From assembly GCA_029862185.1 (NCBI GenBank), contig JAOTXX010000004.1, positions 1 to 64,000 on the forward strand: a stretch of DNA of 64,000 nucleotides, in the 5' to 3' direction. Source of the stretch: Myxococcales bacterium (GTDB taxonomy: Bacteria > Myxococcota_A > Polyangia > Polyangiales > Houyiibacteriaceae). Positions 1-64,000 of this stretch are shown piece after piece (the first letter of the stretch is position 1; each line of letters opens with the position of its first letter). The notes under the pieces were generated by a model. It searched no databases and was not told the DNA's origin. It was given only the letters and a program-made list of their open reading frames with translations. A program made the position numbers and the translations under genes.

Positions 1-135
1 CACGCTCTCCCAGTACTCGCCCCAGGTCGAAGTCGCCCAGGTACCGTCGGAGTTGCGGTCGTGAATGGCGGGTTCGTTGCCGCTGGACTTCGCCCAACCT
101 TCGATCCGCGAGAGCATCGTTCCTTGAAGGGTCAT
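1..135 (-). CDS. AMP-dependent synthetase/long-chain acyl-CoA ligase, N-terminal fragment (runs off window)
   Basis: Reverse-strand translation from ATG at 135: MTLQGTMLSRIEGWAKSSGNEPAIHDRNSDGTWATSTWGEYWESV, resembling the N-terminus of the ligase at 449-2236. Confidence 0.7.
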   Translation of the reverse strand, partial: MTLQGTMLSRIEGWAKSSGNEPAIHDRNSDGTWATSTWGEYWESV

Positions 136-203
136 CTTGCCTCCGTTGAGAGGGGGTTACGCTACTCGATCGGAGGCAGGGATTCTAGCGGGGATCGCTG
201 CCG

Positions 204-238
204 CTGACGCTGGGACTGGCTTTGGCGCTGACACTGAA
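204..238. repeat. Short degenerate hexanucleotide tract next to tRNA 3' end
   Basis: gctgacgctgggactggctttggcgctgacactga, same GCCAGT/GCCAGC family as 4187-4318 and 32784-32866. Confidence 0.6.
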
Positions 239-244
239 AATTAG

Positions 245-331
245 CGGAGGAGGAGGGATTCGAACCCCCGGTAGAGTCGCCCCTACAACGGATTTCAAAT
301 CCGCCGCCTTCGACCGCTCGGCCACTCCTCC
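245..331 (-). tRNA. tRNA-Ser (anticodon UGA)
   Basis: Acceptor GGAGGAG/CTCCTCC, T-arm GGGGG-TTCGAAT-CCCTC, anticodon stem-loop GCGGA-TTTGAAA-TCCGT, long variable arm; CCA not encoded. Confidence 0.95.
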
Positions 332-448
332 GTGAAGGGGCGGATTTAGCACACGGATCGCGCACTGGCCCTTCCCATTTGTGAAGATCTCGGCCTATAT
401 TGGCCGGTCCCCGGTCCGTGGGCGGCCGGCAACTGATGAGGTGACGCT

Positions 449-2236
449 GTGGCTACTGACACGATTCCCAATCGACTCCTGCAACGTGCGAAGAAGACCC
501 CGAATGACCCTGCGTACTACGCGCGCGAAGGCGGCAGTTGGAAGCCGACGAATTGGGGCACCTACGCCGACCAGGTGACGCAAGCCGGCCGCGCGTTGAT
601 CGCGCTTGGCTTCGAGCCCGGGCAGACGGTCTGCATCCTCGGGTTCAATCGCCCCGAGTGGGCGGTAATGGACATCGCAGCGATGGGTGCCGGCGGCGCT
701 CCTGCAGGCATCTACACCACCTGCTCTCCGGTCGAGGTTCGCTACATCGTCGCTCACGCCGAAGCGCCAGTCATCCTCGTTGAGAACGAGGAGCAGTGGC
801 GCAAGGTGTTGGCGGAGCGCGGGAACATGCCGAAGTTGAAGCACGTGGTCACCATGAAAGGCTGCCCGGCGATCGCCGACGACATGGTGATGAGCTGGGA
901 AGAGTTCCTGGCCAAAGGCGATGGAGTCGAAACGCGGGCGTACCTCGACCGGGTCGAGAGCTTGAAGCCCGAGGCCCTTGCCACTTTAATTTACACGTCG
1001 GGGACGACCGGCCCGCCCAAGGGCGTGATGCTGAGCAACGAGAACCTGGCCTGGACGTCGAACGTCGCGATCAGCATCACGACCATCAGCTCCAGCGATT
1101 GCTCACTTTCGTATCTGCCTCTTTCGCACATCGCCGAGCAGATGTTCACGCTGCACATTCCGATCACCACGGGGGCCCGTGTCTACTTCGCCGAATCGAT
1201 CGAGGCGGTGCCCGAGAACCTCAAAGAGGTCCAGCCCACCATCTTCTTCGGCGTGCCTCGTATTTGGGAGAAATTCCATGCCGGCATCTCCGCCAAGCTC
1301 AAGGAAGCCACCGGCGTGAAGGCCAAGCTCGTGAAATGGGCGATGAAAGTTGGCTGGGAGGCGAACCAGACCCCTGGCGGCAACAAAGGCCTGCAATATC
1401 AGCTCGCGAACAAGCTCATCTATTCGAAGCTACTGCCGGCAATCGGCATGGGGAACGCCCGCGTTTGCGTCACCGGCGCCGCGCCGATCGCTCGGGAGGT
1501 GCTCGAGTTCTTTGCCAGCTTGAACCTCGTCGTTCTCGAGGTCTACGGCCAATCGGAGGACAGCGGCCCGACCAGCTTCAACACCCCGACCCGGTATCGT
1601 TTCGGGAGCGTTGGCCCAGCGCTTCCGGGCGTTGAGGTCAAGATCGCGGAAGACGACGAGATCATGGTCAAGGGCCCCAATGTCTTTCTAGGTTACTACA
1701 AGGATAAGGAAGCCACCGAGGCCACGCTCTCCAATGGCTGGTTGCATTCGGGCGACTTGGGGTCGTTCGATCGCGATGGCTTTTTGAACATCACCGGCCG
1801 CAAAAAGGACATCATCATCACCGCCGGTGGCAAGAACATCACGCCGAAGAACCTCGAGTCGGGAATCAAGAACCATCCGCTGGTCGATGAAGCCGTCGTG
1901 ATTGGGGACCGGCGCAAGTACCTGAGCGCGCTCGTCACAATCGACGCCGAAGCGGGCCCGGCCTGGGCCGCGGCCAATGGCGAAGATGCAAGCGCGCTTC
2001 ACAAGAGCGCGAAGCTCAGGGCGAGCATCCAAGCGCACATCGAGGAGATGAATAAGGAGTTCGCGCGTGTGGAGCAGATCAAGAAGTTCACCATCCTCAA
2101 GCGGAACTTCACCGTCGAGGACGGCGAGCTGACGCCGACCTTGAAGGTGAAGCGCGCCAAGGTGAACGACCACTTCGCCGAAGACATCGAAGCGATGTAC
2201 GACGAAGGCAGCGCACAGCCCCAGCCTCGCGCCTGA
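449..2236 (+). CDS. AMP-binding long-chain fatty acid-CoA ligase
   Basis: YTSGTTGPPKGVMLSNENL, YGQSEDSGPTS, GWLHSGDLG, GRKKDIIITAGGKNITP motifs; GTG start. Confidence 0.9.
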   Translation: MATDTIPNRLLQRAKKTPNDPAYYAREGGSWKPTNWGTYADQVTQAGRALIALGFEPGQTVCILGFNRPEWAVMDIAAMGAGGAPAGIYTTCSPVEVRYIVAHAEAPVILVENEEQWRKVLAERGNMPKLKHVVTMKGCPAIADDMVMSWEEFLAKGDGVETRAYLDRVESLKPEALATLIYTSGTTGPPKGVMLSNENLAWTSNVAISITTISSSDCSLSYLPLSHIAEQMFTLHIPITTGARVYFAESIEAVPENLKEVQPTIFFGVPRIWEKFHAGISAKLKEATGVKAKLVKWAMKVGWEANQTPGGNKGLQYQLANKLIYSKLLPAIGMGNARVCVTGAAPIAREVLEFFASLNLVVLEVYGQSEDSGPTSFNTPTRYRFGSVGPALPGVEVKIAEDDEIMVKGPNVFLGYYKDKEATEATLSNGWLHSGDLGSFDRDGFLNITGRKKDIIITAGGKNITPKNLESGIKNHPLVDEAVVIGDRRKYLSALVTIDAEAGPAWAAANGEDASALHKSAKLRASIQAHIEEMNKEFARVEQIKKFTILKRNFTVEDGELTPTLKVKRAKVNDHFAEDIEAMYDEGSAQPQPRA

Positions 2237-2273
2237 TCGGGCCAGCAAGAGGCGATTCGGTCCCGAGCGACGT

Positions 2274-2690
2274 CTAACCGACAACCGTCACGGTGACCCG
2301 CCGCCGATGCCCCCGGCGGCGGTGTTCCCAAAGGAACACGCCCTGCCAGGTGCCAAGGGCGCAGCGGCCCCCGCTGACCGGGATGCCCAGCGAAGTCTGT
2401 GTGAGCGCGGTCTTGACATGCGCCGGCATGTCGTCAGGGCCCTCCATGGTGTGAACATAGAGCGAATCCCCGTCGGGGATGAGCCTCGAGAGGAAAGCGT
2501 CGAGGTCGCGCTGGACGTCGGGGTCGGCGTTCTCGTTGATGATCAGCGACGCGCTGGTGTGGTGCACGAAGACGGTGCAGAGGCCGTCGGAGATCCCAGA
2601 AGCAGCGACCGCTTCCTCGACCTCCCGCGTGATCTCGCAGGTGCCCCTACCCCGCGTCTCGACGACGAACGTCTGCGACTTGGCGGTCAT
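2274..2690 (-). CDS. YjbQ/UPF0047 family protein
   Basis: VFVHHTSASLIINENADPDVQRDL and LGTWQGVFLWEHR family motifs; ATGA overlap with upstream gene. Confidence 0.9.
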   Translation of the reverse strand: MTAKSQTFVVETRGRGTCEITREVEEAVAASGISDGLCTVFVHHTSASLIINENADPDVQRDLDAFLSRLIPDGDSLYVHTMEGPDDMPAHVKTALTQTSLGIPVSGGRCALGTWQGVFLWEHRRRGHRRRVTVTVVG

Positions 2691-3160
2691 GACGGGGATA
2701 CCCTCATCCACATTGCCGCTTGGTCACCTTGGTAGATCAAGATGTCGTCCTGCGTGAAGCGGAACTCGTAGCGGCCAAACACCTGCGCCTCGCGCTGACG
2801 GATCTTCGTCGCACGAAGCTCCATCTCGAGCGGCGATCCCATCTTCGCGAGGGCGGCGAATCGAGCGTCGTAGATTCGGCCGCCATAGCCAATCCAGCCG
2901 TCGGCGTGTCGGAGCCCGAGGCAGTAATAGGTGTGCATGAAGCCCAGGATCCCGGTGAGGTGCACCATGAGGCCTCCGCTCACATGCCGTGGATGGCGCA
3001 GCGGGTGGGCTCGCTGATCGCGCGTCAGCGGAAGGTCAGGGCGCGTGGTCATTCGTGCCCGCAAGATCCCCGCCTCCTTGTCGACTTCGACGAGCTCGTC
3101 GATGCAGATCGCACCTGGGCCATAGGGGCAATCAGCAACGAATTCAGGGTCCAATGGCAT
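2687..3160 (-). CDS. Hotdog-fold-like (FabZ/thioesterase-like) hypothetical protein
   Basis: Open frame coupled to neighbours; HPLRHPRHVSGGLMVHLTGILGF resembles FabA/FabZ-type segments. Confidence 0.5.
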   Translation of the reverse strand: MPLDPEFVADCPYGPGAICIDELVEVDKEAGILRARMTTRPDLPLTRDQRAHPLRHPRHVSGGLMVHLTGILGFMHTYYCLGLRHADGWIGYGGRIYDARFAALAKMGSPLEMELRATKIRQREAQVFGRYEFRFTQDDILIYQGDQAAMWMRVSPS

Positions 3161-3164
3161 TACT

Positions 3165-3821
3165 CTAAACTCCCTGGGCGTCCGCGTCCCAAATGACCTT
3201 GTGCATCTGCATCTGCACGCGAACCGGCAACTGGTCCTCGAGGACCCACTTCACCAAGTCCTTAGGGTCGAGCTCTCCCCAGACGCAACTGAGTAAGACG
3301 GCATGGACGCGTTCGGGGAGTCCATGCTCCTCGATGACCGCTTTCGCCCAGTCGTAGTCGGCACGGTCCGCAAGAACGAGTTTTACCTCGTCACGTTGGC
3401 TGAGCTCGGCGATGTTCTCCCATCGATTGCGCTGCGACTCGCCGCTTCCCGGTGCTTTGAGATCCATGATTCGATGGACGCGTGGGTCGACCTTGGAGAT
3501 ATCGCGCTCGCCGCTGGTTTCGAGCAGGACTGTGCGCCCCGCATCACAAAGTTCAGCGAGCAAAGGAATCGCACCTGGCTGCAGCAACGGCTCTCCGCCC
3601 GTAACCTCGACGAGGGGCGTGCCAAACGAAAGCGCCTTCTTCAGGACCTCGGCGCGTGGCATTTCGGTGCCGCCCTCGAACGCCTGCGGGGTGTCACACC
3701 AGCGGCAGCGCAGATTGCAGCGAGAGAGCCGGACGAAGGTGCAAGGTAGCCCAGCGAAGGTCGATTCGCCTTGAACCGATTCGTAAATTTCGTGAATTCG
3801 TATCTGCTCGGCGTCGGTCAT
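3165..3821 (-). CDS. queE: 7-carboxy-7-deazaguanine synthase (radical SAM)
   Basis: YESVQGESTFAGLPCTFVRLSRCNLRCRWCDTPQAF with CxxxCxxC; QMHK near C-terminus; ATGA overlap at 3818-3821. Confidence 0.9.
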   Translation of the reverse strand: MTDAEQIRIHEIYESVQGESTFAGLPCTFVRLSRCNLRCRWCDTPQAFEGGTEMPRAEVLKKALSFGTPLVEVTGGEPLLQPGAIPLLAELCDAGRTVLLETSGERDISKVDPRVHRIMDLKAPGSGESQRNRWENIAELSQRDEVKLVLADRADYDWAKAVIEEHGLPERVHAVLLSCVWGELDPKDLVKWVLEDQLPVRVQMQMHKVIWDADAQGV

Positions 3822-5200
3822 CTTGGACGTGGGTTGCGGGTGATGAGGATCAGCATCTGTCCCTCGTGCGCGGCACGCTCGGGAACTTCGACGATCAGAT
3901 CCCACATTCCGGGCTTTGCATCCACCTCCAGGGTCTGCGTGCGCCGGCGAACGCAGCGCTCGCCGTTTTCGTCGATGCGAACCCAAAGAACCCGGTGCTT
4001 GTACCCCGCGAGGTCGAGCGCAGAGGCGCGGAGGCGCCTGCGCTCGGCAAGCTCGACCCGGTGGCGGTACAGGCGGGTGTTGGTTTTGAGGAAGCTGCAG
4101 TTCTTGGGGAGGGTTTCCGCCGTGGGGAGATCGGGTTTGGAGACGAGAGCAGAAAAGGGGAAGGGAGGCGGAGGCGGAGCCGGGGCCGTGCCAGTGTCAG
4201 TGCCAGCGTCAGTGCCAGCGTCAGTGTCAGCGCCAGCGTCCGTGCCAGCGTCCGTGTCAGTGCCAGCGTCCGTGTCAGTGCCAGCGTCCGTGTCAGTGCC
4301 AGCGTCCGTGCCAGCGTCACCCCGCAAAGCCGAGGCTTCGCCTCGACCACGGGGTGCGTTAGCCCCGTGGACGACGCCCGGCGTCGTCTTTACGGGGTCC
4401 CTGTCCCCGTCCCCCACCGCCTTCCTCAACGCGTCCAGCATCTGCAGCGTCAGCAAGTTCCTCAGATTGTTCCCGTACCGCAGCCCCTTCTCCGTCAACT
4501 GGCATGCAGCCTTCAGGCCGCCCTGCCCCAGGACATTCGGGTGCACGCCGTCTCGGGCCAAACCTTTGCGCCGAAGCGCGCTGAGGGCGGCGTGGTAGTC
4601 GATGTACGGGAGTGACCAGTGCTGGGCGACCGCTTCGGTGATCGCATTGAAGCGGCTGATCCAGCGGTCCTTGTAGGTGTTTCGTCTTGGGAGTGCGGCG
4701 CCGAGGATGGGGATGACGCCTATGGCGGCGAGCTCTTCGATCAAGTAGACCAGTCGCTTGGCGTATACCCGCTCGTTCTCGTTTTGGGCGTCGTTGCCGC
4801 CGAACAAAATCAGCGCCCAGCGTGCTTGGGTGCGCTCGAGCTCGTTTCGGAAATTGGCTGGACGACCTCCGAGGACGTAGCGGAGGTTCCAGCTCACACC
4901 GGCTGCTTTGCTTTCACGATTGAAGGAGTTGCGCCGGCCGGTCGCGAAGTATTCGACGGTCTCGGCGAGGTCTTCGTGCGCGCCAAGGTCCACATACGGG
5001 GTCGAAAAGCAGTGGAGGAAGGCTTTGCTGGCCACACTGGAGCCGCCCATCTTCGAAAAAGCGTCGTCGCGAAGCTCCGGATTGCGCGCATGGATCATCC
5101 GAACGTGCTCGGTGACTTCCGCGCTGAGGCCGGCCGGTTCGGCGCGAGCGCTTCCGGCGACAAGCAGCGTCAGAAGGAAAGCAAGGGCGGCTGACTTCAT
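3818..5200 (-). CDS. Secreted SGNH/GDSL-hydrolase-like protein with Asp/Ala/Gly/Thr repeat linker
   Basis: Signal peptide MKSAALAFLLTLLVAGSARA; WALILFGGNDAQN and DGVHPNVLGQGGL (catalytic D-x-x-H-like); linker (DAGTDT)n. Confidence 0.7.
   Translation of the reverse strand: MKSAALAFLLTLLVAGSARAEPAGLSAEVTEHVRMIHARNPELRDDAFSKMGGSSVASKAFLHCFSTPYVDLGAHEDLAETVEYFATGRRNSFNRESKAAGVSWNLRYVLGGRPANFRNELERTQARWALILFGGNDAQNENERVYAKRLVYLIEELAAIGVIPILGAALPRRNTYKDRWISRFNAITEAVAQHWSLPYIDYHAALSALRRKGLARDGVHPNVLGQGGLKAACQLTEKGLRYGNNLRNLLTLQMLDALRKAVGDGDRDPVKTTPGVVHGANAPRGRGEASALRGDAGTDAGTDTDAGTDTDAGTDTDAGTDAGADTDAGTDAGTDTGTAPAPPPPPFPFSALVSKPDLPTAETLPKNCSFLKTNTRLYRHRVELAERRRLRASALDLAGYKHRVLWVRIDENGERCVRRRTQTLEVDAKPGMWDLIVEVPERAAHEGQMLILITRNPRPR
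4187..4318. repeat. Intragenic hexanucleotide repeat (GCCAGCGTC/GCCAGTGTC variants)
   Basis: gtgccagtgtcagtgccagcgtcagtgccagcgtc... encodes DAGTDTDAGTDAG linker on minus strand. Confidence 0.92.
4319..4400. repeat. Hairpin module shared with 27999-28033, embedded in CDS
   Basis: Reverse complement CCCCGTAAAGACGACGCCGGGCGTCGTCCACGGGG plus neighbouring CCCCGTGGTCGAGGCGAAGCCTCGGCTTTGCGGGG hairpin. Confidence 0.75.
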
Positions 5201-6075
5201 TGAATCGCGCTCGAGGGGATCACGTAGAGCCGGCTTGGTTGGCCGGTTGCGGTTCGGTGCTGGTTGTCGGTGAGGACGACCGCTGAACCGTCCTCCATCC
5301 AGACGAGCCCTTCGAAGTTCGGCAGCGGCGACAAAAGCTCGGATAAATCGGCAGCCAGCGTGGGCTCGATCCACTGCCCCTCGGGCCCTCGAGGGATCTG
5401 AAAGCGAAGGAGGCGCGAGACGCCGTAGTGGCGCTCCACAGCGAGCGCGACGATCGACTCGCCGACGAGCTTGCAGCTCAATGCCGCGAGCCTTCCGGTC
5501 TTGCTGGTGAGCCGTACCCAGTGCGCGGTCCACGACCGCGTCTTTGGATCGAACATCCCAACAGGTGCCCAGCGACCCTTGCGCTGTCGTTCCACGAGCT
5601 CCGTCGCCAACACGAAGAGGCCATCTACGTGACAAATCCCTTCGATGCCACGGTTATCTGGAGCGGCGAGCTGCCAGCGTGCGTAGTCGAGGTTGCCGAC
5701 CGGATTGACCACGAACCGCCCAGCGTCGAGCCGGCCATCGAGGATGGTATCGCTGAGGCGTTCCTTCTCCTGGGTTTCGGTGCCGAGCAGGAATCGCGTC
5801 CCGTCCACCCAGGCCATCGCTTCGAGGTCCGTGCCGGGCGGTGCGCCGACAACCGAGTAGCGGGTGACGCCAAATGTCTCCGGGTCGATCCGGATCACCG
5901 AATCCCCATCTTCGCCGGGAGCCCAGAACGCACCGTGATCATCCACGGTGAGACCGGACAAACCGGGAACCTCGGACGCCAGGGTGACGATGCGCCCTGG
6001 GCCTCGTGGCTCCTTTTTCGTGCAGCCAACGCAGGCGAGCAGCAGCGCCACGGCAACTGCCCCACGTGCGGGCAC
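5197..6075 (-). CDS. Predicted lipoprotein, esterase-like phytase/beta-propeller type
   Basis: GTG start, lipobox VALLLACVGC; propeller-like repeats; FEGLVWMEDGSAVVLTDNQHR. Confidence 0.6.
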   Translation of the reverse strand: MPARGAVAVALLLACVGCTKKEPRGPGRIVTLASEVPGLSGLTVDDHGAFWAPGEDGDSVIRIDPETFGVTRYSVVGAPPGTDLEAMAWVDGTRFLLGTETQEKERLSDTILDGRLDAGRFVVNPVGNLDYARWQLAAPDNRGIEGICHVDGLFVLATELVERQRKGRWAPVGMFDPKTRSWTAHWVRLTSKTGRLAALSCKLVGESIVALAVERHYGVSRLLRFQIPRGPEGQWIEPTLAADLSELLSPLPNFEGLVWMEDGSAVVLTDNQHRTATGQPSRLYVIPSSAIQ

Positions 6076-6077
6076 GA

Positions 6078-7394
6078 TCAGCGGACCGCTTCGAGCACGG
6101 CCGCGGCGCCGAGGCCACCTGCAGCGCAGATCCCGAGCAACGCGGTCTCTCTTCCACTGTTTGCGAGCTCGTTTGCGACAGTCGTCACCATGCGCGCGCC
6201 GGTGGCGCCAAACGGATGACCGATCGAAAGCGACCCGCCGTGGATGTTGAAGCTGTCTTCGTCGATTTCGCCTACGGCCTTGCTCTTGCCAAGCCTGACC
6301 TCGGCAAAGCCCTTGCTCGCAAGCGCCTTGGTCACCGAAAGCACCTGCGCAGCGAACGCTTCGTGCACGTCGACGAGATCGATGTCTTTGAGCTCCATGC
6401 GAGCCCGGTCGAGCGCCTTGGGCATCGCGAGCGCGGGCCCGATGAGGAGCTGATCCGCCGGATCGACCCCAACGTACGACCAACTCCGAAACGCTGCCAG
6501 CGGTTTGTACCCCAGCGCGCGCGCCTTCTCCTCACTCATCAGCAAGACTGCGGCCGCGCCATCGGTCAAAGGTGATGCGTTGCCCGCCGTGACGGTGCCG
6601 TCCTTTGCAAATACCGGACGAAGCTTCGAGAGCTTCTCGACGCTCGTGTCGCCACGCACGATGTTGTCGGCGTGCACCCAGCCATCGGGTGCTTCGACGG
6701 CCGTGACCTCGTTATCGAAACGGCCCGAGGCAATCGCTTCGGCAGCGCGGTGATGCGAACGCTCCGCAAACCGGTCCTGCGCCTCGCGCGAAATCTCGTT
6801 GCGCCGCGCCATCGATTCCGCGGACTCGCCCATGACCTCACCGGTCGTTCGCTCCGCGATTTTGGGCATTTTCGGAAGGATGTCGGTGATCGGCATCATC
6901 TGAGCCAAGACCCCGAGGTAGTCCCCGGGGGTGGCCGCCTTGCCAAACGCAAGCGGGGCCAGCGCGTGAACCGCCTTTTGCGGCAGGTTGAGAGGCGCGT
7001 TGCTCGTCGAGTCCGAACCACCGGCAATCACGACGTCGGCCTCGCCGCGCTCAATCGCCGCGGCCGCGAGCGTGACCGCCTGGAGACCCGACGCACAGGC
7101 GCGGGTGCAGGTCATGCCTTCCACGCTTGGAGGCAGGCGCAGGTCGAGTGCGATCTCGCGCGCGATGTTCGGTGCGAGCGATGGCAAGATGACGCCACCC
7201 CAAATGATGCTGTCGATCTCTTGGTGGGGAATGTCGGTTCGCTCGAGCAGCGACCGGACCGCGATGTCGCTCAAGTCGATGCTGTCGAGCTTGAGGAACT
7301 TTCCAAAGGCTTTCACGAACGGGGTGCGAACGCCGGACACGATGACCGCGCGCTGCTTCTTGCCCCAACCATTCTTCTTCTTGGCCATGCTCAT
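6078..7394 (-). CDS. Thiolase / acetyl-CoA C-acyltransferase (FadA2/FadI-like)
   Basis: [40 protein letters not shown] active-site motifs. Confidence 0.9.
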   Translation of the reverse strand: MSMAKKKNGWGKKQRAVIVSGVRTPFVKAFGKFLKLDSIDLSDIAVRSLLERTDIPHQEIDSIIWGGVILPSLAPNIAREIALDLRLPPSVEGMTCTRACASGLQAVTLAAAAIERGEADVVIAGGSDSTSNAPLNLPQKAVHALAPLAFGKAATPGDYLGVLAQMMPITDILPKMPKIAERTTGEVMGESAESMARRNEISREAQDRFAERSHHRAAEAIASGRFDNEVTAVEAPDGWVHADNIVRGDTSVEKLSKLRPVFAKDGTVTAGNASPLTDGAAAVLLMSEEKARALGYKPLAAFRSWSYVGVDPADQLLIGPALAMPKALDRARMELKDIDLVDVHEAFAAQVLSVTKALASKGFAEVRLGKSKAVGEIDEDSFNIHGGSLSIGHPFGATGARMVTTVANELANSGRETALLGICAAGGLGAAAVLEAVR

Positions 7395-8815
7395 GCTCCT
7401 ACGAGTGCGCCGCCGCAGACACGAACGGTTTGACCGGTCAGGCCTACGGCACCTGGGGTTGCTAGAAAAGTGATCGTCTGACCGACGTCTTCGGGCTTGC
7501 CGCCCTGCCCGACGGCGGACATGCGGCGTGCGACCTCGCGGATCGCCACGGGCATCGCGTTGGTGAGCCTTGTCTCGATGAAACCCGGCGCGATCGCGTT
7601 GACCGTGATGCCCTTCTTCGCGACCTTGGCGGCAAGGGCCTCCACGAAGCCAACGATGCCCGCTTTGCCGGCCGAATAGTTGGTTTGACCGCGATTTCCG
7701 GCGATTCCCGAAACCGACGAGAGGCAAATGATCCGTCCGCCCGCCCGCAACACCTCGTCTCGTAGGAGTCGATCGGTGATGCGGATGACGGCACCGAGAT
7801 TGATGTCGACCGCCATGTCCCAGGCGTCGGGCGTCATGCGCCCGAGCGTCTTGTCGCGCGTCACACCGGCGTTGTGCACGACGATGTCCACGCCGCTAAA
7901 ACGCTCTTTGAGCTCGGCAGCGATTCGCTCCGGCGCATCCACGTCGGTGATGTCGACCAGGAGCGTGGATCCGCCGATGCGCTGCGCGACTTGGCTGCAC
8001 GGCGCGTCATCCGCAGGCCGATCGAGACACACCACGTGCGCGCCCTCCGCGGCTAGAAGCTCGGCCGTGGCTTCCCCGATTCCCCTCGCCGCCCCGGTGA
8101 CGAGGGCAACTTTGCCGCCGAGCACGTGCGTGCCGGGCGCCTCTTCGCCTTGGGCTCGGGTCGTGACGTGAAACGGCTGGCAGCTGATAAACGCCGAACG
8201 CGGAGACAGGAGAAAGCGAAGCACGGCGTCGAGTCGCTCCTCCGCGCCCTCTTGCACGAACACACTGTTGGCGATCGAGCCGTTGCCGCCGATTTCCTTC
8301 GCCAGGCTTCGCGTGAAGCCCTCGAGGCCGGCTCGCGTTGCCGCATGCACCGGCTTCTTGGCATCCGTGGCCGGGCGACCGAGCACGACGACCCGACCCG
8401 ACGGATTGAGCCGGCGAATCCACGGATGGATGAACTCGTAGAGCTGGTGAAGGTCTGCTGGCGTTTCGAGGCCCGTGCCGTCAAACACGATGGCGTCGAC
8501 GCGCGCACCTTCCGGGGCGTCGCCGGGCGCCACGAGTTGCGGAGCCCGCGCCCACGCTTCGCCAGGCCCCACAAAAGGCTGGACGGCAGCCTCAGACGTG
8601 CCGACCACCCAGGGGTGGGCGCCGGCTTTCGTCAGGCTCTGGGCAAGCACGCTCTGCAACGCACCGACGCCGCAGACGAGCACCCTCTTGTCGTCGAGCG
8701 GCCGCTCTTCGTAGGGGCCTTTGGCCCGCGCCAGCTTCTCCGGAACGGGGATCGGGAGGCCAAGGGTCTTGACCAGTTTTCGCGCGTTTTGGTTCTCGAG
8801 CAGAAAATCCGTCAT
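7391..8815 (-). CDS. High-molecular-weight 3-oxoacyl-ACP reductase (FabG4-type, two SDR domains)
   Basis: N-terminal degenerate Rossmann domain plus C-terminal SDR with TGAARGIGEATA and YSAGKAGIVGF. Confidence 0.9.
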   Translation of the reverse strand: MTDFLLENQNARKLVKTLGLPIPVPEKLARAKGPYEERPLDDKRVLVCGVGALQSVLAQSLTKAGAHPWVVGTSEAAVQPFVGPGEAWARAPQLVAPGDAPEGARVDAIVFDGTGLETPADLHQLYEFIHPWIRRLNPSGRVVVLGRPATDAKKPVHAATRAGLEGFTRSLAKEIGGNGSIANSVFVQEGAEERLDAVLRFLLSPRSAFISCQPFHVTTRAQGEEAPGTHVLGGKVALVTGAARGIGEATAELLAAEGAHVVCLDRPADDAPCSQVAQRIGGSTLLVDITDVDAPERIAAELKERFSGVDIVVHNAGVTRDKTLGRMTPDAWDMAVDINLGAVIRITDRLLRDEVLRAGGRIICLSSVSGIAGNRGQTNYSAGKAGIVGFVEALAAKVAKKGITVNAIAPGFIETRLTNAMPVAIREVARRMSAVGQGGKPEDVGQTITFLATPGAVGLTGQTVRVCGGALVGA

Positions 8816-8821
8816 TCGAGC

Positions 8822-9718
8822 TCAGCTCCTCACTGAATAGGTTCCAACTAGATAGGCAGGGCCGCCGGGCGCGTCCCCCACAAACACACTGTCATCCTCG
8901 ATGTAGAGACCGACCCTGGCGGGAAGTACCAAAGGCTTGGTGAACTTCACATCGATCGATTCGAGCCGATTCACGTCACCGGAAAAGAGCGAACGGTTCA
9001 AACCTTCGATCGCGCGTGCCATCGTAGAGAACCCGTGATTGATGATGTTGCGGAAGCCGTTGGCGCGAGCGGCCGGCGGAATCCAATGGATTGGATTGAA
9101 GTCGCCGGTGAGCATGGCGAACTCCAGGCCTACGTGCGTGCCAAGCTTCCAGCGGGCCAGCTCCTTCGCCATGACCGGAACGCGTGGGCGGTCGTCCTTG
9201 CGCTTCGCGGATTTGTCGCCGCCTCCGAGCGGGACGATGCCGTACACGTCGCAAACGATCGCCTCGGGGTGAGTCGAGGTCGACGTCGTCGCGCGCTGAT
9301 GAATGACCGCGCGGCGTCCGTTGTCATCGATGTCGAGGAGCTGCACCTTGAGCTCATAGGGTTCACCCAGCGGAAGTGGCGCGTTCATCTGTAGCCGGCT
9401 GCCGCCATTGAGAACACGCTGGATCGGGTACTGGAGCCCTTCGATGCCGCGGGCCTGGAGCGGGAAGACCCATTGGGGGAACAGATGGGCAGGAACCTGG
9501 CCGCGATACCAGGCGGGGTCGCCGCCGACGTGCCGGATATAGTCGCGCACCAGATCGTCGGGCCTTGCAGGAACTCGCGCCGACACGATGGGGCCCGGGA
9601 CCTGAGCGGGCGCCTTGTTGGGCTGCCCGGACGCGCTCTTCACGGCAACGAACGCCGCGCGAGCAAGGGCGCCGAGCATCGGCCCCTGATGGAGGATGTA
9701 ACGCGTAGGTACCGCCAT
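8822..9718 (-). CDS. MaoC-like (R)-hydratase, HtdX-like
   Basis: GDFNPIHWIPPAARANGFRNIINHGF hydratase motif; upstream of FabG4-like gene. Confidence 0.8.
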   Translation of the reverse strand: MAVPTRYILHQGPMLGALARAAFVAVKSASGQPNKAPAQVPGPIVSARVPARPDDLVRDYIRHVGGDPAWYRGQVPAHLFPQWVFPLQARGIEGLQYPIQRVLNGGSRLQMNAPLPLGEPYELKVQLLDIDDNGRRAVIHQRATTSTSTHPEAIVCDVYGIVPLGGGDKSAKRKDDRPRVPVMAKELARWKLGTHVGLEFAMLTGDFNPIHWIPPAARANGFRNIINHGFSTMARAIEGLNRSLFSGDVNRLESIDVKFTKPLVLPARVGLYIEDDSVFVGDAPGGPAYLVGTYSVRS

Positions 9719-9773
9719 ATCGATTCTCCCGGCTTGCCGGTGCGGTGGAGCGCCTGCCGCCCGACCCGGTTCT

Positions 9774-9787
9774 CTACCATTTGGTAG
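9774..9787. promoter_or_regulatory. Palindromic operator candidate CTACCATTTGGTAG
   Basis: 6-bp inverted repeat in the 108-bp intergenic space between divergent genes 8822-9718 and 9827-11890. Confidence 0.4.
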
Positions 9788-9826
9788 GGAGCCGCGCAAA
9801 CCCGGTCGCGCTGCTAGGCTTACTCG

Positions 9827-11890
9827 ATGCCTAACCCGTTGATACAGCTCGGATTCGAGATCCCCTTCGACCAGATCGAGGCCGCGCACGTGGAACCGGC
9901 CATCGACGAGCTGCTAGCGCGATCGCGGGCGGCCATCGAGGGAATCGTGAAGAGTGAAACCCCTCGCAGTTACGCCAACACGCTGGGCGCCGTCGAGGAA
10001 GCCACCGAGAAGCTCGAACGAGCCTCGACCGTCGTCGGTCACCTGGAAAGCGTGGCAAGCAGCGAGGCGCTGCGCGCCGCCTACAATACGACCCATCCGA
10101 AAGTGAGCGCCTTCTGGTCGGAGCTCGCGATGAACGACGGGCTCTATCAGGCCGTGCGTGCGTTTGCGCAAACCGATGAAGCAGCGGCGCTTCCAGCGAC
10201 CGAGAGGCGCTTCTTGAAAAAGACGCTCGATGACTTTCGAAGGCATGGGGCCGAGCTCGATCCCGAAGACAAGGCGAAGCTCAAAGAGATCGAGATCGAG
10301 CTCACCAAGCTCACGACGGAGTTCTCCCAAAACGTCTTGGACGAGACCAATGCCTTCGAGCTCTTGGTCAGCGACGAAAGCAAGCTCGCGGGCTTACCTG
10401 ACAGCGCGAAGCAAGCGGCGGCAGAGAACGCGCGCGCAAAGGGCCTCGGGGGTTGGCGGTTCACGCTGCATGCGCCGAGCATGATCCCATTGCTGACCTA
10501 TTTGGACGACCCCAGCATCCGTGAGCATGTTTGGCGCGCCTACAACACGCGCGCGGTTTCCGGCGAACGCGATAATCGTAAGGTCATCGCAAGGATTCTT
10601 GAGCTTCGCCGCGCCAAGGCCGAGCTGCTTGGGTACGCCGATTTTGCGGACCTGGTGACCGAAGACCGAATGGCCAAAGCGGGCGCAAAGGCAAAGGCGT
10701 TCATCGACGATCTGCGCGAACGCACCGAGGAGGCGTTCCGCCGGGAGAATCGGGAGCTCGAGGCCTTTCGCAAAGACGTCGAAGGAAGCTCAGCACCCGC
10801 GCTCGAGCCCTGGGACATCGCCTATTACTCGGAGAAGCAGCGGCAGGCGAAGTACGACTTCAACGAGGAGGAGCTTCGGCCGTATTTCCCACTCGACCGC
10901 GTGCTCAAAGGCCTCTTCGCAACAGCGCAGGCGCTCTACGAAATCGAGATTGTCGAGCGAGGCGCCAAGGTCTGGGATCCGGAAGTGAAATCCTATGCCA
11001 TCCACGATCGAGATGGCACGATGATCGCCGCCTTCTATGTCGACCTGTTTCCGCGTGAGGACAAGCGCGGCGGCGCCTGGATGAACTCGCTGATCAGCGC
11101 TGCGTATCGTGAAGGGCAGGCGGTGCCACAGCTCGGGCTGTTTTGCGCCAACGTCAATCCACCGGTCGGTGGCAAACCCGCGCTCCTGACGCATCGTGAG
11201 GTCGAGACACTCTTTCACGAGTTCGGTCACTTGCTCCACCACTGCTTCAGCCGCGTGAGCGTGCGAAGCCTCGCAGGCACGAACGTCGCCTGGGACTTCG
11301 TGGAGCTGCCGTCGCAGATCATGGAGAACTGGTGTTGGGAGCGGAGCGGCCTCGATCTTTTTGCCGCGCACTATGAAACCGGCGAGCAGATCCCGGACGA
11401 ACTTTATCAGAAGATGGTTCGTGCGAGGACCTACCGCGCGGCCAACGCACAGATGCGGCAGCTGGGCTTTTCGGCCGTCGATCTCGCCCTCCATCAAAAC
11501 TACGATCCGGAGCGCGATGGCGGTGTCATGGCGTACGCGAGGGAGATCATCCAGGCGCATTCGGCGACCAAGCTTCCCGACGACTACGCGATGCTCGCGG
11601 GTTTCGGGCACGTCTTCGCGCACCCAACGGGCTATGCGTCCGGCTACTACAGCTACAAATGGGCCGAGGTGCTCGATGCCGACGCGTTCACGCGTTTCAA
11701 GCGGGAGGGCATCACCAATCCCGAGGTCGGGCGCGCGTTCCGTGATGCGATCCTATCCAAGGGCAACAGCGAAGAAGCGGAGAAGCTTTATGAGGACTTC
11801 ATGGGGAGGGAGCCAGAGCTTGATCCCTTGCTCGAGCGGACCGGGCTGCTTCCCAGTGAAGCCCGTGCCGCGCGTGGCCCACGGAGCTGA
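9827..11890 (+). CDS. M3 family oligopeptidase (oligopeptidase A-like)
   Basis: HEFGHLLHHCFS zinc motif; length and overall sequence typical of PrlC/OpdA. Confidence 0.9.
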   Translation: MPNPLIQLGFEIPFDQIEAAHVEPAIDELLARSRAAIEGIVKSETPRSYANTLGAVEEATEKLERASTVVGHLESVASSEALRAAYNTTHPKVSAFWSELAMNDGLYQAVRAFAQTDEAAALPATERRFLKKTLDDFRRHGAELDPEDKAKLKEIEIELTKLTTEFSQNVLDETNAFELLVSDESKLAGLPDSAKQAAAENARAKGLGGWRFTLHAPSMIPLLTYLDDPSIREHVWRAYNTRAVSGERDNRKVIARILELRRAKAELLGYADFADLVTEDRMAKAGAKAKAFIDDLRERTEEAFRRENRELEAFRKDVEGSSAPALEPWDIAYYSEKQRQAKYDFNEEELRPYFPLDRVLKGLFATAQALYEIEIVERGAKVWDPEVKSYAIHDRDGTMIAAFYVDLFPREDKRGGAWMNSLISAAYREGQAVPQLGLFCANVNPPVGGKPALLTHREVETLFHEFGHLLHHCFSRVSVRSLAGTNVAWDFVELPSQIMENWCWERSGLDLFAAHYETGEQIPDELYQKMVRARTYRAANAQMRQLGFSAVDLALHQNYDPERDGGVMAYAREIIQAHSATKLPDDYAMLAGFGHVFAHPTGYASGYYSYKWAEVLDADAFTRFKREGITNPEVGRAFRDAILSKGNSEEAEKLYEDFMGREPELDPLLERTGLLPSEARAARGPRS

Positions 11891-11901
11891 CCGTTGCCTG
11901 G

Positions 11902-12504
11902 CTACTCCGCGACGGCACGCAGGTCGACGGACACGGCGATGTCGTTCGCGACTTTCAGCCGTACAATCGACGGAACCGAGACATCGTGATCTTCGAGCAC
12001 CACGTTGAACTCGGATTTGATTCGAAGCTGCTTGCCGGACCAATTCACGGTTCCTTTGGCGATGACGGGCTTGCTGACCCCGTGAGCGGTGAACTTGCCC
12101 TTGACCTGAACCTTGCGGTCCTTGCCTGACTTGAGCTCCGGCGAGTCCTTCTTGCCGAGGATGACTTCCGTGATCTCGAAATGGATGTTCGGTGTCTTCT
12201 TCGCGTCGAGCCAGCCGTCCCCCTGGAGGTGCTCGTCGCGGAGATCGTTGCCTGTCCGCAACGACGCCACGGAGACCTTGAACGAGCCGGTCGTCTTGGT
12301 GATGTCTGCTGGATCGACGCTGAGGCTACCGCTGACTTTCGAGCTCTTGCCTACCATCGTCTCGAGCGGAGCGTCCGAGACGAAGGTCGCTTTGCTCTTG
12401 CCGTCCGCCCGTACGACAAAGGTCGTCGCGTCGGCCTGAGAGACCGCCGGCATCGCCATGCACGCGGCCAAGATCAGACTGACTCCGGTAGCATTCTGCA
12501 TCAT
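11902..12504 (-). CDS. YceI family periplasmic protein
   Basis: Signal peptide; LQGDGWLDAKKTPNIHFEIT; KVKGKFTAHGVSKPV. Confidence 0.88.
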   Translation of the reverse strand: MMQNATGVSLILAACMAMPAVSQADATTFVVRADGKSKATFVSDAPLETMVGKSSKVSGSLSVDPADITKTTGSFKVSVASLRTGNDLRDEHLQGDGWLDAKKTPNIHFEITEVILGKKDSPELKSGKDRKVQVKGKFTAHGVSKPVIAKGTVNWSGKQLRIKSEFNVVLEDHDVSVPSIVRLKVANDIAVSVDLRAVAE

Positions 12505-12562
12505 TCGCTCGTTCCCCTTTCCTCAAGTATGCCGGTTTTGGACGGCCGCTTCACCCCCGTAT

Positions 12563-14155
12563 TCACGCGGCCGCCACAATCCGGGCGGTCTCGTTGAAGC
12601 TCCAACTCTCGTTGTCCCGCTCCGCCCGGCCGAGCTCCCACTCGTCCCGAAACAGGGCCACCGGGCGATTGTCTCGATCGACGACGGCCATCGGGACTCG
12701 CTTGGCCTTGAGCTCCGCGCAGTCGGCGGCGCCGGTCACCCAGCGCGCGTGCTGATAGGGAAGAAGGTCGAAGGTCACCCTGGCGCCATACTCGTGCTCG
12801 AGACGAAACATGAGCACGTCGAACTGCAGGCGACCCACAACGCCGCACACCGGATCTTTCTCGCGGCCCGGTTCCATGAAGAGCTGAACGGTGCCTTCTT
12901 CGGAAAGCTCTTGAATGCCTTTTTGGAGCTGTTTGCGTTTGAGCGGATCGAGGAGCTGCAAACGCCCAAAGTGTTCCGGAGAGAACTGCGGAACCGCGTC
13001 GAAGCTCATGGGGCCGTTCGTCGAAAGGGTGTCGCCGATTCGAAAGAGCCCAGGGTCGTATAGGCCCACGATGTCGCCCGCATAGGCCTCCTTCACACTC
13101 TCGCGTTCCTGCGCGAAGAATTGCTCAGCACGATTGAGGCGGATCTCTTTTCCGAGTCGGAAGTGGTGGACGCGCATGCCTCCTTCGAACTTTCCGGAGC
13201 AGATGCGCGCGAACGCGATACGATCCCTGTGAGACGGGTCCATGTTGGCCTGCACCTTGAATACGAACGCGCTGAAGCGATCGTCGTCCGGGCTGACGGT
13301 GACGTCTCCAGTTGCTTTGCGCGCGCCCGGCGGGGGGCAAAGGCCCTTGAACGAACGTAAGAAGGGCTCGACTCCGAAGTTGTTGAGTGCGCTGCCGAAG
13401 AACACAGGCGTGATCTCACCCGCGAGAAATCGCGCTTCGTCCCACTCTTCGCCTGCACCGTCGAGAAGCTCCACCTCGTCGCGAAGGGTTTGCGCGGCTT
13501 CTTCGCCGAGCAGAGCGTCGAGCTCGGGGTCTTCGAGGCCGGTGACCTTCATGATCGCGCGCTTGGATTGGCCCTCGGACGAACGCTCGAAACGAATGAC
13601 GAGCTTGTTGATACGATCGTAGACCCCTTGAAACAAATCGCCGCTCCCGATCGGCCAGGTGAACGGCACCGTACTCACGCCGAGCACCTCTTCGACCTCG
13701 CTCATCAAGGCGAAGGCGTCGCGCGCGGGGCGATCCATCTTGTTGATGAACGTCACGACCGGCGTGTTGCGCAGGCGGCAAACGTGAAAGAGCTTACGTG
13801 TCTGAGGCTCGACGCCTCTCGCGGCGTCGAGAATCATGATGCCGCAGTCGGCCGCCATCAAAGTTCGATACGTGTCCTCGCTGAAATCGTTGTGACCCGG
13901 TGTGTCGAGCAGGTTCCAGCGGATGTCGTCGTACTCGAACTGCAACACCGAAGTCGTGACCGAGATGCCGCGCTGCTTTTCGAGCGCCATCCAATCGCTG
14001 ACCGCAGACCGCTTTGCCTTGCGCGACTTGACGGCGCCGGCTGCATGAATGGCGCCCCCGTAAAGCAGCAGCTTTTCGGTCAAAGTCGTCTTGCCGGCGT
14101 CCGGATGCGAGATGATCGCGAATGTGCGCCGCCGTTGGTATTCGTTCTGGCCCAT
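12563..14155 (-). CDS. prfC: Peptide chain release factor 3
   Basis: AIISHPDAGKTTLTEKLLLYGGAI, DTPGHNDFSEDTYRTL, NKMDRPARDAF. Confidence 0.95.
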   Translation of the reverse strand: MGQNEYQRRRTFAIISHPDAGKTTLTEKLLLYGGAIHAAGAVKSRKAKRSAVSDWMALEKQRGISVTTSVLQFEYDDIRWNLLDTPGHNDFSEDTYRTLMAADCGIMILDAARGVEPQTRKLFHVCRLRNTPVVTFINKMDRPARDAFALMSEVEEVLGVSTVPFTWPIGSGDLFQGVYDRINKLVIRFERSSEGQSKRAIMKVTGLEDPELDALLGEEAAQTLRDEVELLDGAGEEWDEARFLAGEITPVFFGSALNNFGVEPFLRSFKGLCPPPGARKATGDVTVSPDDDRFSAFVFKVQANMDPSHRDRIAFARICSGKFEGGMRVHHFRLGKEIRLNRAEQFFAQERESVKEAYAGDIVGLYDPGLFRIGDTLSTNGPMSFDAVPQFSPEHFGRLQLLDPLKRKQLQKGIQELSEEGTVQLFMEPGREKDPVCGVVGRLQFDVLMFRLEHEYGARVTFDLLPYQHARWVTGAADCAELKAKRVPMAVVDRDNRPVALFRDEWELGRAERDNESWSFNETARIVAAA

Positions 14156-14225
14156 GCCCCGGCGCCAAGATAGTCACTGTGCTCGGTTGCGCCAGTCTGC
14201 GAACGTGCTGAGATGCGCGCTGCCA

Positions 14226-15167
14226 ATGGCGGGGCTATTTCCAGAAATCGAGCCGTACGATACGGGCCACCTTCAGGTCGATGAGCTGCACTCCGTTTAC
14301 TTCGAGCAATGCGGAAATCCTCAGGGAAAGCCGGCCCTCTTTGTGCATGGAGGGCCTGGCGGCGGCGCGAACTCCGTGCACCGCCGGTTCTGGGACCCTG
14401 CCGTCTACCGCATCATTCTCTTCGATCAGCGCGGCTGCGGCCGCAGCACGCCTCACGCAGAGCTGCGAAACAACACTACCTGGGATCTAGTCCAGGACAT
14501 GGAGCGAATCAGGGAGCACCTCGACATCCAGCGATGGCAGTTGTTTGGCGGCTCCTGGGGGAGCACGCTCAGTTTGACCTATGCCCAGCAGCACCCCGAT
14601 CGCGTGTCTGACATGGTGTTGCGCGGCATCTTTCTACTCCGGCAACGCGAGATCGACTGGTACTATCAGGAAGGCGCGAGCCGGATCTTCCCGGAGGCAT
14701 GGGAGAAGTATCTCGAGCCGATTCCCAGAGAAGAGCGGGGCAACCTGGTGGACGCCTACTACCGCCGCCTCACGAGCCGCGATCGAGCCGAACGGATTCG
14801 GGCCGCTCGCGCGTGGAGCATGTGGGAAGGCAGTACGAGCAGGCTCGTCCCCGACCCGGAGTTGATCGCACGGACCGGCGACGAAACGTTCGCCGAAGCG
14901 TTCGCGCGAATCGAGTGCCACTACTTCGTCAACGGCGGCTTCTTTCAAGACGAGAATCAGCTGCTGAACGACGTCGACCGCATCCAACACATTCCGACGC
15001 TCATCGTTCAAGGCCGCTACGACATCGTCTGCCCCGCCGAAAGCGCCTACGAGCTCCACCGCGCCCTGCCCAACAGCACCCTCGAAATCGCCCCCCGCTC
15101 CGGCCACTCCGCCCTAGAACCCGAAATCACCTCACTGCTCGTAAGGGGACACTCTCCTACCCCCTAA
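14226..15167 (+). CDS. pip: Proline iminopeptidase
   Basis: FVHGGPGGGAN, DQRGCGRSTPH, FGGSWGSTLSLTYAQQHP; C-terminal residues RGHSPTP read from a repeat arm. Confidence 0.92.
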   Translation: MAGLFPEIEPYDTGHLQVDELHSVYFEQCGNPQGKPALFVHGGPGGGANSVHRRFWDPAVYRIILFDQRGCGRSTPHAELRNNTTWDLVQDMERIREHLDIQRWQLFGGSWGSTLSLTYAQQHPDRVSDMVLRGIFLLRQREIDWYYQEGASRIFPEAWEKYLEPIPREERGNLVDAYYRRLTSRDRAERIRAARAWSMWEGSTSRLVPDPELIARTGDETFAEAFARIECHYFVNGGFFQDENQLLNDVDRIQHIPTLIVQGRYDIVCPAESAYELHRALPNSTLEIAPRSGHSALEPEITSLLVRGHSPTP

Positions 15168-15320
15168 CGTCCCGCAACCACTGCGATCCCCCGGCAAAGA
15201 TCGCAGCGCCCCAGGCGTGACCGCGAGTATTCCGCCACGAGATCGGGAAAGGTCGCGCTGCGATCTTTGCCTGAGAAACCGCGTGATTACAGGGGGTTGG
15301 AGGGTAGGAGAGTGTCCCTA
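15144..15320. repeat. Nested-palindrome element between convergent genes
   Basis: 17-bp perfect inverted repeat (15146-15162 / 15302-15318) enclosing a 16-bp perfect inverted repeat (15193-15208 / 15256-15271). Confidence 0.85.
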
Positions 15321-16991
15321 TCTTGAGAACTTGCGGTATTTGATTCGGTGGGGGACGTCGGCGTCGGTGCCTAGGCGGGCTTTGCGGTCGGCGGCGTAGT
15401 CGGCGTAGGAGCCTTCGTGCCAGACGACCCGGCTGTCGCCTTCGAAGGCGAGGATGTGGGTGCAGATGCGGTCGAGGTACCAGCGATCATGGCTGATGAT
15501 CATCGCGCAGCCGGGGAAAGCGAGGATCGCTTCTTCGAGTGAGCGCAAGGTGTCGACATCGATGTCGTTAGTCGGCTCATCGAGGAGCAAGACGTTGCCG
15601 CCGCTCTTGAGGAGCTTGGCGAGGTGCACGCGATTTCGCTCGCCGCCGCTCAGGTTCTTCACTGGCTTTTGCTGATCGCTGCCGCGGAAATTGAACCAAC
15701 CGACATAGGCACGCGACTTCACCGTACCGCCACCCACGTCGATTTCGTCGGCGCCGTCCGTGATCTCCTTGAACACATTGTTGCTGTCGTCGAGCGAATC
15801 GCGGCTCTGATCAACATACGAGAGCGCGACGGTTTCACCGACGGTCACGGTCCCGGAGTCAGGCGTCTCCTCGCCAACCAGCATTCGGAACAAGGTCGTC
15901 TTGCCCGCACCGTTTGGCCCGACGATGCCGACGATCGCCCCGCGCGGCACGATGAAGCTCAGGTCTTCGAACAGGAGCTTGTCGCCGTAGCCCTTGCTCA
16001 CCCCGTTGACCTCGAACACCTGCGTGCCCAGCCGCGGCCCCGGGGGGATTCGGATTTCGTTGGCATCGCCGCGAGCCTTGGCCGCGTCGGCCACCAAGCT
16101 TTCGAAGGCCGTGATGCGGGCCTTGCTTTTGGCCTGCCGAGCCTTCGGCGACGACCGCACCCACTCCAACTCCCGCGCGATCTTCCGCTTTCGAGAGCTG
16201 TCTTTCTTCTCTTCTTGGCCGAGTCGCGCCTCCTTGGCTTCGAGCCACTGCGTGTAGTTGCCATGAAACGGGTGCGCCTCGCCGCGGTCCAGCTCCAGGA
16301 TCCACTCCACGATCTCGTCCAAGAAGTACCGGTCATGGGTGACCAAGATCACGCAACCCGGATACTTTTGGAGGTATCCCTGCAACCAAGCGACCGATTC
16401 GGCATCGAGATGGTTGGTCGGCTCGTCGAGCAATAAGAGCTCCGGTTTCTCCAGCAACAAGCGACAGAGCGCGACCCTGCGCTTCTCACCACCCGAAAGC
16501 GTCTTCGGGTCCGCGTCGGCCGGAGGCAGGCGAAGTGCGTCCATGGCGATCTCGAGCGTGCTCTCGAGGTTCCAACCGTCGACAGCATCGATCTTGTCTT
16601 GAAGCGCTCCCTGCCTGTCGAGCAGCTTCGCCATCTCCTCGTCGCTCATCGGCTCGCCCAGCTTCATGCTTAGCTCGTTGAACTCGTCGAGAATCGCGCG
16701 CACCGAAGAGACACCGGCTTGCACCGCTTCCAAGACCGTCTTGGCGTCACCGAGATCCGGCTCCTGCGGCAGGTAGCCCACGTGGGCGCCCGGACGAATC
16801 CAGGCCTCGCCGGTGAAGCTGTCATCCACGCCCGCCATGATGCGAAGCAAAGTCGACTTGCCGGTGCCGTTCACACCGATGACCCCTATCTTCGCGTTCG
16901 GAAGGAACGAAAGGTAGAGGTCTTCGATGATCTTCTTATCCGGGGGATGAACTTTCGTAACCCCCTTCATCGTGAAGATGAATTCTGCCAT
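15318..16991 (-). CDS. ettA: ABC-F family energy-dependent translational throttle protein EttA
   Basis: Two ABC ATPase domains (GVNGTGKST, GPNGAGKTT, LSGGEKRRV, LSGGERNRV); C-terminus RIKYRKFSR. Confidence 0.93.
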   Translation of the reverse strand: MAEFIFTMKGVTKVHPPDKKIIEDLYLSFLPNAKIGVIGVNGTGKSTLLRIMAGVDDSFTGEAWIRPGAHVGYLPQEPDLGDAKTVLEAVQAGVSSVRAILDEFNELSMKLGEPMSDEEMAKLLDRQGALQDKIDAVDGWNLESTLEIAMDALRLPPADADPKTLSGGEKRRVALCRLLLEKPELLLLDEPTNHLDAESVAWLQGYLQKYPGCVILVTHDRYFLDEIVEWILELDRGEAHPFHGNYTQWLEAKEARLGQEEKKDSSRKRKIARELEWVRSSPKARQAKSKARITAFESLVADAAKARGDANEIRIPPGPRLGTQVFEVNGVSKGYGDKLLFEDLSFIVPRGAIVGIVGPNGAGKTTLFRMLVGEETPDSGTVTVGETVALSYVDQSRDSLDDSNNVFKEITDGADEIDVGGGTVKSRAYVGWFNFRGSDQQKPVKNLSGGERNRVHLAKLLKSGGNVLLLDEPTNDIDVDTLRSLEEAILAFPGCAMIISHDRWYLDRICTHILAFEGDSRVVWHEGSYADYAADRKARLGTDADVPHRIKYRKFSR

Positions 16992-16994
16992 GAG

Positions 16995-18611
16995 TTATTG
17001 AGCGGCGCGTCTCCTGGTCAGCCACATAGCAACGAAGCAGAGCGCGATCCAACCGAGGGACGCGCTCTTCGCCGCGCTCACTCTGCAACCGTCCGAGGTG
17101 CTCGCATCACCGCTTGGTCCGCCCTTCCCGTTGCCCGGGTCCGCCTTGCCTTTCGGCGCCGCTTCCACCGCACCCGCTTTGAGGTCGAGCTCTGGGATGT
17201 CGGTCTGGATCAAGCCAGGCAGCCGATTGGTCAGCGTCTTGCCAGTGATCCCCTTGAGTGCGGTGTTCCCCGCGGCAAAGGGCCTCGGCGTCGGGCCACC
17301 GGGCGGTCCACCCCAGGTGCCACGCTGTGGGTTCTCGCACGCGATCGGTTCTTCCCAGCGGTGCAAGATCACGTAGCGCCCCTGGAAGTTGTTGACGCTC
17401 GACGCCTGCGCGCGCCGTTCTCCGAGGTCGCCCTTTTGATCGGGCATCCCACGACCGCCGACGATCGGGCCCGCCGCGCGAAACACGAGGTCCTCGTCGA
17501 GCCCGTCCTTGTCGTAGCGGTAGTGCAAACGCGTGAGCACGAAGCCGTAGGGCTGCCACGACGGCCGCCGCCTGCGCTGCGGCACCACACCGGGGATGTC
17601 GGAGTAAGGATCCTGCTCGCCCGGCACGATCACGTCGCCACCGAGCGTCGCGAGCTCATCGGGCCTCAGCGGGGGCTCTGGACAGGGATCGCAAGTGGTC
17701 GCGTCCCATGCGTATTCCGTCACCACGGCGCCGGGGTTCTTCTCGACCGTTCGCTCGAAAAGCGCGTCGTAGAACGCCCCGAAGGTCTTGCGAACGCTGT
17801 CTTCGACGCGGATGTTGGTCGGGATCGACGCGTTCTTGTAGTTGGCCACCTCGTAGCGCTGCTGCTTGCCGAGGATGTGAACGATCAAATCCTGCTTGCC
17901 CGCGCTGTTGAGCAGCCCAAGTCGCACCGGCAGCGTGAAGGTCGGCGCATCGTAGTGGAACCGCAGAGGCGACAGCACCGCCTTGCCATCGCGGAACGTC
18001 ACCTTCTCCGCATCGACTTTCGCCACGAAGAACTTGGTGTTCTGCTCGACATATGGACGAAGCACCGCGTTGGCGCCCTTCGGAATGTTGTATTCGTTTT
18101 TGCGAAGCCACTTGTCGAGGCCGCCCGAATCCTTAGCGCTCAAGATGACGATGTCGTATTCGGCCACCTTGAACTGCGCTTCGATGGTCACCCCATATTT
18201 CGAGTCGTCTTCGGCGTCTGCGCTCGACTTGGCCCTTCGCGCCATCGGCGCACCCGCAGCCATCTCGTAGACGACCATCGGACGGCAGGGATCCTGTTCC
18301 CAGTACTCGACCAGGCGCGGCGCCGCGAGCTTGTCGACCCGCGAAAAGATCTCCGGCGGCAAGGTCTTCACGTTCTCTTCCTGCAGAACGACCGGCACCG
18401 GCACAATCATCGCAAAGTCTTCGGGCGGCCCCTGGTAGTTGTTCTGCATCGAGAGGACGGTCCGCGTACCCTCGCGCATCATGACGACCATGGTCGCGTT
18501 GTTATAGAGCGAGGCATCGGCCCCGCTCACGTAAAATCCACAAAATGCGCGCGACGTCGTCGGCCAGGCCATGGCCACGCACAAACCTAAAACAGCGATT
18601 GCTTGCTTCAT
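16995..18611 (-). CDS. DUF2330-like secreted protein with MYXO-CTERM-like tail
   Basis: Signal peptide then FCGFYVSGADASLYNNATMVVMMREGTRTVLSMQNNYQGPPEDFAMIVPVP; C-term GCRVSAAKSASLGWIALCFVAMWLTRRRAAQ. Confidence 0.8.
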   Translation of the reverse strand: MKQAIAVLGLCVAMAWPTTSRAFCGFYVSGADASLYNNATMVVMMREGTRTVLSMQNNYQGPPEDFAMIVPVPVVLQEENVKTLPPEIFSRVDKLAAPRLVEYWEQDPCRPMVVYEMAAGAPMARRAKSSADAEDDSKYGVTIEAQFKVAEYDIVILSAKDSGGLDKWLRKNEYNIPKGANAVLRPYVEQNTKFFVAKVDAEKVTFRDGKAVLSPLRFHYDAPTFTLPVRLGLLNSAGKQDLIVHILGKQQRYEVANYKNASIPTNIRVEDSVRKTFGAFYDALFERTVEKNPGAVVTEYAWDATTCDPCPEPPLRPDELATLGGDVIVPGEQDPYSDIPGVVPQRRRRPSWQPYGFVLTRLHYRYDKDGLDEDLVFRAAGPIVGGRGMPDQKGDLGERRAQASSVNNFQGRYVILHRWEEPIACENPQRGTWGGPPGGPTPRPFAAGNTALKGITGKTLTNRLPGLIQTDIPELDLKAGAVEAAPKGKADPGNGKGGPSGDASTSDGCRVSAAKSASLGWIALCFVAMWLTRRRAAQ

Positions 18612-18709
18612 CGAATGTTCCTCACTTGCCCAGGTAGACGCACGAGTCCGCAATTCGGATCTATTTTGCGAAAACCTGGGCGATTAGCGTGAGATCAGCT
18701 GGATCGCGA

Positions 18710-19666
18710 CTACTGCTTGATGTCGAGAAGCTCGACGTCGAAGACCAGCATCCCTGCCGGTCGCCCCGGTCGGCCGCCGTAGGCCAAGTTCTCGGGGATC
18801 CAGATTCGTCGCGACTCGCCGATGACCATCAGCTGCAAGCCCTCGGTCCAGCCTGGAATGACCTGGTTTAGACCAAAGCTCGCCGGGGTTCCGCGCACGA
18901 CGGAGCTGTCGAACATCTTTCCATCGGTCGTCCACCCCGTGTAGTGCACGGTGACGACGCTCGTCGCGGTGGGATGATCGGTGCCCGTTCCCTTCTTGAG
19001 CACGCGCGAACCAATTCCGGATTTGGTCGTCTTCGCGTTTTTCGGAATCTTGGCGACGTCTTTGGGCGTCTCAGGCGGCTTGGGCGCTTCCTTGAAGCTG
19101 ATGAGCTCCACGTCGAACACCAGGGTGCCGCGGGGCGGACCCGCCGCAGCATGTGGATCGTTCGCCGCTGCTTCGCCGTACGCGAGGTCGCCTGGGATCC
19201 AGAAACGGCGTTTCTCGCCAGACACCATCATCTGCACGCCCTCGGTCCAGCCTCTGATGACGCGGTTGAGCGGAAACTCCGCGGGCTGTCCCCGCACGAC
19301 CGAGCTATCGAACATACGCCCGCTGGTGGTCCAGCCGGTGTAGTTGACCGTCACGATGTCCGCGGCGGTAGGATTCTTGTCCCCGGTGCCCGCCTGCAAG
19401 ACGGTCCAGGCGAGCCCCGAAGCGCTCTTCTCCGCGTTCTCGGGCGGTGCGGCCACATCTGGAGGCGCCGGAAGCGCGCCAGGCTTGGCGCCTTGAGCCA
19501 CGATGCTTTGCGTGTTGGCTTCTTTCTCGGCGGCTTCGGCTTTTTCGGCCGGCGCTTCGGCTTCCGCGGCGGTCTCGCCCTCCGCGGGTGCGGGTTCGCT
19601 GCTCTTGCAAGCGGTCAACGCGGCGGCAAGCACCACGCAGCAAAGAAGGGTCCAGACATTTTTCAT
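18710..19666 (-). CDS. Lipoprotein with two tandem FKBP-type peptidyl-prolyl isomerase domains
   Basis: Lipobox LTAC; two copies of VTV-YTGWTT-G-MFDSSVVRG-P--F-LN-VI-GWTEG-Q-MV. Confidence 0.93.
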   Translation of the reverse strand: MKNVWTLLCCVVLAAALTACKSSEPAPAEGETAAEAEAPAEKAEAAEKEANTQSIVAQGAKPGALPAPPDVAAPPENAEKSASGLAWTVLQAGTGDKNPTAADIVTVNYTGWTTSGRMFDSSVVRGQPAEFPLNRVIRGWTEGVQMMVSGEKRRFWIPGDLAYGEAAANDPHAAAGPPRGTLVFDVELISFKEAPKPPETPKDVAKIPKNAKTTKSGIGSRVLKKGTGTDHPTATSVVTVHYTGWTTDGKMFDSSVVRGTPASFGLNQVIPGWTEGLQLMVIGESRRIWIPENLAYGGRPGRPAGMLVFDVELLDIKQ

Positions 19667-19698
19667 GGACGCTTGGTAGCCGACTGCGCGCGCGCTGT

Positions 19699-20199
19699 CT
19701 ACTTCTCTAATTGCCCTGGGGAATTCGGTTTGGCCACCACCTCGACCACCTCCACGACCTCCCCTTCGACGTCAATCACCTCTTGGGGACGACCAGGCCG
19801 GCCGTCGTAGCCGGGCGCGTACACTTGTACCCGCTCCGCTGCGATCTGCCGCTCGAACCATCTGCGAACAAAGCCCGCAATGACCCTGCGCGTCGGGGGC
19901 ATCACCATCGAAAGGCCTGCAATGTCGGTGAGGATACCGGGGGTGATGAGCATCAAGCCGCCGATGAAGATGAGAAAGCCATCGATGACGCCGTCTTTCG
20001 GGATTTGCTGCCGCGCCATGGCCTCTTGCCAGCGACGGATCACCCGGGCGCCCTCGAGGCGAGCGAACCAGGCACCGACGGCGCCGGTCACGAGGACCAA
20101 ACCGATCGTCGCCATCGGCCCGAGGACTCGGCCGACGGCGATCAAGAGGTAGAGCTCGACCAGCGGAACGACCGTGAATAACAGGAAAAGGCGGCCCAC
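19699..20199 (-). CDS. FxsA family membrane protein
   Basis: FLLFTVVPLVELYLLIAVGRVLGPMATIGLVLVTGAVGAWFAR; GGLMLITPGILTDIAG; GTG start. Confidence 0.88.
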   Translation of the reverse strand: MGRLFLLFTVVPLVELYLLIAVGRVLGPMATIGLVLVTGAVGAWFARLEGARVIRRWQEAMARQQIPKDGVIDGFLIFIGGLMLITPGILTDIAGLSMVMPPTRRVIAGFVRRWFERQIAAERVQVYAPGYDGRPGRPQEVIDVEGEVVEVVEVVAKPNSPGQLEK

Positions 20200-20290
20200 C
20201 GATCGAGCGTAAGGCCTCTGTGGAACCTGCGCTACCCCGAGGCTCGCCCTTTGCTTGGCGTCTCCGTCTTTCTGCCGTACACCCGGCGGC

Positions 20291-21295
20291 ATGAATATGG
20301 CGCTGGACGGCTCGATGAGCCCGAAATGGGGACTGCGGTGCTTGTTGGGTGGCGCACTGATGGGGTTAGCGAATCTCGTCCCCGGAATCAGCGGCGGCAC
20401 GATGTTACTCGCCGCCGGAATCTACCCCCGCTTCATCGAGGCCCTGGCCGACCTGAGTGGGCTTCGATTTCGGAAGCAGTCGTTCTTCGTCTTGGGGCTC
20501 GTCGGGATCGCTGCACTTTCGGCGATTCTCCTTGGTGCCGGCACGGTCAAAGATGCGGTCGTCGAGCACCGCTGGGCGATGTACAGCCTGTTCATCGGAC
20601 TGACGCTGGGCGGTGTTCCCGTTCTGTGGCAAATGGCTCGGCCCGCGACCAACGCGTTTTGGAGCGGCATGGTAGCCGGGCTTCTCCTGATGGTGGCGCT
20701 GGCCTGGCTCCAATTCGAGGGGGCGAGCTCCGGTGCAAATCGAGAAGGGGTCGTCATGATGTTGGCGGCCGGGGTCGCCGGCGCGAGCGCGATGATTCTG
20801 CCTGGCGTGAGCGGCGGATATCTGTTGTTGGTGCTCGGGGTTTACGTCCCGGTGCTGAGCGCCATCGACGCCCTCAAAGAAGCGGTCAAGTCCGGTGCCC
20901 TTGCCACCGCCTCGGAGCCCATCATGGCTGTCGTGCTTCCTGTCGGCGTGGGCGTCGCGATCGGCATCTTGCTGATCAGCAACCTGATCAAGATCGTGCT
21001 CGAGCGCCACGAGCAACCGACCTTGGGCGTCCTGATGGGCCTCCTCGTGGGCGCGGTCTTCGGCCTCTGGCCTTTTCAGGACGGCGTGGCGCCCAAAGTC
21101 GGCGACATGTTCAAGGGACAAGTCCTGACGAGCGAACGGCTGGCCGAGTTGACGCCTGACAAGTTCCCAACCGAGTTTTACACGCCCACCTTCAATGAAG
21201 TCATGATGGCCTTGGGTCTGCTTGGCGTGGGCTACATGGTCACGACGCTGGTCGCCCGGGTCGGCGGCACCAAGCCGGCGCGATCGAGGGCGTAG
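20291..21295 (+). CDS. DUF368 domain-containing membrane protein
   Basis: GLANLVPGISGGTMLLAAGIY and ASAMILPGVSGGYLLLVLGVY motifs. Confidence 0.9.
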   Translation: MNMALDGSMSPKWGLRCLLGGALMGLANLVPGISGGTMLLAAGIYPRFIEALADLSGLRFRKQSFFVLGLVGIAALSAILLGAGTVKDAVVEHRWAMYSLFIGLTLGGVPVLWQMARPATNAFWSGMVAGLLLMVALAWLQFEGASSGANREGVVMMLAAGVAGASAMILPGVSGGYLLLVLGVYVPVLSAIDALKEAVKSGALATASEPIMAVVLPVGVGVAIGILLISNLIKIVLERHEQPTLGVLMGLLVGAVFGLWPFQDGVAPKVGDMFKGQVLTSERLAELTPDKFPTEFYTPTFNEVMMALGLLGVGYMVTTLVARVGGTKPARSRA

Positions 21296-21328
21296 GGCGA
21301 TTTGATCGCGACGTCGCGTTTTGACTCC

Positions 21329-23704
21329 TCAGTTCTTGAGGAGCGCATCACACTCGGCGCTGATGTAGCCGAGGGCGACGAGTTGGCGGCAGAGCTCGGG
21401 CGTCATGTCCTGTTTTTCCTCAGTCAGCCCGGGCGTCTTCTTCCCGGCGGAACCGCTGGAAGCAGCCAACCAACGACCGCGATCCTCGGCCCCCAGGAAC
21501 TGCCCGTGGAGCGTCCGGAGGTAGCGCTGGGCGATGGGATTCTGGCTGCCGTCGAGCTCCCGCTTCTCCCAGTAGTCGTTTCCGAGGTCGAACATGACCT
21601 GACTCAAGTTGCCGCGAACGATCATTTTCCAATCACCGCCGCGAATCACCCGGCGGTGATCGAGGAAATCGCTGAACGCGACATAGGGTCCGGCCGGCCA
21701 ATCGCCCCGCATGAAGCCGAGGAGGCTTCGGCCCTCGAACGCGTCGGGGATCGAAACGCCCGTCGCCTCGAGGACGGTTGGCCCAATGTCCATCGTGCTG
21801 ACGACCGGGCCGATACGCGTGCCTGCCGGAACGACGCCGGGCCATCGGAACATCAGCGGAACGCCGAGAAGCTCTTGATACACCGAGTGCCCATGGCCCC
21901 AAGAGCCATGCTCCTGAAACTCTTCGCCGTGGTCCGAAGTCACGACGACGATGGTGTTCTCCTCCAGCCCGAGCTCGCGAAGCTTGACGAGAAACTTCCC
22001 GAAGTACTCGTCGTGGTAGCTGATCTCGCCGTCGTGTAGCGCTTCGATGCGCTCCTTGTCGCGCTTCGTGAACGCGTACTTTTTCGGGTTCTTTTTCGCT
22101 TCGTCGAGCATCAAGTGCGTTCGGCGATTCTGCACCTGCCCGCTGTAGGGCTGCGGGTCGTACATCTGCAGAAACTTCGCGGGCGGGTCGTACGGGACGT
22201 GCGGGTCGATCGTCTGTATGTAGACGAAGAAGCGCCCATCCTTGTGCTTTTCGATCCAGCTCTGCGCCTCCCCAAACACGTTGGATGCGTTCGTGTTGCG
22301 CGCCTCGCGAATGTAGTTGGTGTAGTGATCCCAACCCTGATCGAAGCCGAATGCGTTCGACACGTAGCCATTGGCGATGAAGCTCGCAGTCCTGAAGCCA
22401 GCCTTCTTGTAGACCTCGCTCAGCATCAACGCGGACTTCGGAAGCTTCGAGGCGTCTTCCTTGGTCCGGTGCGTGGCCGGGTGAAGGGAAGTGAGCACGC
22501 TTGCGACGGAGGGTTTGGTCCAGTTCTCGGGGGACTGCGAGCGTTCGAAGAGAGTGCCCTGCGCGGCAAACTCGTCGATGGCCGGGGTCTTCACGCGGGT
22601 CTTCGGATAGTAGGCGTGGACCTTGCTCGCGCGCAGCGTATCGATGAGGAGCACAATCACATTGCGCGCCGGCTCGTCCATGGCGATCGGCTCGCCAGCC
22701 CGTCGAACGATGCGAACGTCGCTCAGCGCAAGGTCGGCAGCGCCCTCGTTTCGGAAACGCAGTCGGACTGCCTCTCCGGCGTGTGGGCTCAACGAGACCG
22801 TTCGATCGCTCCACGCAGGCCCAAGCTCCATCCGTTCGGTGGAACCGGCGGTGCGGTCGGTGCGGATCTGCAGGGACAGCATTCCACTTCCCTCGGCGGC
22901 AAGGCCAGATCCGAAGACCAAGCTGCCTTCGTCCGGCGCCTCGATGAACCAGTCGACCTGTGTCCCAGGCGCCAAGACGATGGCGCGGCGGTCGACGCCC
23001 GACGCCGAGACTTGGCTCACCGTGACTCGACGCGGCGCAGTCGGATCGTCGGCGCTGGATGGCTCGAATCGCAGCCAGTCGATCGCAACCGACCGGGCCT
23101 TGCCGCGAACCTGGGTGCTCTTGGTCGCGCGCAGCATGATCGAATTTTCGCCCGAGCGAACCTGCGCTTCGGGGATCGGAATCACGAAGTCTCGAAAACC
23201 GTCCCCCTGCGACATACGGGCTTCACCGGCGGTTTTGCCGTTGGCGTACGCGATGAGAGCTCCGCTGGCGTAGGGCTTGGCCCGAAAGCGCAGCTGCATC
23301 GCCTCCTTACGTGCCGCCGGCAGATACAGGCGCGCCGTCTTGCCGAAGGTCGACACGCGCGCGTCGCCCTCTCGGCTCTCGCCTAACCAGCCGCTGTTCC
23401 AGTTCCCGATGGTGTACTTGGGCCGAGCCGCGGTGCCGAAGTCGATGAAGAGGCCCGCCGGGTCGTAGACATCGGCCAGATGTAGAAGCGCAAGGAGGTC
23501 CTGGTGCTGGGCCGTGCCCTCAGGCGCTGGTGCGACAGTCGGCGCCGGCACGGCCGAACGTTTCGGGCGGGCTCGCTTGGGTTCGTCCAGCGACGCCTTT
23601 TCCGGCGGCTCATCTGTGCCTGCCGCATCCGGCTCGCAGGTATACCCCTGAAGACAGAGCAGCATGACCAGGGCCCATCGGCTCTTGTTGTGAGTTCCCC
23701 GCAT
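21329..23704 (-). CDS. Sulfatase/alkaline-phosphatase-superfamily hydrolase, putative lipoprotein
   Basis: NVIVLLIDTLRA, TSDHGEEFQEHGSWGHGHSVYQELLGVPLMFRWPG; nucleophile region NWTKPSVASVLTS. Confidence 0.85.
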   Translation of the reverse strand: MRGTHNKSRWALVMLLCLQGYTCEPDAAGTDEPPEKASLDEPKRARPKRSAVPAPTVAPAPEGTAQHQDLLALLHLADVYDPAGLFIDFGTAARPKYTIGNWNSGWLGESREGDARVSTFGKTARLYLPAARKEAMQLRFRAKPYASGALIAYANGKTAGEARMSQGDGFRDFVIPIPEAQVRSGENSIMLRATKSTQVRGKARSVAIDWLRFEPSSADDPTAPRRVTVSQVSASGVDRRAIVLAPGTQVDWFIEAPDEGSLVFGSGLAAEGSGMLSLQIRTDRTAGSTERMELGPAWSDRTVSLSPHAGEAVRLRFRNEGAADLALSDVRIVRRAGEPIAMDEPARNVIVLLIDTLRASKVHAYYPKTRVKTPAIDEFAAQGTLFERSQSPENWTKPSVASVLTSLHPATHRTKEDASKLPKSALMLSEVYKKAGFRTASFIANGYVSNAFGFDQGWDHYTNYIREARNTNASNVFGEAQSWIEKHKDGRFFVYIQTIDPHVPYDPPAKFLQMYDPQPYSGQVQNRRTHLMLDEAKKNPKKYAFTKRDKERIEALHDGEISYHDEYFGKFLVKLRELGLEENTIVVVTSDHGEEFQEHGSWGHGHSVYQELLGVPLMFRWPGVVPAGTRIGPVVSTMDIGPTVLEATGVSIPDAFEGRSLLGFMRGDWPAGPYVAFSDFLDHRRVIRGGDWKMIVRGNLSQVMFDLGNDYWEKRELDGSQNPIAQRYLRTLHGQFLGAEDRGRWLAASSGSAGKKTPGLTEEKQDMTPELCRQLVALGYISAECDALLKN

Positions 23705-23790
23705 GCGCGTTCGGCTACCACGGCTCGGCGGGGGGAGCAATGGTGCCGGGGCGACCCCCGAGCCGAGGGATGTGCTAGTGCTCTGGCCTC

Positions 23791-25707
23791 ATGGATGGGA
23801 ACGGCGAGCCTCGCGATTGGAGTGTCAAGAAGAGCAGCAAACTCTACCAGATCAAAGGCTGGGGAGAGCCGTACTTCCGCATCAATGAGCACGGCCATGT
23901 CGAGGTGCGGCCCGATCCAACCGAGGACCGGTCGATCGACCTTTACGAGCTCACGAAACAACTGACGGAGCGCGGGCTTGATCTGCCTTTGCTGATTCGA
24001 TTTCCCAACATCCTTCAAGATCGACTCCGGCTTCTCAACGAATGCTTCGGACGTGCAATCCGGGAGTACGGGTACGACGGAACCTACCGGGGCGTGTTTC
24101 CGGTCAAGGTCAATCAGCAGCGACATCTCGTGGAGGAAATTGTCGAATCCGGAAGGCCGTGGCGATTCGGCCTGGAGGCGGGGTCGAAGCCCGAGCTGCT
24201 GGTCACACTCGCTGCGATGGAGGACGAAGACGGCTTCATCATCTGCAACGGCTACAAAGACCTCGCGTATATGGAGACCGCGCTTGTCGCGCAGGGCTTC
24301 GACAACACGGTCGTCGTGGTGCTCGAACGCGTCGAAGAGCTCGCGCTCGCGTTCCGGGCTTCCGAGAAGCTCGGAATCCGGCCCTGTCTCGGGGTTCGGG
24401 CGAAGCTCAGCAGCAAAGGCATCGGGCGCTGGGCGGACTCTGCGGGCGACCGGGCAAAGTTCGGCCTTTCGATGTCGGAGATGGTTCACGTCGTCGACGA
24501 GCTCGAAGAGCGAGGCATGCTCGATTGCCTCAAGCTTCTTCATTTCCATCTCGGTAGCCAGGTCTCGAGCATCATCCCGGTGAAGAACGCCATGCGCGAA
24601 GCGGGACAGATCTACGTCGAGCTGACGAAGATGGGTTGCGAGATGGGCTTCCTCGACGTCGGCGGCGGCCTGGCGGTCGACTATGACGGGTCGAAAACCG
24701 ATTTCCGCGGCTCGATGAACTACGACCTGCAGGAGTATGCGTACGACGTCGTGGCAGGCATCCAAGAGGCCTGCGAGAAGGCGAGCGTGAAGCCTCCCAC
24801 CATCGTCAGCGAGAGCGGCCGCTCGATTGCAGCGTACCAATCGGTGCTGGTGTTCGATGCGCTGGGCGTCGACCGCGTCGACTTCGAGGATCCGCAGAAT
24901 CCCTCTGCCGAAGACCATCGAATCCTCAAAGAGTTCTACGAGACCTGGAAGGGCATCCAGCCTAAGAACGTCCAAGAATCCTGGCACGATGCGCAGCAAT
25001 CGCTCGAAGAAGCGCGAAGCCTGTTCAAGTTCGGCTACCTCGGCATGCGCGAGCTGGCCCGCGCGGAGCATCTATTTTGGAGCTGCTGCGAGAAGATCTT
25101 GCGCAGCATGCGCCGCCTGAAGTACGTGCCTGAAGAGCTCCATGCCGTCGAAGAGCTCATGGGGGCAATCTACTACTGCAACTTCTCGTTGTTCCAATCG
25201 GCGCCCGACATTTGGGCAATGGACCAACTGTTCCCATTCATGCCAATCCACCGCCTCACCGAGGAGCCCACCGTCCGGGCGAGGCTTGCGGACCTGACCT
25301 GTGACTCGGACGGCATCGTCGACCACTTCATCGACGTGGAAGAGGTGCAACACTCGCTCGACCTTCATGCCGTGAAAGACGGCGAGGAGTACCTGCTCGG
25401 CATGTTCCTCGGCGGGGCCTATCAAGAGATTCTCGGCGACCTTCACAATCTCTTCGGCGATACCAACGCCGTACACGTGCGGCTCGAAGACTACGGCTAC
25501 AGCGTTGCCAACGTCATCAAAGGCGACTCGATCGACGAGGTGCTTCGCTACTTGCAGTACGATCCGGAGGAGATGGTCGAGCGCGTGCGCAAGCAAGCCG
25601 AGCGCGCACTCAATCAGGGGCGGATGACCTTGCCGCAGCTACGCACCTTCATGCTCCACTACGAAGAGAGCCTCCGCGGCTACACGTATCTCAAGGGCGA
25701 CGCCTAG
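23791..25707 (+). CDS. speA: Biosynthetic arginine decarboxylase
   Basis: YQIKGWGEPYFRINEHGHVEVRP, YRGVFPVKVNQQRHLVEEIV, LSSKGIGRWADSAGDRAKFGLS. Confidence 0.95.
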   Translation: MDGNGEPRDWSVKKSSKLYQIKGWGEPYFRINEHGHVEVRPDPTEDRSIDLYELTKQLTERGLDLPLLIRFPNILQDRLRLLNECFGRAIREYGYDGTYRGVFPVKVNQQRHLVEEIVESGRPWRFGLEAGSKPELLVTLAAMEDEDGFIICNGYKDLAYMETALVAQGFDNTVVVVLERVEELALAFRASEKLGIRPCLGVRAKLSSKGIGRWADSAGDRAKFGLSMSEMVHVVDELEERGMLDCLKLLHFHLGSQVSSIIPVKNAMREAGQIYVELTKMGCEMGFLDVGGGLAVDYDGSKTDFRGSMNYDLQEYAYDVVAGIQEACEKASVKPPTIVSESGRSIAAYQSVLVFDALGVDRVDFEDPQNPSAEDHRILKEFYETWKGIQPKNVQESWHDAQQSLEEARSLFKFGYLGMRELARAEHLFWSCCEKILRSMRRLKYVPEELHAVEELMGAIYYCNFSLFQSAPDIWAMDQLFPFMPIHRLTEEPTVRARLADLTCDSDGIVDHFIDVEEVQHSLDLHAVKDGEEYLLGMFLGGAYQEILGDLHNLFGDTNAVHVRLEDYGYSVANVIKGDSIDEVLRYLQYDPEEMVERVRKQAERALNQGRMTLPQLRTFMLHYEESLRGYTYLKGDA

Positions 25708-25766
25708 ATTCGGGCGATTTTCGTGCCGATTTCGACACGGCGCCGCCCAAGCTTTACCTTGAAATT

Positions 25767-26507
25767 GTGGATCTAGCGGAGTTCCAAGAGGCGCTGCTCC
25801 AGCAGATGGAGCGAAAGATGCACTGGGCTTGGCCGGCTTTCACGCACGGGCTGGTTTCGAGACACAAGCTGCACATCCACCTCGAACAGGAATGGGAAGT
25901 GTACGTGCGCGACTTCCCGATCATGGTGGGCCGCGCATACGTGCAGTGCCCCATCGCCGATGTGCGGCGCGAGCTGGCAGAGAACCTCTACGAGGAAGAA
26001 ACCGGAGGATTGGCCGCGGGGAGGCCACACCCGGACTTGTTCATGATGTATCCGCAGGGGCTCGGGATGGACCTCGAGCGCTTCTCGAAGGTTCGACTCC
26101 TTCCGGCCGCGCGCGCCTATCGCAGCTTCTTGGATGACGCGACGACGAATCGCGGCTGGGCTGTTGCAGCATCGATCGCGACGCTCTTCATCGAAGGTAC
26201 GGCATATGAGCGACACGAGCTCGACGCGTCTGCGCCTGCGCGTCCGCAAGCGCCGCTCGAAGAACATCCACTTGCGAAGCACTATGGGCTTCCAGTCGAA
26301 TGCCTTGCTCTGACCAAGGCGCACCGCTCGGTCGAAGGCGAGCACCGTCAGGCCGCGTGGCGCGTGATGTTGAATCACGTCCCGGTCGATGACCGTGGCG
26401 CTGTCGTTCAAGCCATGTCGCAGGCGGTGAATGCATGGCTCGCATACCGGAACGACGTGGCCGAAGCCTGCGGCATCCGCCGGGATGAGCTGCCGCTAAC
26501 CGCCTAG
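25767..26507 (+). CDS. Heme-oxygenase-like (TenA/PqqC/CADD-like) iron-containing redox enzyme
   Basis: Helical TenA-like pattern; ENLYEEETG, FIEGTAYERHE and EGEHRQAAW candidate metal-ligand segments; GTG start. Confidence 0.65.
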   Translation: MDLAEFQEALLQQMERKMHWAWPAFTHGLVSRHKLHIHLEQEWEVYVRDFPIMVGRAYVQCPIADVRRELAENLYEEETGGLAAGRPHPDLFMMYPQGLGMDLERFSKVRLLPAARAYRSFLDDATTNRGWAVAASIATLFIEGTAYERHELDASAPARPQAPLEEHPLAKHYGLPVECLALTKAHRSVEGEHRQAAWRVMLNHVPVDDRGAVVQAMSQAVNAWLAYRNDVAEACGIRRDELPLTA

Positions 26508-27956
26508 AAGCTTCTTCTGTACCTTGCCCATCGCGTTCCGCGGGAGCTCCGCCAAGAACTCGATGTCTCTCGGGCGCTTGTGGGGGCTCAGGTGCTCGGC
26601 GACGAAGCCCAGCAGCGCGGCGGCGTCCTCCGCTTCACCCGGCTCCAAGACGACGAAGGCAGCGATTCGTTGGCCGAGATCATCGTCGGGCAACCCGACG
26701 ACGGCCACCTCGCGAACGGACGCGTGCTCTAGCAAGCAGGCCTCGATCTCTCCGGCGCCCACACGATAGCCGCCCGTCTTAATCAAGTCCGTGCTCCGTC
26801 GGCCCAAGATGCGAATCACGCCCTCCTCGGTGCGGGTCGCGAGGTCACCAGTATAGAACCAGCCTGCATCGTCCAAGACCGAGGCGGTCGCGTCCTCACG
26901 GTTGAGATAGCCTTTGAACACCGCATCGCTCCGGACCGCGACTTCACCGATCGTTTGATCGTCATGGGCTTGTAGCTCGCGGCGCTGGTCATCGACGAGC
27001 TTCAGCTCTACTCCGGGAAGCGGCGGCCCGACGTGGCCGGGCATCGGAGCGTGGGACGCGGGCACGCCGCAGTTGATGAGGGTCTCGGTCAAGCCGTACC
27101 GCTCGTGGACGCCCCGCCCAGTCAACGCTTGGATGCGCTGGTGCTCCCGAAGCGAGAGCGCGGCCGAGCCGGAAACGAGCAATCGGGGCCGGCGCAGGGC
27201 TTCACAGAGGCCCGCATCCCCCTCGGCGGCCTCTGCGAGCCGGTGAAACATCGTCGGCACGGCGAACAACATCGTTTGCTCGTGGCGCGGGTCGGCGATC
27301 GCCGCCGCGATACCTTCGGGTGAAAACCGCGGAACGTAGTGAAGCGCGCCACCCAGACGAAGACTGCCAAAGAGCCCCAGCACTAGACCGTGGGCGTGAA
27401 TCAAGGGCAGCGAATGGACGACGGTGTCTCGCTCGGTCCAGTCCCAGGCTTCAGCAAGCGCATCGAGGTTCGCCGCGATGTTGCGTCGCGTGATGACGGC
27501 CCCTTTGGGCGGGCCGGTCGTGCCGGACGTGTAGAGAATCAGCGCGGCCGTCTCATCGATCGGAATCTCAGGCAGGGTTTCCGATCGGGGCCGATAAGCC
27601 GCCCGAAGCGAAGGGACCCCAACCGCTTCGTGTGGCAATTCGTGCCGCTCGCAGCAAAACGCAAGCTTTGGCGCGGAGTCCTCGAAGATGTGGACGAGCT
27701 CGCCCGATCCGAGCTTCGGATTCAAGGGCACCGTCGCCACTCCGGCCAGTGCGTTGCCGATCATCGCGGCCGCGGTACAGAGATCGGGCTGCGCCCAGAT
27801 CGCGACACGATCCCCCGCGGTGACCCCGGTCCGTTCGAGCAAGGCCAGATGCTCGAGCGCAGCGCCGGCAAGCTCGCCGTAGGTCCAACTCTCGTCGTTA
27901 ACCAGGAACGCTAGGCGCGAATCGGCATGGGTCAGGCGGGGGAAGAGGTCGGACAC
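26496..27956 (-). CDS. AMP-binding acyl-CoA synthetase (MatB-like)
   Basis: ILYTSGTTGPPKGAVITRRN, LPLIHAHGLVLGLFG, ERYGLTET, GRRSTDLIKTGGYRV; 12-bp convergent overlap with previous gene. Confidence 0.85.
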   Translation of the reverse strand: MSDLFPRLTHADSRLAFLVNDESWTYGELAGAALEHLALLERTGVTAGDRVAIWAQPDLCTAAAMIGNALAGVATVPLNPKLGSGELVHIFEDSAPKLAFCCERHELPHEAVGVPSLRAAYRPRSETLPEIPIDETAALILYTSGTTGPPKGAVITRRNIAANLDALAEAWDWTERDTVVHSLPLIHAHGLVLGLFGSLRLGGALHYVPRFSPEGIAAAIADPRHEQTMLFAVPTMFHRLAEAAEGDAGLCEALRRPRLLVSGSAALSLREHQRIQALTGRGVHERYGLTETLINCGVPASHAPMPGHVGPPLPGVELKLVDDQRRELQAHDDQTIGEVAVRSDAVFKGYLNREDATASVLDDAGWFYTGDLATRTEEGVIRILGRRSTDLIKTGGYRVGAGEIEACLLEHASVREVAVVGLPDDDLGQRIAAFVVLEPGEAEDAAALLGFVAEHLSPHKRPRDIEFLAELPRNAMGKVQKKLLGG

Positions 27957-27998
27957 GGCGGATCGATACCAGCTAACAGGCGGGTTGTCTCGGTGGCA

Positions 27999-28122
27999 CC
28001 CCGTAAAGACGTCGCTTCGCGCCGTCCACGGGGCTTCGCTGGCACGGGCACTGGCGCGAGCGCAGCGAAGCGCGCGGCAGGGAGGACTACGGGTGGGGGT
28101 GGGCGGGCGGTGTAATTAAACC
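27999..28122. repeat. Mosaic dispersed element copy 1: hairpin module plus G-rich terminal module
   Basis: CCCCGTAAAGACG...CGTCCACGGGG hairpin then AGGGAGGACTACGGGTGGGGGTGGGCGGGCGGTGTAATTAAACC. Confidence 0.75.
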
Positions 28123-28168
28123 AAACCCCCCAACCAGCCCACCGTCTGCCCTCCAAACACCGGCGCCG

Positions 28169-29104
28169 CTACTGCTCGACCGGGAACGCCCCGTTCCCCC
28201 ACTCGTTCCACGACCCGTCGTATAATCTCACGTCCTCGAAGCCGAGGGCGGTCAAGGTCAGCCAGGCGAACGATCCTCGCCAACCCGACACGCAGTAGCT
28301 CACCGTCGTTTCGGCCGGATCCATGCCTTCGTACAGGGCCGCGAGCTCGGCCTCAGACTTCAAAAAGCCGCTCTCGAGGTTCCTCGTCCAGTTCACGGTG
28401 CGGGCTGTTGGGATGTGGCCGCCGTCGTATTCGCCTTCGGAACGTGCATCGACGAGCTGAATCGAGGGCATCTCGTACGGCTCGTCGCCGAGCTGTGAGA
28501 GCACCCAGTCCCCGGTCACCCGAAGGTCTTCGTTGACGCCGACGATCGTGTACTCCGTCGACTCTGTGATCGGCGGGTCGGTGTCGAGCGCCCCTTGCGC
28601 CGCCACCCAGGCCGCGAAGCCGCCGTCGAGGTAACGAACATCGTCGTGACCGTAGTACCGAAGGGCCCAAACGATTCGGGACGGGTCGTACTCCGGCGCC
28701 TCGCCGTACACCACGGCGGTCACCTCATTGCGTAGCCCGGCCGCACGCAGCACTGGCTCTCCCTGCATCGGCGGCATCAACTGCGCCGTGATGCCTTCGA
28801 CGGTCGTCGCCAATTCGACGGGCTGCAGGTGAATCGCGCCAGGAATCCGCGAATCGTCGTAACCCGACTGGCGCGTGTCGATCAGCTGAACGTCGGGATC
28901 GCCGAGCCGCGCTTCGAGCCAGTCGGTGTCGACCACGAGCTCGGATTCCAGGGGGGCGCCGCCATCCGGAAGCCCCGCGTCCGGCTGGCCGCACTGCTCG
29001 GCTGGCAGCCCTTCACAGGCGCTCGACGCGGGGCTGCTCCCGCAGCCTAGAAGCGTCATCGGAAGCGCCATCACGAAAACTACACCAAGTCTTCTCGCAC
29101 GCAT
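28169..29104 (-). CDS. Lipoprotein with two rhodanese domains
   Basis: Lipobox LLGC; VDTDWLEARLGDPDVQLIDTRQSGYDDSRIPGAIHL; C-terminal domain YCVSGWRGS. Confidence 0.85.
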   Translation of the reverse strand: MRARRLGVVFVMALPMTLLGCGSSPASSACEGLPAEQCGQPDAGLPDGGAPLESELVVDTDWLEARLGDPDVQLIDTRQSGYDDSRIPGAIHLQPVELATTVEGITAQLMPPMQGEPVLRAAGLRNEVTAVVYGEAPEYDPSRIVWALRYYGHDDVRYLDGGFAAWVAAQGALDTDPPITESTEYTIVGVNEDLRVTGDWVLSQLGDEPYEMPSIQLVDARSEGEYDGGHIPTARTVNWTRNLESGFLKSEAELAALYEGMDPAETTVSYCVSGWRGSFAWLTLTALGFEDVRLYDGSWNEWGNGAFPVEQ

Positions 29105-29153
29105 CGCGCAACTCTACCCGAAAGGCCCGAAATGCGGTACGAGGCTTTCTGCG

Positions 29154-30098
29154 ATGTTCGACCCAACCAAGACCCTCGTCATTGCCAACCCGATGGCCCG
29201 GCACGGCTACGTGGGGGACAACTGGGCCGCGCTGAGCGCTCAGATCGTCGAGGTCCTAGGCCCGGTGAACCTCGAGCTCACCAAGTCGCGGGGCGATGGC
29301 CTGCAAATGGCAAAGCAGGCGATCGCCGACGGCGCCCGCACGATCATCTCGTTTGGCGGGGACGGCACCCACAGCGAGGTGGTCGACGGCATCATGCAAT
29401 CGGGGCTCAATCACCAGGTCACGCTCGGTATTCTTCACGCGGGCACGGGCGGCGACTTCCGGCGCATGATCCCGGGTGCTGAGGAGCTCGAAACCGGCTG
29501 CGCGGTCATTCGCGATGCGCCTGCAGTCCCCATCGACATTGGCTGGGTCCAGTACCAGCACGACGAAGGGCACCGCGAGGGGCGGTTCTTTCTGAACATC
29601 ACGTCCATGGGTATGGGAGGCCTCGTCGATCGGTTTGTCGGAGCGTCGAAATCAAAGAGCAGCGGCAAGGCCAAGTATTTCAAAGCCGTGCTCCGTGCGC
29701 AGATGAAGTACAAGCCCGCGCGGATCGGGCTGCGTATCGACGGCAAAGACGAGGGCGAGCACGAAATCAGCAACATCTGCGTTTGTAACGGTAGATGGGC
29801 GGGGGGCGGCATGATGTTTGCGCCGGAAGCCCGCGTCGCTGACGGCATGTTCGACATCGTGTTGATTCGCGCGACCTCGACGCTCCGTGGGCTTCCCGTG
29901 ATGGCAGGGCTCTATAAAGGAACCCACATTCGCTCTCCGATCGTGAGCACCTATCGCGGCAGGCACATCCAGGTCGAGATGCTCGCCAACACGGCCTGGA
30001 TGGACATCGACGGCGAGGCCCCAGGCATCGGACCGGCGGACTTCCGGATTCACGACCACGCGTTACGCGTGATCGGCATTGGCCGCGAGTTCGTCTGA
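29154..30098 (+). CDS. Diacylglycerol/lipid kinase family protein
   Basis: FGGDGTHSEVVDGIM and ILHAGTGGDFRRM motifs. Confidence 0.9.
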   Translation: MFDPTKTLVIANPMARHGYVGDNWAALSAQIVEVLGPVNLELTKSRGDGLQMAKQAIADGARTIISFGGDGTHSEVVDGIMQSGLNHQVTLGILHAGTGGDFRRMIPGAEELETGCAVIRDAPAVPIDIGWVQYQHDEGHREGRFFLNITSMGMGGLVDRFVGASKSKSSGKAKYFKAVLRAQMKYKPARIGLRIDGKDEGEHEISNICVCNGRWAGGGMMFAPEARVADGMFDIVLIRATSTLRGLPVMAGLYKGTHIRSPIVSTYRGRHIQVEMLANTAWMDIDGEAPGIGPADFRIHDHALRVIGIGREFV

Positions 30099-30100
30099 GC

Positions 30101-30928
30101 TCAATCGCCTACGGTGCGTTCGCGGCGAAACAAGCGCACTGCGATTCGGCCGACCCCGAAGGAGGTTTTCGGCGCGTAGCGGTGAAGGCGCCAGAGCGCC
30201 TGAACGGTCGGGGTGAGGACGATGTAGAATCGATTTCGATCGACGCCGCGAAGAATCTGTCGGGCCGCTCTTCGAGTCGGTATCGGCTTCCCGGGCCAGA
30301 GCTTCCTCAGGGCCTGCGAGTCGAGCTTGACGTATTTGGTCGAGTCGAGGATCGGCGAATCGACCAGCCCCGGACAGGCCACACTCACCTTCACGCCGAA
30401 GGTCGCGGCCTCGATGCGCAAGGTCGACGACAATCCAACCACGGCGTGCTTGGTTGCGGCGTAGGCACCTTCCGCCGCAGCGGGGATCAGGCCCGCTGCG
30501 GAGGCCGTGTTGATGATGTGGCCGAAGCCCTGCTCGCACATGATCGGATAGGCCGCGTGCACGCCGTGCACCACGCCACGCAGGTTCACATCGATCAGAA
30601 GATCCCAATCCTCTAGACTGGTGTCACGAAGCTCGGCGCAGACGTTTACGCCGGCGTTGTTGAAGATGTAGTCGATGCGGCCGAGCTCCCGGTGTGCGCC
30701 TTGGACGAGTGCTCGTACCTGAGCCGCGTCTCGAACGTCCACCGTCTTCGCATCGAGCTGCGCCCCGGCGGCCCGAAGCTCGGCCGCTGTCTTTTGGATC
30801 AGCTCGGAGTTGATATCAAGCAGCACCAGGTAGCAGCCACGCGCCGCCAATTCCTCGGCTAGGGCTTTCCCGATGCCACTCGCGCCGCCGGTGATGATCG
30901 CGACCTTCCCTGCCAAGTCATTTGCCAT
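30101..30928 (-). CDS. Short-chain dehydrogenase/reductase
   Basis: ITGGASGIGKALAEEL, NNAGVN, YAATKHAVVG. Confidence 0.9.
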   Translation of the reverse strand: MANDLAGKVAIITGGASGIGKALAEELAARGCYLVLLDINSELIQKTAAELRAAGAQLDAKTVDVRDAAQVRALVQGAHRELGRIDYIFNNAGVNVCAELRDTSLEDWDLLIDVNLRGVVHGVHAAYPIMCEQGFGHIINTASAAGLIPAAAEGAYAATKHAVVGLSSTLRIEAATFGVKVSVACPGLVDSPILDSTKYVKLDSQALRKLWPGKPIPTRRAARQILRGVDRNRFYIVLTPTVQALWRLHRYAPKTSFGVGRIAVRLFRRERTVGD

Positions 30929-31024
30929 GCTTCGGTTCCCTTCGCGGCCGCACGATGGCCACAAAAGCGCTTAGCGACAAGTGTTGCGCGCCCGTTGCGA
31001 AAAGAGCGCTATGCTGCTCCCTCG

Positions 31025-31816
31025 ATGCCTCGCCCTTTTTTCGGCCCGACGACACCGATTCCATTTGCACATCGGGGAGGTGCCAAGCGCTGGCCGGAAA
31101 ACACGGTACTCGCGTTTCGGAATTCCGCCGAGCTCGGGTACCGGCACATCGAAACCGACCTCCATGAAACCTCGGACGGCCGCTTCGTGTGCTTCCACGA
31201 CTCGACGCTCGAACGAACGACCAACGGCCGCGGAAACCTTCGGGACCACACGCTTGCCGAGCTTCAACACCTCGATGCCGGGTACCACTTCATCGAAAAC
31301 GGAAGCTACGCGTTTCGACATGCAGGCCTCCGCATTCCGACCCTCGAAGAGGCGCTCGAGGCTGATCCGACACTCCGCTACAATCTGGAGATCAAGCCCA
31401 ATGACCCGTCCTTGGCAGGGCGGCTCTGGGAGCTCATCCAGCACCACGGCCTTCACGACCGGGTCCTCGTAGCGTCGGAGCACGACGAGGTGACCGCGGC
31501 ATTTCGCAAGCATAGCCGGGGCCGAGTGGCCACTTCGGCGGGCCGAAAGGCCGCGCTTCACTTCTGGGCGCATGCCTTGATGGGGCTTTCCAGGCACGCG
31601 GTGTATGCGTTTGACGCGCTGCAGATTCCTACGACCTTCCGGGGGATGAACGTCATTACCCCGCGATTCATCCAGGCTGCCCACCGTCACGGGGTTCAAA
31701 TCCACGTCTGGACGATCGACGACCCCGCACAGATGCAATGGCTGGCCGCATCCGGAGTGGACGGGATCATGACCGACTTCCCCGACGTCCTTCTCGAGGT
31801 TTTGGCCAAGCACTAG
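31025..31816 (+). CDS. Glycerophosphodiester phosphodiesterase
   Basis: FAHRGGAKRWPENTVLAFRNSAELGYRHIETDLHETSDG, HDSTLERTTNG. Confidence 0.92.
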   Translation: MPRPFFGPTTPIPFAHRGGAKRWPENTVLAFRNSAELGYRHIETDLHETSDGRFVCFHDSTLERTTNGRGNLRDHTLAELQHLDAGYHFIENGSYAFRHAGLRIPTLEEALEADPTLRYNLEIKPNDPSLAGRLWELIQHHGLHDRVLVASEHDEVTAAFRKHSRGRVATSAGRKAALHFWAHALMGLSRHAVYAFDALQIPTTFRGMNVITPRFIQAAHRHGVQIHVWTIDDPAQMQWLAASGVDGIMTDFPDVLLEVLAKH

Positions 31817-31854
31817 CGCGCGAAAGCGACCTGTGTTGTCATGCAAGCGACGCC

Positions 31855-32781
31855 ATGAAGCAACCGATGCTCCTCTTCGCGACCGAACGCTACCAAGAGC
31901 TCTGCGAGGACATTTCGGGCGCAGGCGACTTCGACCTGGGCGTCGTGGAACGCAAGGTCTTCCCGGACGAGGAGCGATACCGCCGCCTCGAAACCGATTG
32001 CGCCCTTCGCGACGTGGCGGTCGTCGGCGGGACGGTCGACGACGTCGACATGCTCGAAATCTACGACCTCGCATGCGGCCTGGTTCACCTCGGGGTCCAC
32101 ACCCTCACCCTCGTGCTTCCCTGGTTCGGCTATCAAACGATGGAGCGCGCTTCGAGGTACGGTGAGATTGTGGCCGCGAAAAACCGTGCCCGGCTGATCT
32201 CTTCGATCCCGAGCGCCGGCTCCGGCAACCGCGTGGTTCTGATCGACCTGCACTCCGAAGGCATCCCGCAGTATTTCTCGGGCGACATTCGTCCGGTTCA
32301 TCTGCAAGCACGCTCCGTCGTGCTCCAAGCGATTCGAGACTTCGGTGGCGAGGATTTCGTCCTCGGCGCAACCGACGCCGGCCGAGCCAAATGGGTCGAG
32401 AGCCTCGCCAACGATCTGCTGGTCGACGCCGCCTTCGTCTTCAAACGCCGCCTCTCGGACACCCAAACCGAGATCACGGCCCTAGCCGCCGACGTCGAAG
32501 ACCGTCCCGTGGTCATCTACGACGACATGATCCGTACCGGGGGCTCCCTCATCTCTGCTGCCAACGCCTATCGAGAAGCCGGCGCTAGCGAGGTCTACGC
32601 GGTGTGCACCCACGGCGTATTCGCCCAGGAATCGCTCGAGCGGATTCAAGACAGCGGAGCGCTCGCGGGCATCGCATGCACGAATACGAGGCCACACGTC
32701 CAGGATCTCGCCGACGGAGACTTTTTGAGGGTCTATTCGGTGGCGGATTTGATCGCGCAGTTTTTGTCGGACAGCGTGTAG
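31855..32781 (+). CDS. Ribose-phosphate pyrophosphokinase (PRPP synthetase family)
   Basis: WFGYQTMERASRYGEIVAAKNRARLI, IDLHSEGIPQYFSGDIRPVHL, VVIYDDMIRTGGSLISAANAYREAGA. Confidence 0.9.
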   Translation: MKQPMLLFATERYQELCEDISGAGDFDLGVVERKVFPDEERYRRLETDCALRDVAVVGGTVDDVDMLEIYDLACGLVHLGVHTLTLVLPWFGYQTMERASRYGEIVAAKNRARLISSIPSAGSGNRVVLIDLHSEGIPQYFSGDIRPVHLQARSVVLQAIRDFGGEDFVLGATDAGRAKWVESLANDLLVDAAFVFKRRLSDTQTEITALAADVEDRPVVIYDDMIRTGGSLISAANAYREAGASEVYAVCTHGVFAQESLERIQDSGALAGIACTNTRPHVQDLADGDFLRVYSVADLIAQFLSDSV

Positions 32782-32783
32782 CG

Positions 32784-32866
32784 CTGGCGCTGAGGATGGC
32801 GCTGAGGCTGAGGCTGGCGCTGGCACTGGCGCTGGCACTGGCACTGGCACTGGCACTGGCACTGGG
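32784..32866. repeat. Hexanucleotide tandem repeat tract (CTGGCA/CTGGCG/CTGAGG variants)
   Basis: gctggcgctgaggatggcgctgaggctgaggctggcgctggcactggcgctggcactggcactggcactgg. Confidence 0.92.
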
Positions 32867-32915
32867 GCTACCGCGGATGTGGTGGGGGGTGGTTGATTTG
32901 CGTAGGGCCTGGTCA

Positions 32916-33337
32916 GGTTTAATTACACCGCCCGCCCACCCCCACCCGTAGTCCTCCCTGGCGCGGCATTCGCTTTGCTTTGCCTTGCCGGCGCATTCGC
33001 GCCGGGCTTCGCCCTTTGGGCTCGCGCTGCCGCCAGCTGTCTTGTGGGGGTGTTCTGATGCCGCTCTCTTACACAACTGGATATGAATGGAGGGGCGCGG
33101 ACAAAGGCGCGATGTGGGGCGGAGTCGACGTCCGAAGTGCCAATCTGCAAGACAGCAGCCAACCCAGATTGGCGCGCCGGTCGAGGCGAGGCTTGCCTGG
33201 TCCCCGCCCTCAAGTCCGACCGACCAGATTTGCAAGCCGAGCCGTTCGATGGAGCCCTGCGTCGCGCCTTTGTCCGCGCCCCGCTATGAAGCCGCGCCAG
33301 GGAGGATTACGGGTGGGCGGGCGGTGTAACAAAAACC
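32916..33337. repeat. Dispersed noncoding element copy 2 with about 50-bp terminal inverted repeats
   Basis: ggtttaattacaccgcccgcccacccccacccgtagtcctccctggcgcggc at left, inverted degenerate copy at 33291-33337; core aligns to reverse complement of 54993-55343. Confidence 0.85.
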
Positions 33338-33353
33338 GACGCTGACACCTACC

Positions 33354-33755
33354 CTACTCGCCCCGCCCCACGAGCGTCCTCACATGCGCAACCAGCTCCC
33401 CGATCTGCTCGGGCGTCAGCAAGTCCCCAAACGCCGGCATCATCGGTGGATTGCCGCGGGTGATGAGTTGGGCGATCCTTGCGTCGTCGATGCCTTCTTG
33501 CCAGGCCGCGCTCGCGAAGCTCAGCTTGACCTGAGGGCCGCCGCGCCCGTCGGTGCCGTGACAGCGCGCGCAGTTGCGCTGCCACAAGAGCTCGCCGACC
33601 GTGAGGTCGGGGCGTTCTTGCTGCGGCACGCGATTGCGATCGACCAGATTGTCCGGCACGTGCGCGTGGTCCTCGGGGGTCCAGACGCGAAGGTTTTCTG
33701 GTTCGCTCGAACAGGCCGCCACAAACAGGCAGGCCACCATAATCCTGATCAACAC
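33354..33755 (-). CDS. Cytochrome c family lipoprotein
   Basis: Lipobox FVAAC; CARCH heme motif; MMPAFGDLLTPEQIGELVAHVR. Confidence 0.9.
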   Translation of the reverse strand: MLIRIMVACLFVAACSSEPENLRVWTPEDHAHVPDNLVDRNRVPQQERPDLTVGELLWQRNCARCHGTDGRGGPQVKLSFASAAWQEGIDDARIAQLITRGNPPMMPAFGDLLTPEQIGELVAHVRTLVGRGE

Positions 33756-33770
33756 GGAACCCCCCGTAGC

Positions 33771-34844
33771 CTATCCGCCGATGAGGCTCATCCCGACGCG
33801 TTCGTGCTCGTGCTCTTCGGGCTCTAAAAAATGATGACCGCGGTCCTTGCCGGTGAGCGACCAGACCATCGCCCAGGCGAGGTCGATGTCGCTGCCGCCG
33901 GCGCGCATGATGTTGCGCAGGCTAATCGCCCGACGCGAGGCCAGGCAGGCACGAATGTCGCCCCGGGCCGTGACCCGGACGCGATTGCAGGTGTCGCAGA
34001 ACTCATTGCTGATGGGCGTGATGAAGCCCACCCGATGACCGGAGCCGTCGGCTGCGGTCATGTAACGCGCGGGCCCCTGGCCTTCAATTCCCTGCGGAGC
34101 CTCTTGCGATACGCATTCTCCGAGGACTTCGAGGACATCGGCGGCGTTCATTCGCATGTCTTGCGGAAGCTTGGCGCCCTCCCCGAGCGGCATGAGCTCG
34201 ATGAAACGCGGCGCAACGCCGAGCGACCAGGCAAAATCGACGATCCGTTGGAGCTCGTCGTCATTGCGGCCCCGAAGCGGCACGGTGTTGAGCTTCACGT
34301 CGAGCCCGACGTCGATGGCAGCGTGAATGCCGGCCAGCACTCGCCCCAGGTCGCCACCCCGGGTGAGCTCGGCAAACCTGGCGGCGTCCAGCGTATCGAT
34401 CGACACGTTGACACCGAATAGCCCCGCATCGCGCAGCGGCCGCGCCAGCTCGGAGAGCCGGGTCGCGTTCGTCGTCATCACGAGTTGTTCGACGTCGGTG
34501 CGCCGATGCACCAGCTCCACCAGCCGAACGATATCTTTTCGCACCAAGGGCTCCCCGCCGGTAAATCGCACCCGCCGAATGCCCGCCAGCGCAAAGACCG
34601 ACACCAGCCGCGCCGCTTCTTCGAACGTCAGCAGGTCGCGCCGAATCGCATGCTCATCCTCCCCGCTCGGGGGCATGCAGTAGACGCATGCAAGATCGCA
34701 GCGGTCGGTCACGCTCAGGCGCAGATAGGTGTACCGCCGCCCACGCGAGTCGCGCAGAAGCGGGATCGCGTCGAAATCGTCGGGCCGAACGGGCCAGTCT
34801 TCGTAGACTGCCGAGCGACTCTGCACGAGAGGGAGTCGGTGCAC
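33771..34844 (-). CDS. moaA: GTP 3',8-cyclase MoaA
   Basis: LRLSVTDRCDLACVYCMPP, FTGGEPLVRKDI, C-terminal cysteines FCDTCNRVR, terminal GG. Confidence 0.93.
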   Translation of the reverse strand: MHRLPLVQSRSAVYEDWPVRPDDFDAIPLLRDSRGRRYTYLRLSVTDRCDLACVYCMPPSGEDEHAIRRDLLTFEEAARLVSVFALAGIRRVRFTGGEPLVRKDIVRLVELVHRRTDVEQLVMTTNATRLSELARPLRDAGLFGVNVSIDTLDAARFAELTRGGDLGRVLAGIHAAIDVGLDVKLNTVPLRGRNDDELQRIVDFAWSLGVAPRFIELMPLGEGAKLPQDMRMNAADVLEVLGECVSQEAPQGIEGQGPARYMTAADGSGHRVGFITPISNEFCDTCNRVRVTARGDIRACLASRRAISLRNIMRAGGSDIDLAWAMVWSLTGKDRGHHFLEPEEHEHERVGMSLIGG

Positions 34845-34966
34845 CGGCTGAGTCTAGGGGCCGGCGCGTTCCGGTCAACGCTCGGACGCGTGCTTGACAT
34901 CACCTGAGCAGGGAATCAGGCTCACGCCTTCCACTGAATCACGGTTCATTTTCAGGAGCTCAGCGC

Positions 34967-36259
34967 ATGGAATCTAACGGAAACCGCGTGGCAATCGTTG
35001 CCGGACTGCGGACGCCCTTCGCGAAACAATGGTCGGCCTACCGCGAGGTCAGCGCACTCGACCTTGCGAACATCGTCGTGGCGGAGCTGCTGCAGCGGCT
35101 CGAGCTCGACCCGACCGAAATCCAGCAGGTCGTTTACGGACAGGTCGTGCCTTCGGTGGAAGCGCCAAACATCGCCCGCGAGATCGTCCTGGCGACGGGC
35201 ATGCCGAAGAGTATCGAGGCCTACAGCGTCTCGAGAGCCTGCGCGACGAGTTATCAGTCGACCGTCAACGTCGCCGAGGCGATCATGGCCGGCGCGATCG
35301 ACACCGGCTTGGCGGGCGGCGCGGACAGCGCGAGCAACGTACCGATAACCGTGTCGAAGCGCCTCGCCGAAGCGCTCATGGCAGCGACCAAGGCGCGGAG
35401 CATCGGTGAGCGAGCTCAGATTTTCGCGGGGTTGCGTCCGCGGGACCTCGTACCGGTGGCTCCGGCCATCGCCGAGTACTCCACCGGACTTTCGATGGGC
35501 GAGAGCGCCGAGAAGATGGCGAAGGAAAACCACATCGCCCGCGAAGCCCAAGACGAGTTCGCGCTTCGAAGCCACACGCTGGCCGCCGCGGCCTGGGAGG
35601 AGGGCAAGTTCGACGCGGAGGTGATGGAGGTCTTCGTACCCAACCGCTTTGATCAGACCATTCGCAAGGACAACCTAGTTCGGGAGGGCGGTACGATCGA
35701 AGACTACGCCAAGCTCAAGCCTGCCTTCGACCGCACACACGGCACCGTCACCGCAGGCACGAGCTCGCCGCTCACCGACGGCGCGAGCGCGCTCCTGCTG
35801 ATGCGTGAAGACAAGGCCAAGGCGCACGGCTTCGATGTCCTCGGCTTCATTCGAAGCTACGCGTTTGCCGCGCTCGACCCGGCCGGCCAGCTTCTGATGG
35901 GTCCCTCCTATGCAACACCCATCGCCCTCGACCGGGCCGGCATCAAGCTGTCCGACCTCGATCTGGTCGATATGCACGAGGCGTTCGCTGCGCAGATCCT
36001 CTCGAACACGCAGGCGTTCGAGTCTAAGGAATGGGCAGAAGAGAACATCGGTCGCTCCGAGAAGATCGGCGACATCGATTGGGACAAGTTCAACGTGACG
36101 GGCGGCTCGATTTCGATCGGCCATCCGTTCGCCGCCACGGGCGCGCGTCAAATCACACAGACCCTCCGCGAGCTCAGGCGGCGGGGCGGCAATCTTGCTC
36201 TTTGCACCGCGTGCGCGGCAGGTGGTTTGGGCGCCGCCATGGTCTTGGAGGCAGAGTAA
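34967..36259 (+). CDS. fadI: Acetyl-CoA C-acyltransferase (beta-ketothiolase)
   Basis: [51 protein letters not shown]; followed directly by fadJ-like gene. Confidence 0.9.
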
Positions 36260-38478
36260 TGGCGAACGAAGGACTCAGCATCGAGAAGCGCGACGACGGC
36301 GTAGCCATCGTTCGCATGGATATCCCGGGCGAAGCGATGAACACGCTCAAGAGTGACTTCATCGACACCTTCACCGAAGCGTTCAGCTCCATCGAGAACG
36401 ACCCGGACATCAAGGCGGTCGTCTTCACGTCCGGCAAGAAAGACAGCTTCATCGCAGGCGCCGATATCACGATGCTCGAAGCCGTGACCAGCGCCGAAGA
36501 AGGCGAGCGGGTCTCCCGCGAGGGCCACAAGGTGATGAACCGGATCGAGAACTGTCCGAAGCCCGTCGTCGCGGCCATCCATGGCGTCGCGCTCGGTGGC
36601 GGCCTCGAAGTCGCCCTGGCCTGTCACGCCCGCGTGGCGACCGACAGCAAGAAGACCCAGCTCGGCCTTCCGGAGGCCCAGCTCGGCCTTCTTCCCGGCG
36701 GGGGCGGAACCCAGCGACTTCCTCGGCAAATCGGAGTGCAGGCTGCGCTCGACATGATGCTGACCGGCAAGAATGTCGACGCGAAGAAGGCGCTCAAGCT
36801 CGGACTGGTCGACGAGGTGGTTCCCCCATCGATCCTTCTCGAAACCGCTGCGGCTCTGGCGCTCTCACGGGTCGGCTATGTTCCCCATCGGGAGAGCTTC
36901 ATCGAGCACCTCCGCGACAAGGACGCCGTGACGGAGTTCGCGCTTTCGAAGAACCCCGTCGGGCGCAAAATCCTTTTCGACCAGGCTCGAAAGCAGTTGC
37001 ACAAGCAAACTCGAGGCAACTACCCCGCCCAAGATTTGATCATCGACATCGTGAAGACCGGCCTCGAAGACGGCTTCGAAGCAGGACTCGCCGCCGAGGC
37101 GCGCGGCTTCGGTCGTCTGCTTACCACACCGGAAGCGGCGAACCTGATGAGCCTATTTTTCGCGACCACCGCGCTGAAGAAAGACTCGGGCGTGGACGAC
37201 CCCGACGTCAAGCCTCGCGAGGTTAAGAGAGTCGGTATGCTGGGAGCCGGACTGATGGGCGCCGGCATCGCCTACGTCACAACCGCGGTCGCCAAGGTTC
37301 CAGTGCGTCTCAAGGACAGGGACGCCGACGGTGTGATGGCAGGCCTTCGCTACATTCGCGGCATCATCGAAGGACGCGTCAAGCGCAAGCGGCTCAGCAA
37401 ACGGCAGGCCGACGCGCTCATGCTGCAGACAACCGGGACGACGGGCTACGAAGGCTTCCAGGACATCGACGTCGTGATCGAGGCGGTTTTCGAGGACCTT
37501 TCGCTCAAAGAGCGAATGGTCCGCGAGGTCGAGGAGGCGGGCCGGGACGACGTGATTTTAGCGTCGAACACGTCCTCGCTACCAATCACGATGATCGCCG
37601 CGGCGAGCAAGCACCCCGAGACCGTCATCGGGATGCACTACTTCTCGCCGGTCCACAAAATGCCGCTGCTCGAGATCATCGTCACCGACAAGACCGCCGA
37701 CTGGGTCACCGCGACCTGCGTCAAGCTCGGAAAGAAACAGGGCAAGCACGTGATTGTCGTGAAGGACGGCGTTGGTTTCTACACGAGCCGAGTGCTCGCG
37801 CCGATGATGAACGAAGCCGCGCATCTGGTCGCCGAAGGTGTTCCCATCGAAAAGATCGACACGGCCATGCTCGACTGGGGCTTTCCGGTCGGCCCGATCA
37901 AGCTGACGGACGAAGTCGGCATCGATGTCGGTGCCAAAGTCGGCAAGATCATGCGCGAGGCTTTCGGCGAGCGCATGGGTGCGCCCGAAGGCATGAAGAA
38001 GTTGATCGACGACGAGCGCTACGGCCGCAAAAACGGCCGCGGATTCTATCTCTACGGCGACAAGAAGAAGGGCGTCGACGAGTCGGTTTACGGGGTGCTG
38101 GGGGTCACGCCCAACAACAAGAGCATCTCGGACGAAGACATCGCCTGGCGTTGCGCGCTACAGTTCGTGAACGAAGCCTGTCGCTGCTTTGGCGACGGCA
38201 TTCTGCGGAGTGCTCGCGACGGTGACATCGGCGCGGTGTTTGGGCTCGGCTTCCCCCCATTCCGAGGCGGCCCCTTCCGTTTCGTCGACCAGGTCGGCGC
38301 AAAGGAAGTTCTCGGGCGCCTGCGCGAGCTGGAAAAGCAGCTCGGCTCTCGGTTCTCGCCCGCACCGGTGCTCGAAGAGATCGCCCGAAGCGGCCAGACC
38401 TTCCATGGTTCAGACCCGGTTCAGCCTGGTCAGTCGCGCGGAAACCGTGCTCAGAGCTCACCCAGGGTTACCGCGTAA
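36259..38478 (+). CDS. fadJ: Fatty acid oxidation complex alpha subunit (enoyl-CoA hydratase/3-hydroxyacyl-CoA dehydrogenase)
   Basis: IAGADITMLEAVTSAEEGERVSREGHKV, LPGGGGTQRLPR, GAGLMGAGIAYV, GMHYFSPVHKMPLLEII. Confidence 0.92.
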   Translation: MANEGLSIEKRDDGVAIVRMDIPGEAMNTLKSDFIDTFTEAFSSIENDPDIKAVVFTSGKKDSFIAGADITMLEAVTSAEEGERVSREGHKVMNRIENCPKPVVAAIHGVALGGGLEVALACHARVATDSKKTQLGLPEAQLGLLPGGGGTQRLPRQIGVQAALDMMLTGKNVDAKKALKLGLVDEVVPPSILLETAAALALSRVGYVPHRESFIEHLRDKDAVTEFALSKNPVGRKILFDQARKQLHKQTRGNYPAQDLIIDIVKTGLEDGFEAGLAAEARGFGRLLTTPEAANLMSLFFATTALKKDSGVDDPDVKPREVKRVGMLGAGLMGAGIAYVTTAVAKVPVRLKDRDADGVMAGLRYIRGIIEGRVKRKRLSKRQADALMLQTTGTTGYEGFQDIDVVIEAVFEDLSLKERMVREVEEAGRDDVILASNTSSLPITMIAAASKHPETVIGMHYFSPVHKMPLLEIIVTDKTADWVTATCVKLGKKQGKHVIVVKDGVGFYTSRVLAPMMNEAAHLVAEGVPIEKIDTAMLDWGFPVGPIKLTDEVGIDVGAKVGKIMREAFGERMGAPEGMKKLIDDERYGRKNGRGFYLYGDKKKGVDESVYGVLGVTPNNKSISDEDIAWRCALQFVNEACRCFGDGILRSARDGDIGAVFGLGFPPFRGGPFRFVDQVGAKEVLGRLRELEKQLGSRFSPAPVLEEIARSGQTFHGSDPVQPGQSRGNRAQSSPRVTA

Positions 38479-47929: not shown

Positions 47930-50218
47930 GTGGCAAGGTTGTTCATGTTCCGGTTGAGCGCAGCGTTTGCGGCCGTGGTTGGTATCGTTCTGGCGTTCAT
48001 CCCTCTCCTCGCCGTGCACGGGGTGGAGAGCGCCCTGGCCCTTGGCCTGCTTCTCCCGCCGTGGGTGGCGGCGACGGCAGCCCGCTACACCGAACGGCAC
48101 CGCGGTCTCCGAGGCGTCGATCTCATCTTCCGAACGGTCGGCATGGGCTTGCTGATTTGGTTTATCCCGTTCGTGCTGCTCGTGGTCAGCTCGCTGCGAA
48201 CGCGGCAGTGCGCGCCAGCCGAGGGTCTCGCCTTCATGGTGCTGGGCCCGGCGCTCGGCTGCGTGCTCGCTGCCTGCACCGGCGTATGGGTCGCCGGGGC
48301 AACGAGGCTGCCGCGCTCGGCTCCATGGCTCGCGGCCGCCGTGCCTCTCGGCTCCGCGATGCTTGGGCTTTGGGCATTTTACTCGACGCCAACGGTCTAC
48401 GTGTTTGGCGCGTTCGCGGGCTACTTCCCGGGTGCGATTTACGACGACCTCGTCCAGATTCCAACCCGCTACCTCACCTACCGAGCCACGATGCTCGTTG
48501 CCGTGCTCTCGCTCGCCGTCCTGTTTGATGCCCTCTGGGACCCGACATCCGGGACGCTCGGCCTCCGCAGCCGGGGTAGCTCGCGGGTTGGTGCGATTGC
48601 GGTCTGTATCGGGGCCTTGGGCGTCGTCGCTACGTCGTATTGGCAAGGCAACCAGCTCGGGCACTCGGTGAGCGAGGAGTATCTGCTCGAGCGGCTCGGA
48701 AAGACCGAGCGTGGGGCGCATTGCATCGCGCACATGCCGCGCGAAACGCTTCCCGACGACGCCATTCGCTTGCTGGAAGACTGCGACTTTCAGGTCGAGC
48801 GCGTTCGATCCCTCACTGGTCTCTCGTCCAAGGAGCCGGTGACCGCCTATTTCTTTCGGAGCCAGAAGGAAAAGAAAGACCTCATCGGCGTAGGGCGTAC
48901 GCTGATCGCCAAGCCCTGGCGACGCGAGGTCTATCTGCAAATGTCGCACTGGCCGCATCCGGTGCTCGGACACGAAGTCGTGCATGCGGTGCTCGAGGAG
49001 GCCGGACGCGGACCTTTCGCGATCGCAGGGACTCTGGGCGGCCTGGTCCCGAACCCCGGCATCGTCGAAGGCGCCGCGGTCGCCCTAGCCTGGGACATCC
49101 GGGACGACCTCGACCCCGACCAGTGGTCCAGGATCATGATGGACCGAAACGAGCTTCCTTCGGCATCCGCCGTCATGAGCGTGCGCTTCAGCGCGCTCCC
49201 CGCACGGCGCGCATACATGGCCGCCGGGTCCCTGATTCGCTTCCTGATTGCAACCCGGGGGATGGAAGCACTTCTCGAATCGTACCATCGCGGCACGGTC
49301 GACGACTTGGATGAGCTCGAAGCAGACTGGCGCGCCTACATCGAGGAAGTCCCGGTGACGCCGACGGAGCGCGGCGTGGCCGAGGTGGCGCTGGCAAGGC
49401 CGAGCATCTTCTCGTCGGTCTGTCCTCACGAGCTCGCAAAGCTGAGGGCCGACCTTGCCGGCGACGCAGCCGCCCGCGACGACCTCCGTACGATCGAGAC
49501 CTGTCGCGCCATTCTGGACATCGACGAGCAGGAGGCGCAGGCCCGGGCAATCCTGGTAGGCGCCCTGGCTCGCAACGGGCGCGACGCCGAGGCACTGGCC
49601 ACGCTCGATGCGCTGCGGGCCACGATGAACGCCCCGAAGCCAATCGTGGCAGCCGCCCTGGAGCAGTACGCCGATGCGCATTGGACGCTCGGCAACTTGG
49701 CGGAGGCCGACGCGCTCTATGGGGAGCTGCTGAACATCCCGCGCACCGATGGCGCGGCCCGCCAAAGCGAAGTGAAGAAGCTCGCCCTCGAAGCCACCGA
49801 CCCGGAGCGCAAGCTTTTCTACGAGATCTTTCTCGGCCGGTCACCGAGCCCGGTCGTCGTTCACCTGGCACATTCGCTGGCAGCGATTCGGAACGATGGC
49901 CTCGGGCAATATCTCGAGGCCCGGCAGCTGATGGGGGCGAATCGCTACGCGCTCGCGCTTCCACTGCTCCAAGATGCGAAGCGGCTCGGATTGCCGAGCG
50001 TACGCCTCGATCACGAGCTGAGCCGCCTTCTCGGCATCGCGTTCTTCGCACTCGGTGATTACGGCCAATCCGCGGCGACTTGGAGGGCTCGCGCCGGAAT
50101 CAGCCGCGCCGCCCAGGCGGAAGCGCAGCGCTGGCTCGAACGAATCGACTACGCGCAGACCCGTGCTGTCAGTCCCGCGTTGCCAGATCCATCGTCGGCT
50201 CCCCCAGCTGCGCCTTGA
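47930..50218 (+). CDS. Multi-TM membrane protein with gluzincin-like HEXXH domain and C-terminal TPR-like repeats
   Basis: About 7 hydrophobic segments, then HPVLGHEVVHAVLEEAG and GIVEGAAVALAW; GTG start 3 nt after lon stop. Confidence 0.65.
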   Translation: MARLFMFRLSAAFAAVVGIVLAFIPLLAVHGVESALALGLLLPPWVAATAARYTERHRGLRGVDLIFRTVGMGLLIWFIPFVLLVVSSLRTRQCAPAEGLAFMVLGPALGCVLAACTGVWVAGATRLPRSAPWLAAAVPLGSAMLGLWAFYSTPTVYVFGAFAGYFPGAIYDDLVQIPTRYLTYRATMLVAVLSLAVLFDALWDPTSGTLGLRSRGSSRVGAIAVCIGALGVVATSYWQGNQLGHSVSEEYLLERLGKTERGAHCIAHMPRETLPDDAIRLLEDCDFQVERVRSLTGLSSKEPVTAYFFRSQKEKKDLIGVGRTLIAKPWRREVYLQMSHWPHPVLGHEVVHAVLEEAGRGPFAIAGTLGGLVPNPGIVEGAAVALAWDIRDDLDPDQWSRIMMDRNELPSASAVMSVRFSALPARRAYMAAGSLIRFLIATRGMEALLESYHRGTVDDLDELEADWRAYIEEVPVTPTERGVAEVALARPSIFSSVCPHELAKLRADLAGDAAARDDLRTIETCRAILDIDEQEAQARAILVGALARNGRDAEALATLDALRATMNAPKPIVAAALEQYADAHWTLGNLAEADALYGELLNIPRTDGAARQSEVKKLALEATDPERKLFYEIFLGRSPSPVVVHLAHSLAAIRNDGLGQYLEARQLMGANRYALALPLLQDAKRLGLPSVRLDHELSRLLGIAFFALGDYGQSAATWRARAGISRAAQAEAQRWLERIDYAQTRAVSPALPDPSSAPPAAP

Positions 50219-51035
50219 TGTGAGCTGCAATGGAACAGTCGGCGGTGACGATGGGATCGCCAGCCGCTTTGGCAGGGTCCACCTTGGGTCCGATTTGGCT
50301 GCGGACCGTAATCAAACGGCCCCGATTTTCGGTCCGCGAACGCAAGACGAGCTTGTCCTGCTCGAGGTCCCAGAGGAAGACGTCGACCGGATCCCGTAGC
50401 CGGCTCTTGCCCTGCACCAACAGAAGAAGGAAATAGTCGACGGGCACGCGCTTCTGGAGAGCTGGGAGCTCCCGCTCGATCGCCCGGGCGAGCTGCTCTT
50501 CGCGCACGGAGAGCCGCTGCATGTCGTTCGTCTCGTGGATTCGCGCGAGCCACTTGGAGGTCAGGACTTCCGGCACGTCGGAAAGCGTCGAAAGGCGCGT
50601 CAACTCCAGACCCAGGCAGGGCCCGATCGCGTCCTCCATTTCGGTCTCGATCGCGGTTTGTAACGCCTCCACGGAAGCGAGCTCCGGCGCGCGGACCTTC
50701 AGGTACACCACCTCCTCCTCATGAAGGGCAGAAAGTCGCACCTGGGCCTCCACCAAGCGGTTCGCCGCTCCGGATTTGGCCCCAAGGGCCTTCTCCTCGA
50801 GCTCTGCACGCGTGGCCTGGAGCTCGTCGAGAACCGGTGCGACCCGCTCGGCGTGCAGCGCCTGGATGCGGCTTCTGAGCTCGTCGGCCCGGACCTTCTG
50901 ACGCCAGAAATACGCGCCCGCGATGAGCGCGCCGAGCAAGACGACGGAACCGATACGCGCCCACGGAAGGCGTGGCCGGTATCGGTTGGTGCGAATGCCG
51001 TCGAACTCGGCAGGAGTGAGCTCTGACGGCTCCAT
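50169..51035 (-). CDS. Single-TM coiled-coil hypothetical protein upstream-linked to ExbB/ExbD cluster
   Basis: TM IGSVVLLGALIAGAYFW then charged coiled coil; same strand and spacing as ExbD genes; 50-bp convergent overlap with previous gene. Confidence 0.65.
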   Translation of the reverse strand: MEPSELTPAEFDGIRTNRYRPRLPWARIGSVVLLGALIAGAYFWRQKVRADELRSRIQALHAERVAPVLDELQATRAELEEKALGAKSGAANRLVEAQVRLSALHEEEVVYLKVRAPELASVEALQTAIETEMEDAIGPCLGLELTRLSTLSDVPEVLTSKWLARIHETNDMQRLSVREEQLARAIERELPALQKRVPVDYFLLLLVQGKSRLRDPVDVFLWDLEQDKLVLRSRTENRGRLITVRSQIGPKVDPAKAAGDPIVTADCSIAAHIKAQLGEPTMDLATRD

Positions 51036-51059
51036 GCGCTGAAGCTTACTGGAAGTTCG

Positions 51060-51593
51060 TTACTCGCGCTGGTTCACGGCAAAGCTGACGTTGCCGTAGC
51101 CCGCGGCGGCAGCCGAGAACATGACCTTCTTCACGACTCGGAAGTCGATGTTGCGGTCCGCCTGAACGATGACTTGGCCTGCGAACGGCTCCGAAGGATG
51201 AATCGTCTCCCACTTGCGCTTCTCCGCCTCGAGGCCCGCAATGAGCGGTTCGATGCGATCGACTTGTGCCGACTGCCCTTGCGTCTGTGTGTCGGCGACC
51301 CTGCTGCCGTCGAGCGTGATCACCCGCTCGTCGACCGCGACGATCGGCGAGATTGCGATCTGCTCGGTGTTCTTGGCATCCGGCATCGTGATGGTCGGCT
51401 GCTGCGCGATCAGCTCGCCCGAAGCCGAGAAGGACATGAGCAGGAAGATCACGAGAACGATCAGGAAATCGATGAACGGAATCAGCGGGATCTGGTGGTC
51501 CACCGCCTTGCGCGCATGGCCCGAAACGCGTTCGCGCACGAACTTCAGCGGGATGTGACGGAGCAGCTCTGGTTCTGGCCGTTTGATCGCCAT
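51060..51593 (-). CDS. ExbD/TolR family protein
   Basis: HQIPLIPFIDFLIVLVIFLLMSF plus C-terminal VIVQADRNIDFRVVKKVM. Confidence 0.88.
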   Translation of the reverse strand: MAIKRPEPELLRHIPLKFVRERVSGHARKAVDHQIPLIPFIDFLIVLVIFLLMSFSASGELIAQQPTITMPDAKNTEQIAISPIVAVDERVITLDGSRVADTQTQGQSAQVDRIEPLIAGLEAEKRKWETIHPSEPFAGQVIVQADRNIDFRVVKKVMFSAAAAGYGNVSFAVNQRE

Positions 51594-51603
51594 GGTTTCC
51601 CCC

Positions 51604-52095
51604 CTACAGGAATGCAGCTCCGTCGGCCATCGACAGGGTGGTGAAGCCCGCCGCTGCCGCAATGTCCATTGCACGAATGACGTCCTCATACCGCACGCCG
51701 TCTTCTGGCGCGACGATCAAGTCGTCACGCTTGTCCCAAGCCTGCTTCCACTGCGCGAGCTTGGTTTCCAGCTCGTCGATGTCGAACTCCTTTTGGTCCG
51801 CCACGACGCGCTTGCTGATGTCGATGCTCTCGCCGGCCGACGACCCCAGCACGTAGCCGGAGTTCCGAACCTGCAGGATTAGCTTCACTTTTTCGTCCTC
51901 TGGGGGCGCGTCTTCCGTCGAAGCCTGGCCTGGGACTTGCTGATTGGCGTTCATCGCGGCGAGCTGGTTCCAGACCGCGGTGGCCAGCAAGAACATGACG
52001 CAGCAAAGAAGAAGATCGATGAACGGAATCAGGGGGATCTCCTGATTGACCGCCTTCTTTCCGGAGTTCCCCCCGCCACTATCGATTGCAGCCAT
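51604..52095 (-). CDS. ExbD/TolR family protein
   Basis: NQEIPLIPFIDLLLCCVMFLLATAVW plus DGVRYEDVIRAMDIA. Confidence 0.88.
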   Translation of the reverse strand: MAAIDSGGGNSGKKAVNQEIPLIPFIDLLLCCVMFLLATAVWNQLAAMNANQQVPGQASTEDAPPEDEKVKLILQVRNSGYVLGSSAGESIDISKRVVADQKEFDIDELETKLAQWKQAWDKRDDLIVAPEDGVRYEDVIRAMDIAAAAGFTTLSMADGAAFL

Positions 52096-52103
52096 CTGGC
52101 CCG

Positions 52104-52754
52104 TTACTCCGCGGGAAGATTCTGAAGATCGACCTTCGAGCGGTTGCCCACCACCAGGTTGAGAACCTGTACGGTGGCCGCGTTGATGTCGTCGATGATC
52201 CTCTGAGTCTTGCCGTTGAGAAGGCCCATCATCAGAAGCGCAAAGACCGCGGTGATCAGACCGAATGCGGTGCAGTTCATCGCTTCCTCGATGCCCTTGG
52301 CCAAGCCGGTTGCCTTACTTGCCGCGTCGGCCTTGGCAACCTCACCGAATGCAGTGATGAGACCGACGACCGTTCCGAACAGACCGCAGAGCATGCCGAC
52401 GTTTGCGAGCAGACCTAGGTACGGCGTGCGCCGTTCGATCAGTGGGAGCTCCTTGAGCGCCGCCTCATCCATGGCCGCTTGAACTTCGGCATCGGGGCGG
52501 TTCACTTTGAGCAAACCCTGCTTGACGATGCGCGCGAGCGGATTGTGCTCGGCGGAGCACACCTTGATCGCTCCCGCCACGTCTCCGGCGGTGATGCACT
52601 TCTGCATCTTTGCGATGAACTCGTCCTTGTCGATCGACGCTTTGTAGAGATACATCGCGCGCTCGATCGTGAACCCGATTGCAAACACCAGACAAACGAG
52701 GATTAGCCACATCGCCCATCCGCCTGCTTCAAAGTGGTACGCCAATTTGGCCAT
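52104..52754 (-). CDS. MotA/TolQ/ExbB proton channel family protein
   Basis: GLLANVGMLCGLFGTVVGLITAFGEV and ALNCTAFGL-like TolQ motifs. Confidence 0.9.
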   Translation of the reverse strand: MAKLAYHFEAGGWAMWLILVCLVFAIGFTIERAMYLYKASIDKDEFIAKMQKCITAGDVAGAIKVCSAEHNPLARIVKQGLLKVNRPDAEVQAAMDEAALKELPLIERRTPYLGLLANVGMLCGLFGTVVGLITAFGEVAKADAASKATGLAKGIEEAMNCTAFGLITAVFALLMMGLLNGKTQRIIDDINAATVQVLNLVVGNRSKVDLQNLPAE

Positions 52755-53187
52755 CTTATTACTGCCTCCTGCGAACTTTACTTCGACAGTGTTATCCGGA
52801 CCCCGAGTGAGTACGGTTCGATCCCCATCACTGTCTTCTGATTAAAACTCGCTGCTCCCCCCAGAACAGTAAGCAATTCCATGGTTTGCTCACTACATAG
52901 GGATGATAACGGTTGGATCCAGCAAGTCAACATCGTGCCCGGTACAGTCCCTTAGAAACCCCGGCCGTGGCGAGCTTGGGTGCAAAAAGCGGAAAAAGCT
53001 GTAGTCGCGTTGACAACTTCGCGGGGGGTGGGGTAGCTTGCCCATCGGTTAAGGGGTTCGTCCCAACAGTCGTAATGATTTCAACGGATTCCGGCTTACG
53101 GGGTCCGAATTTCAGTGGGGCTGGAGGGTAGCGAAAACAGAGGGGTTTTCTCGCCAAATCAACGGCGAGCCGGAGGGAGCCGCAGGC

Positions 53188-53820
53188 ATGCATGAGATTT
53201 GGGAGGCACTGCTCGAAGGTGCTCCGTTTTCGTTCGTCAATCTCGGTGTTCTCGCGTTTGGGGTGGGCATCATCATCGATCGCGCCTGGTATATCCGGAT
53301 GAACTACAGCGTGGATGCCGCCGAGTTCATGAACCGAATCCGAAAGCTCGTGCAGGCGGGAAACATCGATCGCGCGATTCGACAGTGCGAGGCGAAGGCC
53401 GTTCCACTGCTCGAGGTCGTCAAATCCGGGCTGACCCAGGTCAACCGCGGCGAAGAAGCCGTCATCGCCTCGATGGAAGAAAAGATGTCGGAGGTGATCC
53501 CCGCGCTCGAGAAGCGAACGGGCTCGCTCTGGACGCTGGCCAACATCGCGACGCTCATCGGCCTGCTCGGCACCATCAGCGGTCTGATCCGCGCCTTCAA
53601 GGCGGTCGGTACGATCGACGACCCGTCGCAGAAGACGGCGCTGCTTTCGGCCGGTATCGCCGAGGCCATGTGGAACACATTCCTCGGTCTTTTGATCGCG
53701 GTGATCTTCATGGTTGCTCACCTCGTGCTTCACGGGCTCACCAAGCGACACAAGCACGAAATGGAAAAGGTCACGATGCAGCTGGAAAACCTCCTCACGC
53801 TGCGCCGGCAAGGCGGCTGA
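53188..53820 (+). CDS. MotA/TolQ/ExbB proton channel family protein
   Basis: LANIATLIGLLGTISGLIRAFKAVG ... SAGIAEAMWNTFLGLLIAV. Confidence 0.9.
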   Translation: MHEIWEALLEGAPFSFVNLGVLAFGVGIIIDRAWYIRMNYSVDAAEFMNRIRKLVQAGNIDRAIRQCEAKAVPLLEVVKSGLTQVNRGEEAVIASMEEKMSEVIPALEKRTGSLWTLANIATLIGLLGTISGLIRAFKAVGTIDDPSQKTALLSAGIAEAMWNTFLGLLIAVIFMVAHLVLHGLTKRHKHEMEKVTMQLENLLTLRRQGG

Positions 53821-53832
53821 TCGGGCCCGGCC

Positions 53833-54390
53833 ATGCCCGCACGACTGACACCACGCCAACGAGCCTACGTCCGGAAGCGAACGCGCATTCCCGACCTCGA
53901 TCCGTCCGAGACCAGCGAGGAGCTGAACATCGTTCCGTTTTTGGACATCGTCGTGAACATCGTCATGTTCTTGTTGATGACTCTGACGACAATCGCCTTC
54001 TTTTCGCAGGTCGAAGCGGCGCTCCCCGAATATCACAAAGGCGGGATCGGAAAGCGCGCAGCGGCGGATGAAGCCCTCAACTTGAACGTCACGGTAACGC
54101 GCGAAGGGGTCGTCGTCTCTGGGACGGGCGGCAAGCTCGCGCGGGGATGCACGACCACGGCGCCTGGCAAGGTCATCACCGTGCCCGCCGGAATGAACGG
54201 CGAACATGACTGGACGGCGCTGACCACCTGCGTGAGTCGCGTCAAAAAGCAGTTCGAAGACGAAACGCGGGTCACGATCAGCGCAGACCCCGAAGTGCCG
54301 TATGAAGATCTGATCGCCGCCATGGATGCCGTCCGAGGTGACGAAAGCGAGCTGTTCCCTGAAGTTTTGCTTTCGGCGGGGATTCGATAG
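53833..54390 (+). CDS. ExbD/TolR family protein
   Basis: LNIVPFLDIVVNIVMFLLMTL; PEVPYEDLIAAMDAVR. Confidence 0.85.
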   Translation: MPARLTPRQRAYVRKRTRIPDLDPSETSEELNIVPFLDIVVNIVMFLLMTLTTIAFFSQVEAALPEYHKGGIGKRAAADEALNLNVTVTREGVVVSGTGGKLARGCTTTAPGKVITVPAGMNGEHDWTALTTCVSRVKKQFEDETRVTISADPEVPYEDLIAAMDAVRGDESELFPEVLLSAGIR

Positions 54391-54992
54391 TGGCAAACGA
54401 GCGCAATAGGCCGTCGCGCCCCTCCCTCGCACCGCCCGTCGCAGAGAAGTCCGTCTCGATGTCTTATGTGAATCGCGTGGTCCGCGCGAAGCTGCGCCGC
54501 CGCGCCGAGCCTGAGCACTTCGGGCTCAACATCTACCCGATGATGGACATGCTCACGATCCTGCTGGTCTACATGATGGCGATCTTCGCGACGTCGTCCG
54601 CAGCGGCGGTTCAGGAGAGCAGTGAGCTGAAGATTCCCTATTCGACCTCCAAGGTGGAGCTGAGCGACGCCATTTCCGTTCAGATCTCACGCAGCGGGGT
54701 AGTCGTCGACGGCAAATCCGTCCTCGAGCTCCGCAACGGGATCGTCGACCCCAGCCTCAAACAAGGCGGTAGCAGCGGCTTCCTGATTACGCCGCTGTAC
54801 AAAACGCTGGGCGAAATCCGCGACCGAAAGAAGCGAACGGCGCAGCGCTTCGCAAATCAGCCATTCGTCGGCGACGTGCAAATCATCGCCGATAAACGGA
54901 CCCCGTACCGGACGCTGAGCGAAGTGATTTACACACTCGGGCAGACCGAGTTTAAGAATCTGCGCTTCGTGGTGAACAAGAAGACGGAGTAG
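54390..54992 (+). CDS. ExbD/TolR family protein
   Basis: LNIYPMMDMLTILLVYMMAIF; ADKRTPYRTLSEVIYT; 1-nt overlap with previous gene. Confidence 0.85.
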   Translation: MANERNRPSRPSLAPPVAEKSVSMSYVNRVVRAKLRRRAEPEHFGLNIYPMMDMLTILLVYMMAIFATSSAAAVQESSELKIPYSTSKVELSDAISVQISRSGVVVDGKSVLELRNGIVDPSLKQGGSSGFLITPLYKTLGEIRDRKKRTAQRFANQPFVGDVQIIADKRTPYRTLSEVIYTLGQTEFKNLRFVVNKKTE

Positions 54993-55394
54993 GCGCCGGG
55001 CATACCGGGGCGCGGAAAAAAGCGCGACACGGGGCTGCGTCGAACGGCTCGGCTTGCATTTGTGGTCGGATGCACTTGGGAGCTTTGACCACGCAAGCCT
55101 CGCCTCGGCGCGCGCGCCAATCCGCGGTGGTTGCTGTCTTGCGGATTGTCACTTGCGACGTCGACTCCGCCCCATATCGCGCTTTTTTCCGCGCCCCTCC
55201 ATACGGAGACATGTCGAACCGCGTTCCTCCGTACGGAGCCATCCAGACACGTTCCAAAGGAGCGCCTCAAGCCATGCGCGGTAGCGCGAGCCCGAAGGGC
55301 GAAGCCCGGCGCGAACGCGCCGGCAAGGCGGAGCGCAGCGACCGCCGCGCCAGGGAGGATTACGGGTGGGGGTGGGCGGGCGGTGTAACCAAAC
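54993..55394. repeat. Dispersed noncoding element copy 3 (reverse orientation relative to copy 2)
   Basis: Reverse complement aligns along copy 2 core; G-rich terminus 55344-55394 GCCGCGCCAGGGAGGATTACGGGTGGGGGTGGGCGGGCGGTGTAACC. Confidence 0.85.
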
Positions 55395-55437
55395 CCAACC
55401 ACGCCCCAAGCCCAGCAACCCCCCACACCACACCCGC

Positions 55438-55480
55438 GGCAGCGCGAGCCCGAAGCGCGAAGCACGGCGCAAAGCGCCGC
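55438..55480. repeat. Partial second copy of an internal segment of the dispersed element
   Basis: gcggcagcgcgagcccgaagcgcgaagcacggcgcaaagcgccgc resembles gcggtagcgcgagcccgaagggcgaagcccggcgcgaacgcgccgg within copy 3. Confidence 0.65.
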
Positions 55481-56743
55481 TTACAGCTCGAAGTCGCCGT
55501 ACTCGAGAATCTCTGCAACCCGGTACAGGAAGCCATTGGCGTGCACCCCGTCCACCACGCGGTGGTCGTAGGTCAGGGCCATGTGCATCACGGGGTGAAT
55601 CGCCATCACGTCTTCGCCCTCGTGCTCGATCACCACGACTCGCTTCTTGATCGTACCGAGGCGAAGGATCGCGACGTTGGGTTGCGAGATGATCGCGCCG
55701 CCGACCAGGTTGCCTCGGCGGCCGGGGTTGGAGATGGTGAACGTCTTGCCGGAGAGATCGTTCGGAGTGAGGTTGCCGGAGCGCGCTCGCTCCGCGACGT
55801 CGGCCACGGCGCGCGCAACGCCTCGAATCGTGAGGTCATCGGTGTTTCGAATCACGGGGACGACCAAGCCTTCGTCGGTGTCGACCGCAATGCCGATATT
55901 CACCTCGGCAAGCTTGACGAATGCGTCATCGAGGACGCGTGAATTGATTTCCGGAAACTCGCGCAGTGCCCGAGCGGTCGCCGCGATCGCAAAGGCAAGG
56001 TAGGTGAGATTGACGCCGTCCTTCTTAAACTGCGCTTTGTGTTGGTTTCGCAGCACCGCCGTTCGATGAAGGTCGCATTCGGCGAACGTGACCACGTCCG
56101 GGGCGGTCTGCTTCGAGAAGACCATGTGGTCGGCGATGATTCGGCGGCGGCGCGTGAAGGGGACGACCTCGTCCCCGGGCTTGGGAACATACGGCGGCAA
56201 GCGAAACGCTCCGGAGGGACCGCTGGCTCTTGCGGCCGCTGGCGCGCGCTGGGCCGCGGGGGGAGCCGCCGCTGGCGCTGGAGGCGGCGTCGCCATCCGT
56301 GCGGGACTAGGGGCGTTGCTGATCGCCGCCATCACGTCGTCATGCATGATGCGTCCGCTTTCGCCAGAGCCTTGGACAGCGGAGAGGTCGATGTCCTTCT
56401 CTCGCGCGAGCTTACGAACCGACGGCGAAGTCGGCGGCGCGGGAGCGGCCGCGGAGGCAGGCGCCGCGGGCTCGCCGGCCGGGGCGGCCGCCTCGCTTGC
56501 TTGTGCGTTCTCGTCGATTTCGCAAATTGGATCGCCAACCGCGATGATGTCGTCTTCGGCCGCAAGCAGTTGCGTGACGACGCCCGCAACGGGCGCCGGT
56601 AGCTCACTGTCTGCCTTATCGGTGAGGATCTCGACGATGGGCTCGTCCTTGGCGACGGACTGCCCCACCGAGACGAGCCATTTGCCGATGGTGCCTTCTA
56701 CGATGCTTTCGCCGAGTTGCGGCATCGTCACTTTGGTGGCCAT
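55481..56743 (-). CDS. 2-oxo acid dehydrogenase E2 component (dihydrolipoamide acyltransferase)
   Basis: MPQLGESIVEGTIGKWL, EILTDKADSELPAP lipoyl site, TYDHRVVDGVHA. Confidence 0.92.
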   Translation of the reverse strand: MATKVTMPQLGESIVEGTIGKWLVSVGQSVAKDEPIVEILTDKADSELPAPVAGVVTQLLAAEDDIIAVGDPICEIDENAQASEAAAPAGEPAAPASAAAPAPPTSPSVRKLAREKDIDLSAVQGSGESGRIMHDDVMAAISNAPSPARMATPPPAPAAAPPAAQRAPAAARASGPSGAFRLPPYVPKPGDEVVPFTRRRRIIADHMVFSKQTAPDVVTFAECDLHRTAVLRNQHKAQFKKDGVNLTYLAFAIAATARALREFPEINSRVLDDAFVKLAEVNIGIAVDTDEGLVVPVIRNTDDLTIRGVARAVADVAERARSGNLTPNDLSGKTFTISNPGRRGNLVGGAIISQPNVAILRLGTIKKRVVVIEHEGEDVMAIHPVMHMALTYDHRVVDGVHANGFLYRVAEILEYGDFEL

Positions 56744-56935
56744 TGGAGCCGCACCATAGCCGAAAACAACGGGCGCGGTAGCTCCTTACACCGGCCGTCT
56801 TCGTCTGAGAGCCTCCATGCGATGGAGAGCCCGGAGTATCCGCGGATCTACAGGGGGCGTTTTGGTTTCCCACTGGTCACGGTGCGCCGGACTTCAGACT
56901 AGTCTTGGCGCGCCGCTCGGAGTAGAGTCCCGCCC

Positions 56936-57262
56936 ATGCTGGATACGCTCAACAGGGAAGACAGGCTTCAGCTCATGAGGTTTGTTTGCTCCTTCGCCTG
57001 GGCTGACCTCGAAATCACCGAACGTGAACGTGAGTTCATCGTCAAGATGGTGATTCGACTCGGTCTCGACGAAGACGAGCAGCAGCAGGTCGCACAGTGG
57101 CTCGAGGTTCCACCCCGCGCCGACGACCTCGACCCTGGTGACATCCCGAAAGAGCACCGGCAACTGTTTCTAGACGCAGCAAAGGCCATGATCCTCTCCG
57201 ACGGCACCGTCGAAGATGTGGAAGCCGAAAACCTGGTCATCCTCGACCAACTGCTGCGCTAA
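56936..57262 (+). CDS. TerB-like helical protein
   Basis: RFVCSFAWADLEITEREREFIVKMVIRLGLDEDE ... AAKAMILSDGTVEDVEAENLVILDQLL. Confidence 0.75.
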   Translation: MLDTLNREDRLQLMRFVCSFAWADLEITEREREFIVKMVIRLGLDEDEQQQVAQWLEVPPRADDLDPGDIPKEHRQLFLDAAKAMILSDGTVEDVEAENLVILDQLLR

Positions 57263-57287
57263 CCGCTGTTCTACTAGTGGAGACATC

Positions 57288-64000: not shown

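Follow-up and report, generated by a model that had tools for sequence, protein, structure and literature searches.

An apparently undescribed branched repeat at gene ends in an order of Myxococcota, with likeness to REP and BOX elements

This study revealed that the noncoding element at 32912-33340 of the window, by which we mean the whole stretch of 64,000 nucleotides analysed, is best read as one mosaic small interspersed repeat. Its central module, B, is probably a REP/BOX-like, non-autonomous structured element that is located at gene ends, is spread in trans and is predicted to form an RNA boundary; we assign this reading a probability of roughly 0.6. The B family is a real family of structured small interspersed repeats and is apparently undescribed.

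Results

Modular organization of the element

The window corresponds to contig C161 of the source genome (G000), an assembly of 4.29 Mb in 169 contigs that was rated 100% complete. The window copy is composed of module A, a linker, module B and then a partial inverted A, and further pieces of A and B are found elsewhere in the window:

32912-33034, forward strand: module A, a C-rich end and GC-rich hairpins; an independent dispersed repeat
33035-33088, forward strand: A-B linker (...ACACAACTGGATATGAAT), one of at least two linker types, by comparison of copies
33089-33285, forward strand: module B, a three-way junction of ~196 nt; covariance model R1 205 bits, E 8e-41
33092-33120, forward strand: 5' arm of the B closing stem P1, sequence variable and pairing kept (CM alignment, pair tables)
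33129-33183, forward strand: B hairpin P2 (AAGTG.CAATCNG ... CNGATTGGCGCG) with a conserved 17-nt loop, CAAGACAGCA... (CM alignment, pair tables)
33185-33243, forward strand: B hairpin P3 (GGCTTGC.TGG ... CCA....GCAAGCC) with a conserved 4-nt 3' bulge, also in other genera (CM alignment, pair tables)
33254-33282, forward strand: 3' arm of P1 (CM alignment, pair tables)
33291-33340, reverse strand: partial inverted module A with a 6-bp deletion, 80% to 32912-32967; an arrangement that is not general
55278-55395, reverse strand: module A of a second composite copy, 90% identity, E 7e-40
55004-55200, reverse strand: module B of the second composite copy, R1 225.8 bits
28059-28127, reverse strand: partial module A, 88% complementary to 32911-32979
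55436-55479, reverse strand: piece of another module A, matching positions 78-122 of A at 89%

The C-rich end of module A carries a G-quadruplex motif, GGGTGGGGGTGGGCGGG, on the opposite strand, and fainter similarity extends leftward from A to ~32870. An initial annotation of this region had described a left end (GGTTTAATTACACCGCCCGCCCACCCCCACCCGTAGTCC...) and an inverted right end that is 6 bp shorter, and both are present, matching over ~50 nt. It had also aligned the core to the reverse complement of a region near 55 kb, which we recovered with 84% match between 33087-33288 and 55001-55202. Since 32887-33033 matches the reverse complement of 55278-55424 as well (86%), the second copy includes the left module in addition to the core. 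With regard to the nature of the element, which had been likened to a MITE or a structured noncoding element, the dispersed, structured and noncoding character was borne out, whereas the 50-bp terminal inverted repeat (TIR) did not hold as an element boundary. The apparent TIRs of the window copy arise because a partial inverted A remnant follows B, and because most copies are without this inverted A, the element is not a TIR-bounded MITE. The target-site duplication (TSD) that was to be looked for is not evident by eye in the copies of B alone that were inspected; a TATGAA direct repeat, possibly an ancestral duplication, flanks B in some A-type copies.

Among copies, the arrangements A-B, C-B (B beside module C), A alone and B alone were all observed. 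Module C is a third repeat, GGAGAACGGCTCG...CGAGCCGTTCTCC, dispersed and structured, whose outer stem varies (GGAGAACGGCTCG, GGAGGACGGGTCG, GGAGAATCGGTCG) around an inner core that is conserved; it was found around B at four loci (L062, L039, L051 and L052), and also at L173. A pseudoknot between TGCTGTCTTG of module A and the P2 loop CAAGACAGCA was considered and dropped, only some copies containing the complement.

Fold and strand preference of module B

The RNA fold of 33085-33290 has a minimum free energy of -126.9 kcal/mol (z -8.8). The B fold comprises the long closing stem P1 and the two hairpins P2 and P3, with their conserved loop and bulge, respectively. That the element might be a structured RNA is strongly supported by covariation and by strand asymmetry. 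Covariation was assessed with pair tables and shuffles: in 19 B copies of the source genome, 98.7% of the cells are paired, and 25 of the 65 pairs, corresponding to 97 cells, show double changes. None of 500 shuffles reached this level, and slid registers drop to 36-47% paired. The sequence of P1 varies widely among subfamilies and is still paired; perfect P1 arms can in part be produced by hairpin template switching at replication, which mimics covariation.

For 96 distinct copies, the consensus fold (alifold) amounts to -91.8 kcal/mol on the drawn strand versus -40.7 kcal/mol on the opposite strand. In these copies, 461 cells are G·U and 12 are A·C; the difference is inflated by the pair set having been picked on that same strand, and filling single mismatches brings the counts to 464 versus 12. 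The excess is 111 versus 11 in P1 alone with the common wobble columns omitted, and 26 versus 6 for pairs predicted on both strands. U.G pairs persist in P1 and P2, and the opposite strand of B also folds well (z -6.6). The asymmetry between G·U and A·C cells means that selection acts on the drawn strand in single-stranded form. Judging from the sequences, this single strand most likely acts as RNA; a single-stranded DNA fold, selected during transposition, would also yield strand asymmetry, and the size of the bias favours RNA.

Distribution of the family

The copy-number search proposed in the initial annotation returned 40+ further places in the source genome, down to E 1e-22, well beyond what chance would give, and the possibility raised there, that only the window copies exist, is contradicted by dozens of further copies. 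R1 identified 28 full-length copies of module B. Module A is present in at least 41 near-full-length copies with 81-100% identity, a lower bound, as 40 of 74 candidates were scored; 30 copies were aligned. R1 detects B in 18 of the 19 genus genomes, at 1-38 copies per genome, and gives weak matches in three other genomes; a search over 290 genomes of the class gave the same distribution. Eight copies outside the genus form this junction as well, their P1 being unrelated. A second model, R2, was restricted to outside copies, as a mixed MAFFT alignment (A4) misplaced P1 across genera. It recovers home-genus copies with a best E of 1.8e-17, and outside the genus it detects this fold in nine genomes. 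These represent two more genera within the home family and three further families. The B fold spans four families of the order, patchily. In the alignment of outside copies, 36 pairs show double changes, and P1 is almost wholly different in sequence and still paired. Beyond the order, there were no matches among 379 genomes of the phylum.

Most assemblies of the genus are fragmented MAGs that are frequently broken at these repeats. As contig ends often fall within A or B (G000:C97, C147, C168 and many congener contigs), the copy numbers are lower bounds. Matching records in named genomes come from MAGs of uncultured Myxococcota, among them 'Myxococcales bacterium SG8_38' and 'uncultured Polyangiaceae bacterium'. 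Rfam 15 gave no match for B; the whole window matched only a tRNA, and the element region only sub-threshold miRNA models. No description of the B family was found in the open-licence literature, and a look for a viral carrier gave 0 exact matches to one conserved 30-base pattern in viral contigs. Inverted B dimers with spacers of ~170-250 nt occur in other genera (L260 3201-3831, L261 4514-5067, L262 4248-4808 and L269 3642-4220), and G047 and G273 are genomes with such inverted pairs; at L261, the outer inverted sequence runs ~25 nt past B.

Placement of module B relative to genes

Neighbouring genes were called around 98 B copies with a simple codon-usage caller. Of 93 right-hand genes, 77 are oriented toward B, and in 42 of these 77 the 3' end of B lies at most 15 nt from the stop codon of the facing gene, versus 2 of 53 on the left side (Fisher p 2.5e-10). 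Copies with both neighbours called are mostly situated between convergent genes (43/62). Where B does not abut the gene, the gap often holds a remnant of A, of C or of an older B. Both situations are represented in the window: for the copy at 55004-55200, 11 nt separate the end of B from the ExbD/TolR stop codon (gene 54390-54992, forward strand), and at the B starting at 33089 an A remnant intervenes between B and the stop codon of a cytochrome c gene. Corresponding gene ends bear B in several species, often at equal spacing (16 clusters). REPs elsewhere lie within 20 nt of gene 3' ends (PMC3733652), and BOX repeats show enrichment in convergent intergenic regions (PMC3049150). As both sit similarly, the position alone is not new; the polarity toward the stop codon is the less usual part of B placement.

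Degenerate six-base tandem arrays (CAGTGC/CAGCGT type) were observed at 4174-4347 and 32781-32867 of the window; in relatives, arrays of this type occupy the gap between convergent stop codons.

Exchange of module B as a unit

Module B moves or is exchanged as a unit. Three copies of the source genome at different loci (L033, L034 and L036) are 99% identical, and L050 and L052 have exactly B in common (97.4%), their left flanks being from different modules. At one orthologous site (L042/L147), the left and right flanks match at 87% and 89% with equal junctions, whereas B matches at 72% and belongs to another subfamily. A second in-place change was identified at L007/L121 (left flank 79%, right flank 91%, B 77%). 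At L047/L092 and L056/L139, B is orthologous, and at L050/L130 the P1 arms change jointly while the core remains orthologous. The cytochrome c/PRPP-synthase locus carries B in some genomes, lacks it in others, which have short intergenic regions, and carries it inverted in G005. In G010, a PF05635 ORF is interrupted by B-A.

Candidate mobilising partners

Neither a RAYT nor a reverse transcriptase emerged as a consistent partner of B. RAYT-like Y1 genes are present in 13 of the 19 genomes of the genus, but a different repeat, GGGACACTCTCC, flanks the RAYT gene of the source genome, and no B was seen near the Y1 loci that were scanned. Y1_Tnp was not detected in the B-bearing outside genomes G042, G047 and G273, which are 94-99% complete. 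A reverse transcriptase (RVT_1), which a retron or group II intron-type RNA would call for, is missing from the source genome and from nine of ten other genus genomes tested, and no B was present at the reverse-transcriptase loci scanned in other genera. Two further candidates were rejected. Genes for 23S_rRNA_IVP four-helix bundles (PF05635) are multi-copy in the genus and missing from the B-rich genomes G000 and G009, and the gene inside an inverted B pair on contig C23 of the source genome is an ORF of ~210 codons that is not transposase-like in look.

Some PF05635 genes form convergent pairs (G002:C139:4031-4674, G016:C6:420045-420679 and others), with up to 20 matches per genus genome and none in G000; in the two PF05635 ORFs that were read, a hairpin lies 5' of the ORF. 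The window also contains a strong palindrome at 15146-15318 (DNA fold z -8.0) with the ends GGGACACTCTCC/GGAGAGTGTCCC. As the same ends flank the RAYT-like Y1 transposase gene of the source genome (G000:C146:92933-93259), this palindrome is probably the non-autonomous partner of that transposase.

Discussion

In the reading that we prefer, B would spread as a REP/BOX-like element mobilised in trans by some factor, and other copies would overwrite resident ones in place, either by gene conversion or by inserting again into the older element. At gene 3' ends, copies may persist as harmless or useful. The selected strand would be the one read by transcripts leaving the left-hand gene, and the most plausible role for the folded B RNA would be that of a transcript boundary, stopping the antisense run into the neighbouring gene.

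The presence of B at the same gene ends across species, often at the same spacing, could also be explained by a resident cis-acting RNA, such as a terminator or 3'UTR structure, that is non-mobile, selected per gene and homogenised by gene conversion. The strong strand-specific covariation and the in-place swaps are consistent with this, but occupancy varies among relatives, as seen at the cytochrome c/PRPP locus with its B-less genomes and the inversion in G005. In addition, the copy number ranges from 0 to 38 and an ORF is interrupted in G010, and we consider a purely resident RNA unlikely. It is similarly doubtful that B represents transposase-less structured RNA (or single-stranded DNA) elements that target the bases just after stop codons, overwrite residents and are copied without a resident reverse transcriptase or RAYT.

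The strand asymmetry would also suit a giant GTAG-type REP moved on single-stranded DNA by a RAYT/TnpA-REP (HUH Y1) transposase. The foot of P1 is GTAG or GCAG in outside copies (home copies have mostly GGAG), the 3'-end placement is as in REPs (PMC3733652), and both the inverted dimers of G047 and G273 and the RAYT-like Y1 genes of the genus are in line with such a mechanism. Nevertheless, it appears quite unlikely given the distinct repeat around the resident RAYT, the scanned Y1 loci devoid of B, the B-bearing genomes lacking Y1_Tnp and a branched core of ~196 nt in place of a 20-40-nt hairpin.

A DNA-level palindrome (a cruciform or protein-binding site), whose arms are kept paired by quasipalindrome correction and not by RNA selection, would account for the joint change of the P1 arms around an orthologous core at L050/L130 and for the good fold of the other strand. 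The G.U versus A.C asymmetry, including the persistent U.G pairs, and the conserved sequences of the internal loop and bulge make this very unlikely. Finally, a MITE with ~50-bp TIRs mobilised by a conventional DDE transposase, as suggested by the inverted A sequence at both ends of the window copy, is highly improbable and for the most part refuted by how the other copies are built: most stop at B, A and B each occur alone, B is exchanged without A, and no TSD is seen by eye.

As a rule, small interspersed repeats take the form of a short hairpin or an AT-rich MITE. Module B is a branched fold of ~196 nt that compensatory changes have preserved in four families of a single order, with an almost completely rewritten closing stem, and it combines a clear strand preference with a polar link to stop codons. 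This opens two long-standing questions to testing: if repeats of this kind function as RNA where genes end, and by what route a repeat is copied or homogenised when no transposase is resident. A covariance model is now supplied for the family, which is not in Rfam 15.

Like REP, BIME and REPIN sequences (RAYT-associated GTAG repeats and CGTC repeats), B is dispersed, palindromic and extragenic, lies near 3' ends and between convergent genes, and forms inverted dimers and mosaics (PMC3733652). Unlike them, it branches at a three-way junction over ~196 nt, conserves a loop and a bulge and shows strand-specific G.U pairing, and it has neither a RAYT gene flanked by it nor a fully conserved tag. 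The BOX repeats of Streptococcus pneumoniae are modular composites with extensive predicted RNA structure and enrichment between convergent genes, and are presumed non-autonomous (PMC3049150). The element studied here shares these features, with its modules A, B and C, its RNA structure and its convergent-intergenic enrichment, but sequence, architecture and host differ, and B also occurs by itself and has a polarity toward the stop codon. The ERIC/IRU sequences of enterobacteria are large imperfect palindromes of ~127 bp in transcribed intergenic regions, for which no transposase is known. Both ERIC and B form a single large structure, that of ERIC being a simple imperfect palindrome; the likeness is one of description. 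MITEs and Correia-type elements are small, multi-copy and noncoding like B, which differs from them in having no general TIR and no evident TSD. B works like REP and BOX repeats, but fits neither the RAYT-REPs nor the MITEs.
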